Positions 1-64,000 of a stretch of 64,000 bases of DNA are shown piece after piece. Within the stretch, counting starts at the first letter, position 1. Every line of letters begins with the position of its first letter. The position numbers and the translations under genes were made by a program. The stretch comes from Geoalkalibacter subterraneus. GTDB lineage: Bacteria; Desulfobacterota; Desulfuromonadia; Desulfuromonadales; Geoalkalibacteraceae. The notes under the pieces are model-generated. The model saw nothing but the letters and a program-made list of their open reading frames with translations. It had not been told where the DNA came from and did not search any database. The stretch lies in assembly GCF_000827125.1 (NCBI RefSeq), contig NZ_CP010311.1, forward strand, positions 2,170,001-2,234,000. The letters run 5' to 3'.

Positions 1-1456
1 TCGGCTTGACGAACACGCGGGCCACCATTTCGTTGCGGTCGATGACCGCCGGGGTATTGGTCTCCTCGTCGCACTGGAAGGCGAAGTCGTAGAGGCCGCC
101 CTTGTCCTTGATGTCCTGCAGGAAGGGGTTGATCAGGCGGCCGAGGGCACGCCAGGTCTGGGGATGGTTCGGCTCGAACACCACGAAGCGGGAGGATTCC
201 GAGATGGCTTCCTCCATGAACATCATCAGACGGCGGACGTTGATGCGGTCCACGGCCGAGGGCTGGCTTTGCAGCGTCTTCTGGCCCCAAATGTTGATGC
301 CGGTGTCGGGGAACACGGCGATGACGTTGACCCCTTCCGGATAGAGCACATCGCGCTCGCCACGGCTGGTCTTGTAGGCCAGGGAGAGCGTGTTGAAGAT
401 GCGGCCACGGTCGATACCGGCGGGCGCGTTCCAGACGTTGGTCTTCTGGTCGCTGCGGGCGATGCATCCCGCCACCGCGCCGCAGGGCGGCACCAGCTTC
501 TTGCGCGAGTTGACCGGATCGCTGATCTCCAGCCAGGGGTAGTAAAGCGCCGCGTAGGAGGAGTTGAAGGCCGCGTGGCTGTACAGCCCTTGTCCCTTGC
601 GGAAGTCGACCGCTTCGAGCGGCTCCAGGTGCATGGGCGTGTCGGCGATGAACAGCAGATCCTTGCGCCCCTCGGCATAGGCGATTCCGGCGTTGATCAC
701 CGGCACTGTGGTGACGCCGGGGACCATCAGCAGGTTCAGGGCGTCGATCTCGTCAAAGCCATAGAGGCCGGTATGCTGCGAGGGATCGCCGATGAAGTCC
801 GCATCGGCCAGATCGGTCAGACCATTGTCGCCGCCGCTGAGCGTGAACACGCCCAATGCCGGACGGTCGCTGGGCGTTCCCATTGCTGCGGCCAGATCCT
901 GGACCAAGATGAAATCCGAGCGGTCGTTGATCGCCAGCTCCACATGGTTCGGCAGCGTCTCGTCCATGCTCAGATCCTTGAGCACCTCGACCACATCGCC
1001 TTTGTGCCGGACCACCAGGTTGAAATGGTTGGCCGGATCGAGAGAACCGTCCTCGATGGAGATGGAGAGTCGGTCGCCCCAGACGCCTTCGTTCACTGCT
1101 TCTATCCGCAGGGTGTCGGCGGGCGTGGCCTCCCGGTTCTGGAGGACGACGGATGCCTTGAGCGCCGTCAGTGTGTCCCGGTCGGTGGGGTCGGTGAGAT
1201 GGGCGATGCGGGTGACGTAGAGGACCGAGCCGCCGTTGTCGAAAAACGCCCGTGCGGCGTAGGCCAGATAGCTTTCATTGATGTAGGAGCCGAAACGGTT
1301 GATGAACTGTTCCCAGCTCGTCACCAGCACGGGCTTGTTGATCGGGCCTTTCTCGGCCACTCCGACCATGGCGGCCATTGATGTCGAGATCTGCTTCACA
1401 TAGAAACTGAAGTCCGTTTCCCGGGTGTAAATCCCGGGCGATAGATAGGTCGGCAT
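1..1456 (-). CDS. Phage tail sheath protein (partial, C-terminus beyond window)
   Basis: About 485 residues are visible from the ATG at 1456, which has an AGGA-type ribosome site in its leader; the 3' end runs off the left edge. The N-terminus has the sheath pattern 'MPTYLSPGIYTRE' followed by 'KGPINKPVLVTSWEQF..RFG', typical of the tail sheath FI/COG3497 family. Later come the 'YAALYYPWLEISDP' and 'ERDVLYPEGVNVIAVFPDTG' type segments of the conserved C-terminal half. Sheath subunits form the contractile tube around the inner tail tube, so the phage is a myovirus. It is the last gene of the visible late operon and follows a small tail gene by a few bases. Confidence 0.93.
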   Translation of the reverse strand, partial: MPTYLSPGIYTRETDFSFYVKQISTSMAAMVGVAEKGPINKPVLVTSWEQFINRFGSYINESYLAYAARAFFDNGGSVLYVTRIAHLTDPTDRDTLTALKASVVLQNREATPADTLRIEAVNEGVWGDRLSISIEDGSLDPANHFNLVVRHKGDVVEVLKDLSMDETLPNHVELAINDRSDFILVQDLAAAMGTPSDRPALGVFTLSGGDNGLTDLADADFIGDPSQHTGLYGFDEIDALNLLMVPGVTTVPVINAGIAYAEGRKDLLFIADTPMHLEPLEAVDFRKGQGLYSHAAFNSSYAALYYPWLEISDPVNSRKKLVPPCGAVAGCIARSDQKTNVWNAPAGIDRGRIFNTLSLAYKTSRGERDVLYPEGVNVIAVFPDTGINIWGQKTLQSQPSAVDRINVRRLMMFMEEAISESSRFVVFEPNHPQTWRALGRLINPFLQDIKDKGGLYDFAFQCDEETNTPAVIDRNEMVARVFVKP

Positions 1457-1458
1457 GG

Positions 1459-1716
1459 TTATTTCCTCCGCTTGCTGGTGGTCTTGGCCTCATCGTTTCC
1501 GGCGTCCTCGGTTGCCGTGGGCTTTTCCGGTTCCGGTTCCGCGCCGCCGGTCAGGTCGGTGATGCGCACCAGGCCGCGTTTTCCGGCGGTCTTGATCTCG
1601 GCGGAGAGGTCCTTGCGGGCGATGCTCTTGCGCTCTCGCGGCCCGAGGTGGAGAGTTCCCTGGCCGGAGAGGTTGAACGTCAGGGGTTGGAACTGCAGGT
1701 TTCTGATCTCGATCAC
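1459..1716 (-). CDS. Small phage tail-region protein, unknown
   Basis: This 85-residue protein lies immediately upstream of the sheath gene (two bases apart) and downstream of the tail-terminator-like gene. It starts 'MIEIRNLQFQPL' and has an acidic, proline-rich stretch (residues about 58-75) and a basic KRRK end. The first half looks like a small beta domain. Position suggests a tail-assembly accessory role, but no family is recognised. GAGGAGA-type bases precede the start codon. Confidence 0.7.
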   Translation of the reverse strand: MIEIRNLQFQPLTFNLSGQGTLHLGPRERKSIARKDLSAEIKTAGKRGLVRITDLTGGAEPEPEKPTATEDAGNDEAKTTSKRRK

Positions 1717-1728
1717 GGTAGTTCTCCT

Positions 1729-2352
1729 TTACGGTTGAATGGTTCGTTGCTCTGTCACGTCGCCGTAACCAACCGGCAGGACAGCCGGTTGGCACGACCG
1801 AAGGTCGCCCCGCAGGGGTGGAGCACAGGGATGTGCGACATGAAACTGGAAGGTCCGGTCCCGGATCAGCCGACCGTCGCGCAGGTCGCCGTCGTACACC
1901 GGGCAGGATTCGATGCGGATGCGTCCGGAGCTTTGCCGGAGGTTGGAGAGGTTCACTCGGGCCAGGCCGCCCAGAGGAACCAGTTCGGTAAGGTTCAGGC
2001 TGCCCTGGTCGGCGATGGCGATCTCCGGGTAAAGCTGGAGGAACCGCGATACCGACTCGTGAAAACCGAGCAGTTCGGCCTCCCGATCCACGGTTACCAC
2101 CAGGTCGAAATCGAGGTGATAGAGCCGGGGAAGCCGGCACTCCTCGAAACTCAGCTCCGCGACATTCTTCTCGAACAGGCGGCTCTGGCTGCGGCGGAAA
2201 CGGTCTTCCGTCAGCTTCGGCCCCTGGAGGATGACGCTGGGGGTACGCTGGACCTCGAACAGGTCATCCGGGAACACCAGCACGGTGTCCGGGTGGATGG
2301 CCTGCTTGGCCAGGCGGATCAGGGTTTCTGTGACGGTCTGTATCGTGCTCAA
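1729..2352 (-). CDS. Phage tail protein (tail-completion/terminator-like), unknown family
   Basis: The protein has 207 residues and starts at TTG (2352) after GGAGGCGTCCC, a good ribosome site. It is the first gene downstream of promoter-like motif A, only 25 bases from the motif. Its place between the HK97 gp10-like neck gene and the small gene before the sheath suggests a tail terminator or completion protein. No diagnostic motif is recognised, so the role rests on synteny. Confidence 0.65.
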   Translation of the reverse strand: MSTIQTVTETLIRLAKQAIHPDTVLVFPDDLFEVQRTPSVILQGPKLTEDRFRRSQSRLFEKNVAELSFEECRLPRLYHLDFDLVVTVDREAELLGFHESVSRFLQLYPEIAIADQGSLNLTELVPLGGLARVNLSNLRQSSGRIRIESCPVYDGDLRDGRLIRDRTFQFHVAHPCAPPLRGDLRSCQPAVLPVGYGDVTEQRTIQP

Positions 2353-2376
2353 GGGACGCCTCCGTTTTCTGCCTGG

Positions 2377-2407
2377 TTACTTACCGGAAGCGCTGGCGAT
2401 GTGTCGG
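2377..2407 (-). promoter_or_regulatory. Phage promoter-like motif A (CCGAC-N15-CCGGTAAGTAA)
   Basis: On the minus strand this reads CCGAC, 15 bases, CCGGTAAGTAA. It is one of six copies with identical blocks and spacing. It sits 25 bases upstream of the TTG start of the tail gene at 2352 and immediately follows the end of the gene that stops at 2412. The two-block layout resembles -35/-10 elements read by an alternative sigma factor. Confidence 0.75.
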
Positions 2408-2411
2408 AGGC

Positions 2412-2897
2412 TCAAAGCGCGGAGCGGATCGCCTCGCGATAGTTCTGGAGGATCTGCTCGCGGTACTTCTCCATCACCGGATGCAGAAATGGTCTGGCGG
2501 GGATGATGATGGTCGCGCCGCTCGGATGTTTGATGGTGGCCCCGTACTCCATGACGGCACCGATGTTCACCATGTCTTCCCCGTCCTTGTTGACGGTGCC
2601 GCGCAGCAGGCCGACGAACGCCTTGTCGGTCATGATCTTCTGGGTGATGGCGTTGACGAGAAAGCCAGTGTCGATGAGCGCCTTGCTTGAGCCTTTGCGC
2701 TCGATGGTGCTTTCGGCGAGTTTCACGAAGGCCTGTCCGCCCGGGGCCTGGGAGCGAATCCCCCGCTGAATCTCACGCACCAGAAAAAGGGCGTTGCGGA
2801 TCGTGGCCTGACGCAGGGCCGTGGCCAGGCGCGGCCCCATGCCGGTGGTCAGCTTGGCGCGGGCCTTGTCCCAGTCACCGGTTCGCCTAACGCCCAT
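2412..2897 (-). CDS. HK97 gp10-like / virion morphogenesis neck protein
   Basis: The protein has 161 residues and starts at ATG 2897. It shows the pattern of the Mu G/HK97 gp10 group: an N-terminal helical part, 'SKALIDTGFLVNAI', 'VMEYGATIKHPSG', and the C-terminal 'IPARPFLHPVMEKYREQI'. Such proteins act at the head-tail joining step. It overlaps the preceding head-closure gene by 11 bases, which suggests translational coupling. Its stop codon lies 4 bases from promoter motif A, so transcription probably restarts for the tail genes. Confidence 0.8.
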   Translation of the reverse strand: MGVRRTGDWDKARAKLTTGMGPRLATALRQATIRNALFLVREIQRGIRSQAPGGQAFVKLAESTIERKGSSKALIDTGFLVNAITQKIMTDKAFVGLLRGTVNKDGEDMVNIGAVMEYGATIKHPSGATIIIPARPFLHPVMEKYREQILQNYREAIRSAL

Positions 2898-3246
2898 TGA
2901 GCTTCACCAGTTGCAGGTTCTTGTGAGTGACGGTGCCGAAGAAGTGTTCTTCTTCCACACTCTGTATGCGATAGGTTTCCCGGTCTGCGTCCAGGCGGTC
3001 TTCACCCCGGACGTCGGCATCCGGAAGGACGCAGGCGAGCGCATCGATCTTGCCGCTCAGCTCCTCCGGCGGGGTTTCGTTCAGTTCGAGGGGGATGACA
3101 GAAACTTCTGAGTATTCGGCATCATCGGTGCCGTAGAGCCGCTCGCCGGGAACCACGCGCAGGATGCGTGCAGTCTGGCCCGAGGAGAGGATCAGCCGGG
3201 CGACGTCGGCCACGGCTTCGGCGCGTTCCCGGTCATTCAACAACAT
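2887..3246 (-). CDS. Phage head-closure-like protein
   Basis: The ATG at 3246 is preferred over the upstream in-frame start at 3282, because the upstream one would read into the previous gene further than needed; with 3246 the overlap is 14 bases. The product is about 119 residues, with 'VARLILSSGQTARILRVVPGERLYG' near the N-terminus and a C-terminal beta-rich 'ETYRIQSVEEEHFFGTVTHKNLQLVKL'. Size and position between the connector and the gp10-like protein fit a head-tail stopper. Function is inferred from synteny. Confidence 0.65.
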   Translation of the reverse strand: MLLNDRERAEAVADVARLILSSGQTARILRVVPGERLYGTDDAEYSEVSVIPLELNETPPEELSGKIDALACVLPDADVRGEDRLDADRETYRIQSVEEEHFFGTVTHKNLQLVKLNGR

Positions 3247-3697
3247 CGAGATCGATCCCTTGTTCGTAGATGACCGGCGCAAGTCCGCTCGGAGTCAGGA
3301 TGTAGGCTTCCTGGTCGAGCTGGGTGGCCGGACGCAACTCGGTGAGCCGCTGCCGGTAGTCGGCGAGCAGATCGGCCTCGAGCTTGGCCCAGTGGCCGGG
3401 CTGGCCGGTTTTGTCCACCCTCTTGTCGCCGCTGGAAAAGGAGAAGGCGTTGGCGGTGGCCGAACGCATGACCTGGCAGGCGTGGATCTGCGCCATGATC
3501 ACCAGGAGCTCGCGGACCTCGCCGGTGGGATCGGGGGTGATCTCTCCGGCCGTGATCGTCAGCGATTGGTCGAGGTCGCGGCCGACCCGGAAAACGGCCT
3601 TCCGGACGCATCTCTCCAGAGTCTGGTCCTCGAAGAGAGATGCGCCCGGATCGGACAGGTCGAGCCGCAGGTCGGCGATCAGGTCACTCAGCAGCAC
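3233..3697 (-). CDS. Phage head-tail connector / adaptor-like protein
   Basis: The protein has 154 residues with a GTG start at 3697, inside the end of the preceding gene. The helical N-terminus ('LLSDLIADLRLDLSDPGASLF.DQTLERCVRKAVFRVGRDL') and a following acidic helix fit the all-helical adaptor (gp6/gp15-like) fold that docks on the portal. It lies in the usual place after the capsid genes. Confidence 0.7.
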   Translation of the reverse strand: MLLSDLIADLRLDLSDPGASLFEDQTLERCVRKAVFRVGRDLDQSLTITAGEITPDPTGEVRELLVIMAQIHACQVMRSATANAFSFSSGDKRVDKTGQPGHWAKLEADLLADYRQRLTELRPATQLDQEAYILTPSGLAPVIYEQGIDLDVVE

Positions 3698-4118
3698 CTT
3701 GCAGGCCCTCCAGACGGCTCTTGAGCGCGTCGATCACCGTGCGGCGTTTCTCGGTATCCATGTAGCCCTTGAGGGTCTCCGGATTGGCCTCCTCGTTGAC
3801 CCTGGAGATGGCGTCGGTGGCGGAGAGCTTGCTCAGGTCCACCGGTTCCGCGTCCTGGTCGGGCTCTGGAGGGGCGAGCGGTTCCTGTTTCGGTTTGTGT
3901 TCGCCCTCATCCATGGTGCTCACTCCTTCGGGGCCAGCCTTCGGCTGTCCAAATCCGCTCCCGGCGGATTTGTCGGCCATGGCCAGGCGTCCGTTTTTCA
4001 GGGCAGCCTGGATTTGTTTGGTAAAGTGTTCCACCTCGACGACCTGTCCGGGCTTGAGTTTCAGCCCGGCGTCGGGGATCACCAGAACGCCGGGACGGAT
4101 GTTCTTGATTCGATTCAT
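3684..4118 (-). CDS. Small head-region protein carrying an in-frame repeat insertion
   Basis: The protein has 144 residues (ATG 4118). Residues 1-50 look like a small beta domain ('IRPGVLVIPDAGLKLKPGQVVEV') and about 85-144 form an acidic helical tail. Between them, residues about 49-69 ('DKSAGSGFGQPKAGPEGVS') are encoded by the dispersed palindromic repeat R1 (3908-3974), whose translation recurs in the portal gene. It lies between the major capsid and connector genes. The function is unknown; it could be a capsid-stabilising or neck protein. Confidence 0.7.
   Translation of the reverse strand: MNRIKNIRPGVLVIPDAGLKLKPGQVVEVEHFTKQIQAALKNGRLAMADKSAGSGFGQPKAGPEGVSTMDEGEHKPKQEPLAPPEPDQDAEPVDLSKLSATDAISRVNEEANPETLKGYMDTEKRRTVIDALKSRLEGLQGAAE
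3908..3974 (-). repeat. Dispersed palindromic repeat R1, inside the 3684-4118 gene
   Basis: This is a unit of about 65 bases with two inverted pairs: CAGCC-ttc-GGCTG and AAATCCGC-tccc-GCGGATTT. Near-identical units lie at 13794-13858 and 38448-38511, with a half unit near 37930. Here it is read in-frame as an unstructured Gly/Gln/Pro-rich linker. Confidence 0.8.
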
Positions 4119-4137
4119 CTCACGTCACCTCCTAAGA

Positions 4138-5001
4138 TTACGGAACCAGTTTGACCTTGGCCATGATGTCGGGGCGGGTAATGCCCTGGCCGATCTCGGA
4201 CCACACCAGCCAGCCGGTCTTGAAGCGGGTCTTCTGGTCGATGGATTCCGTCTTCAGGTTTTCACGCACCGGCATCTTCCCGACCTCTTCATCCGGGACG
4301 ATGATGATCTCGTCCAGCGGCATGGAGGCGGTCAGCAGAATGCCGCCGGTGCCGTAGTTCTTGATGACACCCTTCTGGCGCAGCTCGAGCTTGGTCTGGG
4401 GATCGAGGTTCCAGCCGCGCATGTCGTTGAACCGACGGCCACGCATGACGATGTACTTCACCGACAGCTCCAGGTCCTCGATGATCGAGATGGCCTCGTT
4501 CAGTGCCTCTTCGGTGAGCAAATCGCCGGTGACCTCGATGATATTGGACGCCGGGATGGCTGAGGACAGCACCGAGATGGTGCGGCGGTCCATCTCCTTG
4601 CGGATGGCGTCGGCGGCGCTGGTCTGGATGTCCATCAGCGTGCCGATGTTGCCGTTCTTGAGAACGGAAACGTCCACCATCGGGTTGGAGTGAATGCGGT
4701 TGGTGGGGAACTCGACCTCATCATTGCCCACCTCCTGCTCCTGGGCGTCGCCGTCCTTGCTGATCCAGTGGGCCTTGACGGTCGGTTTCTTCTGGTAGAC
4801 CGGACGTTCGCCCTTGGGCAGCGTGTGCTTGGTGAGCAGCAGCGAGGAGATCTCCTTGCGCTTGATCTCCTGTTCGATGGGCGCGGCGATGGCGGCGGCA
4901 AGCGCCCGCATGCCTTCGGGCGACTCGAGAGCCTCGCTCATGAGCCGCGCCATGGTTTCCATGTATTCCTGGGAATGGATCTTCAACTGATTGGTTTTCA
5001 T
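4138..5001 (-). CDS. Major capsid protein
   Basis: The protein has 287 residues (ATG 5001). The order decoration protein, capsid, connector, and the content (N-terminal helix, 'VEFPTNRIHSNPMVDVSVL', a long middle helix, 'EVTGDLLTEEALNEAISIIEDLELSVKYIVMRG', 'GTGGILLTASMPLDEIIIVPD') match HK97-fold capsid proteins of myovirus type. It is shorter than a protein with its own scaffolding domain, consistent with a separate scaffold encoded upstream (5395-5982). Confidence 0.85.
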   Translation of the reverse strand: MKTNQLKIHSQEYMETMARLMSEALESPEGMRALAAAIAAPIEQEIKRKEISSLLLTKHTLPKGERPVYQKKPTVKAHWISKDGDAQEQEVGNDEVEFPTNRIHSNPMVDVSVLKNGNIGTLMDIQTSAADAIRKEMDRRTISVLSSAIPASNIIEVTGDLLTEEALNEAISIIEDLELSVKYIVMRGRRFNDMRGWNLDPQTKLELRQKGVIKNYGTGGILLTASMPLDEIIIVPDEEVGKMPVRENLKTESIDQKTRFKTGWLVWSEIGQGITRPDIMAKVKLVP

Positions 5002-5019
5002 GTGCGTTGGCTCCTTGGG

Positions 5020-5382
5020 TTAGACGAGCAGGCGGAATTTGAGGACGCCGCTCTGTACGGAAATGGCGTGGGCGACCACGTGCTCTCCGGCCGCGACGCC
5101 GTTGGTCAGCCGACCGCTCGCCGAAACTTTCAGGTCGTCTCCGGCGACGACGGTCCCTTCGAAGGCGTCGGTCTCGTAAACGCCGCCGTCGCAGTAGATG
5201 CCGGGCATTTCGCCACCGGCGTAATCCTTGATCAGGATGCCGAAGGAGCGCTTGGTGGGATCGGTGTTGACGGCGAACAGGTCGTCGCCGACCACGCGAA
5301 CCACCTGGCCGAGCTGGCCGTCGCCCTGGATGTGGCCGTCGCCATAGGCGAGGCTGCGGTGACACGGATTGATGAATGACAT
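5020..5382 (-). CDS. Capsid decoration-like protein
   Basis: The protein has 120 residues (ATG 5382, preceded by GGAGGAAACACC). It is mostly beta strands and small residues, with 'GDGHIQGDGQLGQVVRVVGDDLFAVNTDPTKRSFGILIKD' in the first half. Its place between protease/scaffold and major capsid is that of lambda gpD-type decoration proteins. No sequence motif proves it. Confidence 0.65.
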   Translation of the reverse strand: MSFINPCHRSLAYGDGHIQGDGQLGQVVRVVGDDLFAVNTDPTKRSFGILIKDYAGGEMPGIYCDGGVYETDAFEGTVVAGDDLKVSASGRLTNGVAAGEHVVAHAISVQSGVLKFRLLV

Positions 5383-5394
5383 GGTGTTTCCTCC

Positions 5395-5982
5395 TTATGC
5401 GTTGATTTGCGAGTGTTCGGGAGAGTCCTCGCCGACACGGTTGCGGTAAGCGGCCATGAGCCCGTCGCGCAGACGGTCCTCGAGCGACACCTTGCGGTCG
5501 TCTACATCGTGGGGCCGAACACCGGCGTCGCTGCGCAGCGGGGTTTCCGTCGATGCCTTGGCGGCGGGCTTGCCGCCCTGGTCGCTGTCAGCGGGTTTCT
5601 CTTCCTTGTCCTTGTCCGCCTTGGCCGACTTGGGCAGGCGCTCATAAGCGGCTTCGGTGGCGGCGAAGGCTTCGTCGGACAGTTCGGCCAGGCGTTTCAG
5701 CTCGGCTTCCCGGTCCTCATCGGACGCAAAGGAGAGCCCCTGCTTCTCCAGCCGGGTGAGCAGTTTCTTGGCGCGGGAACGGCAAGCGGCCGCCTTTTGT
5801 TCGGCTTCCAGTTCCTGGACGCGCTTCTGCAGCTCGGCGACCTGGGCCTTGAGCTGCCGGTTTTCCTTTTCCAGGTCGGTAACGCGAGCGGGATCGCCTT
5901 CCTGCTGGGCCGGTTTCTTCTTGGCCGCGTCTGATTCGGTCTTGGCGGCCTGGTCATCGGTGGGTTTGGTTTTGTCTTCCAT
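5395..5982 (-). CDS. Nested scaffold protein from an internal start (predicted)
   Basis: Inside the fusion gene and in the same frame, an ATG at 5982 is preceded by AAGGAG eight bases upstream, an excellent ribosome site. The 195-residue product would be exactly the coiled-coil domain ('MEDKTKPTDDQ' ... 'EHSQINA'). Lambda C/Nu3 and many other phages make scaffold in this way, in excess over protease. A weaker second internal start (ATG 6630, GGAGGAG 12 bases upstream) would give protease plus scaffold without the methyltransferase. Confidence 0.65.
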   Translation of the reverse strand: MEDKTKPTDDQAAKTESDAAKKKPAQQEGDPARVTDLEKENRQLKAQVAELQKRVQELEAEQKAAACRSRAKKLLTRLEKQGLSFASDEDREAELKRLAELSDEAFAATEAAYERLPKSAKADKDKEEKPADSDQGGKPAAKASTETPLRSDAGVRPHDVDDRKVSLEDRLRDGLMAAYRNRVGEDSPEHSQINA

Positions 5983-7803
5983 CGTGGAATCTCCTTCGGG
6001 TTGGGATTGGTCGGGCTGGCTCTGAAGGGACGCCACCTGCAGAATCCTGGCGTTCTCGTCCGCGCCTTTGCGGTCGAGCAGTCCCAGTCCAGTGAAAGTG
6101 ACGCCGTGCAGAATCTCGAAAACGGGTTGGCCGTTGAAATCACGGCCCTTGAATTTGCGCAGGTGGGTGCAGTAGTCGGCCTTGTTCTGGAAGCGCTTGT
6201 GGCAGACCGAGCATTCGCCCTCCTGGTAGTCGCATTCCATGGAGACCTGGGAGATGATCCCGCGCTTCATCAGCTTGTAGGCCAGCCGGGCGGCCGGGGT
6301 GTCGTGGACGTACAGCTCGCCGACGCATTCCACGCGGCCGCCGTTGTCGTCCTCCAGGTAGTCGGCGGCGACGATGCCGCCCACGATGTCGTTGAACTCC
6401 TGCGAATGCTGCAGATCGACCTTCTTGTTCACGGCCGTCATGTGCCGACCGGACAACTCCTCGGCGGTGAAGTGATCGCCGTTCTTGTTGGTCCCGGTGC
6501 GGCAGAGCACGAAGCTGAACTGGGGGTCGCCCGCCGAACCGACATCCATGGCCTCGGTCGCGAGGCGTTCGCCTTCGCCCAGCCGGATGTCCACGGGAAT
6601 GCTGGTGTGGAAGTTCGCGGCGGCGGCCATCGGAACGGGTTTCTCCTCCCGCTCGGCGCTGGCCTTGGCCCCGGGAGCGCAGACGAACAGACGCTCCTTG
6701 GCGTTGGAAGCCTCGCCGTGCTTGGAGGTGATGGCGTAGTGGTGATCCTTGGACTTCATCCGGCTCTGCTTGCCGAAGGAGCCGATGATCCGCTTCATCT
6801 CCTGCTCGTTGGGATAGGCGTGATCGCGGTAGGAAATCAGCCAGTGCGGAATGTGTTTGGCGTTGCCGAGAAAGGTCTGGAAGAACTCGTTGGCGTTAGC
6901 CTTGGTGACGGTCTTGTGGTCGGTCTCGTAATACTTGACCTTGGTGTCGGCCTTGATTTCGAGCCCTTCCCAATAGGTCATGAGCCCCTCCACGAAGTGG
7001 TAGGCCCGCTCGTAGTTGGTGGTCGAAAACTCGGTGGCGTAGGGCGGATCGAAGTAGGCCAGATCCGCCTTGGCTTTCGGCAGCAGGTCGTTGATGTCCT
7101 GCCGGTATGCCTTGTTCTCCTTGTCGTTGTCGAAAACCAGGGCGTTGATACGCTGCAGGTTCTTGCGCAAGCGATCCTTGAACTCGTCTGGGGTGTCCTG
7201 GCGGCGGCCATAATCGGTGGACGACGAGAAGTGGCCGAAACCGCCCTTGCCGCTCATGCAGGTCTTGCCGAGGCCGAACAGGGCGATGTCTTTCTTGAAG
7301 CCGGAGAGCTTGTCGCAGTTGGCGCGGATGGTGTCGATCAGCGCATGGACGCCCTTTGCGAAGAAGATGCCCTTGAAGTTGTCCTGAACGAAGCTGCCCG
7401 CCTTGGCGTTGTCGGCCAGGAGTGCCTCGATCTCGTCCTCGCTCAGGCGAACCGAGTTATTCTCGATGATCGCCTTGGCGGCGTGGTGGCAGTAGCGGAG
7501 CCGGTCATTGGCGATGACCTGCAGGCCCTTGGTCTTGTACATGTAGGCCACGACCGCAGACCCCGAAAAGGCGTCCAGCACCGTGCCAGCGCCTTCCGGG
7601 GTATGCTTCCAGATCCAGTCGACGAGCTTCTGCTTACTGCCGATGTAGTTGGTGATGTACTTGGGGCGTTTCTCGGGAGGGAGCTCTTCAGGAGCGGACT
7701 GTTCGGCGGCCTCGGTCCCGAGCGCATCGGGATCGAGAGTCAGCGCCGCATCGGCCTCCAGTAGAAACGCCAGCCTTTCCAGGTCTGTGGCGAACAGTTC
7801 CAT
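5395..7803 (-). CDS. Fusion: Dam-class adenine methyltransferase + prohead protease + scaffold
   Basis: The protein has 802 residues. The ATG at 7803 follows GGAGACGTTG; promoter motif B lies 56 bases upstream. Residues about 48-380 are a D12-class N6-adenine methyltransferase: YIGSK (53-57), SAM-binding LDAFSGSAVV (76-85) and catalytic DPPY (252-255). Residues about 395-595 look like a capsid maturation protease: 'GTNKNGDHFTAEEL', a His in 'VDLQHSQEF' (466) and a Ser in 'GIISQVSMEC' (519/521). They include a C-x2-C...C-x-H cluster (531-547) that may bind zinc. Residues about 605-802 are a charged coiled coil of scaffold type. No stop or frameshift separates the parts. The methyltransferase would be part of, or cleaved within, the procapsid. 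Confidence 0.82.
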   Translation of the reverse strand: MELFATDLERLAFLLEADAALTLDPDALGTEAAEQSAPEELPPEKRPKYITNYIGSKQKLVDWIWKHTPEGAGTVLDAFSGSAVVAYMYKTKGLQVIANDRLRYCHHAAKAIIENNSVRLSEDEIEALLADNAKAGSFVQDNFKGIFFAKGVHALIDTIRANCDKLSGFKKDIALFGLGKTCMSGKGGFGHFSSSTDYGRRQDTPDEFKDRLRKNLQRINALVFDNDKENKAYRQDINDLLPKAKADLAYFDPPYATEFSTTNYERAYHFVEGLMTYWEGLEIKADTKVKYYETDHKTVTKANANEFFQTFLGNAKHIPHWLISYRDHAYPNEQEMKRIIGSFGKQSRMKSKDHHYAITSKHGEASNAKERLFVCAPGAKASAEREEKPVPMAAAANFHTSIPVDIRLGEGERLATEAMDVGSAGDPQFSFVLCRTGTNKNGDHFTAEELSGRHMTAVNKKVDLQHSQEFNDIVGGIVAADYLEDDNGGRVECVGELYVHDTPAARLAYKLMKRGIISQVSMECDYQEGECSVCHKRFQNKADYCTHLRKFKGRDFNGQPVFEILHGVTFTGLGLLDRKGADENARILQVASLQSQPDQSQPEGDSTMEDKTKPTDDQAAKTESDAAKKKPAQQEGDPARVTDLEKENRQLKAQVAELQKRVQELEAEQKAAACRSRAKKLLTRLEKQGLSFASDEDREAELKRLAELSDEAFAATEAAYERLPKSAKADKDKEEKPADSDQGGKPAAKASTETPLRSDAGVRPHDVDDRKVSLEDRLRDGLMAAYRNRVGEDSPEHSQINA

Positions 7804-7859
7804 CAACGTCTCCGGTCAGTTTGCTGTGCTCTCCGCGACCTGCGGGGAGCGTTCAGCGG

Positions 7860-7890
7860 TTACTTACCGGAAGCGTCGTTGATGTGTCGG
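7860..7890 (-). promoter_or_regulatory. Phage promoter-like motif B
   Basis: CCGAC-N15-CCGGTAAGTAA on the minus strand, 56 bases upstream of the fusion gene start at 7803. It lies directly between the late gene block and the plus-strand restriction-modification cassette, so it would restart late transcription past the cassette. Confidence 0.75.
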
Positions 7891-7957
7891 AGGGTGACGG
7901 AGAATTTCAGCGGGTGGGGTTCAGCTGGAAATTTCCTGGAAGTTGCCGAGATTTGGC

Positions 7958-7986
7958 TTGAAAATCGGATTGCTATTCGCTATCTT
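7958..7986 (+). promoter_or_regulatory. Sigma-70-like promoter of the R-M cassette
   Basis: TTGAAA, 17 bases, TATCTT lies about 45 bases upstream of the HTH gene start (8032). The surrounding sequence is more AT-rich than the phage genes, as expected for an independently expressed cargo cassette. Confidence 0.55.
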
Positions 7987-8031
7987 GTGTTATCATGTTT
8001 TATTACGGAATCCAGAAAAGCGGTGACTGAC

Positions 8032-8241
8032 ATGGAACCACAAGACAAATGGCTGACCATCGAGGAGCTTTCCGGCTATCTGAAAATGAGCCGCAGCAAG
8101 CTCTATCAGATGGCCCAAAAAGGTGAGTTGCCCGGTTCCAAGATCGGAACCCAGTGGCGGTTCGACCGGGATGAGGTTGACGACTGGATGAAAAGCCTTC
8201 GACAGACGGCACCGCAAAAGGCATCGGTCAACAATGGATAG
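8032..8241 (+). CDS. Excisionase/MerR-type HTH protein, R-M associated regulator
   Basis: The protein has 69 residues. The ATG at 8032 is preferred over an in-frame start at 7879 because the latter would cover the promoter. It consists of one winged HTH of the excisionase family: 'WLTIEELSGYLKMSRSKLYQM' then 'GELPGSKIGTQWRFDRDEVDDWM'. It sits 21 bases before the methyltransferase gene and probably acts as a controller of the restriction-modification operon. The alternative is a remnant excision factor, but no integrase is adjacent. Confidence 0.8.
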   Translation: MEPQDKWLTIEELSGYLKMSRSKLYQMAQKGELPGSKIGTQWRFDRDEVDDWMKSLRQTAPQKASVNNG

Positions 8242-8262
8242 CCACAACAAAAAGGGATTACC

Positions 8263-10002
8263 ATGCCGAGCCTGATACAGCCAACATTATTCGACCTGCT
8301 TGATGTTCCGGCTTTTCCGAGACCTGCGGCGGTCACGAACGCGATTGAAACACTGGCTTCAAACAGTGGCATCGAGGCGCGAGGAGCAGTCTTTACGCGC
8401 ATCGAGGTCGTTGATTTTATTCTCGATCTGGTTGGCTACGTCGCCAATGAGCCACTGCACCACCGTCGCATTCTGGAGCCATCTTTTGGCGAGGGCGATT
8501 TCCTTCTTCCGATTGTTGAACGACTCATTTCTGCATGGCGGGAAAATGGCGGGAATGTTTCTTCCGCTGGTGCTGAATTAGGAGAAGCCATTCGTGGCGT
8601 GGAGTTACATAGGGAAACCTTTATCTCAACACGCAAGGCCGTCATTAACCGGCTGAAAGCGGAAGGATTATCGTCATCTGTGGCCTCAGAGCTCGCCGAC
8701 CAATGGCTGACTCAGGGGGATTTCCTTCTTGAGCGGCAAAACGCTCGCTTTGACTTTGTTGTCGGCAATCCACCGTATGTCCGTCAAGAACTGATTCCTG
8801 CACCACTGTTGACTGAATACCGCCATCGTTACCAGACGATGTACGACCGCGCCGACCTTTACATTCCTTTCATCGAACGTTCGCTGTCTCTTCTCGACGA
8901 AGGCGGGACTCTGGGTTTTATTTGTGCCGACCGATGGATGAAAAACCGCTACGGCGGCCCATTGCGGGAGTTCATCGCAAGAAATTTCCATCTCAAAGCC
9001 TATGTCGATATGGTGGATACCAACGCTTTTCATTCCGAAGTCAGCGCCTATCCCGCGATCACCGTCATTGAGAAGACGAAAGCAGGTGCAACCCGGATTG
9101 CCCACAGGCCCAAGATTGAAAAGAAGGCGTTATCTGCTGTTGCAGCAGAAATCAGGTCTGAAGCCCTGTCCAAAGACTCATCTGTCCGAGAAATGGTTGG
9201 AGTGGTAAGCGGTTCAGAGCCTTGGCTTTTGGAATCGTCGGATCAAATGTCGCTGATCCGACGTATCGAAAGCCAATTTCCCGCGCTGGAACAAGCTGGT
9301 TGTAAGATCGGGATTGGTGTGGCCACTGGCGCTGATAAGGCGTTCATCGGGAATTTCGAATCTCTTGACGTCGAGTCCGACCGAAAAATTCCACTTGTGG
9401 CGACCCGTGACATTCAATCCGGTGAGGTCGTCTGGCAAGGTCAAGGAGTTATCAATCCGTTCGCAGATGACGGTGGCCTTGTCGATTTGCGGGATTACCC
9501 CAAGCTGGCCAGCTACCTTGAAGAACGAAAGTCGGTGATAGCAAAGCGTCATTGTGCACAGAAAGCACCGTCAAATTGGTACCGGACGATTGACCGGATA
9601 TGGCCGGGGCTGACCAGCAAGCCGAAGTTGCTGATACCAGATATCAAGGGCGAGGCTCACATTGTTTTTGAGCCGGGCAAACTTTATCCGCACCACAACC
9701 TTTACTATGTCGTCTCAGACACTTGGGATTTGCGTGCCTTGCAGGCGGTATTGCTATCCAGCATCGCCAAGCTATTTGTGGCGACCTATTCAACGAAAAT
9801 GCGCGGAGGTTACCTGCGTTTTCAGGCGCAGTACCTGCGGCGCATCCGCATTCCCTTCTGGCAGCACGTATCCGAGAATCTCCGGCGGGAGTTGATCCAT
9901 GCCGCGACCAACCGCGATCTTGACGCTTGTAACAGAGCGGTTTTCAAACTTTACAAACTGAACCAAGAAGAACGATCCGCTCTTGGCGGCAATGGAGAAT
10001 AA
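8263..10002 (+). CDS. Type II adenine-N6 methyltransferase, PaeR7I/XhoI type
   Basis: The protein has 579 residues. Residues about 45-180 hold the SAM-dependent methyltransferase core, with '[21 protein letters not shown]' and the catalytic NPPY in '[15 protein letters not shown]'. The remainder is the target-recognition region typical of Eco57I/TaqI-like gamma-class enzymes. With the PaeR7I-like nuclease two bases downstream, the expected target is CTCGAG, methylated at adenine. CTCGAG occurs several times in the element itself (for example near 3379 and 5480), so the element would need this protection. Confidence 0.9.
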
Positions 10003-10004
10003 TA

Positions 10005-10745
10005 ATGGCAATTGACCTTGTAGATTATGAGCGGAAGGCTCGTGAAGCTGTGCAGGCGTTTTGGGAAAACCGGGAAGCAGCCAGGCAGAAGCAAATTGAA
10101 TCAGGCAAGGCCGACCAGGGGGAGCGTGCTAGTGTGACCTCTGGCAAAAACATGGATGGGTTTATCGCCTTAATACTCGACATCATCCATGCCAACGGGC
10201 TCACCCATGCCGACATCCACCAGAAACGCGCCGTCCTGACGCTGCCCGGTTTCTTTCGGCCAACCAAGCTCTGGGATCTGCTAGTCATCCACAAAGGCGA
10301 GCTGATTGCGGCCATTGAACTGAAAAGCCAGGTGGGACCTTCGTTCGGCAACAATTTCAACAACCGGACGGAAGAGGCCATCGGCACAGCTCATGACTTG
10401 TGGACCGCCTATCGCGAAGGGGCGTTCGGCAAACAGCCTCGTCCGTTTGTTGGCTGGCTGATGTTGGTTGAGGATGCGCCTGAGTCCCGTTCTCCAGTCA
10501 AATACAACTCACCTCATTTCCCCGTGTTTAAGGAATTCAAGAGCGTATCTTATCTCCAGCGGTACGATTTGCTTTGCCAGAAGTTGACACAGGAACAACT
10601 CTACACATCCGCTTCGCTTATCGCCTCTCCGAGATCCGCCGCTGCTGGTGGTAATTTTTGCTCGTTGTCATCAATGACCAGTCTCAAGACCTTCGTCGCC
10701 TCTCTTGCCGGACACATCGCAGGCGAGTCGGCAAGACTTGAGTAG
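10005..10745 (+). CDS. PaeR7I-family type II restriction endonuclease (CTCGAG)
   Basis: The 246 residues match my recollection of R.PaeR7I (XhoI isoschizomer) in length and in segments such as '[20 protein letters not shown]', 'GKNMDGF', '[39 protein letters not shown]' and '[27 protein letters not shown]'. The catalytic PD-(D/E)XK core is the D...E-x-K in 'LWDLL...AAIELKSQ'. It follows the methyltransferase by two bases in one operon. The system probably protects the lysogen from other phages or stabilises the prophage. Confidence 0.93.
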
Positions 10746-10748
10746 TTC

Positions 10749-12311
10749 TCAGGAACTCGCCTTCACCTGATGGAGAATCCACTTCCTGAGCGTTTCCTCG
10801 GTCGCCAGCCGGATCAGCGCCTCGACGAGCTGCTGTTTGTTCTTGAGGATGCCGATGCCGTGCTTCTGTTTGGCCGCCGCGAGTTCCTTGCCCATCAGGC
10901 CGCTGTGGTCCACACCGGGCTCCAGCTTATCCAGCAGCTCGATGGTCTCCTGTTTGGTCATGTTGAGGGAGATGCCGTTCTCCTTCGCCATCTCCTTGAG
11001 CTGCTGGGCAGTCATGCCCCCCAGCCCCTCGGCGGGAGGGATCTTCGCCATCTGGGCGGCGAGCAGCTTGGCCTGTTTGAGTTCCGTCTGCTTCAGTCCG
11101 AGCAACTCGACCAGTTCTTCCTTGGTCCGCAGCAGACCGATCTTGTGTTCCTTGAGCTTGGCGCTGAGCGCCGCTCCGGCCAGGTCGCCGTGATCGATCC
11201 CCGGTTCAGCCAGATCGAGCAGCTTGATGAAATCGGCCTTGGTCCGGGCAATGGCCACGCCGTTCTGTTTCGCCAGGGTCTGGAGCTGTTTGACCGTCAG
11301 CGAGCCGAGGTCGGCGATGTCGCCGTTTTCAAAGGCGCTCTTGATCTTGGCGTTCTCCTTGGCCTGGGCGTCGGCCATGCCTTCCAGCACATGGGGCGGG
11401 AGAATGCAGGCGTCCCCCTGCGATGCCTGGGCGGCTGCCTGGGCGGCCATCTCGCTGCCGCAGACGGTCATCGGCCAGGCCACGATGTTGGTGCAGCGGC
11501 AGTGCGGATGCGCGGGTTGCTGAGGGAACTTGTCGATGGGAAAGGTCTTGCCGTCCAGGCCGCCGCAGACCGGGCACATGCGCTCGTCCTCCATGGCCAG
11601 CCATTCCAGCTTCTGGATGCCGACCCGCTCGTGGAACTTGAGCCTGCCCATGTTGTGGGCGCGGAGTACCTCGGTGCGGGCGATCATCTCCATGCGGTAC
11701 TGCGCCTTGCTGAACACCCGGCTTCCGGCCTGGCGAAAGGAGTCCTTGTCGACGATCACCTTGCCCATGTCCCGGACGATGTCGTCGGCTCCCTTGCCTG
11801 TGGCGACGCCGTTCAGGATGGTGCGCTTGATGCCGTCTGCGAGTTCGCGGTGGACGTCACCGGCGAGCGTGAGGTTGTACTGCGCCATGAAGTCGAGGGC
11901 ATTGGTGTCGACGATGGTGAACACCTTGGTGGCCAACTTGTCGATGCCCTCGGGCTTCAGGTCGGCGTAGAACGGCAGCGCCACGTCGGCGAGCTCTCCG
12001 ATTCCCTGCTGGATGCCGAGCTTGAAGGAGTCCTTGGTCGTCTTGCGAAAGACCAGGGTCTGCTCCCGTTTGAGCCGCTTCATGGTGTCGTCGAGTTCGA
12101 GCTGGAGCTTTTCCAGCCCCTTGAGAGCGGCGAGCTTGTTGTCCGGCAGGGAGCCGAGGGAGCGGTACTGGAGGATGGCGCGGGCGACCTCGTCTTCGGC
12201 CTGTTTCAGCGCCTGGGTGAGCTGGGCCGTGACCTGGTCGTTGTAGCGGTTGCGAGCCGTCAGACTCTTCAGTGTGGCCGCCTGGATGCGCTGCTTGAGG
12301 TCCGACGGCAT
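10749..12311 (-). CDS. Minor head protein (Mu F-like) with C-terminal SAP-like repeats
   Basis: The protein has 520 residues. The ATG shares one base (TGATG) with the portal stop codon. Residues about 190-275 form the phage minor-head/MuF domain: 'ARTEVLRAHNMGRLKFHE', 'CPVCGGLDGKTFPI' and a C-terminal 'HPHCRCTNIVAW', a set of Cys/His residues that can bind metal. Residues about 335-405 and 430-505 are two copies of a 70-residue unit ('LTVKQLQTLAKQNGVAIART' / 'MTAQQLKEMAKENGISLNMT'), each followed by a '...H-GI-L-K..LVE.L' half. These look like SAP/Rho-N helix-extension-helix DNA-binding modules. The convergent R-M cassette ends three bases away. Confidence 0.87.
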   Translation of the reverse strand: MPSDLKQRIQAATLKSLTARNRYNDQVTAQLTQALKQAEDEVARAILQYRSLGSLPDNKLAALKGLEKLQLELDDTMKRLKREQTLVFRKTTKDSFKLGIQQGIGELADVALPFYADLKPEGIDKLATKVFTIVDTNALDFMAQYNLTLAGDVHRELADGIKRTILNGVATGKGADDIVRDMGKVIVDKDSFRQAGSRVFSKAQYRMEMIARTEVLRAHNMGRLKFHERVGIQKLEWLAMEDERMCPVCGGLDGKTFPIDKFPQQPAHPHCRCTNIVAWPMTVCGSEMAAQAAAQASQGDACILPPHVLEGMADAQAKENAKIKSAFENGDIADLGSLTVKQLQTLAKQNGVAIARTKADFIKLLDLAEPGIDHGDLAGAALSAKLKEHKIGLLRTKEELVELLGLKQTELKQAKLLAAQMAKIPPAEGLGGMTAQQLKEMAKENGISLNMTKQETIELLDKLEPGVDHSGLMGKELAAAKQKHGIGILKNKQQLVEALIRLATEETLRKWILHQVKASS

Positions 12312-13891
12312 CAGCGGGGCTCCCGGCGGTCGATGAAACGACAGGCCGGGGCGTCGAAAGTGCGCTCGCTGTTGTGGACCCGGCAGTGGTTGGTGTCAGC
12401 AATAAAGTGGCTGCACTCGTCGCACACGGCAGCATCGCCGGTGGACTCCAGGTCGCCCGACCAGACTAATGCCGCCTCCGCCGTGGGTTCATCGTCCTCG
12501 GCCGGAATCCCGAGCATCTTCCGGGCGCGAGGCACGCTGAGGATGCCGGAGACGACCATATCCACCACCGGCTTCACCTGTTTCTCGTCCATCAGGTCGA
12601 TCTGTTTACGTTCGGTCTCGCGGTTGGCGGCCTCGATGTCCGGGTCCAGGTCCATCTTGAGCTGAAGGCTGGAGCGGCTGATGAGTTTGCGGTCGTAGAG
12701 TTCGATGAGGAGCTTCTTGAAATCGACCGCGTCGCTGGGGTCGAGGTCGTTGAAGATAAACTGGATGCTTTTGTCGCCGTGGCCATTCAGCTCCATCCAG
12801 TCGTCGAACACCCAGTCGAGGAGCTTGCGTGCGGCCTGTTTGATCTCGCGGATCATGACCATCATCTTCTGCATGCTCACCGAGGCGGTGGCGAAATTCG
12901 GGCCGTCGCCGGTCACCAGCGAGCGTGACAGGCCCAGGGCCACCACGATGTCTTCCTTCACCTCCTTGACCTTGTCCTCGACGTTGAGGACCTGACCGTC
13001 GGTGCCGTGGGTTTCGACATTGACGTAGAACGGGACCACCAGACCGCTTTTCATATCCATCTTGTTGACCATGTCGCGGACCTGTTCGAGCATCCGCTGG
13101 TCCGGCATCACCATCTTCTGGCCAAACGCGCCGCCCACCTTGAGCAGACGAAAGGGCGTTGCCCAGCGCTTGGCGATGGCCTGTTCGGCCCGGCGGTAGT
13201 CGCGCAGCAGTTCGATGGCCTGAAAGGCGGGAAGCACGAGGGAGTTACCCCGGGGCGAAAAGGCCGGAGCATCCCATTTAAGGTGGAGCACCTGTTCGAC
13301 GGGCAGAGGAATGGATTCCCCGCCGCCGGGGGTGTCCTCGGGAAATTGCCGGGCCTCGATCAGCTCGCCCTGGGCGTATTTGACCTTGACCGAGACCGGG
13401 TTGACGCAGACCAGCTCCTCGATGTCCTGGCCGGACTTGGTGAAGCGCTTGAAGCCGATGGCATCACCTTTCACCAGGAGCTGAAGAACCATGTCCTTGA
13501 TGAATTGCGTGATGTTCAACCGCCAGGCGGCCTCCAGTGCCTGCTCCTTGAGGGTCTCGTCATCGCTGGTGATTTTGATCTCGTCGCCCACGGCGAAGGT
13601 GCGCCAGGAGTTGACACAGTTCTTTACCAGCGGCTCCTCGACGTAGTATTCCCAGGCCTTACGGGCGCGTTCTTCCCAGGTGGTAGGAATCGCTTCGGCG
13701 GCGTTCACCTTGGCGAAGGCGGCCGAGTCGAGCGCTGCCGCTGCGGCCAGCGGCGCGATGACAAAGCCGGTGGTGTCCAGGCTTTGATGGAAACCATCCT
13801 TGGTTTCCACCCTTCGGGCAGCCTGCGGCTGTCCAAATCCGCTCCCAGCGGATTGGTCGGGTTGTTCGTCCTGATGGGCGGTGCTTTCCAC
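12311..13891 (-). CDS. Phage portal protein with C-terminal Cys-rich tail
   Basis: A GTG start at 13891 with GAGAGGATCAC before it is preferred over the upstream start at 13930, giving about 526 residues. The portal core covers residues about 60-430 ('EEPLVKNCVNSWRTFAVGDEI', 'HLKWDAPAFSPRGNSLVLPAFQ', 'FATASVSMQKMMVMIREI'). The last 45 residues contain C-x2-C...C-x9-A-C ('CDECSHF', 'CRVHNSERTFDAPACRFID'), a probable zinc-binding appendix. Residues about 10-25 ('SAGSGFGQPQAARRV') come from dispersed repeat R2. Promoter motif C is 75 bases upstream. The portal forms the DNA entry ring of the head. Confidence 0.88.
   Translation of the reverse strand: MESTAHQDEQPDQSAGSGFGQPQAARRVETKDGFHQSLDTTGFVIAPLAAAAALDSAAFAKVNAAEAIPTTWEERARKAWEYYVEEPLVKNCVNSWRTFAVGDEIKITSDDETLKEQALEAAWRLNITQFIKDMVLQLLVKGDAIGFKRFTKSGQDIEELVCVNPVSVKVKYAQGELIEARQFPEDTPGGGESIPLPVEQVLHLKWDAPAFSPRGNSLVLPAFQAIELLRDYRRAEQAIAKRWATPFRLLKVGGAFGQKMVMPDQRMLEQVRDMVNKMDMKSGLVVPFYVNVETHGTDGQVLNVEDKVKEVKEDIVVALGLSRSLVTGDGPNFATASVSMQKMMVMIREIKQAARKLLDWVFDDWMELNGHGDKSIQFIFNDLDPSDAVDFKKLLIELYDRKLISRSSLQLKMDLDPDIEAANRETERKQIDLMDEKQVKPVVDMVVSGILSVPRARKMLGIPAEDDEPTAEAALVWSGDLESTGDAAVCDECSHFIADTNHCRVHNSERTFDAPACRFIDRREPR
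13794..13858 (-). repeat. Dispersed palindromic repeat R2, inside the portal gene
   Basis: Same unit as R1 and R3, with the inverted pairs GCAGCC-tgc-GGCTG and AATCCGC-tccca-GCGGATT. It is read in-frame in the N-terminal part of the portal protein, where most portals have a variable tail. Confidence 0.8.
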
Positions 13892-13965
13892 GTGATCCTC
13901 TCGGTAGTTTCGGCCATGACAGCCGCACATCCGGCCCGTGTGGGCCGAACCCGGCTCGATGCCGG

Positions 13966-13996
13966 TTACTTACCGGAGCGGGGTGGAAAGCGTCGG
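13966..13996 (-). promoter_or_regulatory. Phage promoter-like motif C
   Basis: CCGAC-N15-CCGGTAAGTAA on the minus strand, 75 bases before the portal start. It lies between the plus-strand AAA-ATPase cassette and the head operon, so it could restore late expression downstream of the cassette. Confidence 0.75.
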
Positions 13997-14190
13997 AGGA
14001 TGAGTTTGGCGGGTGGTCAATATGCAAAACCTCTTCATTTGAGAAGAAGTAAAGATGTTTTGCATCAGACTGCATTGAGGCGGCCGAGGCCGAAACCAGA
14101 AATTTTCCTTGCCATTTAAAGCCTAAACTGGCAATAATTATTTCCGGCTGTTATGTTGACCGGAAAAATTGATAGCCGGAGGTTTTCGCG

Positions 14191-15501
14191 ATGATTGACA
14201 TGCTTAAAGAAATAATCCTCGATTTTCAGGAGATTGACCTTCCGACGGGTGTGCCCAGGCGGGTTGCTGTTTCGCCAGTGCCGGGAAAAGCCACGGTTTG
14301 CATCGGTGTGCGCCGCAGCGGTAAATCGACTTTCATGTTCCAGCTTATGAAGAAGCTGCAGGACACTGGCGTTGCCCGTCAGAACATCCTCTATCTGAAC
14401 TTTTTCGATGATCGTCTGCATAGTCTGCAACACGACAATCTGGGTGTGATTCTGGAAGCCTACTTTTCGCTCTATCCGGAAAAAAAGAATGCCGAGAAGG
14501 TTTATTGCTTTTTCGATGAGATCCAGGTCGTACCTGGCTGGGAGCCCTTCGTTGACCGCTTGATGCGCATGGAAAAGTGCGAGGTGTACATTACCGGGTC
14601 GTCGGCTCAGATGCTCTCACGAGAGATAGCGACCCAGATGCGCGGCCGGGCACTCTCCTGGGAAATGTTCCCGTTTTCATTCCGGGAGTTTCTCGACTAC
14701 AAGGGGATCGAGAGCGACGGTCCACTCTCGACCAAAAAACGTCTGACTGTCCAGAAGGCATTCGAGGAGTACTGGGAAACCGGTGGCTTCCCCGAGGTTG
14801 CAGGCCTTAACCGTATGCTGCGAATCAAGACCCACCAAGAGTATTTCAACGCAATGCTGTTCCGGGACCTTGTTGAACGCCATGATATCTCTCACCCCAA
14901 GGCGGTCACGGATCTGGCGCATTGGCTGGTGGACAATACGGGTTCCCTCTATTCCATCAACAACCTGACCGGCTACCTGAAATCCCTGGGGCACAAAGCG
15001 CCGAAACCCGCCGTCTCCGATTATCTCGAATGGTTCGAGGATGCCTACGTTCTGTTCACGGTGCGCATCTTTGACGCCTCGCTGGCCCGGGCCAACACCA
15101 ACCCCAAGAAGATTTACTGCGCCGATCACGCGCTGGTGACGTCGATCAGCTCCGGCATTCTGGTCAACTCGGGCCATCTTCTGGAGAACCTGGTGTTCAC
15201 CGCGCTGCGTCGGGTCACGCCGGATATCTTTTACTACAAGACCAAGGCGGGCCGGGAGGTTGATTTCATCGCCGGACGACAAGGCCCGTCCCGCATGCTT
15301 GTTCAGGTTTGTGAATCGATGGCCGACCAGCAAACCCGCAAGCGGGAAACCACCGCGCTTGCCGAAGCCATGACCGAACTGAAACTGTCGCATGGCATTA
15401 TCGTGACGCGTAACGAGGAAGAGCAGATACAGGTAGATTCCGGAAAAATTGACGTGGTGCCCGCCTGGCGGTTTCTGCTGAACATGCCGGAAAGCGCCTG
15501 A
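14191..15501 (+). CDS. AAA family ATPase with DUF4143 (accessory cassette)
   Basis: The protein has 436 residues; the ATG at 14191 is preceded by GGAGGTTTTCGCG. Walker A is 'GVRRSGKST' (residues about 37-45), Walker B 'YCFFDEIQ' (about 107-114), then 'VYITGSSAQML' sensor and 'EMFPFSFREFLDYKG' typical of the archaeal-type ATPase family. A winged-helix and nuclease-like DUF4143 C-terminal region follows ('TKAGREVDFIAGRQG'). Genes of this family are common mobile cargo with unproven roles, sometimes in defence islands. It is the only gene of a plus-strand cassette wedged between terminase and portal, which are normally adjacent. Confidence 0.85.
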   Translation: MIDMLKEIILDFQEIDLPTGVPRRVAVSPVPGKATVCIGVRRSGKSTFMFQLMKKLQDTGVARQNILYLNFFDDRLHSLQHDNLGVILEAYFSLYPEKKNAEKVYCFFDEIQVVPGWEPFVDRLMRMEKCEVYITGSSAQMLSREIATQMRGRALSWEMFPFSFREFLDYKGIESDGPLSTKKRLTVQKAFEEYWETGGFPEVAGLNRMLRIKTHQEYFNAMLFRDLVERHDISHPKAVTDLAHWLVDNTGSLYSINNLTGYLKSLGHKAPKPAVSDYLEWFEDAYVLFTVRIFDASLARANTNPKKIYCADHALVTSISSGILVNSGHLLENLVFTALRRVTPDIFYYKTKAGREVDFIAGRQGPSRMLVQVCESMADQQTRKRETTALAEAMTELKLSHGIIVTRNEEEQIQVDSGKIDVVPAWRFLLNMPESA

Positions 15502-15585
15502 CATCCAAGCCACGGCCTTTCCCTGGCCCTCGGGCATCAGACCTATTGTTGCCACTTCCACAAAACTGGTAACGATTTGTCTGGT

Positions 15586-17109
15586 TCAGATAAAAATCGG
15601 GTTGGTGAGCACCGGCTTGAGTGAGACCACCTCTTCGCCGACCGGGTCGAGGTTGCCTTCCTCCCGGATCAGCATGGCGCAGCGCACCGCGTCGATGATG
15701 TGGTCGTTGCCCTTGGAATAGATGATCTTGCCGTCCCGCAGGGTGTAGGTGTGGGTGGTGAACTGGTCTTCCACTTCCAGGTCGTCCGAGGGGAAAATGA
15801 GCTGCTTGCGTTGCAGGGCTCCGTTGATGAGGCTGGTCATCAGCTCCTTGGTCCGCTTCTTGATTTCCTTACCGTCCCGCACCGCCAGCCGGGTCATGCC
15901 GCCGAAGTCGTATCCCTTGAGCCTGCCTTCCAGCTCCAGCCCTTTGTACTTGTCCAGGGTGAGCAACTCCTGAACCACGGCCAGACCGTTGCCGCCGTTG
16001 TCCACGCCGATGCCCGCCGGGGTGTAGTAACGCTCCAGCAGCGCGATGATCTGGGCGATGTGCGGATAGGAAACGTGTTCAAGATGTACGCGCAAGATCA
16101 TCTTCAACAGCGTCCGCTCGCCGATCTCCATCTCCTGGAATACGACGATCTCGGTGGGATCGTTGGTGTAGCCCAGGTCGCCGCCGACCCAGAACTGCCC
16201 GCTGCGGGGAGTGAGGTTGAGCAGCATCTCCAGCCGGTCGTGGGCCGCTTCCTCGGTGTCGCAGTCGCGCAGCTCGGAATCGGTGATGACGATCTTCTGG
16301 TACTCCAGCAGATCCTGCCGACAGAGGTTGAACTGTTCGACATTGAAGGCCCCATAGGAGGGTTTTCCGTGTTCACCGGCCACCTCGTGTTGCCAGCCGG
16401 AGCTGTCGCGGCCGCCGTAGAACTCCAGCAGTTCGGCCTCGCGATCCTCGGTCCACAGGGGGTTGAGCCAGGACGGCCAGCGGAACACATGGAACTGATC
16501 AGACGAGGTGAGCCGGTAATAGGTGGTGTCGCGCAGGCCGTTGGGCGTGGAGTAGATGCGTAGCGTCCCCCCGGCCTTGAGGCACTGGCGCAGCGCCTTC
16601 CAGGCCCGTTCGGTCAGCCAGGCTCCTTCATCGACCCAGACACGGCCAACATGCAGGGACCGAAAGGCGTCACCATAGGCCCCGGCCGGGCGGAAATAGA
16701 GCACCGAACCGTTGGTGAACTCCAGCCGGAAATAGGGTTTGCGGTGGATCTTTGGCTTGCCGTACTTGGTCAGAGCGATGCTGTTCATCAGATCCGGGTT
16801 GGTGTCGAGCTGGAACTCGATCTCCTCGATGATGGTGTCGAGGTGCCCCTGGTGCGGAGCCGCGATGAGGCCCTGGCCACCCCGGGTGGTGAAGGCGTAA
16901 TGGAGCGCGTCGGTCGAGAGCACGATGGACTTGCCCACGTCCCGGCCGTCGAGGTGGATGATGTTCTTGGCCGGGCAGCGCAGGTCCTCCACCTGGTGCG
17001 GCCAGTAGTCGCGGCCTGAGCCATCCCGGTTGTAGAGGTAGGCTTGCCCCCACAACACGGGATCGCTCAGGGTCGCCGCAAGTTTGCGCTCCTTGTCGGT
17101 TACCGCCAT
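15586..17109 (-). CDS. Terminase large subunit
   Basis: The protein has 507 residues. The ATPase domain has a Walker-A-like 'GRDVGKS' (55-61) and Walker B 'VWVDEG' (157-162). The C-terminal RNase-H-like nuclease begins 'GGDLGYTNDPTEIV' (about 308) and ends with 'GNDHIIDAVRCAMLI', matching large terminases. It drives DNA into the prohead and cuts it. The start overlaps the stop of the preceding small gene (TGATG). The region 15502-15585 after it, before the convergent ATPase gene, holds no recognisable terminator. Confidence 0.93.
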   Translation of the reverse strand: MAVTDKERKLAATLSDPVLWGQAYLYNRDGSGRDYWPHQVEDLRCPAKNIIHLDGRDVGKSIVLSTDALHYAFTTRGGQGLIAAPHQGHLDTIIEEIEFQLDTNPDLMNSIALTKYGKPKIHRKPYFRLEFTNGSVLYFRPAGAYGDAFRSLHVGRVWVDEGAWLTERAWKALRQCLKAGGTLRIYSTPNGLRDTTYYRLTSSDQFHVFRWPSWLNPLWTEDREAELLEFYGGRDSSGWQHEVAGEHGKPSYGAFNVEQFNLCRQDLLEYQKIVITDSELRDCDTEEAAHDRLEMLLNLTPRSGQFWVGGDLGYTNDPTEIVVFQEMEIGERTLLKMILRVHLEHVSYPHIAQIIALLERYYTPAGIGVDNGGNGLAVVQELLTLDKYKGLELEGRLKGYDFGGMTRLAVRDGKEIKKRTKELMTSLINGALQRKQLIFPSDDLEVEDQFTTHTYTLRDGKIIYSKGNDHIIDAVRCAMLIREEGNLDPVGEEVVSLKPVLTNPIFI

Positions 17110-17387
17110 CAGTGCATTCCCGTCCTCAAGGCGCTGCCGAGGATGGTGCCCACCAGTTCCGTCAGGATCTGCTGCACGGCCAGGGTGTTCTTCCGGTCAT
17201 GGACAGCCTCCTGAATGTCGATGATGGCCTGGTCCAACTCCGCCCAGGCCCGGTATTGCTGCTGGGCCGCTTCCAGACGGCCGAGGGCGTTCTCGATCCG
17301 TCCCGCCGCCAGTTCGGTGCCGATTTCAACCAGGGCCTCACCGGCCTGGCGGACGGCATCGCTGTTTTCCTGAAGGATCTCTTTCAT
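17109..17387 (-). CDS. Small helical phage protein upstream of terminase, unknown
   Basis: The ATG at 17387 has AGGAGG eight bases upstream, so it is preferred to the start at 17420; the product has 92 residues. It is almost entirely helical ('AVRQAGEALVEIGTELAAGRIENALGRLEAA..') and ends with a small hydrophobic stretch. It overlaps the lipoprotein gene by four bases (ATGA) and the terminase start by one base, so all three are probably translated together. The function is unknown. Confidence 0.75.
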   Translation of the reverse strand: MKEILQENSDAVRQAGEALVEIGTELAAGRIENALGRLEAAQQQYRAWAELDQAIIDIQEAVHDRKNTLAVQQILTELVGTILGSALRTGMH

Positions 17388-17656
17388 TGACCTGCCTCCT
17401 GATTCGAGCCGTTGGCCCACTGGTCAAGGGCGTCCACGGCGGTCTGCAGGCGCAGGCCGACACCGGTCAGGCGTTCGGCGTCCGGGTGGCCAACCTCGCG
17501 CAGCGCCTTGTTGGCCTCGGTCACGTACTCGGGCGTGTGGCGGTTGACGGTGGCCACCGCCGACTGGATCTGGGCCGGTGGCCGGTAGGTGGCGCAGCCG
17601 GTCATGATCCCGGCCAGGGCCAGCGGGATGGTCCATTCGAGGGTCTTCTTCAACAT
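17384..17656 (-). CDS. Small phage lipoprotein
   Basis: The ATG at 17656 follows AAGGAGATCAAC. The 90-residue product has a lipoprotein signal, 'MLKKTLEWTIPLALAGIMTGC', with the lipobox Cys at about residue 21, then a helical periplasmic part. It may be an outer spanin component or a superinfection-exclusion lipoprotein; neither a matching inner spanin nor an endolysin is seen nearby. Unlike the other late operons, no copy of the CCGAC/GGTAAGTAA motif was found upstream. Confidence 0.75.
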   Translation of the reverse strand: MLKKTLEWTIPLALAGIMTGCATYRPPAQIQSAVATVNRHTPEYVTEANKALREVGHPDAERLTGVGLRLQTAVDALDQWANGSNQEAGQ

Positions 17657-17796
17657 GTTGATCTCCTTTGGGTTATGGGTTTGGGGTACATGCAGAAAGA
17701 TCTCTGCAACCACTTGATTTCCAACGAAATAGAAGCGTCATTGGATGTGACGCGGGATGGTCCCGCATCCACGAAAACCGGAACCGGAGGCAGGCC

Positions 17797-17991
17797 ATGA
17801 CCTACGACAGAAACCGCCAGCAGGCACTCAAGGCGTACCGAGAAAAGCAGGAGAACATCGCCCGGCTGATCGAGGGCATTCGCGGCAAGCTCGAAGCGGA
17901 CGCGAAGCAGCCGGACATCACCTGGGCGAGCGTCGGCTCCCTCGGCCACGTCGAGGAACTGCTGCGGGAGCTGGACGAGTTCCTGTCCTGA
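17797..17991 (+). CDS. Small helical protein, unknown
   Basis: The protein has 64 residues; the ATG at 17797 follows GGAGGCAGGCC. It is highly charged and helical ('NRQQALKAYREKQENIARLIEGIRGKLEADAK'). It is the first gene of the plus-strand unit that continues with the SAM-like integrase-domain protein (33 bases downstream) and the tyrosine recombinase, and may be an accessory factor of that recombinase. Confidence 0.65.
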   Translation: MTYDRNRQQALKAYREKQENIARLIEGIRGKLEADAKQPDITWASVGSLGHVEELLRELDEFLS

Positions 17992-18024
17992 ACACACGGG
18001 GCCACCGACAAAGGAGACATCGAC

Positions 18025-18399
18025 ATGACCGAATGCACCGTGCATCAAGCCGCCGAGGCTTTCATCGGCTACCTGCGGGAATCCGGAAAGAAAGAGCGGA
18101 CCCTTTACACCTACCGGAAGGACCTCGACGCGGTTGAGGCCTTCTTCGGCGCGGATCGCCAGCTCGCCGAGATCCGGCTCCCCCAGGTCGGCAAGTTCTA
18201 CAAGTCCGACCTGCTGCTCAAACTCCCCGATGGCAAGGAGCGAGCCGAACGCACCGTCGCCAAGACCGTCCGGGTGTTCCGCATGATGATGGTCTGGGCC
18301 AGGGAGTCGGGGCGCATCGAGGAGCTGCCGCTGCCCAAGAGCACACCCATGGGCCACAGCCGGGTGAAGGAGTCCAGCGATGAGCAACCGAACGGCTGA
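18025..18399 (+). CDS. Stand-alone SAM-like N-terminal integrase domain protein
   Basis: The protein has 124 residues; RBS AAGGAGACATCGAC. 'AAEAFIGYLRESGKKERTLYTYRKDLDAVEAFFG' is the core-binding (SAM-like) domain of tyrosine recombinases, but no catalytic domain follows. Its last 20 bases overlap the start of the full recombinase (18380), in another frame, so it is not a simple frameshift of that gene: the recombinase has its own SAM-like domain. It may act as a DNA-binding partner that covers half-sites without cutting. Confidence 0.8.
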   Translation: MTECTVHQAAEAFIGYLRESGKKERTLYTYRKDLDAVEAFFGADRQLAEIRLPQVGKFYKSDLLLKLPDGKERAERTVAKTVRVFRMMMVWARESGRIEELPLPKSTPMGHSRVKESSDEQPNG

Positions 18400-19294
18400 C
18401 CTCGACCTGACGGGCGCGATAGAGGCGTTCTGTGCCCGCCTGTCGGCCGAAGGACGCTCCCCGGCGACCATAGCCGCATACCGCCGGGACCTCGCCCTGG
18501 TGGCCCGCGTGGCCGGGGAGCTGGCCCCGGGTATCGTCTGCCGGGCGGTCACGGCCGGGCTCCTCGACAAGGTGTTCTCCGCCGGGGCGGTCACCGAGAG
18601 CGGGCGCGGCCCACGCTCGGCGGCCTCGCTCCATCGGATGAAGGCGGCGGTGCGGGCCTTTTTCTCCTGGGCCGTCGAGGCAGGCGTGGTCGATGACAAT
18701 CCGGCTCGGTCCATCCGCATGCATCGGCTGCCGAGAAAGCTGCCGGTGTTCCTGACCGCCGCCGAAAAGAAACGCCTGCTCAAGGAGCTCAAGGGGCGGA
18801 CCGACTTCTCCACGCTGCGCGACCGCGCCATGATCGAGGTGCTGCTGGGCACCGGGATCAGGCTTGGCGAGCTGGCCGCGCTCGACATGGATGACATCGA
18901 CCTCGACGCCAAGCATCTGCGGGTGCGAGCCAAGGGGAATGTGCCGCAGGTCAAGTTCATCAAGACCGACCTCCGCACATTGCTGCGCCGTTACCTGGCC
19001 GAGCGCCGTCGACACGGCCGCCCGGAAATGGAAGCCCTGTTCCTGTCGAACCGGGACGGCAGACTCTGCCAGCGGCAGATAGCCAACCGGCTCGCCCACT
19101 GGCTGCGGAAGGCCGGGATCGAAAAGGAACTGACGCCGCACGGGCTGCGGCATACCTTCGCCACCCACCTCTACGGCGCGACCAATGACCTGCTCGTAGT
19201 GCAGCGGGCCTTGGGGCACCGGGACGTGTCCACCACCCAGATCTACACCCACCTCGTGGACGGCCAGCTCGAGGAAGCCCTCGAACGCCTCTGA
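18380..19294 (+). CDS. Tyrosine recombinase (XerC/D-like)
   Basis: The protein has 304 residues. The N-terminal core-binding domain covers 1-110 ('FCARLSAEGRSPATIAAYRRDLALVARV'). The catalytic domain has all signature residues: Arg in 'GTGIRLGEL', His-x2-Arg in 'HGLRHTFATHL', His in 'LGHRDVSTTQ', and Tyr in 'IYTHL'. The element also has a serine integrase at its right end, so this enzyme probably does another job, such as dimer resolution or DNA inversion. A terminator and a repeat array (19497-19737) follow. Confidence 0.9.
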   Translation: MSNRTADLDLTGAIEAFCARLSAEGRSPATIAAYRRDLALVARVAGELAPGIVCRAVTAGLLDKVFSAGAVTESGRGPRSAASLHRMKAAVRAFFSWAVEAGVVDDNPARSIRMHRLPRKLPVFLTAAEKKRLLKELKGRTDFSTLRDRAMIEVLLGTGIRLGELAALDMDDIDLDAKHLRVRAKGNVPQVKFIKTDLRTLLRRYLAERRRHGRPEMEALFLSNRDGRLCQRQIANRLAHWLRKAGIEKELTPHGLRHTFATHLYGATNDLLVVQRALGHRDVSTTQIYTHLVDGQLEEALERL

Positions 19295-19313
19295 TCCTTC
19301 CGGACCCGACGAT

Positions 19314-19341
19314 GGGAGCGGCCTCTGCTGCTCCCGTTTTC
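19314..19341 (+). terminator. Rho-independent terminator after the tyrosine recombinase
   Basis: GGGAGC, 10-base loop, GCTCCC followed by GTTTT, 20 bases after the recombinase stop codon. Three direct copies of GACAGTG follow at 19351, 19363 and 19373. Confidence 0.6.
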
Positions 19342-19496
19342 GTTGGGCGAGACAGTGTCGAAGACAGTGAATGACAGTGCCCGCAGAAGAACACATCCGC
19401 CGATGATGAATGATCATGACGCCGGACCTGAATCTCCCGGGTGGGGCGGGAAATATCGATTGACCGGAATTTCTCCTTCGCTGTCTGTCGGCCGCA

Positions 19497-19737
19497 CATC
19501 GCCATAACTGCTTGGCTTGTGCGCTCCGGGCGCGGAACACACATGGCAATATCTGCTTGGCATGTGCGAGGGCCGCTGCCGATGGAATGGCTATTTGCGG
19601 GGCTTGGCCGGTTCTGCCTGGGGTTCGACATGCCAATATCTACTTGGGTTATGTGAGAGAGCTCCGGCGTGAACGTGTCAATATCTACTTGGGTTATGCG
19701 GTTCGGCTTATGCACACACATGCCAAGCGGATATCGA
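19497..19737. repeat. Iteron-like array beside the tyrosine recombinase
   Basis: Four direct copies of a 27-base unit, consensus CATGNCAATATCTRCTTGG then NWTRTG, start at 19497, 19542, 19629 and 19674 (steps 45, 87, 45). One inverted copy lies at about 19713-19737. Copy 2 is flanked by CACATG/CATGTG arms. The 600-base region 19295-19894 has no convincing gene; this array is its main content. Candidate roles are recombinase binding sites, partition or replication iterons. Confidence 0.75.
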
Positions 19738-19894
19738 GAGCTGCAGGAAGAAATAGAGGAGTGGAAATGATGATCGGCGGCCGAAGAATGCCGATTCCGA
19801 AAGTGCAAGGAACACGTCTTATCCGCAATTCCTGGTGTAGCTGTCTGCCGCAAGTCGCCGTGTGCCGGGGTCATCGGAAAAGCCCTCCATGGTG

Positions 19895-20395
19895 TTATCC
19901 GCAATTCTTTCCGCGTTTCTTGCGGCCGGAGGTTTTCGTTGCCGGGGCGTTGGCGGCCTCGGCCACCTTCTCGAGCAGCGCCGCCGCCCATTCCGCCGGA
20001 GAGGTCTGCGGGCCTTTCGGCTCCTCACCCTCGCGGGCGATCTTGGTGGTCTTGAGATCCTTCATGTGGCAGCGGATCATCCGGTCGAGGCTCTCGGCCG
20101 CTTGGGTGTTCCCTTCGATCTGGGCGCGGACAAGCTTGACGGAGTAGACGCCCACCAGTTCGACTTGAAGGAAGTCACTGGACTTGTTGAACACGAAGTC
20201 CTGGTTGAGGCGGTCGATGATCGCGTCGAACATGACCTTCTCTTCCGGAGTCAGACAGCGGTCGGCGAAGATGCCGTGCGTAAGCCGATACTGGTTGCCT
20301 TCGGGTGCTCCGGCCCCGCGCTTGGGCGGTTCGGTCTTGCCCTCGTTGCGATGCCAGCGGTCCAGAATAGCTTTGTCGGGTTTGCTCAAAGGCAT
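19895..20395 (-). CDS. Terminase small subunit-like protein
   Basis: The protein has 166 residues (ATG 20395). 'GAPEGNQYRLTHGIFADRCLTPEEKVMFDAII' matches the N-terminal pattern of small terminase-like DNA-binding proteins, and a basic C-terminus ('KTSGRKKRGK') follows. Such proteins recognise the packaging site. It is expressed from motif D, 91 bases upstream, and is separated from the large terminase by the recombinase cassette. Confidence 0.75.
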   Translation of the reverse strand: MPLSKPDKAILDRWHRNEGKTEPPKRGAGAPEGNQYRLTHGIFADRCLTPEEKVMFDAIIDRLNQDFVFNKSSDFLQVELVGVYSVKLVRAQIEGNTQAAESLDRMIRCHMKDLKTTKIAREGEEPKGPQTSPAEWAAALLEKVAEAANAPATKTSGRKKRGKNCG

Positions 20396-20485
20396 ATCGA
20401 TGTCCTGCCAAAACTGTTTTTTTATACCGGTTTGCGGGGCGGGAGGCCGATTTAGCCTCCAAACGCGCTCCCGCCGGTTCAGGGG

Positions 20486-20516
20486 TTACTTACCGGAAGC
20501 GGCGGCCAACTGTCGG
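20486..20516 (-). promoter_or_regulatory. Phage promoter-like motif D, overlapping a gene end
   Basis: CCGAC-N15-CCGGTAAGTAA on the minus strand. Here the conserved -10-like block also encodes the last residues (SGK) and the TAA stop of the HTH gene, so the DNA motif was kept despite being coding. The small-terminase start is 91 bases downstream. Confidence 0.75.
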
Positions 20517-20764
20517 TCCCGGTCCTGTTTTCGTTCGGCGGCGATGATCTGGTTGACCCGGCGGGTGGTCACTCCAGCGAGGTTGGAGATCTCCTGGCTG
20601 CTGATCCCCTGCAGATGAAGGGCAAGCACCAGGTCGCGGCGTTCCTGGTAAAACCGGCTCGGTGCTGAAACCCAGAGAATCCCGGTGTAGTGCTTCTGGA
20701 TCTGCTCGAACAGTTCCTCGGGCAGGACATCCTTGGCGTTGGCGTAGCGTTTCTTTTTCTTCAC
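20486..20764 (-). CDS. Small HTH protein of the CD3324-like type
   Basis: The protein has 92 residues with a GTG start at 20764, three bases after the preceding gene. The pattern 'KRYANAKDVLPEELFEQIQKHYTGILWV' followed by an HTH ('GISSQEISNLAGVTTRRVNQIIAAE') matches small phage/firmicute regulators annotated as the CD3324 family. It could be a late-gene transcription activator or a DNA-packaging helper. Confidence 0.75.
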   Translation of the reverse strand: MKKKKRYANAKDVLPEELFEQIQKHYTGILWVSAPSRFYQERRDLVLALHLQGISSQEISNLAGVTTRRVNQIIAAERKQDRDRQLAAASGK

Positions 20765-20767
20765 GGC

Positions 20768-21541
20768 TCAATCCTCCACTTTCTTCATCCACGGCTGTGG
20801 CACGTCCGGGTTGTAGAACCGCAGCGTGCTGGGACGCCCGGATTTCGGCCCATGGATAATTTCGATAGAACGCTCGGTGACCTCGCCAATCTCCTGATCG
20901 CCATCGACGAAGCAGACCAGGCCGTAGTCCTCGCCGCAGGGAAACCGGAAGCGGCCCTGGTTCTGATAGAGGCGTGCCTCGGACCAGCCCTTGGCCATGG
21001 CCTCCTCACGGATGGCGTCGACCTTGGCGACTGCCTGGGAAGTCACCGGCTGCCTATGGCGTCCGGCTGCGTGTTGAGGGTAAATCCAGACCTTTCTGGG
21101 AACTTCGACGGGTTTCTTCTGGGGTTCGGGACGAAGCGCGGGTGGCCGGTAGTTCTTCGGGGAAAAGGACTGCAGTACATCCTGGAGGCTTTCCTTGCCG
21201 AACTCCCGGATGGCCAGCTCCTGCAGGGCGTTGAATCGCTGCCGCAGCGTGTTCCAGGCAGCCTCGGGGAGCTTTCCGGCCTTGTGCGCGGCTTGGGCGG
21301 TGACCATGCGGGAACGTAGCCAGGCGAAGTATTCAGGCGACAGACGGCGGAACACTTTGCCGTCGCGCTCGAAGTCAGTCTCTTTGGTTCGAACCCAGGC
21401 GAGTTCTTTGATTTCAAGATCTGTGGCGACGAAGACCACATGGCAGGATTCTGGTGACGAAAGGATGTCTGGGCTTGTTCGATTTGCGGATTGGGCGGCA
21501 TCCGTGCAGAGGTGACGGATCATGGTGGTCAACAGGCTCAT
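20768..21541 (-). CDS. Phage protein, unknown
   Basis: The protein has 257 residues (ATG 21541) and is the first gene after motif E. Residues about 45-130 are helical and charged; about 190-257 form a beta-rich domain ('RFRFPCGEDYGLVCFVDGDQEIGEVTERSIEIIHG'). A Pro-rich linker (about 125-150) joins them. No family is recognised. Position before the small HTH and terminase genes suggests a middle/late regulatory or packaging role. Confidence 0.7.
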   Translation of the reverse strand: MSLLTTMIRHLCTDAAQSANRTSPDILSSPESCHVVFVATDLEIKELAWVRTKETDFERDGKVFRRLSPEYFAWLRSRMVTAQAAHKAGKLPEAAWNTLRQRFNALQELAIREFGKESLQDVLQSFSPKNYRPPALRPEPQKKPVEVPRKVWIYPQHAAGRHRQPVTSQAVAKVDAIREEAMAKGWSEARLYQNQGRFRFPCGEDYGLVCFVDGDQEIGEVTERSIEIIHGPKSGRPSTLRFYNPDVPQPWMKKVED

Positions 21542-21579
21542 GGTAAATCTCCGGAAACGTTGGTAGTCATCGTTTCCCG

Positions 21580-21610
21580 TTACTTACCGGAGCCTGACCA
21601 TGGGTGTCGG
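21580..21610 (-). promoter_or_regulatory. Phage promoter-like motif E
   Basis: CCGAC-N15-CCGGTAAGTAA on the minus strand, 39 bases before the start at 21541 and right next to the candidate origin region. Confidence 0.75.
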
Positions 21611-21611
21611 A

Positions 21612-21940
21612 TAGCCGAAAGCGCCGAAAGGGGTTTCGGCGCTCGACGACCTTTCGGCATCCCCTTTCGGCATCACTAAACAATAGAAGTATCAGTTAGT
21701 TATATATATTTTTCCGAAAGAGTAGAAAGATATGAGAATATTACTCTCGCATGGGCCAAAATTTTCTATACCCTGTTCCGAGAGGAGTATTGAAAAAAAT
21801 ACAAAGGAGGGGGAGTAATCTCTGAAACCTTTCGGCACTTTCGGCGCTTGCATCACAAATCCAACAAAAACATATAGTTGCACTGCCGAAAGGTACCCTT
21901 GGGACTTTCGGCAATGCCGAAACCCCTTTCGGTATCTCCG
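21612..21940. other. Candidate phage replication origin (GCCGAAAG boxes + AT-rich core)
   Basis: This intergenic region holds eight perfect GCCGAAAG/CTTTCGGC octamers (21614, 21623, 21651, 21664, 21829, 21838, 21885, 21905) and four near matches. They form two clusters either side of an AT-rich stretch (about 21672-21800, containing TATATATATTTTT). It adjoins the primase-helicase operon. The layout resembles P4-type ori/crr regions bound by the primase-helicase. No coding sequence is supported here. Confidence 0.65.
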
Positions 21941-22032
21941 ATTTCGTAACGATTTTTCCAGCCAAAGGCCGTTTTGTAATCGTTTTTCAAGCCGGATAAC
22001 TGTTTTGCCAAAGGACCGCGTGGATATAAACA

Positions 22033-22070
22033 AGAAAAGCCCGCAGAAATGAATCCACGGGCCGGGCTTG
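22033..22070 (-). terminator. Terminator of the replication operon
   Basis: On the minus strand, AGCCCG...CGGGCT followed by TTTCTTG, 25-60 bases after the primase-helicase stop codon. It closes the long early operon before the candidate origin. Confidence 0.65.
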
Positions 22071-22093
22071 GGTGATGATATGGGTGATGCGAT

Positions 22094-25000
22094 CTATTTT
22101 GCTGATTGAATCGTATAGAGTTTGGTTCCGCGATGGTTCTGCCCTATTTCAATCTCGAACCCTGCCCCCCGGATGGTCTCCAGATCATTCACCAGCCGCT
22201 GTGCGAATTGCCGGGATGAGTCCATCTCGAAACGCAGACCGAAATCCCGAGCAACTCGCTTGAGGGCCACGAACAGGTCCCGGGAAAGAACCTCCCGCAA
22301 ACTTCCATCGTCTTCAAAGCGGATCTGATACCGTTGGACGAACTCCTGAAGAGGGTCCGTCCGGCGGTCTCCGTAAACATCCCGCGCATTGGTTTCGGTC
22401 GCGGTGCGCCACGCGTTGAACAAGGTCGCCAGCGCCGTCGCCGTATGATTTGAATCCCGGGCCGTATCCCGGCTGGTCCGGTTGAGCGACTCGATCTGCC
22501 GGGCGAATGCCGGTGCCAGCTCTCCCAACCCCTGTTCCATCTCTTCACGGCTCGATCCGGCCAGCATCATCAGGTACATCAAGCTGAGATATTCGTTGCA
22601 GCGGCGCTTGTCGTGGCTCCCCAGTGCCTCGTGCAAAAGCTTCATGGCATGGCGTCTCATGCCGTCTCGCATCATCGCCAGCACCACCCGGGTCCGCTTA
22701 ATGATGGCCGAAATGATGAGGTCGCGATGCTGCTGGATGCCTGCGACGACCTCGGATTCGATGAAACAGTCATTGCCCTGGTTGGCGACATCGAAGTTGA
22801 TCACAAAACTGCGTGATTGGATCTCCGAAAGCTCCCCGCACAGTGGTTCGATGCCGGTGGTGTTCAGCAAGCATTTGGTCCGCTCGGTGATGGTCTCGCT
22901 GTCGGTGCCGCTCTTGCGTTTCTCCTTGGCGATGCCGGTGATGCTGGTCAGCATGAAGGTGGTCAGATCCTCGGTCATCTGCTTGACCTCGATGTTGTCG
23001 AGGACGATGAGCGGGTTCTGCGAGCCATCGGTGTAGTTCGCCGCGTCGGTGGCCTTCTTGTGCTGGGGCTCGCCGTAAAGCAGCGTCGACGTGATCTTGC
23101 TGGCGGTGGTCTTGCCCGATCCGGCCGAGCCCTCGAAGCGGGTCATGGGCCGCGTCCCGGCGAAGTCGATCAGCAGGAAACAGGAGAGCCAGGAAAGGAT
23201 GAGAAAGCGATCTCCCTGCGGACAGGTCATGTTGCCCACCAGCAGATCGACCAGGAGCCGGTCCGCCTCTTCGAGGTCGGCGTCGGGCAGGAATTTCAGC
23301 GGCTTCATCTTCCGCGAGCCGTCCAGGATGATGCCGTCCTCGTTGCCGCCGTTCTTCATGATCTGAATTTCGTCCGGGGTGATCTTGGCGATCTCGTGCT
23401 CCGGATTGTTCAGGTTGAAATAGACGGTGTAGGAAGCCACATCCGTGTGCAGCCAGGAAAAATGATCGCGCACCTGGCCACGGATCATCGCCAGGCTTGG
23501 CAACACCTCGAAAAATGTCCGTCCGCCGTTGGAGGTCGGCACCATGCCCGTGTGCTTATAGAGCATGGCCGCGTAATGGCGCTTGCGGCCCCGGTCCGGC
23601 GAATCCATCCAGTAGATGGCGTTGTCGAAATACATGAACGGCTCGCCCTGCAGGGTGTGAAAGAACTGGGCACCGTTGGCGGTAAACCAGTCGTAGGCGG
23701 CCTCGGCGGCCAGTGTGTAGTCGGGAGCGCCGTTCTCCAGTTCCGTGTCGATTAGCACCTCGTCGACCCGGGCGCGGCATGATCCGGGCATCGCGCCGGA
23801 CATCCGCTTGGCCTTCTTCTTTTCGTTACGGAACTCGACCTTGCGGTCCTTCTGGATGGCGCGGATCTGCTCTTTCAGGGTGGCCATCGAAACGCCACCG
23901 CCGATGCGCTCCTGCACCAGCTTCAGCAGGCGGGACTGTTCCAGCGGCGACTGCTCGGAAATCTCCCCCAGGATCGGTTCGAGCAGGCGGTTGCGTTCCT
24001 CCTCTTCAGCGCCCTCGGGCAGCGAGCGCACGCCGAACTCGATGGGCGTGCTGGCTTCGGCGAGCAGACGTTCGAAATCTTCACGGGTATGCCCGGCGGC
24101 AATGTAATCGTTGACGTCGATCTTGGCGGTGGCGAGAAGCGCCTCGGCCGACTTGATTTCCTCGGCGGGCCGTCCAGCCAGCAGCTTGGCCAGTTCCTTC
24201 GGCCCCACGCTCGCCGTCAGGCTGAACTGTTCGGTCAGCTCCTGCCGGGCCGAGATCTGTGTCTCCGACAAAGGCAGCGTCACCAGGCGGGTGTCGATCT
24301 TGTGTTCGGCCAGGGTACGAGCGGTTTGCAGCGCCCCTTTGAGACCGGCCTGGGAGAGTTCGTTGTCCTGGCAGATGTAGACGGTTTCGACGCCGCGCAG
24401 TTTGGGGATCAGGCGCTCCCAATCGGCGGCCCGGATGCGGACGGTGACCGGCGATACGGTGGGCAGGCCCAGTTGCATCAGCGCCAGGCAATCGGTCACC
24501 CCCTCGGTGATGATCACCTTGCCGGGCCTGGCCAGCAGGCAGTCCTCGTTGAACAGCAGCGCGTTGTTGATGAAATCGGCGACGTAGGGCCGCTGGTGTT
24601 CGTCGTGAACCGGCAGTTTCTTGTATTTCCCTTGCTCCCAGCCCACGTCCGGGGTCCACGGCGTCTTGCGGCCGATCATGAACACCACCCGGCCACGGCT
24701 CCAGTAGGGAAAGACGATCCGGCGCTCGAAAAATGGCGTCAGGCCGTCCTGGCTGGTGGGACGGAAAGCGCCGGTCGCGGCGAGCTCCCGCTTGGAAAAG
24801 CCGTCTTCTCCCCCGGTCAGTTGGGCGACCGCGCCGGACGCGTTGTCCGCGTAGCCGATCAGGAGATCGTCGATGGTCTCCTCGCTCAGGGCGTATTTGG
24901 ATTTCAGCCAGTCGAGGACCTCCGGCGACTCTTTGAGTCTGGCGTGGTAAAGCCTGGCCAGCGAGGTCAGCGCGTCCTTGACCCGCAGTTCGAAGGCGCG

Positions 25001-25396
25001 GTCGGCCTCCGTCTGGGCCAGACGCTCCTGGCTGAGGCCATAGCGCGACAGCGGCGGCAAGCCCGCCTTCTTGGCGAGATAGTCCCGGGCCTGACGGTGG
25101 CTGTCCGGCATCGGACCGGATTGCCCGGCGGTGACCGAGCCCGTCTGAATGAACTCAACGAGCTGCAGCACATCACCGCCGACTCCGCAGCCGAAGCAGT
25201 ACCAGCCCTGCTTGTCGAGCATCACGTGCAGCGACAGACGCGACTGGCTCTGATGGTTGGGGCAGTCGCACATCAAGCGCTGGCCGGTCTCCTGGGTGAT
25301 CCGTCCCGGCAGGAGTTCCCGGGCCACGTCACCGATGTCCATCTCGGTGACGTGCCGGTAATACTCCCTGACGTTATCCGTTCCGCCCATACTCAT
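22094..25396 (-). CDS. Primase-helicase (CHC2 zinc finger, TOPRIM, SF3/AAA-like helicase)
   Basis: The protein has 1100 residues. A DnaG-type CHC2 zinc finger is at about 43-70 ('CDCPNHQ', 'GWYCFGCGVGGDVLQLV'). A TOPRIM region lies at about 290-350 ('KVIITEGVTDCLALMQLG', 'VYICQDNE'). The C-terminal ATPase has Walker A 'FEGSAGSGKTTASK' (about 760) and Walker B-like 'PLIVLDNIE'. It should unwind DNA and prime replication of the element. It overlaps the RecD2 gene by four bases (ATGA). Confidence 0.9.
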   Translation of the reverse strand: MSMGGTDNVREYYRHVTEMDIGDVARELLPGRITQETGQRLMCDCPNHQSQSRLSLHVMLDKQGWYCFGCGVGGDVLQLVEFIQTGSVTAGQSGPMPDSHRQARDYLAKKAGLPPLSRYGLSQERLAQTEADRAFELRVKDALTSLARLYHARLKESPEVLDWLKSKYALSEETIDDLLIGYADNASGAVAQLTGGEDGFSKRELAATGAFRPTSQDGLTPFFERRIVFPYWSRGRVVFMIGRKTPWTPDVGWEQGKYKKLPVHDEHQRPYVADFINNALLFNEDCLLARPGKVIITEGVTDCLALMQLGLPTVSPVTVRIRAADWERLIPKLRGVETVYICQDNELSQAGLKGALQTARTLAEHKIDTRLVTLPLSETQISARQELTEQFSLTASVGPKELAKLLAGRPAEEIKSAEALLATAKIDVNDYIAAGHTREDFERLLAEASTPIEFGVRSLPEGAEEEERNRLLEPILGEISEQSPLEQSRLLKLVQERIGGGVSMATLKEQIRAIQKDRKVEFRNEKKKAKRMSGAMPGSCRARVDEVLIDTELENGAPDYTLAAEAAYDWFTANGAQFFHTLQGEPFMYFDNAIYWMDSPDRGRKRHYAAMLYKHTGMVPTSNGGRTFFEVLPSLAMIRGQVRDHFSWLHTDVASYTVYFNLNNPEHEIAKITPDEIQIMKNGGNEDGIILDGSRKMKPLKFLPDADLEEADRLLVDLLVGNMTCPQGDRFLILSWLSCFLLIDFAGTRPMTRFEGSAGSGKTTASKITSTLLYGEPQHKKATDAANYTDGSQNPLIVLDNIEVKQMTEDLTTFMLTSITGIAKEKRKSGTDSETITERTKCLLNTTGIEPLCGELSEIQSRSFVINFDVANQGNDCFIESEVVAGIQQHRDLIISAIIKRTRVVLAMMRDGMRRHAMKLLHEALGSHDKRRCNEYLSLMYLMMLAGSSREEMEQGLGELAPAFARQIESLNRTSRDTARDSNHTATALATLFNAWRTATETNARDVYGDRRTDPLQEFVQRYQIRFEDDGSLREVLSRDLFVALKRVARDFGLRFEMDSSRQFAQRLVNDLETIRGAGFEIEIGQNHRGTKLYTIQSAK

Positions 25397-27621
25397 TCGG
25401 CCTCCGCGACACGGGCGAAATCGGCCTCCGCGTGCTGGGCGGCGTCCAGAAACAGGGGCAGAAAGGTCCGACGGTCATCCACCTGGCAACGCTTGGCGCA
25501 GTTTTGGATGCCCCAATGGTCGCCCAGGACAATGGCGGTGCGCCGGGCGCGGGTCACCCCGGTGTAGAGCAGATTACGGTGGTGCATGAAGGAATGCGCC
25601 TTGTGGACCACCACCACGGCGCAGGGGAATTCGGACCCCTGGGTTTTGTGGATGGTGAGCGCATAGGCGAGCTGCAGGTCCTGAAGGTCGGGCGAACCCT
25701 TTTCCATCTCCACGGGCATGCCGTCGAAGTCGATGACCAGGGTGCCGTTCGCGAGGACATCGACCACATAGCCGATGGCACCGTTCATCACATTCAGGTC
25801 GTAATTGTTCCGGGTCTGGATGACCTTGTCGTGTTTGAGAAACGGAGCGCGGCGGCCCATAGCGACCGGCGGTACCTCGGCGTTCCAGAGCTTGCGCTGG
25901 ATGAGCCGCTGCAGTTCCTCGTTCAGTTCCTTGGTGCCGAGCGGCCCCTTGTGGGTCGGCGTCAGCACCTGCACGTCCTTGATGATGTCGAACCCCAGGG
26001 CGTCGAGCCGCTCCTGAAACAACTCCAGCAGGAACGAGCGTGCCGCCATCGGATCTGTGAACTGATCCACCAGATACCAATCCCGGCATCCAGATACCGA
26101 CGCCTCGCTGGTCTTGCGCACTTCGCCCTTGAGAACGGCGGTGCAGTTCTCCTTGAGGACGCCCGCCTGGCGCACGACCTTGTCGAGGATGACCGTGGGG
26201 ATGGCGCGTGTCTGGATCAGATCGCGCAGGATGTTCCCTGGTCCCACCGGCGGAAGCTGGTTGTGGTCCCCGACCAGCAGCACCGTGGTCCGCGACAGGT
26301 CGACCGCCTCGAACAAGTGCCAGGCCAGGGGCACGTCCACCATCGAAAACTCGTCGACCACCAAGACGTCGGCATCGATGGGATTCTCCTTGCTGCGCGA
26401 GAAACCCTTGCCGTCATAGCCGAGCAGGCGGTGAATGGTGGTGCCGCTACGGCCGCTGACTTCCTCCAGGCGCTTGGCGGCCTTGCCGGTCGGCGCGGCG
26501 AGCACGACCTCCAGGTCGCTCTCCTCGCAGATAGTGTTGATGACCGAAATGGTGTAGCTCTTGCCCGAACCGGCTCCACCCGAAATCAGGCTGATGCTGT
26601 GGTGGAGGGCCGAGTGCACCGCTTCGAGCTGCTTCTCGTTCAGCGTTGATGCGCAGCGCCGAATCAGGGCATCGAGTTTCTTGACGGACTGGAAATGCGG
26701 GTTGGGTGTTTCGGCTTGGCCGAACAACGAGGCCAGCTCCCGCTCCATGCGGACGATCTCGGGCAGAGCGACCACGAAACGCCCGCCGTGGGAATCGCAG
26801 GCAAGCGCCTGTTCTTCGATGAGCGCGTCGAGGGCGCTCTCGATACGAACCCGGCTATCCAGGGCATCCATGACCAGCAGCAAATTGGCCTGGTCCACCA
26901 GATCCTCGTATTCGATCCAGCAGTGACCATTGTCCAGGGCTTCACGGACGCAGAAATTCAACCCAGCGCGGATGCGAGGGGTATGGTCCTTGGGGGTACC
27001 CAGCTTGCGGGCGATCTTGTCGACCTTCTTGAAGCCGAATCCCCGGATCTCCCGAATGAGGATGTACGGGTCTTCCTTCAGGATATCGAGGCAGTTGCCG
27101 CCGAGTCTTTCGACCAGGGTGGTGACCTGATGATGGGTCAGGCCGAATGCCGACAGCCAGGCCATGACGGTGTTAACGCTACGGTTCTTCAACCATTCGT
27201 CACGCAACCGCCGGGCCGCTTCCAGGGGCAGTCGAGCCTTGAGCGCAATGCGCTCGGGGTCGTTCAGAAGGGTTTCTTCAAAGGCGTCGCCGAAACTCTC
27301 GACGATCAATCTGGCCTTGGCCGGACCAATGCCCTTGATCTCCGGATGGTTGGCCAGATAGTGGATCAGCCCCTCCGGATCGAGTTCGAGGTCGTGCTCC
27401 ATCCCGTCGACCTTGAACTGACGGCCGTATTTGGGATGGGTGGCCCACGACCCGAGCAGGACCACAGGCTGATTTTCCCGGGCGAACAAATTGCCCGCGA
27501 ACTGGACTTCCTCACCGGTCGGGGTAAGCAGTCGCCCTGCGGAAAACTTGGGTCCGGCATAGTAAACGCGCTCTATTCTTCCCCGGAGTCGCGCCGGGTT
27601 ACTCTCATTTCTTTTTGGCAT
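25393..27621 (-). CDS. RecD2-like SF1B helicase
   Basis: The ATG at 27621 has GGAGGATCGCGAA before it, giving 742 residues; the longer frame starting at 27804 would lie inside the nuclease gene. N-terminal OB-like and helix-hairpin-helix segments ('IKGIGPAKARLIVESFG', 'IRGFGFKKVDKIARKLG') are followed by the helicase: Walker A 'GGAGSGKSYT' (about 350), 'VLVVDEFSMVD' (about 420), 'LVGDHNQLPPVG', and C-terminal 'LTIHKTQGSEFPCAVVV'. This matches RecD2. It overlaps the upstream ERCC4 gene by 49 bases. Confidence 0.9.
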   Translation of the reverse strand: MPKRNESNPARLRGRIERVYYAGPKFSAGRLLTPTGEEVQFAGNLFARENQPVVLLGSWATHPKYGRQFKVDGMEHDLELDPEGLIHYLANHPEIKGIGPAKARLIVESFGDAFEETLLNDPERIALKARLPLEAARRLRDEWLKNRSVNTVMAWLSAFGLTHHQVTTLVERLGGNCLDILKEDPYILIREIRGFGFKKVDKIARKLGTPKDHTPRIRAGLNFCVREALDNGHCWIEYEDLVDQANLLLVMDALDSRVRIESALDALIEEQALACDSHGGRFVVALPEIVRMERELASLFGQAETPNPHFQSVKKLDALIRRCASTLNEKQLEAVHSALHHSISLISGGAGSGKSYTISVINTICEESDLEVVLAAPTGKAAKRLEEVSGRSGTTIHRLLGYDGKGFSRSKENPIDADVLVVDEFSMVDVPLAWHLFEAVDLSRTTVLLVGDHNQLPPVGPGNILRDLIQTRAIPTVILDKVVRQAGVLKENCTAVLKGEVRKTSEASVSGCRDWYLVDQFTDPMAARSFLLELFQERLDALGFDIIKDVQVLTPTHKGPLGTKELNEELQRLIQRKLWNAEVPPVAMGRRAPFLKHDKVIQTRNNYDLNVMNGAIGYVVDVLANGTLVIDFDGMPVEMEKGSPDLQDLQLAYALTIHKTQGSEFPCAVVVVHKAHSFMHHRNLLYTGVTRARRTAIVLGDHWGIQNCAKRCQVDDRRTFLPLFLDAAQHAEADFARVAEAE

Positions 27622-28055
27622 TTCGCGATCCTCCGGTGAAAACGTGTCAGGTACTCCTCGACAAAACGGCAGGCGGCCTGCCGGTCCGAGCAGAAGTAGA
27701 CTGGGACACCGAAGTCGACGACGATGGAGGCGACCGTTCCGATCAGCGCGTGCGGGTGGGCATCGCTGCGGTAGCGGCCATCGACCAGATCGCGAAAGTT
27801 GCACTCGACAACCACGCAGGCGGCTTCATAGGCGGAGAGCTTTTCCAGCTCGCGGTGGAACCGCTTTCGGCCCCGGATGACGGTGGAGACGAAATCCGTC
27901 AGGGATTTGCGCTCCACCGCCACCCGTTCCTCGAGGCCAACCAGCGAGTAATCACCGACGGGCAGCGCCTTGCGAACCGCCGAAACCTTGTCGCAATCGA
28001 AGCTGTAGGGCTCCTGTTCGCGGGTGTCGACGACAACGGTGATCCGGTCCATCAT
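27573..28055 (-). CDS. ERCC4-domain nuclease
   Basis: The protein has 160 residues. The XPF/Mus81-type nuclease signature is visible: 'VVVDTREQEPYSF' (7-19), 'VGDYSLVG', and 'VAVERKSLTDFVSTV' (about 45-59; the ERKS core), then 'RFHRELEKLS'. Free-standing ERCC4 nucleases occur in phage replication modules and cut branched DNA. The start shares a base with the DUF669 stop (TGATG). The C-terminal 50 bases also encode the RecD2 start. Confidence 0.85.
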   Translation of the reverse strand: MMDRITVVVDTREQEPYSFDCDKVSAVRKALPVGDYSLVGLEERVAVERKSLTDFVSTVIRGRKRFHRELEKLSAYEAACVVVECNFRDLVDGRYRSDAHPHALIGTVASIVVDFGVPVYFCSDRQAACRFVEEYLTRFHRRIAKCQKEMRVTRRDSGEE

Positions 28056-28528
28056 CAGAACGGGATCATGTCGTCCATCGCCGCGCCGGGAGCCCCGGCA
28101 TCGTCGGCCATGACAATGCGACGGTTGAAGTAGATGTTCTCGTTTTCACCGCGAGTGCGTTTGGTCACCTCCAGCTTGATGTTGAGAAGCTGCTCGAGGT
28201 GGCCCGGCAGGTCGGAGAGCTTCTGAAGCTGCAGCCCGCAGGTGTAGAGGTCCTGCTTGAGCCACTTGATGTTCTCGTTGCTGGCCATGACGTTGTTGCG
28301 CCAGAGCAGACGGCCCTTGTGGGTCGGAGCGAGAATGCGCAGGGTCCACTTGAGCATGGGGTTGCCCGAAGTCTGGGCGCGGGTCAGTTCGACCCGGTCG
28401 ACGTTGACCTGGTACTTGCCGTCGGGGACGGCCTCGAACTCGCGTTCCTCGACTTCGGCGGTTTCAAAGGCGTCGTCGAACTGCGCCAGGTCGAGGTTGC
28501 TGCTGGATTGGTTTTCGTAGTGTTCCAT
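28055..28528 (-). CDS. DUF669 protein, SSB-like, with acidic DDMIPF tail
   Basis: The protein has 157 residues (ATG 28528). The central 'VPDGKYQVNVDRVELTRAQTSGNPMLKWTLRIL' and 'GRLLWRNNVMASNENIKWLKQDLYTCGLQL' segments match the DUF669 family, usually found beside Sak4-like ATPases. The last residues, DDMIPF, mimic the DDDIPF tip by which bacterial SSB recruits its partners. I infer a single-strand DNA-binding role in recombination and replication. Confidence 0.85.
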   Translation of the reverse strand: MEHYENQSSSNLDLAQFDDAFETAEVEEREFEAVPDGKYQVNVDRVELTRAQTSGNPMLKWTLRILAPTHKGRLLWRNNVMASNENIKWLKQDLYTCGLQLQKLSDLPGHLEQLLNIKLEVTKRTRGENENIYFNRRIVMADDAGAPGAAMDDMIPF

Positions 28529-28540
28529 GGTCGGATCTCC

Positions 28541-29311
28541 TTACTGTTGAGGTTTCGCCGCCGCACTCGCGGTCGGCTCCGGCTTCGGCCGGGCGGCACT
28601 CGCCGCAGCTCCGGCTGCCGTGTTGTTGAAGGCTTTAACGAAGCTCGAAAAATCGAGGGGGATGACTTCGGGGAGTCGGCCGGTGCGGTCACCGGCGTCG
28701 TAGTTGGGACTGGGCTTGGTGCGCATCACGCGCTGCCAGACCGGCTTGCCGTCATCGCCGGTTTTCATGTCCAGATCGCAGAACAGGATCAGATCCACCA
28801 GGCCGGTGACCAGCTTCCGCGCCTTTTCCGGCAGCGTCGGCACGATGCGGGTGTGTTTGCCGGTCCGGGTCTCGATGTCCCGCTCCTGGGAGTGGGAAAT
28901 CAGGATCAGCCCGTAGGGCAGGAAGGCCAGCTTGTTGATGACGCGCTGGAACTCGTTGTTGATCAGCGCGTAGCCCTTGCCGTAGCCCAGGTCAGATTCG
29001 TGCTCGATCTTGAATTTCTTGCAGACGTAGTCCGAGCACATCTTGTAGGCGTTATCCACCGTATCGACGACGATGGTCTTGAACTCGTGCTTGCCCTCGG
29101 CGATTTCGGCACAGGCCTGCAGAAGGTCGTCCCAGCAGGTGATCGGGGTCTGGAACACCTCCAGGGCATTCAGGCCCGGCTCGGTCGCCAGGAACAGTGC
29201 GTCATCGGCCTTGGAGCACCAGGTGCTCTTGCCGATCTTGCTCGGGCCGTACACCAGGGCGGTGAGATCCGAGAGCGTGTGTTTGGGTTTGCTTTTGGTC
29301 TTGGGAAGCAT
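28541..29311 (-). CDS. Sak4-like RecA-type ATPase (phage annealase/recombinase)
   Basis: The protein has 256 residues. Walker A 'YGPSKIGKSTW' (about 20-30), Walker B region 'FKTIVVDTVDNAYKM' (about 78-92) and 'GLILISHSQERD' match the phage nucleotide-binding/Sak4 family. Together with the DUF669 protein it forms a single-strand annealing pair. The C-terminal 35 residues are Ala/Pro-rich and probably disordered. Confidence 0.85.
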   Translation of the reverse strand: MLPKTKSKPKHTLSDLTALVYGPSKIGKSTWCSKADDALFLATEPGLNALEVFQTPITCWDDLLQACAEIAEGKHEFKTIVVDTVDNAYKMCSDYVCKKFKIEHESDLGYGKGYALINNEFQRVINKLAFLPYGLILISHSQERDIETRTGKHTRIVPTLPEKARKLVTGLVDLILFCDLDMKTGDDGKPVWQRVMRTKPSPNYDAGDRTGRLPEVIPLDFSSFVKAFNNTAAGAAASAARPKPEPTASAAAKPQQ

Positions 29312-29337
29312 GGCTTCGTCTCCTTATGGTTGGGATT

Positions 29338-30354
29338 TCAGAACACCGGAGCGGCGTCTTCACCGGCTCCGTCCCGCAGCTCTTCGTGCGGGGCGATCCG
29401 TTGGAAATGGTTTTCGATGACGTTGGGGTTGCCGCCCGAGCGGCAGAGCTGGAAGTAGGCGCAGGGCCTTCCGTACTGGAAGCAGTAGCTGGTGTTGCGG
29501 TAGAAGATGTTGCGCCGACGGGCGTCGAGCATGGCCTTGGAGAGTTCCCACAGCTCCGCCCGCAGTTCCTCGAACTGGTCGCGGGAGATGTAGAGCACCT
29601 CGCGGTGGAACATGCCCGGCTCGAGGTACTTCTCCTGGAGCCGTTGCTGGAAGGTGTCGTCGTCCTCCGGCAACTTGCGCTTGGCGCTGCTCTTGCCGGT
29701 TTTCGACTTGGCGATCAGCTCCGCCCGGCGGGCCTCGAATTCGGCTTCGGTCTCACCCTTTCCCTGGCGCAACTTGGCCTTGACCAGGACGTTGTAGATG
29801 ATGCCGCTGACCGTGATGCCGAGGGTCTGCTCCAGGTACCAGGCGTAGAGGATGATCTGGAAATCGGTCCACAGCCGCTCCAGGTAGCTGGCGTCGATCT
29901 GCGAGGCGGTTTTGTGTTCCAGCAGGAAATACTGGCCATCCTGACGGACGATGCCGTCCACCTTCCCGGCGAGAATAAAACTGCGTGAGGTCGCCCCGGT
30001 CGCCGGGTTGACGATGGGACCTTCGAAGGTCTTTTCGAGCGCGACGACCTCGAACGCTTCGGCCGGGTAGTGTTCCGCATAGGCGCTCATCATGGCCCGG
30101 GCGAGATGCCAGTCGGCCTGTTGATGATCGTCCTGCGCCCGGTTTGGATAGGTCCGGTCGATGTGGTCGAGGACCTTGGCCAGCTCCCGCTCGCTGTGCC
30201 AGCACTCCAGGCAGTCGTGGATGACCGAGCCGAAGGCCAGATTGGGGTCGCGCTCGAGCGGCACCAGCTCGTCGATATAGCGCCACTTGCAGGCCATGCG
30301 GCAGTTGCGGAACAGCCGCCACATGGAATAGGTGGTGGTCATCAGCTCGCTCAT
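29338..30354 (-). CDS. PD-(D/E)XK nuclease (RecB/Cas4-like)
   Basis: The ATG at 30354 overlaps the preceding stop (ATGA), giving 338 residues. Catalytic pattern: 'AFGSVIHDCLECWH' near residue 45, 'LAGKVDGIVRQDGQYFLLEHKTAS' (D...E-x-K) near 130-155. The C-terminal 'YCFQYGRPCAYFQLC' cysteines resemble the Fe-S cluster of Cas4/AddB-type exonucleases. It probably processes ends for the annealing pair encoded downstream. No cas genes are near, so a CRISPR role is unlikely. Confidence 0.85.
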   Translation of the reverse strand: MSELMTTTYSMWRLFRNCRMACKWRYIDELVPLERDPNLAFGSVIHDCLECWHSERELAKVLDHIDRTYPNRAQDDHQQADWHLARAMMSAYAEHYPAEAFEVVALEKTFEGPIVNPATGATSRSFILAGKVDGIVRQDGQYFLLEHKTASQIDASYLERLWTDFQIILYAWYLEQTLGITVSGIIYNVLVKAKLRQGKGETEAEFEARRAELIAKSKTGKSSAKRKLPEDDDTFQQRLQEKYLEPGMFHREVLYISRDQFEELRAELWELSKAMLDARRRNIFYRNTSYCFQYGRPCAYFQLCRSGGNPNVIENHFQRIAPHEELRDGAGEDAAPVF

Positions 30355-30686
30355 ACCGCCACCCCCGCTTCGGCGGCGGGCGCTACGCGATGCTTGGAGG
30401 CACAGGCGCAACCCGACGGTTGGGATCGTTCGATCAGGACCGAGCGTTCACCGTATTCCTTGGTGGCGAAGCCAGTGAAGATGCGGGCAAGGTCACTGCC
30501 GACATCGGTGGAGGCGTCGATCACGCAGGTACGTCGGGCCTTGTCCAAATTGAACCGGCTCTCCATCCGCACACGGGAACGGCCATGCAGGCTTTCGACG
30601 GCCAGCATCGCCAGCATGAAAGTGTCTTCCAGTTCCTGGGCCGGGACCGACTCGTCAAAACGGTACTTGTAAGTGTCGTGAGTCAT
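30351..30686 (-). CDS. Small phage protein, unknown
   Basis: The ATG at 30686 follows GAGGAGTTCAACC; 111 residues. It has a compact N-terminal part ('YKYRFDESVPAQELEDTFMLAMLAVESLHG') with a helix-strand pattern and a Cys-containing C-terminus ('GCACASKHR'). It is the first gene of the recombination/replication operon, 71 bases after motif F. No family is recognised. Confidence 0.7.
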   Translation of the reverse strand: MTHDTYKYRFDESVPAQELEDTFMLAMLAVESLHGRSRVRMESRFNLDKARRTCVIDASTDVGSDLARIFTGFATKEYGERSVLIERSQPSGCACASKHRVAPAAEAGVAV

Positions 30687-30756
30687 GGTTGAACTCCTCT
30701 TTTGTTCAGGTTCTGATTTCCGAGGCCCCGGATAGCCGCACCATGCGGCACGGTGC

Positions 30757-30787
30757 TTACTTACCGGAGGCGGAGCCGATGCGTCGG
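30757..30787 (-). promoter_or_regulatory. Phage promoter-like motif F
   Basis: CCGAC-N15-CCGGTAAGTAA on the minus strand, three bases after the sigma-like gene ends and 71 bases before the first gene of the replication operon. The regulator gene is therefore followed directly by a copy of its presumed target. Confidence 0.75.
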
Positions 30788-30790
30788 AGA

Positions 30791-31375
30791 TCACAGGTAG
30801 TCCTCGAGCCCGGCCTCGCGGAATGCGTCCCTCAGCTTGCTCAGCCGGTCGTAGAGGGTGGTTCTGGGAATGCCCATCTCCCGGGCGACTTCGGCCATGG
30901 TGCTGTCGTGCAGACGCAAGCACAGATCCCGGAGCTCTTCCGGCAGCGAGGCGATGGCCTGGCCGAGATCCATGCGGATCTCATGGGCGAGACGCTCTCT
31001 TGTTTCGCGGGTGCCGCTTCCCAGAGAGCCTTCGCTATCCAGGAAGTCGATCCGCTCGGCGGTGTCGCCTTCGCCGTTGTCGAGGGGTTCGTTGAGTGAG
31101 GTTTGGCAGAGCCGCCAGTCCCGGCATTGGGCGAACCGTGCCTCCAGGATGGTGGAGATGTGACGTTCGACGATCCGGGCCATGAAGGTGGTCTTCTTGG
31201 CCTTGGCGGGATTGAAATGCCGCATCCGCTGCAGCAGATCGATCATCAGTTCCTGTTCGAGGTCGGGTCTGTCGTCCTCGGTGAATCCGGCCTTGCCTAC
31301 GAGTTGACGTGCTTTGTGCCGAATGAGGTCGGCGGCATACTTGTCGATGCCGTCGTAAGAATTCTGTGAAACCAT
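30791..31375 (-). CDS. Sigma-70/ECF-like RNA polymerase sigma factor
   Basis: The protein has 194 residues; ATG 31375 after GAGGAGGCCCC. Region 2-like: 'RPDLEQELMIDLLQRMRHFNPAKAKKTTFMARIVERHI' (about 36-73). Region 4-like HTH: 'IASLPEELRDLCLRLHDSTMAEVAREMGIPRTTLYDRLSKLR' (about 137-180). It probably redirects host RNA polymerase to the six CCGAC-N15-CCGGTAAGTAA motifs. This link is inferred from co-occurrence. A CCTCC...GGAGG hairpin lies just upstream of the start and may affect its translation. Confidence 0.82.
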   Translation of the reverse strand: MVSQNSYDGIDKYAADLIRHKARQLVGKAGFTEDDRPDLEQELMIDLLQRMRHFNPAKAKKTTFMARIVERHISTILEARFAQCRDWRLCQTSLNEPLDNGEGDTAERIDFLDSEGSLGSGTRETRERLAHEIRMDLGQAIASLPEELRDLCLRLHDSTMAEVAREMGIPRTTLYDRLSKLRDAFREAGLEDYL

Positions 31376-31570
31376 CGGGGCCTCCTCGGAGCGAGGAGGA
31401 GGTCCGCGTGGGTGTCGGCACGGGCCAGATCACAGGACAAAGCTGTCGCGTGGGCGAAGGGGTCGCAGGTACGCCGCCAATTGCCGTATTCGGCTCGGCG
31501 ACACCCACAACAGCCTCCGCCATGCGTCCAGCTTGTTGTCCAGTGTCTAAGGGTTCAGGTCGTTACGTGT

Positions 31571-31897
31571 TCAGGCTGCCCGTTCCTCGATGCGCATCAG
31601 GAACGGGAGACCGTGCTTGATCTCGAGCAGGCAGACTTTTCCGCTGCCCATCTGCGCGAGGTGCTCCAGCAGCGCCACGACCTCTTGCTTGAGAATGAAG
31701 TCATCCTGGTCGCGCTCGGGCCGGGGACCGCTTTGTCCGCCCAGCTTGATCTCGCGCTCGATGACCGTGTCAGGGGTGAGTTCCGGCTCGCCTTCGCGGA
31801 CCGGAATGTTGGTGATGCGGCCGAAGTTGATGTCCTGCATCAACTCGATGAGTCGCCGCTTCGGTGGGGTGAGGTGTGCTTTGTTGACTTGTGCCAC
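31571..31897 (-). CDS. Small phage protein, unknown
   Basis: The protein has 108 residues with a GTG start at 31897 after AAGGAGACTGGCA. The N-terminal 'LTPPKRRLIELMQDINFGRITNIPVREGEP' and C-terminal 'LEIKHGLPFLMRIEE' suggest a small DNA- or protein-binding protein. It lies upstream of the sigma-like gene in the same direction and may be the first early gene. No family is recognised. Confidence 0.65.
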   Translation of the reverse strand: MAQVNKAHLTPPKRRLIELMQDINFGRITNIPVREGEPELTPDTVIEREIKLGGQSGPRPERDQDDFILKQEVVALLEHLAQMGSGKVCLLEIKHGLPFLMRIEERAA

Positions 31898-31956
31898 TGC
31901 CAGTCTCCTTGTTCGGAAGTTCTGGCACGCCCGGTGGCCAACCCTGTGCTGACCAA

Positions 31957-32007
31957 TAAAAAACGCCGGATCGCGCCTTCATTGGGGAAGGCGCTACATC
32001 CGGCGTC
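31957..32007 (-). terminator. Strong terminator of the QueC-like cassette
   Basis: On the minus strand the stem is ACGCCGGATGTAGCGCCTTC / GAAGGCGCGATCCGGCGT, nearly perfect over about 18 pairs, followed by TTTTTTATT. It separates the three-gene QueC-like unit from the phage early genes. Confidence 0.85.
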
Positions 32008-32070
32008 GCAATGGCTACATTTGGCGTAGCGGAAATTTTTTTTAGTTTTTTCTTCCTGGGTGGTCCCGGG

Positions 32071-34173
32071 TCACTCGTTGACTATCGGGCGGACCTCCCA
32101 AACGATCTCCTCTTCGGTCCGGTAGACCGGTTCGTTGCCGCACTTGATGGACTCCTTCAGGTGGGCGGCCAGCGGCTTGTCATACTTCTCCAGATACGTG
32201 ATGGCCCGGTTCACGGCGTTCCGGAAGGCGTCGCGGATGTTCTTCCGCTTGTCGTTGGATTTCCGGAGTTTGCCACCCAGACCAACCGCCTCGTTGATTG
32301 CTGTGGTCACCTTTGCCATTTCTTCTTCAAGCCGCTGAATCTCGGCAGCGTTGTTTTCTGCTCGTGCGTCTTCAATTTCTCGAAGAAGATCGTGAGCCGC
32401 CTCCCGGTACTGCTCGATAGCCTTGCGGTCGGCGACGAAGCCGGTATCGCCCAACGGAACCCCCTGGGTGACCTGAAAACCGTCTTCGGTTTCATCAGAG
32501 TTCAGAAACGTGTTGCAGGTATTGATGGCCAACCCGCAGACGATCTCGTAGACCGAGGTTTCCTTGTTGGGCCTCGCCAGAAGGAAGTTGATGTACTCGG
32601 CTCCTTTGTCGACACCCGTCACGAGCACCTCGGCATTGCCGTTAAAGCGTGCGGCCCAGACACCCCCGCGCTTCCTGAAGTAGTTGTCCGGCTGCTTCTG
32701 CTCGACCGGAATAGCTGGGACAGAGATCACCGATCCCGATTCATAGACCGTCCGAAGCAAACAGTCTCCCGGCAAGGTGCGCTGACGGATGGCCGTGATG
32801 TTGCGGGCGACCATGGTGTCCATCGCTTCGCAGACCTCCTTGGCGTGGCGTTTGTAAAGGTCATAGACCTTCTGGGCCACGCTTCCGGGGTTCCCATTCA
32901 AGTAGCGGAAGACCCGACTTACCTCGCTGAATCGAGCGATAAACTGGGTGATGTCATCCTGATCACGGACCTGGTTGGCTCGCTCCAGGTACGCGGCAGC
33001 CATGATCTTGTCCTCGTCCTTGCTTCGACTTTGGGTGAAGATATCGGCCTTATAGTCTTCCACGGGGTCATGCTGATCCGCTTTTGCCGCAATCATGGCA
33101 AAACGCCTGTCGATGCACTGCGAACACGTTCCGCAATGCGTATGGTGATTGGTCATCTCCCAGGTATGGGTGCAGGTGGTCGATGCCGCGATCATGTCCT
33201 GGCATCCGGCCTTGGTGATCACCTCGATAACACCGGCCTTGGTTTTCCAGATGTAGGGATTCTCAATCGTGAACGGTTCGCCAGCCACCAGGCTGATGAT
33301 TTCCTGAAAGCCTCGGATCACCCTGGGGTGGGTGGTGCGTGTTGCCCGGCCGCCGACTACCTGAGCGCAGACCGGCAGATTCAAACTGATGACCCCGTTT
33401 TCGTAAAAACGGACGCTTTTCAGATTGAGCATTTTTGCGATGGTCGCCCCGATAGACACATAAAGGAAGGATCGGCTGCGCTGGGTGTACTCGTAGTTCA
33501 GGCCCTTGTTCTTGTTGACCCGGACGCCGATGTGTAGCGGGGCGTTTTCCCCAGCCTTGTCGGCAATCATCTTTTCCAGGCGGCGGTGGCGCTTGTTGAG
33601 TTTCGGGGTTGACTTGTGGGTCACCAGGACGACCCGGTGCTTTTCGTTCAACACCTCGTCGATAGCTCCGGCCAGCGAATCCAGGCCGCCTGAAAACATC
33701 ACCACCTGTTCCGGATAACCGAGAAGACGCCCGTCATCGTTGAAGTCCAGATAGCCCTGGAATGCCTGAGCCTCTTTCAGTTTGACGAACTCGAAGTGAT
33801 AGTTGTCGTCAGACAAGAAACCAAGCGTGGAGCGCAGCGCCTGGTGGATATCGTCTCCGTTCCAAAAATCTGGCTTCCGCACCGGGATGATGAAGTGCAG
33901 ATCCCTGCGCCAGCCATGGCCAAAAGAATCGACGTCGTCGGCCCCTCGTGGGATGGCCTGATCGGCACTGTAAACGTAGGTGGCGATTTCGAGCAGGTCC
34001 TGGAAAGAATCAGGCACGTCCTTGCTCATCTTTTTGTGGATGTCTTCAATGCGTAGGGTGATCTTGTCCGGCCCATCCTTACCCCAAAGGCGCAGGCGCA
34101 GATCACGGTCAGGATTTTCTTCAATCCCATCGGTCGGTGCGTTCCCACAGATGATATATCGTTTATCTTGCAT
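32071..34173 (-). CDS. Large QueC-like PP-loop ATPase protein (candidate defence effector)
   Basis: The protein has 700 residues. A PP-loop nucleotide-binding site, 'VVMFSGGLDSLAGAI' (about 158-172), and a QueC-like zinc site, 'C-x12-CGTCSQCIDRR' (about 336-356), define a QueC-like core. Flanks of about 150 (N-terminal) and 340 residues (C-terminal, ending in a coiled coil 'EQYREAAHDLLREIEDARAENNAAEIQRLEEEM') are far beyond the roughly 230 residues of housekeeping QueC. QueC-like proteins occur in Qat and type IV CBASS defence. The start overlaps the preceding gene by 11 bases. Confidence 0.8.
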   Translation of the reverse strand: MQDKRYIICGNAPTDGIEENPDRDLRLRLWGKDGPDKITLRIEDIHKKMSKDVPDSFQDLLEIATYVYSADQAIPRGADDVDSFGHGWRRDLHFIIPVRKPDFWNGDDIHQALRSTLGFLSDDNYHFEFVKLKEAQAFQGYLDFNDDGRLLGYPEQVVMFSGGLDSLAGAIDEVLNEKHRVVLVTHKSTPKLNKRHRRLEKMIADKAGENAPLHIGVRVNKNKGLNYEYTQRSRSFLYVSIGATIAKMLNLKSVRFYENGVISLNLPVCAQVVGGRATRTTHPRVIRGFQEIISLVAGEPFTIENPYIWKTKAGVIEVITKAGCQDMIAASTTCTHTWEMTNHHTHCGTCSQCIDRRFAMIAAKADQHDPVEDYKADIFTQSRSKDEDKIMAAAYLERANQVRDQDDITQFIARFSEVSRVFRYLNGNPGSVAQKVYDLYKRHAKEVCEAMDTMVARNITAIRQRTLPGDCLLRTVYESGSVISVPAIPVEQKQPDNYFRKRGGVWAARFNGNAEVLVTGVDKGAEYINFLLARPNKETSVYEIVCGLAINTCNTFLNSDETEDGFQVTQGVPLGDTGFVADRKAIEQYREAAHDLLREIEDARAENNAAEIQRLEEEMAKVTTAINEAVGLGGKLRKSNDKRKNIRDAFRNAVNRAITYLEKYDKPLAAHLKESIKCGNEPVYRTEEEIVWEVRPIVNE

Positions 34174-34951
34174 CGGCTCGCGCTCCTTCTTTTAGCTCGT
34201 CCTTCATCTTTTTCAGCGCGTAAGAGGCGAAGCCATTGGAAGACTCCCTGGAGATGTCACCACCTTCTTCGTACCTGTGCTTCGAAAACCAATCTGCTGA
34301 AAACTGCTCGACGATCAGGGACGCCTCTTTACAGTGCGTGTTCAGAGCCTTCTCGAATTGTTCCATTTCATTCATGGTGGCAAAGCGCTGGCCCTCGCCA
34401 AGATGGGTAGCCAGCGTTTTTGAAAGGAAGTAGTTCATGCTCTCGTTGGTCAGCTTGGCGAAGAAAGTCCGCGACAGCTCTCCGAACTCTCGCTTTTTAC
34501 CGAGCGCCGCCAGTGCGGCCCGAACATCATCTGGCCCGGGGGCGAAGAGAGACGGCAGTTTTGGTGAGATGTGCTCTACCAGGGCTCCGACCAATGCACG
34601 CTGAGACATTTCACCGAGGTCGGATCGGCCACCGTTGGACTCCAATTTGTTATCCAGGGCCTCGGAGACTGCGGCGGCAAGATCGGGAAGGGATGTATCC
34701 TGCGGCAGGTTGACGCCGAGGGATTGGAGATGCTCGCCGAGGTTCTCCTTTTTTGCGGCAATGGCGAGCTGCGTCATCAACCAGACCGCCTCGGTGAACC
34801 CCTCATCGTTGAGCACGAAGGTGAATGCTTTATCGGCTGCCCGGATTGTTGCGTTTGCGATTTGGGACACGTCGGCACCGGCCGTGATCAGGCCGACCAC
34901 CTCTTTCCATGCCCTCGACCTCGGAAGGCTTCCAAGTCTGACGTGCCCCAT
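34163..34951 (-). CDS. Helical protein, partner of the QueC-like protein, unknown
   Basis: The protein has 262 residues (ATG 34951), mostly helical, with 'ADVSQIANATIRAADKAFTFVLNDEGFTEAVWLMTQLAIAA' near the N-terminus and a charged C-terminal helix. No enzyme motif is seen. Its tight overlap with the QueC-like gene implies a complex or co-dosage. QatB of the Qat system has similar size and place next to a QueC-like gene, but I see no sequence evidence of kinship. Confidence 0.75.
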   Translation of the reverse strand: MGHVRLGSLPRSRAWKEVVGLITAGADVSQIANATIRAADKAFTFVLNDEGFTEAVWLMTQLAIAAKKENLGEHLQSLGVNLPQDTSLPDLAAAVSEALDNKLESNGGRSDLGEMSQRALVGALVEHISPKLPSLFAPGPDDVRAALAALGKKREFGELSRTFFAKLTNESMNYFLSKTLATHLGEGQRFATMNEMEQFEKALNTHCKEASLIVEQFSADWFSKHRYEEGGDISRESSNGFASYALKKMKDELKEGARADAR

Positions 34952-34984
34952 GTCGATCTCCTTATTTTTCGCGACCCAGCATCG

Positions 34985-35218
34985 TTACTCGGGCCTCCTG
35001 ATGACGACGATGCTTCGGGCCTTACGAGCTTCTTTCTTCAGATAGCCTTTCCGTACCAGTTGAGCGATCTGCTCGTGGGCGCTCGCGTGGCTGATACCAA
35101 GGACTTCCGACAATTCTTTCACCGTTGGCGGCAACCCCTTTTCATCGATGATTTGGCAAATGACCCTCAGCGTGTTTGCTTGTGGGTCGGTTATTTCCGA
35201 TACCTTTCCCTTTCCCAA
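34985..35218 (-). CDS. LexA-N-terminal-like winged HTH regulator
   Basis: The protein has 77 residues with a TTG start at 35218 after CGGAGCAATCGCC. It is only the DNA-binding domain of LexA type: 'TDPQANTLRVICQIIDEKGLPPTVKELSEVLGISHASAHEQIAQLVRKGYLKKE'. The peptidase domain is absent. It heads the three-gene unit. A palindrome (35284-35299) 66 bases upstream may be its operator. Confidence 0.85.
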   Translation of the reverse strand: MGKGKVSEITDPQANTLRVICQIIDEKGLPPTVKELSEVLGISHASAHEQIAQLVRKGYLKKEARKARSIVVIRRPE

Positions 35219-35283
35219 GGCGATTGCTCCGTGTCGTAGCCACTGAGCGGATTAAGCCCAATTTATGACCACAAAATATACGA

Positions 35284-35299
35284 CCTGATGAACATCAGG
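35284..35299. promoter_or_regulatory. Palindrome upstream of the HTH/QueC-like unit, candidate operator
   Basis: CCTGATG-AA-CATCAGG is a perfect 7+7 inverted repeat upstream of the TTG start at 35218. No T-run follows it in the reading direction, so it is not a terminator. Nothing else clear is seen in 35219-35512. Confidence 0.5.
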
Positions 35300-35512
35300 C
35301 CAATAAAAAAACAGGACTTCTCGTCTGATTCCGTCATCTTGCACGTCCCTCCGGTAGGTAACGAACGCAAGTCCGGTTCAAGCCGGATGTAACCAGATAA
35401 CCGACCAGAGGCGGAGCTGAGGCGGTTGTGGGTGCCATCGAACGCGCATCCCGACCGCCGCCGTTTTCTGGCATCCACGCCATCCAGCCCCCGGTCCAAC
35501 CGGAGGTGTTCG

Positions 35513-35755
35513 ATGTTGGATGTACAGGAAATGAATGATGGGCCAGGGACGGATGACCTTGGCAAAAACGGCAAACCCGGCCGCCTGTCGGGTGAGGCGA
35601 GGCTCCAGTCAGCCGCCTCCATTCTGGCCACGGCGATCCTGCGCCGAAAGGCAAAAAACGCATGTGTGGGCAATGAGTTAGATGCTTTCGAAGATTCTTC
35701 CCCTGTGCTCGGAGAAGGACTTGATTCATTGCCGGAACAGAGCATTCATTCATGA
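35513..35755 (+). CDS. Small protein upstream of DUF2924/serine recombinase
   Basis: The ATG at 35513 has GGAGG seven bases upstream; 80 residues. The middle, 'RLSGEARLQSAASILATAILRRKAKN', is a helical stretch like that in small proteins found before DUF2924 and recombinase genes in integrated elements. It is 34 bases from the DUF2924 gene and probably shares its operon. Function unknown. Confidence 0.65.
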   Translation: MLDVQEMNDGPGTDDLGKNGKPGRLSGEARLQSAASILATAILRRKAKNACVGNELDAFEDSSPVLGEGLDSLPEQSIHS

Positions 35756-35789
35756 CAACTCGTCCGGAAACCAAAATAAGGAGTTGAAA

Positions 35790-36314
35790 ATGAATGAGTT
35801 ACACAACGCCGCCACCGGCGGCAAGAATCAGGACCGAACCCGAAACTCGGTCCTTCGGCAGATGGCCCTGCTGCAATCCATGTCCCTGGAGCAGCTCCGG
35901 GAAAAATGGCTCGACCTCTACGGCGAAGAGCCGCCCCAGTACAAAAAGCAATTCCTCATCAAGCGGCTGGCCTATCGCATCCAGGAGCTTTTCTACGGCG
36001 GGCTGTCCGAGCAGGCCAAGGTCCATCTCCAGCAGGCCGCCAAGGAGGACCCGGTAGCCACTGTCAATCGACGCATCCCAGAAGAGCGGAAATCGAACGA
36101 GGCGCTCCTGCCCGGGACCAGACTGGTGCGGGTCTGGAACGACCGGCGCTATGAGGTGATCGTCCTTGCCGATGGCTATGAGTTCGAAGGCCGCACCTTC
36201 CGGTCGCTCAGCGCGGTGGCCAGGGAGATCACCGGGACGCGCTGGAACGGCAAGGTCTTTTTCGGGCTGAAGAAGGTTTACGGCAGAAAAGCCGAAGGAG
36301 GTTCGGATGCTTGA
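35790..36314 (+). CDS. DUF2924 family protein
   Basis: The protein has 174 residues; RBS AAGGAG. 'SLEQLREKWLDLYGEEPPQYKKQFLIKRLAYRIQELFYGGLS' and the C-terminal 'LVRVWNDRRYEVIVLADGYEFEGRTFRSLSAVAREITGTRWNG' match DUF2924, a family almost always found beside large serine recombinases in prophages. It overlaps the recombinase gene by eight bases. It may be a recombination directionality or accessory factor, though this is unproven. Confidence 0.85.
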   Translation: MNELHNAATGGKNQDRTRNSVLRQMALLQSMSLEQLREKWLDLYGEEPPQYKKQFLIKRLAYRIQELFYGGLSEQAKVHLQQAAKEDPVATVNRRIPEERKSNEALLPGTRLVRVWNDRRYEVIVLADGYEFEGRTFRSLSAVAREITGTRWNGKVFFGLKKVYGRKAEGGSDA

Positions 36315-37893
36315 TAACAGCAATGTAGCGCCGGGCAAAAACAAGACCCTGCGCTGCGCCATCTACACCCGCAAGAGTCATGAGGAAGGGCTCGAACAGG
36401 AGTTCAACTCGTTGGATGCGCAACGGGAGTCGGCGGAACACTATATCGAATCCCAGAGGATGCGGGGCTGGACGGCTCTGCCGGATCGCTACGACGATGG
36501 TGGTTTCTCGGGTGGGAACATGGAGCGCCCGGGGCTGCGCCGCCTGCTGGAGGACATCGATGCCGGGAAGATTGACGTGATCGTGGTCTACAAGGTCGAC
36601 CGGCTGTCCCGCTCGCTGCTGGACTTCATGAAGATGATCGACCTCTTCAACGAGAAGGGTGTCAGCTTCGTCTCGGTCACCCAGCACTTCAGCACCACCG
36701 ACCCCACCGGCCGGATGTTTCTCGGCATCCTGATTACCTTCGCCCAGTACGAGCGGGAGGTCATCGCTGAACGTATCCGGGACAAGGTGGCGGCCGCCAA
36801 GCGCCGGGGGAAATACTGCGGCGGCGTGCCCATCATCGGATATGACGTCGACCGGGAGAACAAGAAGCTGCTGGTCAACCCCGATGAGGCCAGGACGGTG
36901 CAGTACATCTTCCGCCGCTTCATCCAGATCGGCTCGGCCAAGAAGCTGGGCCAGGAATTGAACGAACAGGGATACCGGACCAAGGCCTGGACCACCAAGA
37001 AAGGCAAGGTGCGCGAGGGCTCCGAATGGAACACCGCCCACATCTACCGGCTGCTCAACAACCGGATCTATATCGGCGAGATCGCCCACAAGGATCGCAG
37101 CTACCCCGGGGAGCACGATGGGATCATTGACCGGGCGACCTGGGACAAGGTGCAGGTCATCCTGGAGGACAACAAACCGGTCAAGATTTCCATGGCCAGA
37201 ACCAAAATGGTCGCCCCGCTGAAGGGCGTCATCCGCTGCGGCCACTGCGGATGCTCGATGGGACCGACCTACGCCCGCAAGAACGGCCGCCACTACACCT
37301 ATTACATCTGCCAGAAGGACAGCAAGCGGACCGTGAGCCGGTGTCCGCTCAAACGGATTCCCGCCGGGGACATCGAGCAGGCCGTGGTCGAGCAGTTGAG
37401 CGCGGTGTTCCGCACACCGACGCTGGTGGCCAAAACCTTCTTTGCGGCCCGGGACATCGAGCAGGTGGAGCGGGAGCGGCTGTTCAAGCAGAAAGCCCAA
37501 CTCGAGATGGAGCTGTCGCAGGCGCGGGAGCAAGCCCTCGAACTGATGAGGCCCGGCAACGATCAGCCGGGCAAGGCCGAGATGCTGACAACCGTCAACC
37601 GCCAGGCGGTCGAGCTCTCGAAACAACTGACGCACGTGAACGAGCGATGCAGAGCCTACCAGGGGAACAGCATCACGGAACAGGATGTTTCGGAGGCCTT
37701 CCAGAATGTCGAAGGCTTCTGGGAAGACCTTTTCCCGGTGGAGCGAAACCGGCTCATCCGCCTCCTGGTGGATAAGGTCGAGATCCGCGAGACCGGAATC
37801 GACATGGAGTTGCGCACCAACGGGCTGACAACGCTCATCGCCGAACTGGCTGGGCTGGCATGCGAAGTCACCGAACGGAGGGCAATTCGATGA
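36307..37893 (+). CDS. Large serine recombinase (element integrase)
   Basis: The protein has 528 residues. The resolvase domain has catalytic Ser24 in 'AIYTRKSHEEG', 'VIVVYKVDRLSRS' and 'AQYEREVIAERIRDKV'. A recombinase domain ('GGVPIIGYDVD...EWNTAHIYRLLNNRIYIGEI') and a zinc ribbon ('CGHCGCSMGPTY...C') follow, then a coiled coil. It should catalyse integration and excision of the element. It lies at the element edge next to the tmRNA 3' end. Confidence 0.92.
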   Translation: MLDNSNVAPGKNKTLRCAIYTRKSHEEGLEQEFNSLDAQRESAEHYIESQRMRGWTALPDRYDDGGFSGGNMERPGLRRLLEDIDAGKIDVIVVYKVDRLSRSLLDFMKMIDLFNEKGVSFVSVTQHFSTTDPTGRMFLGILITFAQYEREVIAERIRDKVAAAKRRGKYCGGVPIIGYDVDRENKKLLVNPDEARTVQYIFRRFIQIGSAKKLGQELNEQGYRTKAWTTKKGKVREGSEWNTAHIYRLLNNRIYIGEIAHKDRSYPGEHDGIIDRATWDKVQVILEDNKPVKISMARTKMVAPLKGVIRCGHCGCSMGPTYARKNGRHYTYYICQKDSKRTVSRCPLKRIPAGDIEQAVVEQLSAVFRTPTLVAKTFFAARDIEQVERERLFKQKAQLEMELSQAREQALELMRPGNDQPGKAEMLTTVNRQAVELSKQLTHVNERCRAYQGNSITEQDVSEAFQNVEGFWEDLFPVERNRLIRLLVDKVEIRETGIDMELRTNGLTTLIAELAGLACEVTERRAIR

Positions 37894-38387
37894 AAAAATC
37901 GTCTGGAACTATTTTTGACGCCCGACAGGGCGGCCCCGAAGGGGTTAGCCTCAGGGATGGGGCGAACAAAATGAAGCCGACCATTACCGTAGCCGACAAC
38001 GGCAACCTGCAGATCCACATCCCGATGCTGATCCGGCGCATGCGCGGCCGCAAGACGGTCATCGCTCCCCAGACCCTGGATGGAGAAATCACCGGAGCGC
38101 AGGAACCGGTGCAGTCCGCCGTCCTCCAGGCGCTGGGCAGGGCCTTTTCCTGGGCCGACATCCTCGAATCCGGCCAGATCAAGTCCATCAGCGAGCTTGC
38201 CCGTACCCTCGACGTCGATGGCTCGTATGTGGCCCGCATTCTCAAGCTGACGACCCTGGCCCCCGACATCGTCGAAGCCCTGATCAACGGTGAGGAACCC
38301 AACGGGCTCTCGCTGGCCAAACTGACCCAGACCTTCCCGGAGGACTGGGCCGAGCAGCGCCGCCAGTTCGGCTTTGCCACCGACTGA
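37890..38387 (+). CDS. Small DNA-binding (ParB/LacI-like HTH) protein after the integrase
   Basis: The ATG at 37890 overlaps the integrase stop (ATGA) with GGAGGGCAATTCG before it; 165 residues. The C-terminal half has an HTH: 'IKSISELARTLDVDGSYVARILKLTTLAPDIVEALINGEEP', a KorB/ParB-like pattern often seen beside such recombinases. Residues about 14-28 ('GGPEGVSLRDGANKMKP') resemble the dispersed repeat peptide. A later ATG (37971) would skip this part and could be the original start. Confidence 0.75.
   Translation: MKKSSGTIFDARQGGPEGVSLRDGANKMKPTITVADNGNLQIHIPMLIRRMRGRKTVIAPQTLDGEITGAQEPVQSAVLQALGRAFSWADILESGQIKSISELARTLDVDGSYVARILKLTTLAPDIVEALINGEEPNGLSLAKLTQTFPEDWAEQRRQFGFATD
37930..37975 (+). 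repeat. Half copy of the dispersed repeat (R4)
   Basis: GGGCGGCCCCGAAGGGGTTAGC and the following GGGATGGGGCGAAC resemble one half of R1-R3 on the opposite strand. The encoded peptide 'GGPEGVS..DGAN' matches 'AGPEGVSTMDEG' in the 3684-4118 gene. The second palindrome is missing. Confidence 0.5.
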
Positions 38388-38413
38388 CGACCGGACCGGA
38401 GACCGCCCCAGAG

Positions 38414-38437
38414 AGCCGACCATCAGCGTCGGCTTTT
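38414..38437 (+). terminator. Terminator of the integrase operon
   Basis: AGCCGAC, 7-base loop, GTCGGCT followed by TTTGAT, 27 bases after the last gene of the operon. Confidence 0.65.
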
Positions 38438-38447
38438 GATTCGCGCC

Positions 38448-38511
38448 ATCCATGGCGCTCACCCTGCGGGCGGCCTGCGGCCGTCCAAATCCGCTGTCCT
38501 GCGGATTTGTC
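38448..38511 (-). repeat. Dispersed palindromic repeat R3, at the element's right end
   Basis: Full unit as in R1 and R2, intergenic here. It shows GGCCTGCGGCC and AATCCGC...GCGGATT inverted pairs. The rest of 38438-38818 holds no convincing gene; reading frames across it only translate the repeat. Confidence 0.75.
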
Positions 38512-38818
38512 TTCTTTGGGGGCAGGAAACCGGAGTTGACCACGCTTCTTTTCATGGCCGAGGCGGGCGATTTCGAAAAAAACGTCCGGTTGCGGCATCG
38601 AACGATGACATAAGACAACCGCCCAAAATGGCAATCAGCCGCAAACCCATATCAATCAAGGATGTAGCTTTCCGGACGAGCTTCGGACTTGGTCCGGAGA
38701 AAACAGAGAATCAGGGGCCAAACAGAGAAAGAAAGGCGGGAAGATGGGGAGAATCGATGGAGCGGAGAGGTGCTTTGGAAAGATGTGAAACAGGCGCAAA
38801 CCCTTTAGAAACAAGGGG

Positions 38819-38866
38819 AAAAAGAAAACCCGTCACCCCGGAGAATGACCCCAGAGAGACGGGTTT
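38819..38866 (-). terminator. Terminator of tmRNA
   Basis: On the minus strand AAACCCGTC...GACGGGTTTTCTTT begins 13 bases past the CCA end of tmRNA; a classic rho-independent signal. Confidence 0.7.
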
Positions 38867-38878
38867 GTCTTTTGTAAA

Positions 38879-39235
38879 TGGTGGAGGTGGCGGGAATCGA
38901 ACCCGCGTCCGAAAGTCTTCCGCGCAAGGCGTCTACATGCGTAGTCCGTGTTTTGGATTTAACCTGACGGGGCTCCCACGAACAGGATATCCGACAGGCG
39001 AGCCTGCTTTGATTTCGCCTTCGCGCCGCAGGCGCTCGCTCAGGCTAGCCCACTAAATTGACGTCTTCAGAGCCACGCGGGCGATGAAACTGAAGACGTG
39101 ACAGCAATTAAGCTGCCAGTGCGTACGAAACGTCGTTGTCGGCGTTTGTATAAGTGCCAGTTTTTTAACGAGGCCAACTGGCGTCCCCGGCATGCAACCT
39201 TCGTTTCCAACCTCCGTCGAAACCTTGGCACCCCC
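38879..39235 (-). ncRNA. ssrA: tmRNA
   Basis: The 5' end reads GGGGGTGCCAAGG and the 3' end GGTTCGATTCCCGCC then ACCTCCACCA, forming the tRNA-Ala-like domain; length 357 nt. The tag frame runs from GCC at 39143 to TAA at 39108 and encodes ADNDVSYALAA, ending in the ALAA degron. tmRNA rescues stalled ribosomes together with SmpB, encoded next door. Its 3' end faces the integrated element, a frequent integration site. A -10-like TAAATA lies at the expected place upstream. Confidence 0.95.
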
Positions 39236-39333
39236 TTGTTATATTTATGAGGGGTCAGGCGTATGGAGTGACCTAAATATGACACAAATTATCTAAAAAT
39301 TCAAGGGAGGATTTGTCCGGCCACTTATCCGGT

Positions 39334-39789
39334 TTATTTGTGATGCTCCCGAATGGCCCGGGCGGTTTCGCGGTCGTGCTGCTTGCGCTTGAGCGTTTCG
39401 CGTTTGTCGTAGAGCTTCTTTCCACGCGCCACGCCCAGCTCCAGCTTGGCACGGCTGTTTTTAAAATAAATTTTGGTCGGAACCAGGGAGAACCCCTTCT
39501 CATCAATCTTTCGGCTGAGCTTGGCGATTTCTTCTCTATGAAGCAGGAGCTTGCGCATGCGTACCGGATCGACAGCCTCCTGGCTGGCGAACTCGTAAGG
39601 GCTGATGTTCATATTGTGAATGAAAACTTCGCCGTTCTTTATCCTGCAGAAGGCTTCTTTCAAGTTGACCTTGCCCTCGCGGATCGATTTAACCTCGCTT
39701 CCCTTGAGGGCTATACCCGCTTCATAAACTTCGTCGATGAAGTAATCATGGTAGGCCTTTTTATTGGTTGCGATGATTTTAATTCCCAT
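39334..39789 (-). CDS. smpB: SsrA-binding protein SmpB
   Basis: The protein has 151 residues from ATG 39789. It matches SmpB in length and in 'NKKAYHDYFIDEVYEAGIALKGSEVKSIREG', 'FIHNMNISPYE' and the basic C-terminal 'GKKLYDKRETLKRKQHDRETAR'. It binds tmRNA and positions it in stalled ribosomes. It overlaps the rseC-like gene by 11 bases and lies about 100 bases upstream of tmRNA in the same direction, a common pairing. Confidence 0.97.
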   Translation of the reverse strand: MGIKIIATNKKAYHDYFIDEVYEAGIALKGSEVKSIREGKVNLKEAFCRIKNGEVFIHNMNISPYEFASQEAVDPVRMRKLLLHREEIAKLSRKIDEKGFSLVPTKIYFKNSRAKLELGVARGKKLYDKRETLKRKQHDRETARAIREHHK

Positions 39790-40258
39790 GCTGTTGACTC
39801 GATTCTGAATTCGCGGATGAAACAATACGATGGATGATCGGCATGACATTTTCAGGGGCAATGGAGCCGGACCGCATCTTGATCCATAAAAGGGACGCAA
39901 CCATAAATGCCAGCGCAAATAGAGCAGAAAGCAGATCGGAGTCAATCCCGAGGCCGGCAGATTCGCCGATCTGCTGCCCGACAATCGCCCCCACAACCAG
40001 GGCAATCAGAGGAAAGATATAGAGCAGAAAGGAGCTGCGCAGAAAATTACGCGTGCTGGTGGCGACAATGACCTCATCCCCCACACGCGCGCCAAGGGGA
40101 TTGAATGCCTCGACCCGTCGCATTTTATTGCCTTCGGAGGGTAGGCAATTGCCGGAGGCGACACAGCTTTTGCAGAAGCTGTTTTTTTCGCAGGCAACGA
40201 CAGCGATTTCACCACTTTTGATTTCTACGACTTTCCCGGTTTCTTCCATCATACACAT
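39779..40258 (-). CDS. rseC: RseC/MucC-type positive regulator (SoxR-reducing family)
   Basis: The protein has 159 residues. An N-terminal Cys cluster ('VACEKNSFCKSCVASGNCLP') precedes two membrane segments (about 75-95, 'FLLYIFPLIALVVGAIVG', and 105-125), as in RseC/MucC and RsxC-associated proteins. It acts at the inner membrane, probably in redox signalling. Several starts are possible (40258, 40252, 40249) and no clear ribosome site decides between them. Confidence 0.85.
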   Translation of the reverse strand: MCMMEETGKVVEIKSGEIAVVACEKNSFCKSCVASGNCLPSEGNKMRRVEAFNPLGARVGDEVIVATSTRNFLRSSFLLYIFPLIALVVGAIVGQQIGESAGLGIDSDLLSALFALAFMVASLLWIKMRSGSIAPENVMPIIHRIVSSANSESSQQHGN

Positions 40259-40487
40259 GACTCGTTTGTAAAAAGTGCGATTTTATCACATCCCGGCATC
40301 GAAATCTTGAATAATCTGACTGGATCTTTACGGACCAGCTCTGAAACGTTTCAAGGAAAAAGATTCTGGACGCCATTCTTGACGAGGGTGACCCGCTGTG
40401 CTAATTTCCCAGTAATTTACGGATGTTTACCTGCCTCGACCAGGTTTCTTCGGGTTTGACCCTAATCCTTTCTCAACGGTTTCTATT

Positions 40488-41060
40488 TTGCGCATCATTA
40501 GCGGCTCGGCACGCGGCACCAGATTATCCACTTTTTCCGGGCTCAATATCCGCCCTACCCCCGACCGGGTTCGCGAGGCCGTTTTCAGTATCCTTTTCAG
40601 CCGCACGGGGGTGTTCACAGGCAAAAAAGTTCTCGATCTCTACGCCGGATCAGGCGCGATGGCGCTTGAGGCCTTAAGTCGCGGAGCCGCCACGGCAACC
40701 CTGGTGGAGCGCGACCCGAAGGCGGTACGTTTGATCGAGGCCAATGCCCGAACCTGCCGTGTGAGCGACTCCGTTCAAATTATGCGTGCCGATGTGGACA
40801 GCGCACTGCGGAAGATGAGCGTAAACGACCCCTTCGACCTGATTTTCCTGGACCCTCCCTATGACCGGGGCCTGGCTACCTCTGCACTGGAACTGATCGA
40901 TCAACAGGGCCTCTTGGCCCAAAACGGCATTGTCTGCGCCGAATGCGACCGCAAGGAAGATATTCCTCAGCAGATCGGCACATTGAGCTTGATCGATTCC
41001 AGACGATATGGATTGACGGCTGTGCATTTTTTCGTTCACACTGAACAGGGAGAGAACTAA
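40488..41060 (+). CDS. rsmD: 16S rRNA (guanine966-N2)-methyltransferase RsmD
   Basis: The protein has 190 residues. 'MRIISGSARGTRL', the SAM site 'VLDLYAGSGAMALEALSRGA' and catalytic 'LIFLDPPYD' are diagnostic. It methylates G966 of 16S rRNA. It is followed two bases later by coaD, an arrangement common to many bacteria. The 229 bases upstream (40259-40487) show no gene. Confidence 0.96.
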   Translation: MRIISGSARGTRLSTFSGLNIRPTPDRVREAVFSILFSRTGVFTGKKVLDLYAGSGAMALEALSRGAATATLVERDPKAVRLIEANARTCRVSDSVQIMRADVDSALRKMSVNDPFDLIFLDPPYDRGLATSALELIDQQGLLAQNGIVCAECDRKEDIPQQIGTLSLIDSRRYGLTAVHFFVHTEQGEN

Positions 41061-41062
41061 AA

Positions 41063-41548
41063 ATGAAGAAGCGGATCGCGGTCTATCCTGGATCCTTTGA
41101 CCCCGTCACCTATGGGCATCTTGATATTATTCGGCGAGGGCTCGAGGTTTTCGACGAACTGGTGATTGCGGTGGCGCGCAATTCAGAGAAAAAAGGGCTT
41201 TTTTCGATACCTGAAAGGATCGAACTTCTGGAGCGCCTGGTCGATAACAAACGTGTGCGCATCGAAACTTTCGACGGCCTGCTTGTCGACTTTGTTCTTT
41301 CTCACGGCTCCCGGGTTATACTGCGCGGACTTCGGGCGGTATCCGATTTTGAATATGAATTTATGCTGGCGCAAACCAACCGCGCCATGCATGATGAAGT
41401 GGAAACCATGTTCATGATGACCTCGGTGCCCTATGTTTATCTCAGCTCCACCGTTGTCAAGGAAATCGCCACGCTGGGCGGACCGGTTGAGACATTCGTG
41501 CCCCCGGCGGTTCAGGATGCTTTGAAAAAGAAACTCTCGCAGAATTGA
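41063..41548 (+). CDS. coaD: Phosphopantetheine adenylyltransferase
   Basis: The protein has 161 residues. 'AVYPGSFDPVTYGHLDIIRRG' with the T/HxGH nucleotidyltransferase motif and 'MMTSVPYVYLSSTVVKEIATLGG' (S-S-T-x-V-K/R) identify CoaD, the penultimate step of coenzyme A synthesis. It forms an operon with rsmD. Confidence 0.97.
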   Translation: MKKRIAVYPGSFDPVTYGHLDIIRRGLEVFDELVIAVARNSEKKGLFSIPERIELLERLVDNKRVRIETFDGLLVDFVLSHGSRVILRGLRAVSDFEYEFMLAQTNRAMHDEVETMFMMTSVPYVYLSSTVVKEIATLGGPVETFVPPAVQDALKKKLSQN

Positions 41549-41598
41549 TTCCAGGAGGCTGTCGGGCTCGCCATTCAACGTGCCACGGGAGGTGCCTT

Positions 41599-41799
41599 GT
41601 GATTACCAAAGACATGATAATTGCCGATGTCATCCGCAACCATCCGGAAACCATTGCCGTATTTCAGAAGTTCGGCCTGTCCTGCCGGGAATGTCAGATC
41701 GCTGATTTTGAAGAGGTGGAGCATGGTGCGGGGGTTCATGAAGTGGACCTGGAGCAACTCCTGGCCGAACTAAACAAGGTCTGCCAAAAGCAGGATTAA
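41599..41799 (+). CDS. DUF1858 small protein
   Basis: The protein has 66 residues with a GTG start after GGGAGGTGCCTT. 'ITKDMIIADVIRNHPETIAVFQKFGLSCRECQIADFEEVEHGAGVHEVDLEQLLAELN' matches DUF1858, with the conserved Cys-x2-Cys that may bind metal or Fe-S. Related domains appear in hybrid-cluster and ScdA-type proteins. It probably shares the coaD transcript. Confidence 0.88.
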   Translation: MITKDMIIADVIRNHPETIAVFQKFGLSCRECQIADFEEVEHGAGVHEVDLEQLLAELNKVCQKQD

Positions 41800-41808
41800 A
41801 TCAACCGA

Positions 41809-42534
41809 TCAGACTTTTTCGACGAAATTCTCCAGTTCATCCACCAGCCTGGCGAGCGCTTCAACGACCAGCGCTTCGATCTTTTCCCCTTTTTCAGCGC
41901 TGGCTCTGGACGGATCGCCGTGCACGCCGCCGGGCCAGTAGTTTCTTTTGTTGCGCACCAGAATGCCCTTGGGGAACTGCGGGGTTTCCCGGGGGCTCGT
42001 GCCTTTGACCAAATGCGGACGGGTAAAAAGGATGCGTGAGGTTTCGATCTCGCCCGCATGCGCATCGCCTGCCGTTTCGATCAAATCCCGCCCATGCTGT
42101 GCCGCCAGATCGTATTCTGTCACCACCGCAATTCTTGCCTGCGGCAGCCGCGCCAAAAGCTTTTCTCCCGCATCCACCAAAGCGGCGTTATGAGTGCCAC
42201 CGGCATGTCCGCTGATCAGAACAAAATTGCGCATCCCCTGACGATAAAGATTGCTGACCAGGTCGACCGCCAACGCACGCAGCGTATCGGTGGTGATCGA
42301 AATCGTGCCGGGATGAGAGCTGGTTGAGCGGCACACCCCATAATAGATCGGCGGTGCCACGAAAACGGGACGTTTCTCAGAGAGGCGACAACAGACATCA
42401 TAGGCCTGCATGGTGTCCGTCCCTAACGGAAGATGATGGCCGTGTTCCTCCACGGCCCCGAAAGGGATCAGAACGGTCTGCGTTTGCCGCAGCCCTTCAA
42501 TAAACTCAGGCATGGTGATATCAGACAGGATCAC
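41809..42534 (-). CDS. Creatininase family amidohydrolase
   Basis: The protein has 241 residues. Metal ligands are visible in 'GAVEEHGHHLPLGTD', 'ISGHAGGTHN' and 'GDAHAGEIETS'. The family includes creatininase, MftE and related amidases; the substrate here is unknown. It is convergent with the DUF1858 gene, ten bases apart, and lies downstream of queE on the same strand. Confidence 0.88.
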   Translation of the reverse strand: MILSDITMPEFIEGLRQTQTVLIPFGAVEEHGHHLPLGTDTMQAYDVCCRLSEKRPVFVAPPIYYGVCRSTSSHPGTISITTDTLRALAVDLVSNLYRQGMRNFVLISGHAGGTHNAALVDAGEKLLARLPQARIAVVTEYDLAAQHGRDLIETAGDAHAGEIETSRILFTRPHLVKGTSPRETPQFPKGILVRNKRNYWPGGVHGDPSRASAEKGEKIEALVVEALARLVDELENFVEKV

Positions 42535-42573
42535 GCGTCCAAACCTCCTTCAGGGTTCCGCATCACTCAAACC

Positions 42574-43323
42574 TCAAACAACATCGATAAAGCGATGGGT
42601 CTGCGGAATCACCCGCACCGGCGAATGAATACGGGAAACCTCCTGCTGCAGTTGGAGCAGAACTGTGCCCCGCACCGCGCAGCGCCCCTGTTCGGTCAAC
42701 GGCTGAATGATCAGCGGCATCTGGGGTGCGATTTCATGTATCAGACCCGCCGCCTGGACGAGCTCTGATACCGGTGTCTGCTCACCAACCACAACCTTGA
42801 CAAACCCTTCCCTCTTTGCCGCAATCCGCAGGAATTCCCGATGCTCATCCCATGGAGTCTGCGCGCCGCTTAACGATTCAAGCTTGAAATCCATCGAAAC
42901 ATAATCGATATCGCAGATGATTTTTTCCAGCGCCGCAGGCAGGGTCCCATTGGTTTCGAGGTAAACCGGCAGCAGTTCACGCAGTTGCGGGAGCCAGAGC
43001 TGAAGAGCCTCCACCTGCGCCAGCGGCTCTCCTCCGGTTAAACTGAGGGAGTGGTGCATGCCTGGCACGTTGCGGTGCCACTGGGAGAGAATGCCGTGCA
43101 GAATTTCGAGAGACACGGGGTTGGGCAAAGAGCGGAACTGCCCGGACCCGGGCGCATCTTCTATCCGGCAGTTGGGCTGCGGCTGATGCGGCGTATCGCA
43201 ATATCGACAGGCGAGATTGCAGTCGGCAAAGCGCACAAAGATCTGGCGACAGCCGACCCACAGCCCCTCCCCCTGGATGGAAGAGAAGACCTCAATCAGC
43301 TTCGCTTCTTCAGTCGGCGACAT
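42574..43323 (-). CDS. queE: 7-carboxy-7-deazaguanine synthase QueE
   Basis: A start at 43323 ('MSPTEEAKLIEVFSSIQGEG') is chosen; 43338 is also possible. About 249 residues. The radical-SAM motif is 'CNLACRYCDTP' (C-x3-C-x2-C), preceded by 'GLWVGCRQIFVRFADCNL'; 'SLTGGEPL' follows. It makes 7-carboxy-7-deazaguanine for queuosine. It overlaps the end of queD, the preceding enzyme of the pathway. Confidence 0.95.
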   Translation of the reverse strand: MSPTEEAKLIEVFSSIQGEGLWVGCRQIFVRFADCNLACRYCDTPHQPQPNCRIEDAPGSGQFRSLPNPVSLEILHGILSQWHRNVPGMHHSLSLTGGEPLAQVEALQLWLPQLRELLPVYLETNGTLPAALEKIICDIDYVSMDFKLESLSGAQTPWDEHREFLRIAAKREGFVKVVVGEQTPVSELVQAAGLIHEIAPQMPLIIQPLTEQGRCAVRGTVLLQLQQEVSRIHSPVRVIPQTHRFIDVV

Positions 43324-43681
43324 AGCTTGCACAGGCATTATCCGATTCCCAGACCGTGACCCGTTTAACGAAAACATTGCCATCATTAAGCGATTCAGTG
43401 AGCTGCTCAAAAACAAAGCGGGAAATATTCTCCGACGAGGGGCTCAACTCGTCAAAGGGCTTGACCTCATTGAGATATTTGTGGTCAAGCAGGTCGAGCA
43501 CCCGGTTGGTTTCACGCTTGAGCACTTTGAAATCCACGGCCAGCCCGGACTTATCAAGCTCGTGGGCACCGACCTCGACTTCAACTTTCCAATTGTGACC
43601 ATGCAGGTTTTCACAATCGCCCTGATAGTGAATCAGGTTGTGCGCGGCAGCAAAATGAGACTGAATTTTAAGAAGAAACAT
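43310..43681 (-). CDS. queD: 6-carboxytetrahydropterin synthase QueD
   Basis: The ATG at 43681 is chosen; 123 residues. Zinc ligands are in 'SHFAAAHNL' and 'CENLHGHNWKVEVEV', with the catalytic Cys, and 'SPSSENISRFVFEQL' contains the conserved Glu. It supplies the substrate of QueE in queuosine synthesis. Confidence 0.95.
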   Translation of the reverse strand: MFLLKIQSHFAAAHNLIHYQGDCENLHGHNWKVEVEVGAHELDKSGLAVDFKVLKRETNRVLDLLDHKYLNEVKPFDELSPSSENISRFVFEQLTESLNDGNVFVKRVTVWESDNACASYVAD

Positions 43682-43706
43682 GCAAAATCCTTGAATGCTG
43701 AGAGTT

Positions 43707-43910
43707 TTATTCTTCCTCTTCCGGGCGCGGCACATACTCGCCGGGAATGGCATACTCCTCCTGCGCCCACTTGCCGAGATCAACCTGGCGACATTTGGCG
43801 CTGCAGAAAGGGCGATGAGGATTCTCCTGCCAGGTGGTCCATTCACGACAGCGAGGGCACTTTATCCGTTGCAATTTTTTATGACTGTTTTTTTCGTCAT
43901 TCATACTCAT
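43707..43910 (-). CDS. yacG: DNA gyrase inhibitor YacG-like zinc protein
   Basis: The protein has 67 residues with C-x2-C...C-x3-C: 'IKCPRCREWTTWQENPHRPFCSAKCRQVDLGKWAQEEYAIP', diagnostic of YacG. An acidic tail ends it. It lies upstream of queD on the same strand. Confidence 0.93.
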   Translation of the reverse strand: MSMNDEKNSHKKLQRIKCPRCREWTTWQENPHRPFCSAKCRQVDLGKWAQEEYAIPGEYVPRPEEEE

Positions 43911-43984
43911 AACGTAGAATTGGTAGATTTGGGCTTTATGGGAAAAAGATATGCGAACTGCGGAATTGACAGGACTATTATACA

Positions 43985-44017
43985 GAAAAAGGCCAGGTTA
44001 TTCACCTGGCCTTTTTA
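43985..44017. terminator. Bidirectional terminator after tRNA-Gly
   Basis: GGCCAGGT-gaa/ttc-ACCTGGCC with T-runs on both sides, five bases after the tRNA 3' end; it serves the tRNA on the minus strand. Confidence 0.75.
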
Positions 44018-44021
44018 TTTC

Positions 44022-44096
<75 letters not shown>

Positions 44097-44247
44097 TTGA
44101 TTTGTGGCGTGTGCCGTCAAGCGCGCTAATAAATATCAAACGATTTCAACCAAGTCAACAAAAAATTTCTCAAAAAATTGTAACTGGTCAGCATGGCATC
44201 GCAACATCCCACACATGGTGAAGATACCAAAAATTTTGCCGGCGATT

Positions 44248-44805
44248 TTATTGATAGGAAGCCAGGTACCGCTTGACGCGGGAGACATAGGTCTGCGTTT
44301 CGGGGTAGGGAGGGATGCCGCCATATTGGCGTACAGTGGTGGGACCAGCGTTGTAGGCGGCAAGAGCCAATTCCAGATCACCGCCGAACTGGTCGAGCAT
44401 CATACGCAGATAACGTGTGCCGCCACGGATGTTTTCTTCAGGGTCTGTCAGATTGCCGACATTGAGCCTGAGATAGCGAGCCGTTTCAGGCATGAGCTGC
44501 ATTAATCCCACGGCCCCTTTGTTTGAAACCAGGGTCGGATCGTAGTTGCTCTCCGCTTTGATCACGGCGCGCACAAGCGGCTCTTCAAGTTTGTAGGTTC
44601 CAGCATAATGACTGATGATCTCGTCTAGTCCGGCGGAACTTTCCTTGCGATAGAACTCATAATTGCCGCTGGTGGGCCTGTTGGTAAAATGCACCACCCC
44701 GTCCGCGTCAACGTAGCGGAAGATATCGCTGTAGGCCGTACCGGGATTCGCCAAATGACTGAAAATCAGGACAAAAGCCGTCAATAGAATTGATTCTTTA
44801 AACAT
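44248..44805 (-). CDS. Lytic murein transglycosylase with DUF4124-like N-terminus
   Basis: The ATG at 44805 follows GAGAGGATTGAA; 185 residues. A signal peptide (1-25, 'LLTAFVLIFSHLANPGTAYS') is followed by 'DIFRYVDADGVVHFTNRP', typical of DUF4124. The SLT domain has the catalytic Glu in 'AVIKAESNYDPTLVSNKGAVGLMQLMPETA' and 'ALAAYNAGPTTVRQYGGIPPYPET'. It cleaves peptidoglycan in the periplasm. Confidence 0.93.
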   Translation of the reverse strand: MFKESILLTAFVLIFSHLANPGTAYSDIFRYVDADGVVHFTNRPTSGNYEFYRKESSAGLDEIISHYAGTYKLEEPLVRAVIKAESNYDPTLVSNKGAVGLMQLMPETARYLRLNVGNLTDPEENIRGGTRYLRMMLDQFGGDLELALAAYNAGPTTVRQYGGIPPYPETQTYVSRVKRYLASYQ

Positions 44806-44879
44806 TTCAATCCTCTCGCCTCTTTCAGTGCAGATCAAAAATAGCCTGAAATTCAACTGGTTTAGCGATGTCAAAAGGC

Positions 44880-44909
44880 TTGACAATGCTGCTTTGGCAT
44901 TCCCATAAT
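44880..44909 (+). promoter_or_regulatory. Sigma-70 promoter of nadB
   Basis: TTGACA, 18 bases, CATAAT, leaving a leader of about 145 bases before the nadB ATG. The leader is GC-rich near its end (GCTCCCCCCGAGCGGGAG) and may fold over the ribosome site; no known riboswitch is recognised. Confidence 0.6.
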
Positions 44910-45059
44910 GCCTGAGTGCTTAAATCAGACAAACGTATTGAAATGATCATTTTATGAGACACCTTTTGCGGCATTCGGCTCTTTAAATGACACTGCCCTG
45001 CCATGCAGGATTCGAGCCGTCAAATTGCCGCTCCCCCCGAGCGGGAGGGAGGCCCCTGA

Positions 45060-46658
45060 ATGAAAGTCACATCTGATTTCCTCGTCATCGGCAGCGGCAT
45101 TGCCGGTCTGAGTTTCGCTCTCAAAGTCGCCGAGCGTGGCACCGTATCCCTGGTCACCAAACGGGAGATGGCCGATTCGGCCACGAATCTGGCCCAGGGC
45201 GGGATCGCATCGGTTTTCTCCCCGGATGACAGTTTCGAAAAACATATCGAGGACACCATGGAGGCCGGTGCCCACCTGTCTCACCCCGAAGTGGTCAAGA
45301 TGGTGGTGGAGCGTGGCCCTGAAGCCATCAAGGACCTGATCGACTGGGGCGTTGAATTTACCCGCAAAAAGGATAAAAGCTTTGATCTTCACCGCGAAGG
45401 CGGCCACAGCGAGCGGCGCATTTTTCATGTCCAGGATATCACCGGCCGTGAAATTGAGAGCACACTGATCGAGGCCGCCCGCAGCCACCCCAACATCCGG
45501 ATTTACGAAAACCATATTGCAGTGGATCTAATCACCGAAGCTAAAGCCACCCACCGGCGGGTTTGTCCCAATTCTTGCCTGGGCGCTTATGTCCTCGACA
45601 TTCAGGAGAAGGAAGTTTCGACTTTTGGGGCGCGTTATACCATTCTGGCCACAGGCGGCTGCGGCAAGGTCTACCTCTATACCTGCAACCCGGATGTGGC
45701 CACCGGCGACGGCGTGGCCATGGCCTACCGTGCAGGCGCGGCCATCTCCAACATGGAATTCATGCAGTTTCATCCCACCACGCTGTTCCACCCGCACGCC
45801 AAATCATTCCTGATCTCTGAAGCAGTGCGCGGCGAAGGCGCAATACTCAAGCGTCAGGACGGCACCGCCTTCATGGAGAACTATCACAAACTCAAAGACC
45901 TGGCCCCGCGCGATATCGTAGCCCGTGCCATCGACAACGAAATGAAGGTGCATGGCGACGACTGCGTTTTCCTCGACATCACCCACAAAGGGGCTGATTT
46001 CATCCAGGAGCACTTCCCCAACATCTATGAAACCTGCCTTTCCTACGGCATCGACATGACCCGGGAGCCGATTCCAGTCGTGCCCGCCGCGCACTACCTG
46101 TGCGGAGGGATTAAAGTCGATATGAACGGTGAGACGGACATTAAGAACCTGTTCGCCATCGGAGAAACGGCCTGCACCGGACTGCACGGCGCCAATCGTC
46201 TGGCCAGCAACAGCCTGCTTGAAGGGGTGGTCTACGCGAAGCTCGCCGCGCAAACCTGCATCAAGCGCCTTTCAGAGCCTGCCTCGCCCTTTCCCCTCAT
46301 CTCTCCCTGGGATACGGGAAGCGCGCGTGACAGCGACGAAGAGGTAGTGGTTGCACACAACTGGCATGAGATCCGCCTTTCCATGTGGAATTATGTCGGG
46401 ATCGTGCGCTCAACCAAACGTTTGGCGCGTGCTCACCGGCGCATCCAGATGATTCAGGAGGAAATCGCCGACTACTACTGGGACTTCTTCATCACGTCGG
46501 ACCTGATCGAGTTACGCAATATCGCCACGGTCGCGGAACTGATCATCCGCTGTGCCCTCGAGCGTCACGAAAGCCGCGGACTGCACTACACCATCGACTA
46601 CCCCGAAACCGACGACAGCCACTGGAAACGCGACACGCTGATTCGCAAGAACATCTGA
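45060..46658 (+). CDS. nadB: L-aspartate oxidase
   Basis: The protein has 532 residues. The FAD site 'LVIGSGIAGLSFALKVAERG' is near the N-terminus, then 'DSATNLAQGGIASVFSPDDS', 'HREGGHSERRIFHVQDITG', 'MQFHPTTLFHP', 'VVPAAHYLCGGIKVD' and 'GLHGANRLASNSLLEGVVY'. This set and the C-terminal helical domain identify NadB, the first step of de novo NAD synthesis. Confidence 0.97.
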   Translation: MKVTSDFLVIGSGIAGLSFALKVAERGTVSLVTKREMADSATNLAQGGIASVFSPDDSFEKHIEDTMEAGAHLSHPEVVKMVVERGPEAIKDLIDWGVEFTRKKDKSFDLHREGGHSERRIFHVQDITGREIESTLIEAARSHPNIRIYENHIAVDLITEAKATHRRVCPNSCLGAYVLDIQEKEVSTFGARYTILATGGCGKVYLYTCNPDVATGDGVAMAYRAGAAISNMEFMQFHPTTLFHPHAKSFLISEAVRGEGAILKRQDGTAFMENYHKLKDLAPRDIVARAIDNEMKVHGDDCVFLDITHKGADFIQEHFPNIYETCLSYGIDMTREPIPVVPAAHYLCGGIKVDMNGETDIKNLFAIGETACTGLHGANRLASNSLLEGVVYAKLAAQTCIKRLSEPASPFPLISPWDTGSARDSDEEVVVAHNWHEIRLSMWNYVGIVRSTKRLARAHRRIQMIQEEIADYYWDFFITSDLIELRNIATVAELIIRCALERHESRGLHYTIDYPETDDSHWKRDTLIRKNI

Positions 46659-46669
46659 CGGAGGCGCTT

Positions 46670-46942
46670 TTGGACATCAATGAGATACGAAAACAAATAG
46701 ATGCCCTGGACGACGAACTGCTGCGCATCTTCAATCAGCGCGCTCAGCTGGCCCTCGACATCGGTCACTGCAAGAAAAAAGTCGGTCTCGCGGTCTATGA
46801 CCCGCAACGGGAAAAAAAGATTTTCGAGAGGATGAAAGGCGCCAATCCCGGCCCGTTGGATGACGGAGCCATTGTGCGCCTTTTTGAACGCGTCATTGAT
46901 GAATCACGTCGTCTGGAACGGATCAAGACCAAAGGAGAGTAG
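46670..46942 (+). CDS. Chorismate mutase (AroQ class)
   Basis: A TTG start at 46670 follows GGAGGCGCTT; 90 residues. 'INEIRKQIDALDDELLRIFNQRAQLALDIGHCKKKVGLAVYDPQREKKIFERM' is the AroQ helical fold with the key Arg (IRKQID) and Lys (KKK) residues. It converts chorismate to prephenate. It lies 11 bases after nadB and 5 bases before the small FXD-like gene. Confidence 0.9.
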   Translation: MDINEIRKQIDALDDELLRIFNQRAQLALDIGHCKKKVGLAVYDPQREKKIFERMKGANPGPLDDGAIVRLFERVIDESRRLERIKTKGE

Positions 46943-46947
46943 ATGCG

Positions 46948-47157
46948 ATGCTGATTGTAATGAAGAAGACGGCGTCGGAAGACGATCTGCAGCATGTGAA
47001 GCAGTATCTTGTGGAACACGATTTCGATTTCCACCAGTCCACGGGAGCGGACCGCACCATCCTTGGCGTCATCGGCGACACTCACACCATTGACAAAGAC
47101 GATCTGCGCGCCCTGCCCGGGGTGCTTGAAGTGTTTAAAATCCCGGAAGAAGAATAA
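46948..47157 (+). CDS. Free-standing DAHP synthase ferredoxin-like domain
   Basis: The protein has 69 residues: 'MLIVMKKTASEDDLQHVKQYL' then 'GADRTILGVIGDTHTIDKDDLRALPGVLEVFKI'. This matches the N-terminal ferredoxin-like (FXD) regulatory domain of type I-beta DAHP synthases, but no catalytic domain follows; the next gene is on the other strand. Paired with a free chorismate mutase, it may form a regulatory module acting on a DAHP synthase encoded elsewhere. Confidence 0.85.
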   Translation: MLIVMKKTASEDDLQHVKQYLVEHDFDFHQSTGADRTILGVIGDTHTIDKDDLRALPGVLEVFKIPEEE

Positions 47158-47165
47158 ACGCTGGC

Positions 47166-49322
47166 TCAGCTTCGGGCCCGTTCGACTTTGTAGACACCTT
47201 TGATTTTGTGAATGGCGTTGATGATCTTGTTGAGGTGGTCGAGGTTTTCAATCTCGATCTCAAAAGTATTAACCGCCCTTTTCTCCGCGGTAGCATGCAT
47301 GTTGGCCGCAATAATATTGGCTTCGCCCTGGGTAATGGCGCCGGTAATCGCAGCCAGAATCCCCTTCTGATCATGGCAATAGACGTTGATTTTGACCGGC
47401 CGGGTTGTCTTTTTCTTCATATCCCATTCGACATCCACCCGCCGCTCGGGGTCTGCTTCAAGGACGTGCGGACAGTTTGAGGTATGCACTGTCAGCCCGC
47501 GCCCACGGGTGATAAATCCGATCACCTTATCGCCGGGCAGAGGATTGCAGCATTTGGCAAAGCGCACCATAATGTCCTCGATCCCCTGGATTTTAATGGC
47601 GCTTGAGGGTTTCTTGCGGATCTTGTTGAGAACCTGCCCGATGCGGCTTGGACGCGCCTCCTGCTCTGCGCGTAGCTTCTCCTCCGGCACGATGCGCGCG
47701 GCCGCCTGACCGGGGCTGAGCTTGCCGTAACCCACCGAGGCCAGCAGTTCATCCACCTGGTGAAATCCCAACTCCTCCAGCGCCCGGTTCATCTCCCCTG
47801 AGGAAAGGGCACGGTTAAAGCTCATGCCGTGCTTGCGCAGCTCTTTTTCCAGAAGATCCCGCCCGATTTCGATACTTTTCTCGCGCTGCTCGGCCTTGAC
47901 CCATTGCCGGATTTTGTTGCGGGCCTTGGAGGTCCGCACGAACTTGAGCCAATCCTTACTGGGAGTATGATTGGGCGCGGTGATGACCTCGACCACATCG
48001 CCGTTGTGCAATTGCGTTTTCAGCGGCACCAGGCGGCCGTTGACCCGTGCGCCAACGCAGGTGTGGCCGACATCGCTGTGTACGGTGTAGGCAAAATCGA
48101 CCGGCGTTGCTCCCTTGGGTAGCTCTTTGACTTCCCCGCCCGGGGTAAAGACAAAAACCTCTTCCGGGAACAGGTCGATCTTGACCGCATCCATAAACTC
48201 GCGGGAATCCGTAAGCTCACGCTGCCATTCCATCAACTGGCGCAGCCAGCCGAACCCGCGAGTCTCCTGCTCATCCCCCGGGGTCGTTTTCCCTTCCTTG
48301 TACTTCCAGTGTGCAGCGATCCCCTCCTCGGCCACATTATGCATGTCCCAGGTGCGGATCTGAACCTCCATGCGATCGCCGAAAGGGCCGATGACGGTGG
48401 TATGCAGCGACTGGTACATGTTGGCCTTGGGCATGGCGATGTAGTCTTTGAAACGTCCGGGAACAGGCTTCCAGGTGGAATGGATGATACCCAGCACCTC
48501 GTAGCACTCGCGCACGGAATCGACGATCACCCGGAAAGCAACCAGGTCATGAACCTGCTCAAAGTCGATCCCCTGCCGCTCCATCTTGAGATAGACGGAA
48601 TAAAGATGCTTGAGGCGACCGGAAACCTCACCCTTGATTCCCTGCTCTTCAAGTTTGGCGGAGATCAGTTTTTTGACCTCTCCGATATAGCTCTCCCGCT
48701 CTTTCTGCTTGCGGCTGATCTTTTCGGAAAGTTCTTGGTAGGCCTTAGGTTCAAGGTAGCGAAAACTGAGGTTTTCCAACTCACCCTTGAGCCAGCTTAT
48801 ACCGAGTCGGTTGGCAAGCGGCGCGTAGATATCGAGAGTTTCCCGAGCGATGCGTCTCTGCTGTTCGACCGGCTTGTGAGACAAGGTCCGCATATTGTGG
48901 ACTCGGTCTGACAGCTTGACCAGAATCACGCGGATGTCGCGTGCCATAGCGATGAGCATCTTGCGGAAATTCTCCGCCTGGCGTTCCTCGTGGGAGCGCA
49001 GGAAGAACTTGCCGATCTTGGTGACGCCGTCGACCAGTGAAGCAATCTCTTCGCCGAAGACCCCCTGGATTTCCTCGCGGGTAGTCAGGGTGTCCTCAAG
49101 TGCGTCATGCAGAAGCCCGGTGACGACGGTAGGAACATCCATGCGCAGCTGCGCCAGGATATAAGCTACCTCCATGGGATGCGTCAGGTAGGGTTCTCCC
49201 GACAGGCGGCTCTGCCCCTGGTGAACCTTGGCGCTGAACACATAGGCTTTGCGCACCAGGTCCAGGTCGGCACCAGGCAGATAGGAGCGGATTTTTTCAA
49301 GAATATCGTCGAGACGGACCAT
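47166..49322 (-). CDS. Bifunctional (p)ppGpp synthetase/hydrolase (RSH)
   Basis: The protein has 718 residues: an HD hydrolase domain ('SGEPYLTHPMEVAYILAQL', 'LLHDALEDT'), a synthetase domain ('RFKDYIAMPKANMYQSLHTTV'), a TGS domain ('EVFVFTPGGEVKELPKGATPVDFAYTVH') and C-terminal zinc-finger/ACT domains ('FAKCCNPLPGDKVIGFITRGRG'). Both activities look intact. It follows rpoZ on the same strand, as in spoT operons. Confidence 0.95.
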   Translation of the reverse strand: MVRLDDILEKIRSYLPGADLDLVRKAYVFSAKVHQGQSRLSGEPYLTHPMEVAYILAQLRMDVPTVVTGLLHDALEDTLTTREEIQGVFGEEIASLVDGVTKIGKFFLRSHEERQAENFRKMLIAMARDIRVILVKLSDRVHNMRTLSHKPVEQQRRIARETLDIYAPLANRLGISWLKGELENLSFRYLEPKAYQELSEKISRKQKERESYIGEVKKLISAKLEEQGIKGEVSGRLKHLYSVYLKMERQGIDFEQVHDLVAFRVIVDSVRECYEVLGIIHSTWKPVPGRFKDYIAMPKANMYQSLHTTVIGPFGDRMEVQIRTWDMHNVAEEGIAAHWKYKEGKTTPGDEQETRGFGWLRQLMEWQRELTDSREFMDAVKIDLFPEEVFVFTPGGEVKELPKGATPVDFAYTVHSDVGHTCVGARVNGRLVPLKTQLHNGDVVEVITAPNHTPSKDWLKFVRTSKARNKIRQWVKAEQREKSIEIGRDLLEKELRKHGMSFNRALSSGEMNRALEELGFHQVDELLASVGYGKLSPGQAAARIVPEEKLRAEQEARPSRIGQVLNKIRKKPSSAIKIQGIEDIMVRFAKCCNPLPGDKVIGFITRGRGLTVHTSNCPHVLEADPERRVDVEWDMKKKTTRPVKINVYCHDQKGILAAITGAITQGEANIIAANMHATAEKRAVNTFEIEIENLDHLNKIINAIHKIKGVYKVERARS

Positions 49323-49483
49323 GAGGATGTATTCGGGAAAGATGATGCAGACATGAAAAAGGCAGACGACACAAGTTCGCCTGCCGAAATCAGCTTTAAA
49401 CGAATCAGTTCTCCCGCAGGCAATAAACCCCTTGGACGGCAGCCAACCAGCCTGCCGGGCGGGTCAAACAATTCCGGAAAAGC

Positions 49484-49690
49484 TTATCTTTTACGCTTGG
49501 GAAGCTCGTATTCAACCTTGCCTGCCGCAATTTCACGCAATGCGACAACAATTTTCTTATTGTTCTGCTTGTTCTCGATAAGGGGGCTTGCGCCTTTATA
49601 AAGCTGCTTTGCGCGCTTGGCCGCAACCATGGCGAGCAGAAAACGGTTTGGAACCTGAACGAGACAATCTTCAACAGTAACCCTTGCCAT
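49484..49690 (-). CDS. rpoZ: RNA polymerase omega subunit
   Basis: The protein has 68 residues. '[30 protein letters not shown]' and '[19 protein letters not shown]' identify omega, which helps RNA polymerase assembly. It sits between gmk and rsh, the usual order. Confidence 0.96.
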
Positions 49691-49720
49691 GAAAAACTCC
49701 TTGAACGACTTGAAATATGA

Positions 49721-50356
49721 TCAGATATCGAGATCGAAAACTTCGGTCAGACCGGGCAGAACCCGTGCGGTACGACAACCTTCTGCAATAACGATGGACT
49801 TGAGTGCATCCAGGGCGATATCAAAATCATCGTTGACGACAACATAATCGTAGTTAACCGACTCGCGGATTTCATCCCGGGCATTCTTCATGCGCCGTTC
49901 GATCACCTCCGCATCGTCTGTCTGACGATTCTCCAGTCTTTTGCGCAGCTCTTTCAGGTCAGGAGGGAGAATAAAAATAAAAACGCCCTCTCCGTAGGCT
50001 TTCCTGAGCTGAGCAGCCCCCTGAATATCGATGTCGAGCAATACGTCACAACCCTGCTCGCGCCAGTGCTCCAGAGTCTCGATGGCGGTGCCGTAGCGGT
50101 TGCCGTGAACCTCGGCCCATTCGGCAAAAGCGCCCTGTTCAACCATCTCTTTGAAGGATTCCGGGGTGATGAAAAAATAATCCACCCCGTCTTCTTCACC
50201 GGCCCGCTGGGCCCGAGTCGTGAAAGAAACAGAGTGCCGCAGGTGCGGGAAAAAGTCAACAAGCCGGTTGCACAGCGATGTTTTTCCCGCGCCGGAGGGG
50301 GCAGAGACAATGAAAAGACCTCCCTTCGGGCGACTCTTTGTCTGACTACTCGACAT
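49721..50356 (-). CDS. gmk: Guanylate kinase
   Basis: The ATG at 50356 is chosen, overlapping yicC by 11 bases; 211 residues. 'GLFIVSAPSGAGKTSLCNRL' (Walker A), 'HSVSFTTRAQRAGEEDGVDYFFI' and 'VLLDIDIQGAAQL' identify Gmk, which phosphorylates GMP. Confidence 0.96.
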   Translation of the reverse strand: MSSSQTKSRPKGGLFIVSAPSGAGKTSLCNRLVDFFPHLRHSVSFTTRAQRAGEEDGVDYFFITPESFKEMVEQGAFAEWAEVHGNRYGTAIETLEHWREQGCDVLLDIDIQGAAQLRKAYGEGVFIFILPPDLKELRKRLENRQTDDAEVIERRMKNARDEIRESVNYDYVVVNDDFDIALDALKSIVIAEGCRTARVLPGLTEVFDLDI

Positions 50357-51224
50357 TCTGTACCTGCTCCTTGATCTTCTCCAGCTCCGCCTTGAGTTGA
50401 ACAACCTGACGGGTCAACTGTGAATCATTGGACTTCGATCCCATGGTGTTGGCTTCGCGATTGAGTTCCTGCACCAGAAAATCAAGTTGCCGGCCGACAG
50501 GCTCCTGTTGTTGCAACAGGTCGTGAAACTGCTGAAGATGGCTCCTGAAACGTGAGATCTCTTCGCTGATATCACAGCGGTCGGCAAACAGTGCCACTTC
50601 CTGGGCCACACGCTGTTCATCGAAATCCACTTCGGAAGCAAGCCGCTCGAGTCGCTGCTTGAGCTTGACCTGCCATTCCTGAACAACCTCGGGCGCACGC
50701 GCGACGATCGTTTCAAGAACATCGCCGATCAGATCAAGACGTGCGGCAATATCTTCCTGGGTTGCGCGCCCCTCCGCCACCCGCATCGACTCAACAGCGT
50801 CGACCGCACTTTCAAGAGCCTGATCGAGACATTTCCTGATTTCTTCTGCAGCAACGGCGCAATCTTCCAGAACGATCACATCCTTCTGCGCAGCAAGCAG
50901 AGACAACGACAAATCGTCTTTCAAGTCATAAGCCGTGGTCATGCGGCGAAACATCTCCACATAGGCTTCGGCCAGGGCAGGATTGAAAGCAGGCGCGGCG
51001 GCTAGCTTTTCCTGCGAATCCTGGCTGATGAACAGATCGATTTTGCCGCGGCGCAGACGCTGGGAGACCCGTTTTCTGATCTCATGGTCATAGCCCATGA
51101 GAAAACGCGGAGCCTTGATGCTGACATCGCCGAAGCGATGGTTGACGGTTTTGATCTCCACCGTCAGGGAAAGGTTTTCGCTTTCCCCCTGCCCTTTACC
51201 GTAACCGGTCATACTTTTGATCAT
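50346..51224 (-). CDS. YicC family endoribonuclease
   Basis: The protein has 292 residues. The N-terminal 'MIKSMTGYGKGQGES' and C-terminal 'QLDFLVQELNREANTMGSKSND' are the family signatures. YicC/YloC proteins are RNases with a role in RNA turnover and late growth survival. It is the first gene of the yicC-gmk-rpoZ-rsh run. Confidence 0.95.
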   Translation of the reverse strand: MIKSMTGYGKGQGESENLSLTVEIKTVNHRFGDVSIKAPRFLMGYDHEIRKRVSQRLRRGKIDLFISQDSQEKLAAAPAFNPALAEAYVEMFRRMTTAYDLKDDLSLSLLAAQKDVIVLEDCAVAAEEIRKCLDQALESAVDAVESMRVAEGRATQEDIAARLDLIGDVLETIVARAPEVVQEWQVKLKQRLERLASEVDFDEQRVAQEVALFADRCDISEEISRFRSHLQQFHDLLQQQEPVGRQLDFLVQELNREANTMGSKSNDSQLTRQVVQLKAELEKIKEQVQNVE

Positions 51225-51264
51225 GCGTTGTCATCCTTTTGCGGGGATCGGCTCCCCTCCCGGG

Positions 51265-52587
<1,323 letters not shown>

Positions 52588-52721
52588 ACCACCCTCCTTA
52601 CCGATATATTTTTAAGATTGGATTTATCAACTGGATTTATTGACACTTCGTGAATGTGGAGTTACATGCAAAATTCAACCCCTTCCCCTACCCTGACCCT
52701 CCCCCGCTGGGAGGGGATTAT

Positions 52722-53321
52722 TTATGGGCGTTTCAAGATAAAATCAACGGCTGCCGCCAGGTCGGCGAAACGGGTGACTTTGCCTGCAACCTCCTCCGAC
52801 GCCTGTGAACCATATCCTGTCAATACCAACAATGGGGTGCAGCCTGCAGCAACGCCAGCCTCAATATCCGAGGCTTTGTCCCCCACCATATACGATTGCG
52901 CCAGATCGATCCCATGCTCTTCTGCCGCCTGCAACAAAAGACCGGGCTTGCCTTTGCGGCAGTCGCATTCCTGCCGATATTCCCCCTGCCCTTCGGTCGG
53001 ATGGTGCGGACAGAAATAAAATCCATCAATGTGGGCACCGAAATAAACCAGTTCCGACTGCAGGTGTTCATGCAGGGCCTCAACCGCTCTCGGCTCGAAG
53101 TATCCCCGTGCAATCCCGGCTTGATTGGAGACGACCAGCACAACAAACCCCGCATCATTCAGGTGGGAGATAGCTTCGGGAGCGCCGGGGATGAATTCAA
53201 AATCCTCGACCCGGTGCAGGTAGTCTTTCTCCACGTTGATGGTGCCGTCGCGGTCGAGAAAAACCGCTCTGCGGAGCGGATTTTCTGTGAGGAGTGAGGG
53301 GTGAGGAGTGAGGGGGGTCAA
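52722..53321 (-). CDS. gmhB: D-glycero-beta-D-manno-heptose-1,7-bisphosphate 7-phosphatase
   Basis: The protein has 199 residues with a TTG start overlapping the previous stop (TTGA). HAD motif 'AVFLDRDGTIN' (about 19-29), 'LVVSNQAGIARG', zinc loop 'CPHHPTEGQGEYRQECDCRKGKPG', and 'MVGDKASDIEAG'. The first 12 residues are read from inverted heptamer repeats (53287-53314), so the original start was probably lost or replaced when the neighbouring small gene inserted. It works with HldE in ADP-heptose synthesis. Confidence 0.93.
   Translation of the reverse strand: MTPLTPHPSLLTENPLRRAVFLDRDGTINVEKDYLHRVEDFEFIPGAPEAISHLNDAGFVVLVVSNQAGIARGYFEPRAVEALHEHLQSELVYFGAHIDGFYFCPHHPTEGQGEYRQECDCRKGKPGLLLQAAEEHGIDLAQSYMVGDKASDIEAGVAAGCTPLLVLTGYGSQASEEVAGKVTRFADLAAAVDFILKRP
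53287..53314 (-). repeat. Left heptamer repeat (GTGAGGR x4) flanking the four-helix gene
   Basis: Four exact tandem heptamers GTGAGGA/GTGAGGG on the plus strand. The other side of the gene has four in the opposite orientation (53674-53701). The array encodes the first residues of GmhB. Confidence 0.85.
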
Positions 53322-53680
53322 TTTGCTACCTTTCCCTTCAGGGAGTTCATCAATCCGCCGAATAAGCTAAAAATACGTTCGATTCGGTTCTGGATATTCC
53401 TAGTATCGTTCAAATAACCCAAGTCTTTGGCAAGAATAATCTGTGTATCCAATTCGCTTAAAGAACCCCGAGCAATCGAAAGAAATTGCAAAAATTCTTT
53501 TGGCCCCATACGGCCAGCTCCCTCAGCGATGTTGCTTGGGACCGAAATAGCTGCACGCCGCATTTGGTTGGTTAGAGAATAGACCTCATCGCGAGGAAAT
53601 TTTTCTGTCGCCTCGTATATTTCTCGTACCAAGATCATTGATTCTTGCCACAGCCTGAGGTCATGATGTTTTCGCCTCAC
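53318..53680 (-). CDS. Four-helix-bundle protein (23S rRNA intervening-sequence protein family)
   Basis: The protein has 120 residues with a GTG start at 53680, itself part of a heptamer repeat. 'HHDLRLWQESMILVREIYEATEKFPRDEVYSLTNQMRRAAISVPSNIAEGAGR' and 'QFLSIARGSLSELDTQIILAKDLGYL' match the TIGR02436/IVP four-helix family, first known from insertions in 23S rRNA. It splits the heptose operon. Its flanks show the signs of an inserted small mobile unit. Biochemical role unknown. Confidence 0.92.
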   Translation of the reverse strand: MRRKHHDLRLWQESMILVREIYEATEKFPRDEVYSLTNQMRRAAISVPSNIAEGAGRMGPKEFLQFLSIARGSLSELDTQIILAKDLGYLNDTRNIQNRIERIFSLFGGLMNSLKGKVAN

Positions 53681-53701
53681 TCCTCACTCCTCACCCCTCA
53701 C
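53674..53701 (+). repeat. Right heptamer repeat (inverted, x4)
   Basis: CCTCAC-type heptamers, the reverse complement of GTGAGGC/A/A/G. It supplies both the GTG start of the four-helix gene and the last residues (REG) and stop codon of hldE. Confidence 0.85.
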
Positions 53702-55163
53702 GGTATTGTTGAAGAATTTTTTCAACAAGACCTGTCGTCGATTTTCCGGCAACAAACTCAATAATTTCCACGCGGCCGCCGTAGCTTTCGACAATCTCCT
53801 TGCCGACGACTCCCTCGGGGGAGTAATCGCCGCCTTTGACCAGAATATCCGGCTTGACCGCACGGATCAGCTCCAGAGGAGTATCCTCGTCAAACAGGCA
53901 GACATAATCGATGCAATCGAGGGCAGCCAGGATATGGGCCCGCTCGTTTTCGCCGATCAGGGGGCGCTTTGGGCCTTTGAGACGCTGAACCGACTGGTCG
54001 GAGTTGAGGCCGAGCACCAGCAGGTCGCCAAGCCTGCGCGCTTTCTGCAGGTACTGAACGTGGCCCGCATGCAGCAGGTCGAAGCAGCCGTTGGTAAAGA
54101 CAATGCGGCGTCCCTTTTCACGCTCACGTTCAAGGGCGACGCTGAGCACGTCCCGCGTCTTGATTTTCAGATCGCTGTCGCGGTGACTGCGGCCGACTGT
54201 TTCGAAAATTTCCTCGGCAGACACAGTCGAGGTGCCCACCTTGCCCACCACAATGCCCGCGGCGACATTGGACAGGCGCGCGGCCTCTTCCAGTGAAAAC
54301 CCGCACGCCAGGCCGGCCCCAAGAACCGACAGCACCGTATCGCCCGCACCGGTGACATCAAAAACTTCCTTCGCCTCTGTGGGCAGGTGAATTTCGTCCC
54401 CATCACGGATGAAAAGGGACATCCCCTCTTCACTGCGGGTCAACACCAGGGCGTCCAGGTCAAGGGATTGGCGCAGCGTTCGACCGGCTTCGACCAGGTC
54501 GGTCTCGCTACGGATCTCAATCCCCGATGCGACTTGCGCCTCTTTGCGGTTCGGAGTCAACAGGGTTGCGCCACGGTATTTTTGGTAGTCGTTGCCTTTA
54601 GGGTCGACCAGAACCGGAACGCCTTTTTCCCGTCCAATTTCAATAATCCCGCGCAGCACCTCTTCACTCAGGACCCCCTTGAGATAATCCGACAGAAGGA
54701 TAACCTGAAACTGGTCAATTCGATCGCGGACAAAATCCACCAGCACCCTGCCCTGGTCATCGTTCACAGGAGTGCGGCTTTCGCGGTCAATGCGCAGCAT
54801 CTGCTGATTGCTGGCCAGGATGCGTGTTTTGCGGCTCGTGGTGCGTCCTGGCACGGCGACAATGCCTGCATCGTCGATATTTTTCTCGGACAGCATTTGT
54901 CGCAGAACCTGGCCATCGGCATCGTCGCCGACAACACTCGCCACGGAAACCCGGCACCCAAGAACCACGAGATTGTTGATGACGTTGCCAGCCCCGCCCA
55001 GGCGTAGATCCTCGCGCTGCACCTCCACGACCTGCACCGGCGCTTCAGGAGAGATCCGGTCGGTTCGGCCCCAGACGTATTCATCCAGCATCAGATCCCC
55101 CACCACCAGGATGCGGGTGCCGGGGAGATGCGTCATAAATTTTTCAACCAGAGTGCGATTCAT
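53691..55163 (-). CDS. hldE: Bifunctional heptose 7-phosphate kinase / 1-phosphate adenylyltransferase
   Basis: The protein has 490 residues. The ribokinase-type kinase domain covers 1-315 ('VVGDLMLDEYVWGRTDRISPEAPVQVVEV', 'EVFDVTGAGDTVLSVLGAGLA'); the nucleotidyltransferase domain about 345-490 ('VFTNGCFDLLHAGHVQYL'). It carries out two steps of ADP-heptose synthesis. Its C-terminal REG-stop comes from a heptamer repeat, so the tail has been remade by the neighbouring insertion. Confidence 0.95.
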   Translation of the reverse strand: MNRTLVEKFMTHLPGTRILVVGDLMLDEYVWGRTDRISPEAPVQVVEVQREDLRLGGAGNVINNLVVLGCRVSVASVVGDDADGQVLRQMLSEKNIDDAGIVAVPGRTTSRKTRILASNQQMLRIDRESRTPVNDDQGRVLVDFVRDRIDQFQVILLSDYLKGVLSEEVLRGIIEIGREKGVPVLVDPKGNDYQKYRGATLLTPNRKEAQVASGIEIRSETDLVEAGRTLRQSLDLDALVLTRSEEGMSLFIRDGDEIHLPTEAKEVFDVTGAGDTVLSVLGAGLACGFSLEEAARLSNVAAGIVVGKVGTSTVSAEEIFETVGRSHRDSDLKIKTRDVLSVALEREREKGRRIVFTNGCFDLLHAGHVQYLQKARRLGDLLVLGLNSDQSVQRLKGPKRPLIGENERAHILAALDCIDYVCLFDEDTPLELIRAVKPDILVKGGDYSPEGVVGKEIVESYGGRVEIIEFVAGKSTTGLVEKILQQYREG

Positions 55164-56125
55164 GATTTCTTGTGAAGGCGATCAAGCACCGCCGCAGCGA
55201 AAAGAGGAATATTGATCTCGTGATGCCCGGTAATCGAGTAGCCGCGGCCATGCTCCGAGGTCGGGCGTTTGACGACGTTGGTCAACGGCCGGTAGTGCTG
55301 GATCATATCGAAATTGGCCGTGGAAAAACCGTCGACATGGTAGCCGAGATTCTGCGCGATGGAAAGAGCTTTAAGAAAGACTTCCGGCATCAGAACGGCG
55401 GAACCGACATTGAGCCAGACGCCACCGTCCCCAAGATCCGCAACCACTGAAGTCAGCAGACGAAAATCCCGAAAAGTCATCTCACCGATCACCGCGCCGT
55501 CAGCTTCGGGATGCTGGTGAATGATGTCGGTTCCCAGGGCAACATGGACGGTGCTGGGGATCTGCTGTTCCAGGCACGCCGCCAGCAGGCTGTACTCCTT
55601 GAACAGATGGTCGTTATCGACAATACAGCGCGCGATGGCCTCGCCATACCCCATCTCCTCCTCTTTCACCGCAGACTTCAAAGCCCGGTTCATCCCGCCG
55701 CCGGTTTCCTCGGAGAAACCGAAATCGCCGGAATGCAGAACGGCGCCGACGTCTTCCGACGTGGCCCCGACCAGAGAAACTTCAAAGTCATGAATCGCGG
55801 CTGAACCGTTCATGGCCACCGCAGTGATGGCATCGACATCGATCAAGGCTTTGAGCACCGGTTGCAGACCACACTTGATGACATGCCCTCCAATGGCCAT
55901 TACCACAGGCCTGCCTTTTTCCCGCGCCCCAACTACCGCATCCACCACACCACGCAGTTGGTCGGCACCCAGAAGACGCGGCATGGAATTGATAACGTCG
56001 CTAAAAGACATTCCGGCTTTGGGCGGCGAGGCGAAATGGTCTTGGACATTGACTTTGTTGTTGCGGGTTTTTATGGAGTAGGTTTTGACTGGAGAGAAAT
56101 CGACGGGTTGATATTTATGACTCAT
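55160..56125 (-). CDS. Conserved protein of unknown function beside hldE
   Basis: The protein has 321 residues; overlaps the hldE start by four bases. Notable segments: 'GRPVVMAIGGHVIKCGLQPVLKALIDVDAITAVAMNGSAAIHDFEVSLVGATSEDVG' and 'GRGYSITGHHEINIPLFAAAVL'. The pattern of Gly-rich loops suggests a Rossmann-like fold, loosely like deoxyhypusine synthases, but this is weak. Coupling to hldE suggests a role in heptose or sugar metabolism. Confidence 0.75.
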   Translation of the reverse strand: MSHKYQPVDFSPVKTYSIKTRNNKVNVQDHFASPPKAGMSFSDVINSMPRLLGADQLRGVVDAVVGAREKGRPVVMAIGGHVIKCGLQPVLKALIDVDAITAVAMNGSAAIHDFEVSLVGATSEDVGAVLHSGDFGFSEETGGGMNRALKSAVKEEEMGYGEAIARCIVDNDHLFKEYSLLAACLEQQIPSTVHVALGTDIIHQHPEADGAVIGEMTFRDFRLLTSVVADLGDGGVWLNVGSAVLMPEVFLKALSIAQNLGYHVDGFSTANFDMIQHYRPLTNVVKRPTSEHGRGYSITGHHEINIPLFAAAVLDRLHKKS

Positions 56126-56329
56126 TTTCCCCTCGGAAATGTCTGTTTAGTGAAATGAGGACCGCTGCAGCCGCAAAAGACCGGCCCGGTTAAAGTTGAC
56201 CGGTCAATACCAATAAACTATGATATCGTTCACTTTTTCGACGCAAACATGCGATCATATCGCTAACCGGCTATTTCTAGCCGATTATGGAATGAAAAGC
56301 AACCCACGCAAGAAAAGGACAGGAATTTA

Positions 56330-56698
56330 ATGTTCAACAACAAGAAGGCCTTCTGGAACTTTCTCGGGGCATCCTGGGAGCAGGATGCCTTCGGCTCCAT
56401 GAAAAACACTCTGCAGCAGACTGGGGAAAAGATCTCCTCTGATCCTTTAAGCTCTGTTGTCCGCACCACCGTTGCGGGGCAGCATTATTATATCAAGCAG
56501 TACCACCGGCGCGGGAAAAAACTCCGGCGTTTTCTCGGCCGCAGCCGGGCACAGGGGGAATGGCAGAATCTGCAGTACTTCGCAGAACTTGGAATACCTA
56601 TTCCTCGCCTGGTGGCATTTGGTCGGCAAAGTCGTCTGGATCTAGCCGCAAAGCAGCAAATCAACCAGATTCTAAATTTTTTCGGGGCAAAAAGTTGA
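56330..56698 (+). pseudogene. Truncated LPS-kinase (RfaP/WaaP-like) fragment
   Basis: The 122-residue product has the N-lobe of an LPS kinase: 'VVRTTVAGQHYYIKQYHRRGKKLRRFLGRSRAQGEWQNLQYFAELGIPIPRLVAFGRQ', with the ATP-binding Lys. It then ends in an unrelated short tail; the catalytic loop and metal-binding Asp are absent. The next kinase gene starts only 17 bases further on, so a deletion probably fused the fragment's end to the spacer. Confidence 0.7.
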
Positions 56699-56715
56699 GG
56701 ATTCCCCCTTTTCCC

Positions 56716-57510
56716 ATGTCTTCACCTTCAGCCCCCTTCTACATCCACCCTGACTGGCAAAAAAGTTTTCAGGCCAATAGGCTGAATAACTTCGATGACC
56801 TCTGGGAACTCGAACTCGAGTTGGCAGATGCCGGCAACCGGGGCCGAGGCGAAGGAGGATGGAGCCGGGTCGGATTTTATTCACTCCCGGAGAGTCCATC
56901 CGCTTCGCCAAAAATCGTTGTCAAGAAACAGCAGAATTACCTTATTCGCACCTGGCGACAGCCCGTGCGGGGGATGCTGACTTTTGTTAAGGAATTCAAC
57001 ATGTTCCAGCGCATTGCGTCTCTTGGGATTCCTGTTCCACAGGTTGTTTACTGCGCCACACGCCGGCAGGGGAATCATCACCAGGCCATTCTTGTGACCG
57101 CTTGGCTCGAAGGATATGAGCCTCTGGATAAAATACTGGACTGCTGGCAAAGGTGCCGGCCTGATCGGGTCGAACGCGCCCGTCTTCTTCGTCCGGTAGC
57201 TGAAACGGTGGGACAGCTTCACCAAAACAGGCTGGCGCACCGCTGCCTGTACCCCAAGCATCTGTTTGTCGACACGAACCAGCCGCAGCCGCGCTGTTGC
57301 CTGATCGATCTTGAGAAAACACGCTGGTCTCCGTGGCGCGCAAACCTTCGCTGCCGCGATCTGGCCCAGCTGGTGCGCCATACTGAAAATTTTCCTCGCC
57401 GCGATGCAGTCGTTTTCCTGAGAGCCTATCTAGGCAGAGAGACGCTGGGGGCGGAGGGCAAAAAATTATGGCGGGCCGTTCACCGTCAGATCAAGCGGAA
57501 AACCCATTAA
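56716..57510 (+). CDS. LPS core kinase-like protein (RfaP/InaA type)
   Basis: The ATG at 56716 starts a 264-residue protein. 'KIVVKKQQNYLIRTWRQPVRGMLTFVKEFNMFQRIASLGIPVPQVVYCA' is the N-lobe with the Lys; 'RLAHRCLYPKHLFVD' and 'CCLIDLEKTRW' correspond to the catalytic loop and the metal-binding D of the family. It probably phosphorylates a core heptose or Kdo at the inner membrane. It touches the next kinase gene directly. Confidence 0.85.
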   Translation: MSSPSAPFYIHPDWQKSFQANRLNNFDDLWELELELADAGNRGRGEGGWSRVGFYSLPESPSASPKIVVKKQQNYLIRTWRQPVRGMLTFVKEFNMFQRIASLGIPVPQVVYCATRRQGNHHQAILVTAWLEGYEPLDKILDCWQRCRPDRVERARLLRPVAETVGQLHQNRLAHRCLYPKHLFVDTNQPQPRCCLIDLEKTRWSPWRANLRCRDLAQLVRHTENFPRRDAVVFLRAYLGRETLGAEGKKLWRAVHRQIKRKTH

Positions 57511-58908
57511 ATGAAAATGATCGACTCCCCAGACCAACTTCCCTGCCGCATCGGCCTGCAGACTGCAACTGCGCCGGATCTCCAATGCGAACGGCTGCTC
57601 CGTCACCTGCCGGGACAACGCCTGGTTTACGCAGGCAACTGGGGACACCACCCGGTGGTCGCCAAAATTTACGGTGGCCACAGTGCCCATCGCCACTGGC
57701 GACGAGAAAAAAATGGTTGTAAAGCACTGCTTGATGCAGGAATCACATCGCCGGATCTGCTCTACGCCGGCACATTGGCCAACGGCGCTCCAGTTTTGAT
57801 ATTCGAGCGCCTCCCGACACCCTGCACGGCATTGGATCATTGGCTGCAGGCCAAAAGCGATGATCAGCGACTCGAGGTCCTGGTCCCTCTTGTAACATTG
57901 GTCGCAAAGGGACATCGAAAGGGATTGCTGCAATCCGACCTGCATCTGGAAAATTTCCTTTTCAGCCAAGGAACCCTTTACGCCATAGATGGCGACGGAA
58001 TCCGGTATTCGAGAAAGCCTCTGAAAGAAAAAAACTGCCGCCGCAACCTGGCACTTCTTCTGGCCCAACTCCCCCCCCACCATGACCGTCTGCTCCCTGA
58101 CATCATAGCCGCGTATCTGCACCATATGCCCTTGCAGAACCAGAATTTTACCGAACGCCTACTCCGAGACCTGAAAGCTGCGCGCCGGAGGCGACGGCTT
58201 AGCTATGTCGGGAAAAGTGTGCGAAACTGCAGCGAATTTGTCCGCCAGCAGGATTTCTATCAACTGACCCTTTTTCGTCGCGACCAAGACTCACCTTTGC
58301 TGCGGGAATTTCTCCGCGACCCGGACTCCCTTATAAAGCAGGGACGCATGTTGAAAGACGGCAACAGTTCCACAGTAGTCTGTGTCCCTGGAGAAAATGA
58401 CAGCTCTCACTGGGTCATCAAGCGCTATAACATCAAAAACGCTTTTCACGCATTTAAAAAAGGGCTGAGACCGAGTCGCGCTTGGGTCTCATGGCGAAAT
58501 GCACACCGCTTGAAAATCAGCGACATTCAAACGCCCCAGGCCATTGCAATGGTTGAAAAACGAATTGGCCCGTGGAGGCGAACCTGCTATTATGTGAGCG
58601 TTTGGTGTGACGCCCCCAGTGCCGCCACCTTAATCGATTTGCAGCACCCACAGGGACACCCGCAGGCGGACGGCCTGATCTCGCTGTTCCAGCAGTTCTT
58701 CAACTTGGGAATTTACCATGGCGACTGCAAAGCCACCAATTTCTTACTCATGGACAACAAAGCGTCTGTCATTGACCTGGACTCCATGGGTGAAAGCCGC
58801 TGGCGCTGGGCTTTTTTACGACATTACGCCATAGATCGCCGCCGTTTCCTGCAGAACTGGCAGCATAATTCACCACTGAAAAATTACTTCGACCAGCAAC
58901 TGCCTTGA
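57511..58908 (+). CDS. Tandem two-domain LPS-kinase-like protein
   Basis: The protein has 465 residues starting right after the previous stop. It contains two kinase-like domains in a row: the first with 'HRKGLLQSDLHLENFLFSQGTLYAIDGD' (about 133-160), the second with 'WVIKRYNIKNAFHAF', 'GIYHGDCKATNFLLMDNKASVIDLDSM' (about 400-430). Both keep the Asp/Asn catalytic and Asp metal positions. Usual members are about 240-270 residues with one domain. Overlaps the upstream extension of the carbamoyltransferase frame. Confidence 0.85.
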   Translation: MKMIDSPDQLPCRIGLQTATAPDLQCERLLRHLPGQRLVYAGNWGHHPVVAKIYGGHSAHRHWRREKNGCKALLDAGITSPDLLYAGTLANGAPVLIFERLPTPCTALDHWLQAKSDDQRLEVLVPLVTLVAKGHRKGLLQSDLHLENFLFSQGTLYAIDGDGIRYSRKPLKEKNCRRNLALLLAQLPPHHDRLLPDIIAAYLHHMPLQNQNFTERLLRDLKAARRRRRLSYVGKSVRNCSEFVRQQDFYQLTLFRRDQDSPLLREFLRDPDSLIKQGRMLKDGNSSTVVCVPGENDSSHWVIKRYNIKNAFHAFKKGLRPSRAWVSWRNAHRLKISDIQTPQAIAMVEKRIGPWRRTCYYVSVWCDAPSAATLIDLQHPQGHPQADGLISLFQQFFNLGIYHGDCKATNFLLMDNKASVIDLDSMGESRWRWAFLRHYAIDRRRFLQNWQHNSPLKNYFDQQLP

Positions 58909-58940
58909 TTTACCGAATAGTTAATGGAGCAAAAACACCA

Positions 58941-60674
58941 ATGTCAAAAGTCATTCTCGGCCTATCCGGAGCCTTAACACACGATCCGTCTGCAGCTCTG
59001 TACATCAATGACAAACTGGTTGCAGCGGCAGAGGAAGAGCGATTTATTCGCGACAAACACGCCAAGAACAGGCTGCCCCTGGAATCAGCCCGTTTTTGCC
59101 TCGACTTCGCCGGGCTGAAACCGCGCGATGTCGACATCGTCGCCTTCCCCTTTGCTCCGATCGGTCTTAATCGCCCTGATCGCTGGCACTTTGCCAAACG
59201 CTACTGGTATGCACCCGATCGAGCTCTTTCCGCCCTCTTCAACGGCAATCGCCACTATCGTCGCAATGTCTCCAGAGTCCGCGAGTTACTGGGAAAGCTT
59301 GGCATCAATTGGGACACCGTGAAGTTTTTACCCGTTGAGCACCACCTCGCCCACGCCAGCAGCGCTTACCACCTGAGTGGCTTCAAAGGTAAGACAGCCA
59401 TTCTCGGCATTGACGGCAAGGGCGAATACGCCACCACCTTTTTCGGATATGGCGAAAACGGAAAAATTCATAAAATCAAGGAATTCTACGATCCCGACTC
59501 CCTCGGCGGGCTCTACGGCGCCATGACGGAATATCTTGGATTCGACATGCTCGACGGCGAATTCAAGGTCATGGGAATGGCCCCCTACGGCGACTCCAGG
59601 AAATATGATTTTTCGCGTCTTGCACGCTTCGAAAAAGGGGAGCTTATCGTTAACACCCAGTTGGTTAATACCATCGGCCTGCGCCGTTACAAAGAAGATG
59701 GCAAAGGCTACTACTTCAGCCGCAAACTGGTGGACTGGCTGGGACCAAAACGCAAAGGCGACGACGCAGACGAGCCCTATATCGATTACGCCGCCTGCGT
59801 ACAGCAGCTCTTTGAAGACCTGTCGCTGCAGATGATCGACTATTACCTCAAAGACGTATTGCAGGAAACCGGTCAGATCTGCTTTGCCGGCGGCAGTGCG
59901 CTCAATGTCAAGCTCAACCAGCGCATCATGGCGCTGCCCTATGTTAAGCGGCTTTTTGTCCAACCCGCAGCATCAGATGCCGGAACCGCGCTGGGAGCCG
60001 CCTCCTATGCAGCCCACCAGGCTGGATTCGAAGTCGAGCCGCTCAAACACGTCTATCTTGGCCCGCAATACACCACGGATGAATGTATTGCCGCCTGCAA
60101 AGACCATCCGGGAAAACCCGAATGGGAAAAAATCGAGGCGATCACAACGGCTACAGCCCGCCTGTTAGCCGACGGCAACCCCGTCGCCTGGTTCCAGGGG
60201 CGCATGGAATTCGGGCCACGAGCCCTCGGTTGTCGCAGCATACTGGGTTGCCCAAGCGTCAAGGGGGTTGCCGACCGCATCAATGAGCAGATCAAGTTCC
60301 GCGAACGCTGGCGCCCTTTCTGCCCCAGCCTGCTTGACAGAATCGCACCGGAGGTTTTGCAGACCGACCACCCGGCTCCCTATATGACCTTTACCTTCGA
60401 TGTGAATCCCGAATGGAAGGACCGCATCCCTGAAGTTGTGCACGAGGATGGGACTTCTCGCGCACAGGTGGTTGAAAAAGAAACCAACCCACGCTACTAC
60501 GCTCTCATCGAAGAACTGGAAAAACTCACCGGCAACGCCGTCGTCCTGAACACATCACTCAACCGGCGCGGAGAACCTATGGTTTGCTCACCACAAGACG
60601 CGCTGAATATGTTCTATGCCAGTGATCTGAAGTATCTGGTAATGGAAGATGTGTTGGTGAGGAAGGCTGTTTAA
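58941..60674 (+). CDS. Carbamoyltransferase (NodU/CmcH family)
   Basis: The ATG at 58941 gives 577 residues. 'ILGLSGALTHDPSAALYINDKLVAAAEEERFIRDKHAKN' and 'VEHHLAHASSAY' mark the N-terminal Kae1-like domain; 'NPVAWFQGRMEFGPRALGCRSIL' and 'NAVVLNTSLNRRGEPMVCSP' the C-terminal YrdC-like domain. It transfers a carbamoyl group, here probably to an LPS sugar, given the surrounding genes. Confidence 0.93.
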   Translation: MSKVILGLSGALTHDPSAALYINDKLVAAAEEERFIRDKHAKNRLPLESARFCLDFAGLKPRDVDIVAFPFAPIGLNRPDRWHFAKRYWYAPDRALSALFNGNRHYRRNVSRVRELLGKLGINWDTVKFLPVEHHLAHASSAYHLSGFKGKTAILGIDGKGEYATTFFGYGENGKIHKIKEFYDPDSLGGLYGAMTEYLGFDMLDGEFKVMGMAPYGDSRKYDFSRLARFEKGELIVNTQLVNTIGLRRYKEDGKGYYFSRKLVDWLGPKRKGDDADEPYIDYAACVQQLFEDLSLQMIDYYLKDVLQETGQICFAGGSALNVKLNQRIMALPYVKRLFVQPAASDAGTALGAASYAAHQAGFEVEPLKHVYLGPQYTTDECIAACKDHPGKPEWEKIEAITTATARLLADGNPVAWFQGRMEFGPRALGCRSILGCPSVKGVADRINEQIKFRERWRPFCPSLLDRIAPEVLQTDHPAPYMTFTFDVNPEWKDRIPEVVHEDGTSRAQVVEKETNPRYYALIEELEKLTGNAVVLNTSLNRRGEPMVCSPQDALNMFYASDLKYLVMEDVLVRKAV

Positions 60675-60676
60675 CG

Positions 60677-61456
60677 ATGACAAAACCGCTCAAACTTTAT
60701 TGGTCATCCGGTTTGAAAAACGGGAAAAAGAATTTCGGGGATTGGTTATCACCTGTTTTGTGTGAAGCAATCAGCGGCCGGGAAGTGGTGTACGCCAAGC
60801 CCCGGCATTGTGACCTGGTCGCAGTAGGTAGCATCCTCCAGCGACTCAAAAATCACTTCTGGAGCCACCGAGTGCATGTCTGGGGCAGCGGCCTCATTGA
60901 GCAGGTACCGTCTTTCAGCACACCCCACTTCATCCATGCCGTACGTGGCAAACTCACGGCGTCAACCTTACGCAACCGAACGGTTGACACTCTAGGCGAT
61001 CCAGGTTTGCTTTGCGACATACTGCTCCCGGAGAAACACCCTCATAAAAAGTTCCGGATCGGTGTCGTACCTCATTACAAAGACCAGGGGCATTCAGCTG
61101 TTGCTGAATTTGCAAAACAGCCTGGCGTGTGCGTAATCGACATCTTATCCGAAACAGATGAGTTTTTGAATCAGGTCAGCCGTTGTGAACATATTCTCTC
61201 TTCCAGTCTGCATGGCTTGATTGTCGCAGACGCGCTTGAAATTCCCAACGGTTGGATTAAAATTTCAAACGGAGTTCGCGGGAACGATTTTAAATTTTCA
61301 GATTACTATTCTATTTTCGGGCTGGAGTCTCCCAACCCCTTTCCTTTTTGCAACACAACTACTGTGCATGAAGTCGAGAAATGGTGCCTTGAGTATCACC
61401 GCCCTGGTTTGAGAGAAATCAAACAGCGACTCCATGATGCATTTCCTTTCCGTTAA
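60677..61456 (+). CDS. Polysaccharide pyruvyl transferase family protein
   Basis: The protein has 259 residues. 'NFGDWLSPVLCEAISGREV', 'VAVGSILQRL', 'GDPGLLCDILLP' and 'HILSSSLHGLIVADALEIPNGWI' match the CsaB/WcaK-type family. It would add pyruvate ketals to a surface glycan. It lies two bases after the carbamoyltransferase, in the same operon. Confidence 0.9.
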   Translation: MTKPLKLYWSSGLKNGKKNFGDWLSPVLCEAISGREVVYAKPRHCDLVAVGSILQRLKNHFWSHRVHVWGSGLIEQVPSFSTPHFIHAVRGKLTASTLRNRTVDTLGDPGLLCDILLPEKHPHKKFRIGVVPHYKDQGHSAVAEFAKQPGVCVIDILSETDEFLNQVSRCEHILSSSLHGLIVADALEIPNGWIKISNGVRGNDFKFSDYYSIFGLESPNPFPFCNTTTVHEVEKWCLEYHRPGLREIKQRLHDAFPFR

Positions 61457-61508
61457 TTTGAAACTTTTACCTTAAGTCATCCCTTCAGGGAAGTTTGCAG
61501 AAAAGGAC

Positions 61509-62468
61509 ATGTCATACACTATGCACTCCCACCCTGTGCAGAACAAATCCTTCTCCTCCCTAGGTAAAAGAACAAAATATCGAATAATTATCTTTGCAAT
61601 CTTGGCCATCATTGTTTTTTTGATTGCGAAACGCAATTACTATGATGCACACATTTATTTTTACATTAAAAGCCATTACCATCAATCTACATGGGAAGGG
61701 AAAAGCCGCTGGCTACCTCACTATAAGGTCATCACTGAAGCAAAACAAATAAAAGGCATAAAAGACAACCTCTCATCTATCGTATACGATCCAGATCTTG
61801 ATCGCTTTCTTGCTGTGACAAACGGTGATCCGACTGCACTGATTGCGTTGGACAAATCCGGTGAAATCATAGGCATCTTTCCCCTGCGAGGTTTCGGTGA
61901 TGTGGAAGGATTGGCCTATATGGGTAATGGGCGAGTTGCTGTCGTTGACGAACGGACACATCAACTCAGTTTTTTTCTGCTTCCAAACACTCCTCGAACA
62001 ATAGAAATCAAGGAAGCGCAGTTTATTTCTTTAGGGATTGATTTGAGTGGAAACAAAGGTTTCGAGGGAATAACCTATGATCGGGAAGGTGATCGTTTCT
62101 TTATCGTCAAGGAACGAGATCCACGTCAACTATATGAGATTTCCGGCGTCGGGGCTAGCCTCGAGGGGGACATGCAGATTCAAATTAAGGATTTGACCGA
62201 CTGGGTCAAGGACAGGGTCTTTGCCACCGACTTGTCTGACATTTATTTTGATCCGGGCACAGGTCATCTTTTTATTCTCAGCGACGAGTCAAAATTGCTG
62301 ATGGAAATGACGGATCAAGGTGAAATGGTAAGCTTCAGGTCTTTCAATCGATGGTTTAGCGATTTGCGCAAATCCGCGCCGCAGGTCGAAGGCCTTACGT
62401 TTGATTCTGACGGAAATCTTTATGTGGTCAGTGAACCAAATCTGTTTTATGTGTTTCGCCGCCAATGA
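61509..62468 (+). CDS. SdiA-regulated-like beta-propeller protein, membrane-anchored
   Basis: The protein has 319 residues. One N-terminal membrane anchor (about 24-42, 'YRIIIFAILAIIVFLIAKR') is followed by an SdiA-regulated domain beta propeller: 'LSSIVYDPDLDRFLAVTNGDPTALIALD', 'GFGDVEGLAYMGNGRVAVVDER', 'DLSDIYFDPGTGHLFILSDESKLLMEM', 'VEGLTFDSDGNLYVV'. It should sit on the periplasmic side. Base composition is more AT-rich than its neighbours, which could reflect recent acquisition. Confidence 0.85.
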   Translation: MSYTMHSHPVQNKSFSSLGKRTKYRIIIFAILAIIVFLIAKRNYYDAHIYFYIKSHYHQSTWEGKSRWLPHYKVITEAKQIKGIKDNLSSIVYDPDLDRFLAVTNGDPTALIALDKSGEIIGIFPLRGFGDVEGLAYMGNGRVAVVDERTHQLSFFLLPNTPRTIEIKEAQFISLGIDLSGNKGFEGITYDREGDRFFIVKERDPRQLYEISGVGASLEGDMQIQIKDLTDWVKDRVFATDLSDIYFDPGTGHLFILSDESKLLMEMTDQGEMVSFRSFNRWFSDLRKSAPQVEGLTFDSDGNLYVVSEPNLFYVFRRQ

Positions 62469-62505
62469 ACACTAAAATGTGTATCTAGTCAGAAATGTCA
62501 GAGGG

Positions 62506-63321
62506 TTATCCTGATCGATATTTACGATCGAAGCGTTTTTGCAGCTGCACGCCACGTTGGGTAATTCGACGCCAAAGATCTCCATATTGTCGCAAGGACT
62601 CCCTTAAAGAAAGCCCGATGTAGACTTGGATAAAACGATAATAATCCCGCGTTGTCAGTCCGATTTCAAGGCTGGAAAAATACAACCCGGCAAGGTCCTT
62701 CAATCGCCAACGGTAAGGCAGCCGATTCCGGATCTGCACACGATGAAGATCAATGAGGTAAAGGTGCAGATCTTCGGGGTTGAGCCGGTCTCGACCGGAA
62801 GATACATCGAGCAGAAAATGACAAAGGTAGTAGTCTCGGTGGTTGAGGCCGTTCTCATGCAACATGCGGGAAATCTCCGCAACTCGTGTAATCAACGCCC
62901 TTTTCAATCGAGGTGGCGGGGGAGATATTAGCCAATCACGACAGAAATCCTCAAGGCTTTCGGTCTGCACCAGATCCTCAGTCACCAAAAAGGATTGGCG
63001 CTCAACGAGGCTGTGACCTCGCTCACCGTAGGCCACGATTGTCATGGTTTCAACTCCCAGGTGATGGAGCGCCTGTATCGCCTTCCATTCGTTTCGTGCT
63101 GACGCTACTGGCGGCCTGCGTAACGTCAGCAGGCTTTTGAATAATCGTTTCCATCCCAGCCCACTATACATTTTGACAAAATAGCTCTTTCCCAGCAGTT
63201 CAAAACGTAAGGTGCGGCGACCATCCATGTTTCGGAATTCTTTCCCTTGGAGAGCAAAAATTTGGTCGAATGGATCTTTGCCCTGCCAAAGAGCTTGCCA
63301 CTCTGGTGGAAGGATCAGCAT
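62506..63321 (-). CDS. LPS core heptose kinase-like protein
   Basis: The protein has 271 residues. N-lobe Lys in 'LLGKSYFVKMYSGLGWKRLFKSLL'; catalytic 'NGLNHRDYYLCHFLLD' and 'LHLYLIDLHRVQIR'. It matches RfaP/WaaP. It follows the WaaG-like gene (seven-base overlap), as waaP follows waaG in core loci, so it is the best candidate here for the canonical heptose kinase. Confidence 0.9.
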   Translation of the reverse strand: MLILPPEWQALWQGKDPFDQIFALQGKEFRNMDGRRTLRFELLGKSYFVKMYSGLGWKRLFKSLLTLRRPPVASARNEWKAIQALHHLGVETMTIVAYGERGHSLVERQSFLVTEDLVQTESLEDFCRDWLISPPPPRLKRALITRVAEISRMLHENGLNHRDYYLCHFLLDVSSGRDRLNPEDLHLYLIDLHRVQIRNRLPYRWRLKDLAGLYFSSLEIGLTTRDYYRFIQVYIGLSLRESLRQYGDLWRRITQRGVQLQKRFDRKYRSG

Positions 63322-64000
63322 GTCAACACCTTACCTTCGATAATATCAGCCGCCCGTTCAGCCAATCCAAACAGATCCGTTTTATGCAAATAGTCATCCG
63401 CGGCTTTTTGCCAAACACTGGGATCTAGAGTCAACATGTCGGACATGTTCTGGCTGAATTTCTGAAGATTGAACGGTGATGAATGAACTCGACCGGCGCC
63501 TGAGTTCTTAATATGAAAACTGTAGCCACATGTGTCTGTCACAAGAACGGGGAGTCGGGCGGCTATTGCCTCAACCAGAATCATTCCCGCCGACTCTCGA
63601 TAAGCAGGGTGTACCAGTAGATCAGCAGAGAACAAAAAGTCAGCAACGTCATCGCGTCCTCCCATAAATCGGACCTGATGGGCCAAACCGAGTTTTTCCG
63701 CCTGGCGCTCAAACGGCTTCTGATTATCCCGTCCGAGGATCATCAACAGGCTCTTTTCACGCAAAGGGGAAGGCAAGCGAGCCAAGGCCTCCAGAGCACG
63801 ATCAAGACCTTTAATTCGGAATCCAGAACCGACCATCAAAAGTAATTTCTGATCAGGCTTTACGTCCAGTTTATTCCGGAAGGCTATTCTGCGTTTCACA
63901 TAATCCGAAGGGGCGAGACGATCCTTTTCAACACCCGGCGGCAACAGAAAAAAACGTGAACTCGGCGTCCTGTAATATTGCTGAATATGGGGAATTTCCA
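63315..64000 (-). CDS. WaaG-like LPS core glycosyltransferase (partial, N-terminus outside window)
   Basis: About 228 C-terminal residues are visible; the frame is open to the right edge. 'FLLPPGVEKDR', 'LLLMVGSGFRIKGLDRALEALARLP', 'VRFMGGRDDVADFLFSADLLVHPAYRESAGMILVEAIAARLPVLVTDTCGYSFHI' are typical of the GT4 enzyme WaaG. It transfers a hexose to the inner-core heptose. Confidence 0.92.
   Translation of the reverse strand, partial: EIPHIQQYYRTPSSRFFLLPPGVEKDRLAPSDYVKRRIAFRNKLDVKPDQKLLLMVGSGFRIKGLDRALEALARLPSPLREKSLLMILGRDNQKPFERQAEKLGLAHQVRFMGGRDDVADFLFSADLLVHPAYRESAGMILVEAIAARLPVLVTDTCGYSFHIKNSGAGRVHSSPFNLQKFSQNMSDMLTLDPSVWQKAADDYLHKTDLFGLAERAADIIEGKVLTC

What the first reader, a model, noticed from the sequence alone, without database searches (positions are those of the whole stretch)
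53287..53701. Four-helix-bundle gene as a tiny mobile unit bounded by inverted heptamer arrays
Seen: exactly four GTGAGGN heptamers on one side and four inverted ones on the other; the unit splits the hldE-gmhB operon, and the repeats supply the end of HldE, the start of the small gene and the start of GmhB, with overlapping stop/start codons. Known: the protein family (IVP, TIGR02436) occurs as insertions in 23S rRNA. Inference: an undescribed mobile or retro-type unit that keeps neighbouring genes readable.
Basis: partly seen in the sequence, partly recalled or inferred. Interest (0 to 1): 0.65.

Follow-up and report, generated by a model that had tools for sequence, protein, structure and literature searches.

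The report
Tiny mobile gene bounded by heptamers
A 0.4-kilobase unit made of one small gene between mirrored arrays of a seven-letter repeat sits inside a sugar-pathway operon; relatives in many bacteria have the same build with other repeats, and plasmids with and without such units indicate that they move as one piece.

Summary
Four GTGAGGN heptamers (53287-53314) and four inverted ones (53675-53701) bracket a four-helix-bundle gene (PF05635/TIGR02436) between hldE and gmhB; hldE ends, and the small gene starts, inside the repeats.

The build is general. Of 65 related genes from many phyla, 42 have inverted flanks by a simple score, against 5 of 170 other ORFs in the same loci; a second, partly overlapping sample gives 17 of 27. 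The unit is mostly 7 nt and differs between lineages. Nine genomes with GTGAGG-type genes hold 6-138 GTGAGG dimers, 42 others 0-14.

In cyanobacterial plasmids one such unit lies at three sites, with homology ending at the arrays; empty sites lack arrays and gene together. At hldE-gmhB, five lineages are occupied, one holds a decayed copy and 19 genomes are empty. The protein is under purifying selection and folds like the 23S rRNA intervening-sequence proteins and Avd.

Mobility of the family is well supported, the mechanism is not: reverse transcriptase was undetected in 9 of 24 carrier genomes, and the unit encodes no transposase. My reading is that the protein recognises its own heptamers and recruits host enzymes.

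The parts
53287..53314 (+). array of four direct GTGAGGN heptamers; outer end of the unit on the gmhB side; read on the minus strand as codons of GmhB's N-terminus
   Evidence: sequence, repeat search, 6 matches vs 0.02 expected
53318..53680 (-). four-helix-bundle (S23 / 23S rRNA IVP / Avd-like) gene, 120 aa, GTG start inside the right array
   Evidence: PF05635 and TIGR02436; model pLDDT 95, close to 2GSC
53675..53701 (-). array of four inverted heptamers (the last cut to 6 nt); outer end of the unit on the hldE side; carries hldE's stop and the small gene's start
   Evidence: empty junctions in relatives lack it
53691..55163 (-). hldE, upstream neighbour; last residues and stop lie in the array
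   Evidence: NF008454 E 4e-165; ORF
52722..53321 (-). gmhB, downstream neighbour; in-frame TTG overlaps the small gene's stop and reads through the left array
   Evidence: NF006506 E 1e-57; ORF; start codon inferred

Best explanation
It is one member of a widespread family of very small mobile elements: a single gene for an Avd/S23-type four-helix-bundle protein, bounded at both ends by inverted tandem arrays of a lineage-specific short repeat (mostly 7 nt, often of the form RGTNNNN read into the element). Gene and arrays enter a site together, often at the stop/start junction of neighbouring genes, and the array ends can supply stop and start codons so that the operon stays readable. SHOWN for the family: conserved architecture, occupied and empty sites, different sites for one unit family with homology ending at the arrays, decay by internal deletion that leaves both arrays, purifying selection on the protein. 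INFERRED: the protein binds its cognate heptamers (as DNA or as the RNA hairpin) and directs host enzymes to move the unit, and scattered gene-less arrays of the same heptamer are relics or non-autonomous partners. The window copy itself is not shown to be active.
For: Inverted flanks (score >=12) in 42 of 65 loci vs 5 of 170 ORFs of the same loci, and 17 of 27 in a partly overlapping sample; period 7 dominant. Units about 80% alike at three plasmid sites, homology bounded by the arrays. Empty sites without arrays: A (L150, L152), B (L153-L157), C (L159-L161), D (L162). hldE-gmhB: 5 lineages occupied, 1 remnant, 19 empty; L165 intact vs its sister L195 with an internal deletion and both arrays kept. 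GTGAGG dimers: 6-138 per genome in 9 genomes of that type vs 0-14 in 42 others; a second heptamer behaves much alike. Heptamer similarity tracks protein similarity, Mantel r 0.43, p 0.0005, unchanged after GC. RGT in 31 of 41 heptamers vs 16 expected, reverse motif ACY in 0. dN/dS 0.016-0.05 in four pairs.
Against: No catalytic domain was found in the protein and no transposase lies in the unit. A short target duplication is plausible at site A only, ambiguous at B, not readable at C and D. No second copy of the window unit was found in its genome. About a third of loci lack clear inverted flanks by my score (23 of 65, 10 of 27), and only 41 of 74 pass a stricter test for a 7-nt unit on both sides; the own-genome L001 and L027 fail it. 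G050 holds 11 AGTCYAA dimers though the gene that brought it in has another repeat. Heptamer-protein correlation can come from shared descent alone. Genome-wide arrays could spread without the protein. At hldE-gmhB, one old insertion with many losses fits as well as repeated gains.
Confidence: 0.6

Rival explanations
1. RNA-level intervening sequence: the inverted arrays pair in the transcript, RNase III cuts the stem, and the operon mRNA is separated into hldE and gmhB parts, as in the 23S rRNA IVS; movement, if any, is by reverse transcription of the released RNA.
For: The unit folds with the arrays as a 26-bp stem with one mismatch, -151 kcal/mol vs a mean of -117 for 100 shuffles, z -6.2. 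The Coxiella 23S IVS has the same make-up: S23 ORF, tandem heptamers before its start, 28-bp terminal stem, cut by RNase III (PMC4990558, abstract and passages). The fold resembles Avd of a retroelement.
Against: RVT_1 undetected in 9 of 24 carrier genomes. In plasmid L148 the gene is antisense to both neighbours, so excision from the host transcript would not serve its own expression. Cutting in the stem would also hit the translated ends of hldE and gmhB (inference).
Confidence: 0.15
2. Regulator with a regulon: the protein is an RNA/DNA-binding ring that binds tandem heptamers beside many genes (TRAP-like, recalled) and regulates itself through its own arrays; the gene moves only by ordinary recombination between arrays.
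For: Strong purifying selection; same-heptamer dimers at 30 separate sites in the own genome; the five chains of 2GSC would suit a ring.
Against: At sites A-D the empty DNA has no array, so array-to-array recombination would not have placed the units there. The gene is often absent: 19 empty junctions; no match to this protein in 79 of 136 genomes of the order, drafts included.
Confidence: 0.15
3. Passive cargo of a Y1 (REP/RAYT-type) or other transposase acting in trans on the inverted arrays.
For: Y1_Tnp found in 20 of 24 carrier genomes; inverted short repeats around a gene plus dispersed gene-less copies resemble REP/RAYT systems (recalled).
Against: Y1_Tnp undetected in 4 of 24 carriers (G017, G031, G039, G048); G031 and G039 lack RVT_1 too. 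The heptamer tracks the small protein; whether it tracks any Y1 enzyme was not tested.
Confidence: 0.1

Closest known systems
23S rRNA intervening sequence (IVS) with S23 protein, e.g. Coxiella burnetii (PMC4990558: outline, abstract and passages seen)
   Same: same protein family name; inverted terminal repeats of similar length (28-bp stem there, 27-nt arms here); tandem heptamers next to the ORF, varying in number between strains; called a selfish element
   Different: sits in 23S rRNA helix 45; here in protein operons and plasmids, at many sites, with lineage-specific heptamers and base-resolved empty sites
Dispersed heptameric repeats: GGGNATC / GGGGA(C/T)T in Xanthomonas and Nostoc (PMC4692102: abstract, introduction, homology section, discussion read); TAACTGA in Beggiatoaceae (PMC4679880: passages seen)
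   Same: 7-nt tandem arrays, mostly intergenic; in PMC4692102 a preference for four units, singly or as inverted pairs
   Different: in the parts seen neither paper links them to a gene-bearing element; PMC4679880 has no occurrence of 'four helix bundle' or 'S23' in its main text
Avd of diversity-generating retroelements (4DWL, 8UBE)
   Same: similar fold: TM 0.77/0.84 to 4DWL at Foldseek probability 1.00 but E only 0.22; weak NF033474 match below cut-off
   Different: no reverse transcriptase, template or variable repeat in the unit
REP/RAYT systems and REPINs (recalled; PMC3116915 and PMC2817692 seen in search listings only)
   Same: gene between inverted short repeats, dispersed gene-less copies of the same repeat
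   Different: RAYT is a Y1 transposase; here no catalytic domain is recognised, and the repeats are tandem heptamers, not palindromes

Membership tests
Four-helix-bundle / S23 / 23S_rRNA_IVP protein family | match above curated cut-off | tested here: met
   PF05635 126 bits (cut-off 33.8), TIGR02436 123 bits (cut-off 24)
Four-helix-bundle / S23 / 23S_rRNA_IVP protein family | four-helix bundle fold | tested here: met
   model pLDDT 95, TM 0.92 to 2GSC
23S rRNA IVS | located in 23S rRNA | tested here: not met
   lies between hldE and gmhB
23S rRNA IVS | terminal inverted repeats forming a stem | tested here: met
   27-nt arms, 93%; folded stem
23S rRNA IVS | excision by RNase III | not testable with these tools
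   needs RNA
Diversity-generating retroelement | reverse transcriptase beside Avd | tested here: not met
   neighbours are hldE and gmhB; the two RVT_1 hits of the genome lie elsewhere
Diversity-generating retroelement | equivalog match to Avd (NF033474) | tested here: not met
   21 bits, cut-off 80
Mobile genetic element (family level) | same unit at different sites with defined ends | tested here: met
   L145/L146, L147, L149
Mobile genetic element (family level) | empty sites | tested here: met
   sites A-D; hldE-gmhB
Mobile genetic element (family level) | target-site duplication | tested here: inconclusive
   GTAATWAA on both sides at A; ambiguous at B; not readable at C, D
Mobile genetic element (family level) | own transposase or recombinase | tested here: not met
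   only one gene, no such domain
REP/RAYT | Y1 transposase between the repeats | tested here: not met
   the gene is PF05635

The most novel reading that the evidence does not exclude
A class of transposase-less mobile elements: the Avd/S23-type protein is itself the mobility factor, recognises a heptamer code that drifts together with the protein, and the long-unexplained heptameric repeats of Nostoc, Xanthomonas, Beggiatoaceae and others, as well as the 23S rRNA intervening sequences, are copies, relics or non-autonomous offspring of these elements.
Probability: 0.35. Interest if true: 0.9.

Novelty: new variant of a known kind. Interest (0 to 1): 0.75.

Why it matters
It would join three open puzzles in one testable frame: what the widespread 'four helix bundle / S23' proteins do, where genome-wide heptameric repeats come from, and how 23S rRNA intervening sequences arose. 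It also gives exact empty and occupied sites with which movement can be tested, and shows a way in which inserted DNA can keep an operon readable by supplying stop and start codons from its own ends.

Tried and rejected
Arrays as pre-existing targets that the gene entered: rejected for sites A-D, whose empty forms have no array. Chance repeats: rejected. Recent copies in the own genome: none found; the six PF05635 hits (four over the cut-off) lie apart in score and flanks, and the 20 fetched of 29 other GTGAGG sites show arrays without the gene. Orientation clue: both neighbours co-directional at 47 of 57 loci vs 207 of 273 control pairs, not significant (p 0.31). Rfam on seven loci: seven matches, all below their families' gathering scores. 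Literature: the listings showed no paper that links these genes to heptamer-bounded elements in general; three papers were opened. The library is open-access only, and the paper that I recalled on very small mobile repeats in cyanobacteria is not held, so print elsewhere is not excluded.

Limits of counts. The 65 loci are those of 70 with enough flank; they were drawn by short peptides of the window protein, so they lean to its nearer relatives; the control ORFs are mechanical. The script stopped with an error after printing its statistics, which are the ones used. The sorting of genomes by repeat type for rests on my reading. In one search the reversed-pattern control is not clean in the GTGAGG genomes (15, 57, 20, 22, 2, 10, 19, 31 and 0 in the same order as the counts), because GGAGTGNGGAGTG also occurs in GTGAGGA arrays; in G012 it equals the count. 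In one search the control is high in G035 (75) and G041 (12). may share genomes (L168 and L057 give the same junction). Heptamers were called at 41 of 74 loci; the other 33 (weak, 8- or 9-nt, or no array) were left out of the Mantel and RGT tests. Synonymous distances are partly saturated. The tree used 30 of the 39 rows (four duplicates, two cut-off and three with another next gene left out); for the count of changes L203 and L220 (short unexplained gaps) were not counted, and three rows with another gene after hldE (L198, L204, L208) were counted as empty. Not all empty plasmid records were fetched: A 2 of 6, B 5 of 6, C 3 of 6, D 1 of 1 of those listed.

Full report
OBSERVATION. The unit is as described: four GTGAGGN heptamers at 53287-53314, four inverted ones at 53675-53701, and between them a 120-codon gene on the minus strand. 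In the 64-kb window GTGAGGNGTGAGG occurs only here (6 matches, 0.02 expected). The gene is PF05635/TIGR02436; the neighbours are HldE and GmhB. HldE's stop and the small gene's GTG lie in the right array; GmhB seems to start at a TTG overlapping the small gene's stop and to read through the left array. In L165 an ATG just after the small gene's stop is followed by the same array-coded residues, which supports this reading.

A GENERAL ARCHITECTURE. By eye, other members of the family in the same genome and GTDB family also lie between inverted short-repeat arrays, but with other units: GGGACGC, GGGGCGA, AGCGAGG, TTTGTCA-like and others; of these L001 and L027 fail the stricter test. A scan of public genomes gave 70 loci from many phyla (flanks). 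Of the 65 with enough flank, 42 have an inverted match score of 12 or more between left and right flank, against 5 of 170 other ORFs of the same loci (Fisher p 3e-24); direct matches are 8 of 65 and 10 of 170. Random placements give 0.5% of 390. A period of 7 (at least 16 of 21 positions on either side) is seen in 57% of the loci vs 12% of control ORFs, period 8 in 14% vs 6%. A second sample from the order-wide search gives 17 of 27 (29 tried, two with short flanks); it may share genomes with the first.

HEPTAMERS ARE LINEAGE-SPECIFIC AND MATCH THE GENOME. In 51 genomes, GTGAGGNGTGAGG counts are 97, 138, 41, 48, 12, 67, 46, 31 and 6 in the nine genomes whose gene is bounded by GTGAGG, and 0-14 in the other 42 (rank test p 2e-7; the 14 is G033, whose reversed-pattern control is 52). 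The reversed pattern is itself frequent in most of the nine (0-57), because it also fits GTGAGGA arrays, so the contrast between genomes is the test, not the control. A second heptamer, AGTCYAA, gives 8, 23, 3 and 18 in the four genomes of that type, 11 in G050 (brought in by a gene with another repeat), 0-4 in the other 41 of 46, and 0 in the seven GTGAGG genomes among them. Over 41 loci with a clear unit, heptamer distance follows protein distance (Mantel r 0.43, p 0.0005; same after GC). 31 of 41 units contain RGT read into the element (16 expected from shuffled letters) and none the reverse ACY. Shared descent alone could produce the correlation.

MOBILITY. In cyanobacterial plasmids the same unit (about 80% nucleotide identity between sites) lies at three sites: A (L145, L146), B (L147, L163, and L158 with a shorter annotated gene and about 0.3 kb more DNA) and C (L149); the alignment holds from array to array and collapses outside. 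Plasmids with the same flanks but without the unit were found for each: A L150, L152; B L153-L157; C L159-L161; and for a fourth unit that splits nrdB from nrdA (L148), L162. These empty sites have neither gene nor arrays. At A, GTAATAAA and GTAATTAA flank the unit where the empty site has one GTAATTAA, a possible target duplication; B is ambiguous because the array itself resembles the target; C and D could not be read. L151 holds an array and part of the gene at A, seemingly a decayed copy, and L157 holds a different unit one gene further on.

THE WINDOW SITE. Of 39 locus rows examined for the hldE-gmhB junction, nine rows are occupied and come from five lineages (window; L057/L168; L165; L166; L167, the rest being duplicates), one has a remnant (L195), 19 are empty, two have short unexplained gaps (L203, L220), six have another or no recognised gene next and two are cut off. 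The empty ones include all five other genomes held of the window's family. On the HldE tree occupancy changes at least five times (28 rows counted), which fits repeated gain, or one old insertion with many losses. L165 and L195 are sisters: L195 has lost most of the gene by internal deletion and kept both arrays, which shows how gene-less inverted pairs can arise. In the own genome 5 of 30 sites with GTGAGG dimers hold both orientations, the window unit among them and one in the opposite sense.

PROTEIN. Three pairs at one site and one pair at another have dN/dS 0.016-0.05 (some dS saturated). The model (pLDDT 95) matches XCC0516 (2GSC, TM 0.92, E 8e-9), BT_0352 (2RLD, E 0.006) and, with weak E-values, Avd (4DWL, TM 0.77/0.84, E 0.22; 8UBE, E 0.30). 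No catalytic domain is known to me in this family.

MECHANISM. As RNA, the arrays pair into a 26-bp stem with one mismatch (z -6.2). The Coxiella 23S rRNA IVS carries the same parts: S23 ORF, tandem heptamers of variable number before it, and a 28-bp terminal stem cut by RNase III (PMC4990558, abstract and passages). A resident reverse transcriptase seems not required for carriage (undetected in 9 of 24), nor a Y1 transposase (undetected in 4 of 24), though absence from drafts is weak evidence and past presence cannot be excluded; the 24 are part of the 51 genomes in hand. I favour recognition of the heptamers by the protein with host enzymes doing the chemistry; that step is inference.

COMPARISON. 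In fold and parts it is nearest to the rRNA IVS and to Avd, but it is neither in rRNA nor part of a DGR. In layout it works like REP/RAYT (recalled), but without a transposase. Papers on heptameric repeats (PMC4692102, sections named above; PMC4679880, passages) describe the arrays but, in what I saw, no associated mobile gene.

Noticed in passing
L005 (own genome, C1:3399546-3402848): A weak PF05635 (Avd-like) ORF beside an RVT_1 match (C1:3399875-3400504) with similar repeated segments on both sides: looks like a diversity-generating retroelement.
   Followed up: no
L123, L128, L131, L134, L138 (own genome): Several GTGAGG array sites share further sequence (loops like CTCTTCACTCTTTACG and a stretch near GATCCGTGAGATCGCCAGG): a MITE-like dispersed repeat linked to the heptamers; no Rfam match at gathering score.
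   Followed up: partly
L125, L127, L137, L142 (own genome): Long one-way arrays (about 17 units in L125 and L127) and other short repeats (GCATCAC in L142, CCCCAAG in L137).
   Followed up: no
L221 (Anabaena sp. 90 plasmid pANA02): A unit of this family with GTGACAG repeats sits between cas6 and cas4.
   Followed up: no
L027, L028, L029 and L003, L031, L032: One site is held by quite different units in different species (L027 vs L029, 42% protein identity, other repeat), while another site is shared by three species in two genera: some junctions seem favoured.
   Followed up: partly
own genome: 26 Y1_Tnp matches, including seven with identical scores on contig 1 (likely IS copies) and longer RAYT-like ones.
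   Followed up: no
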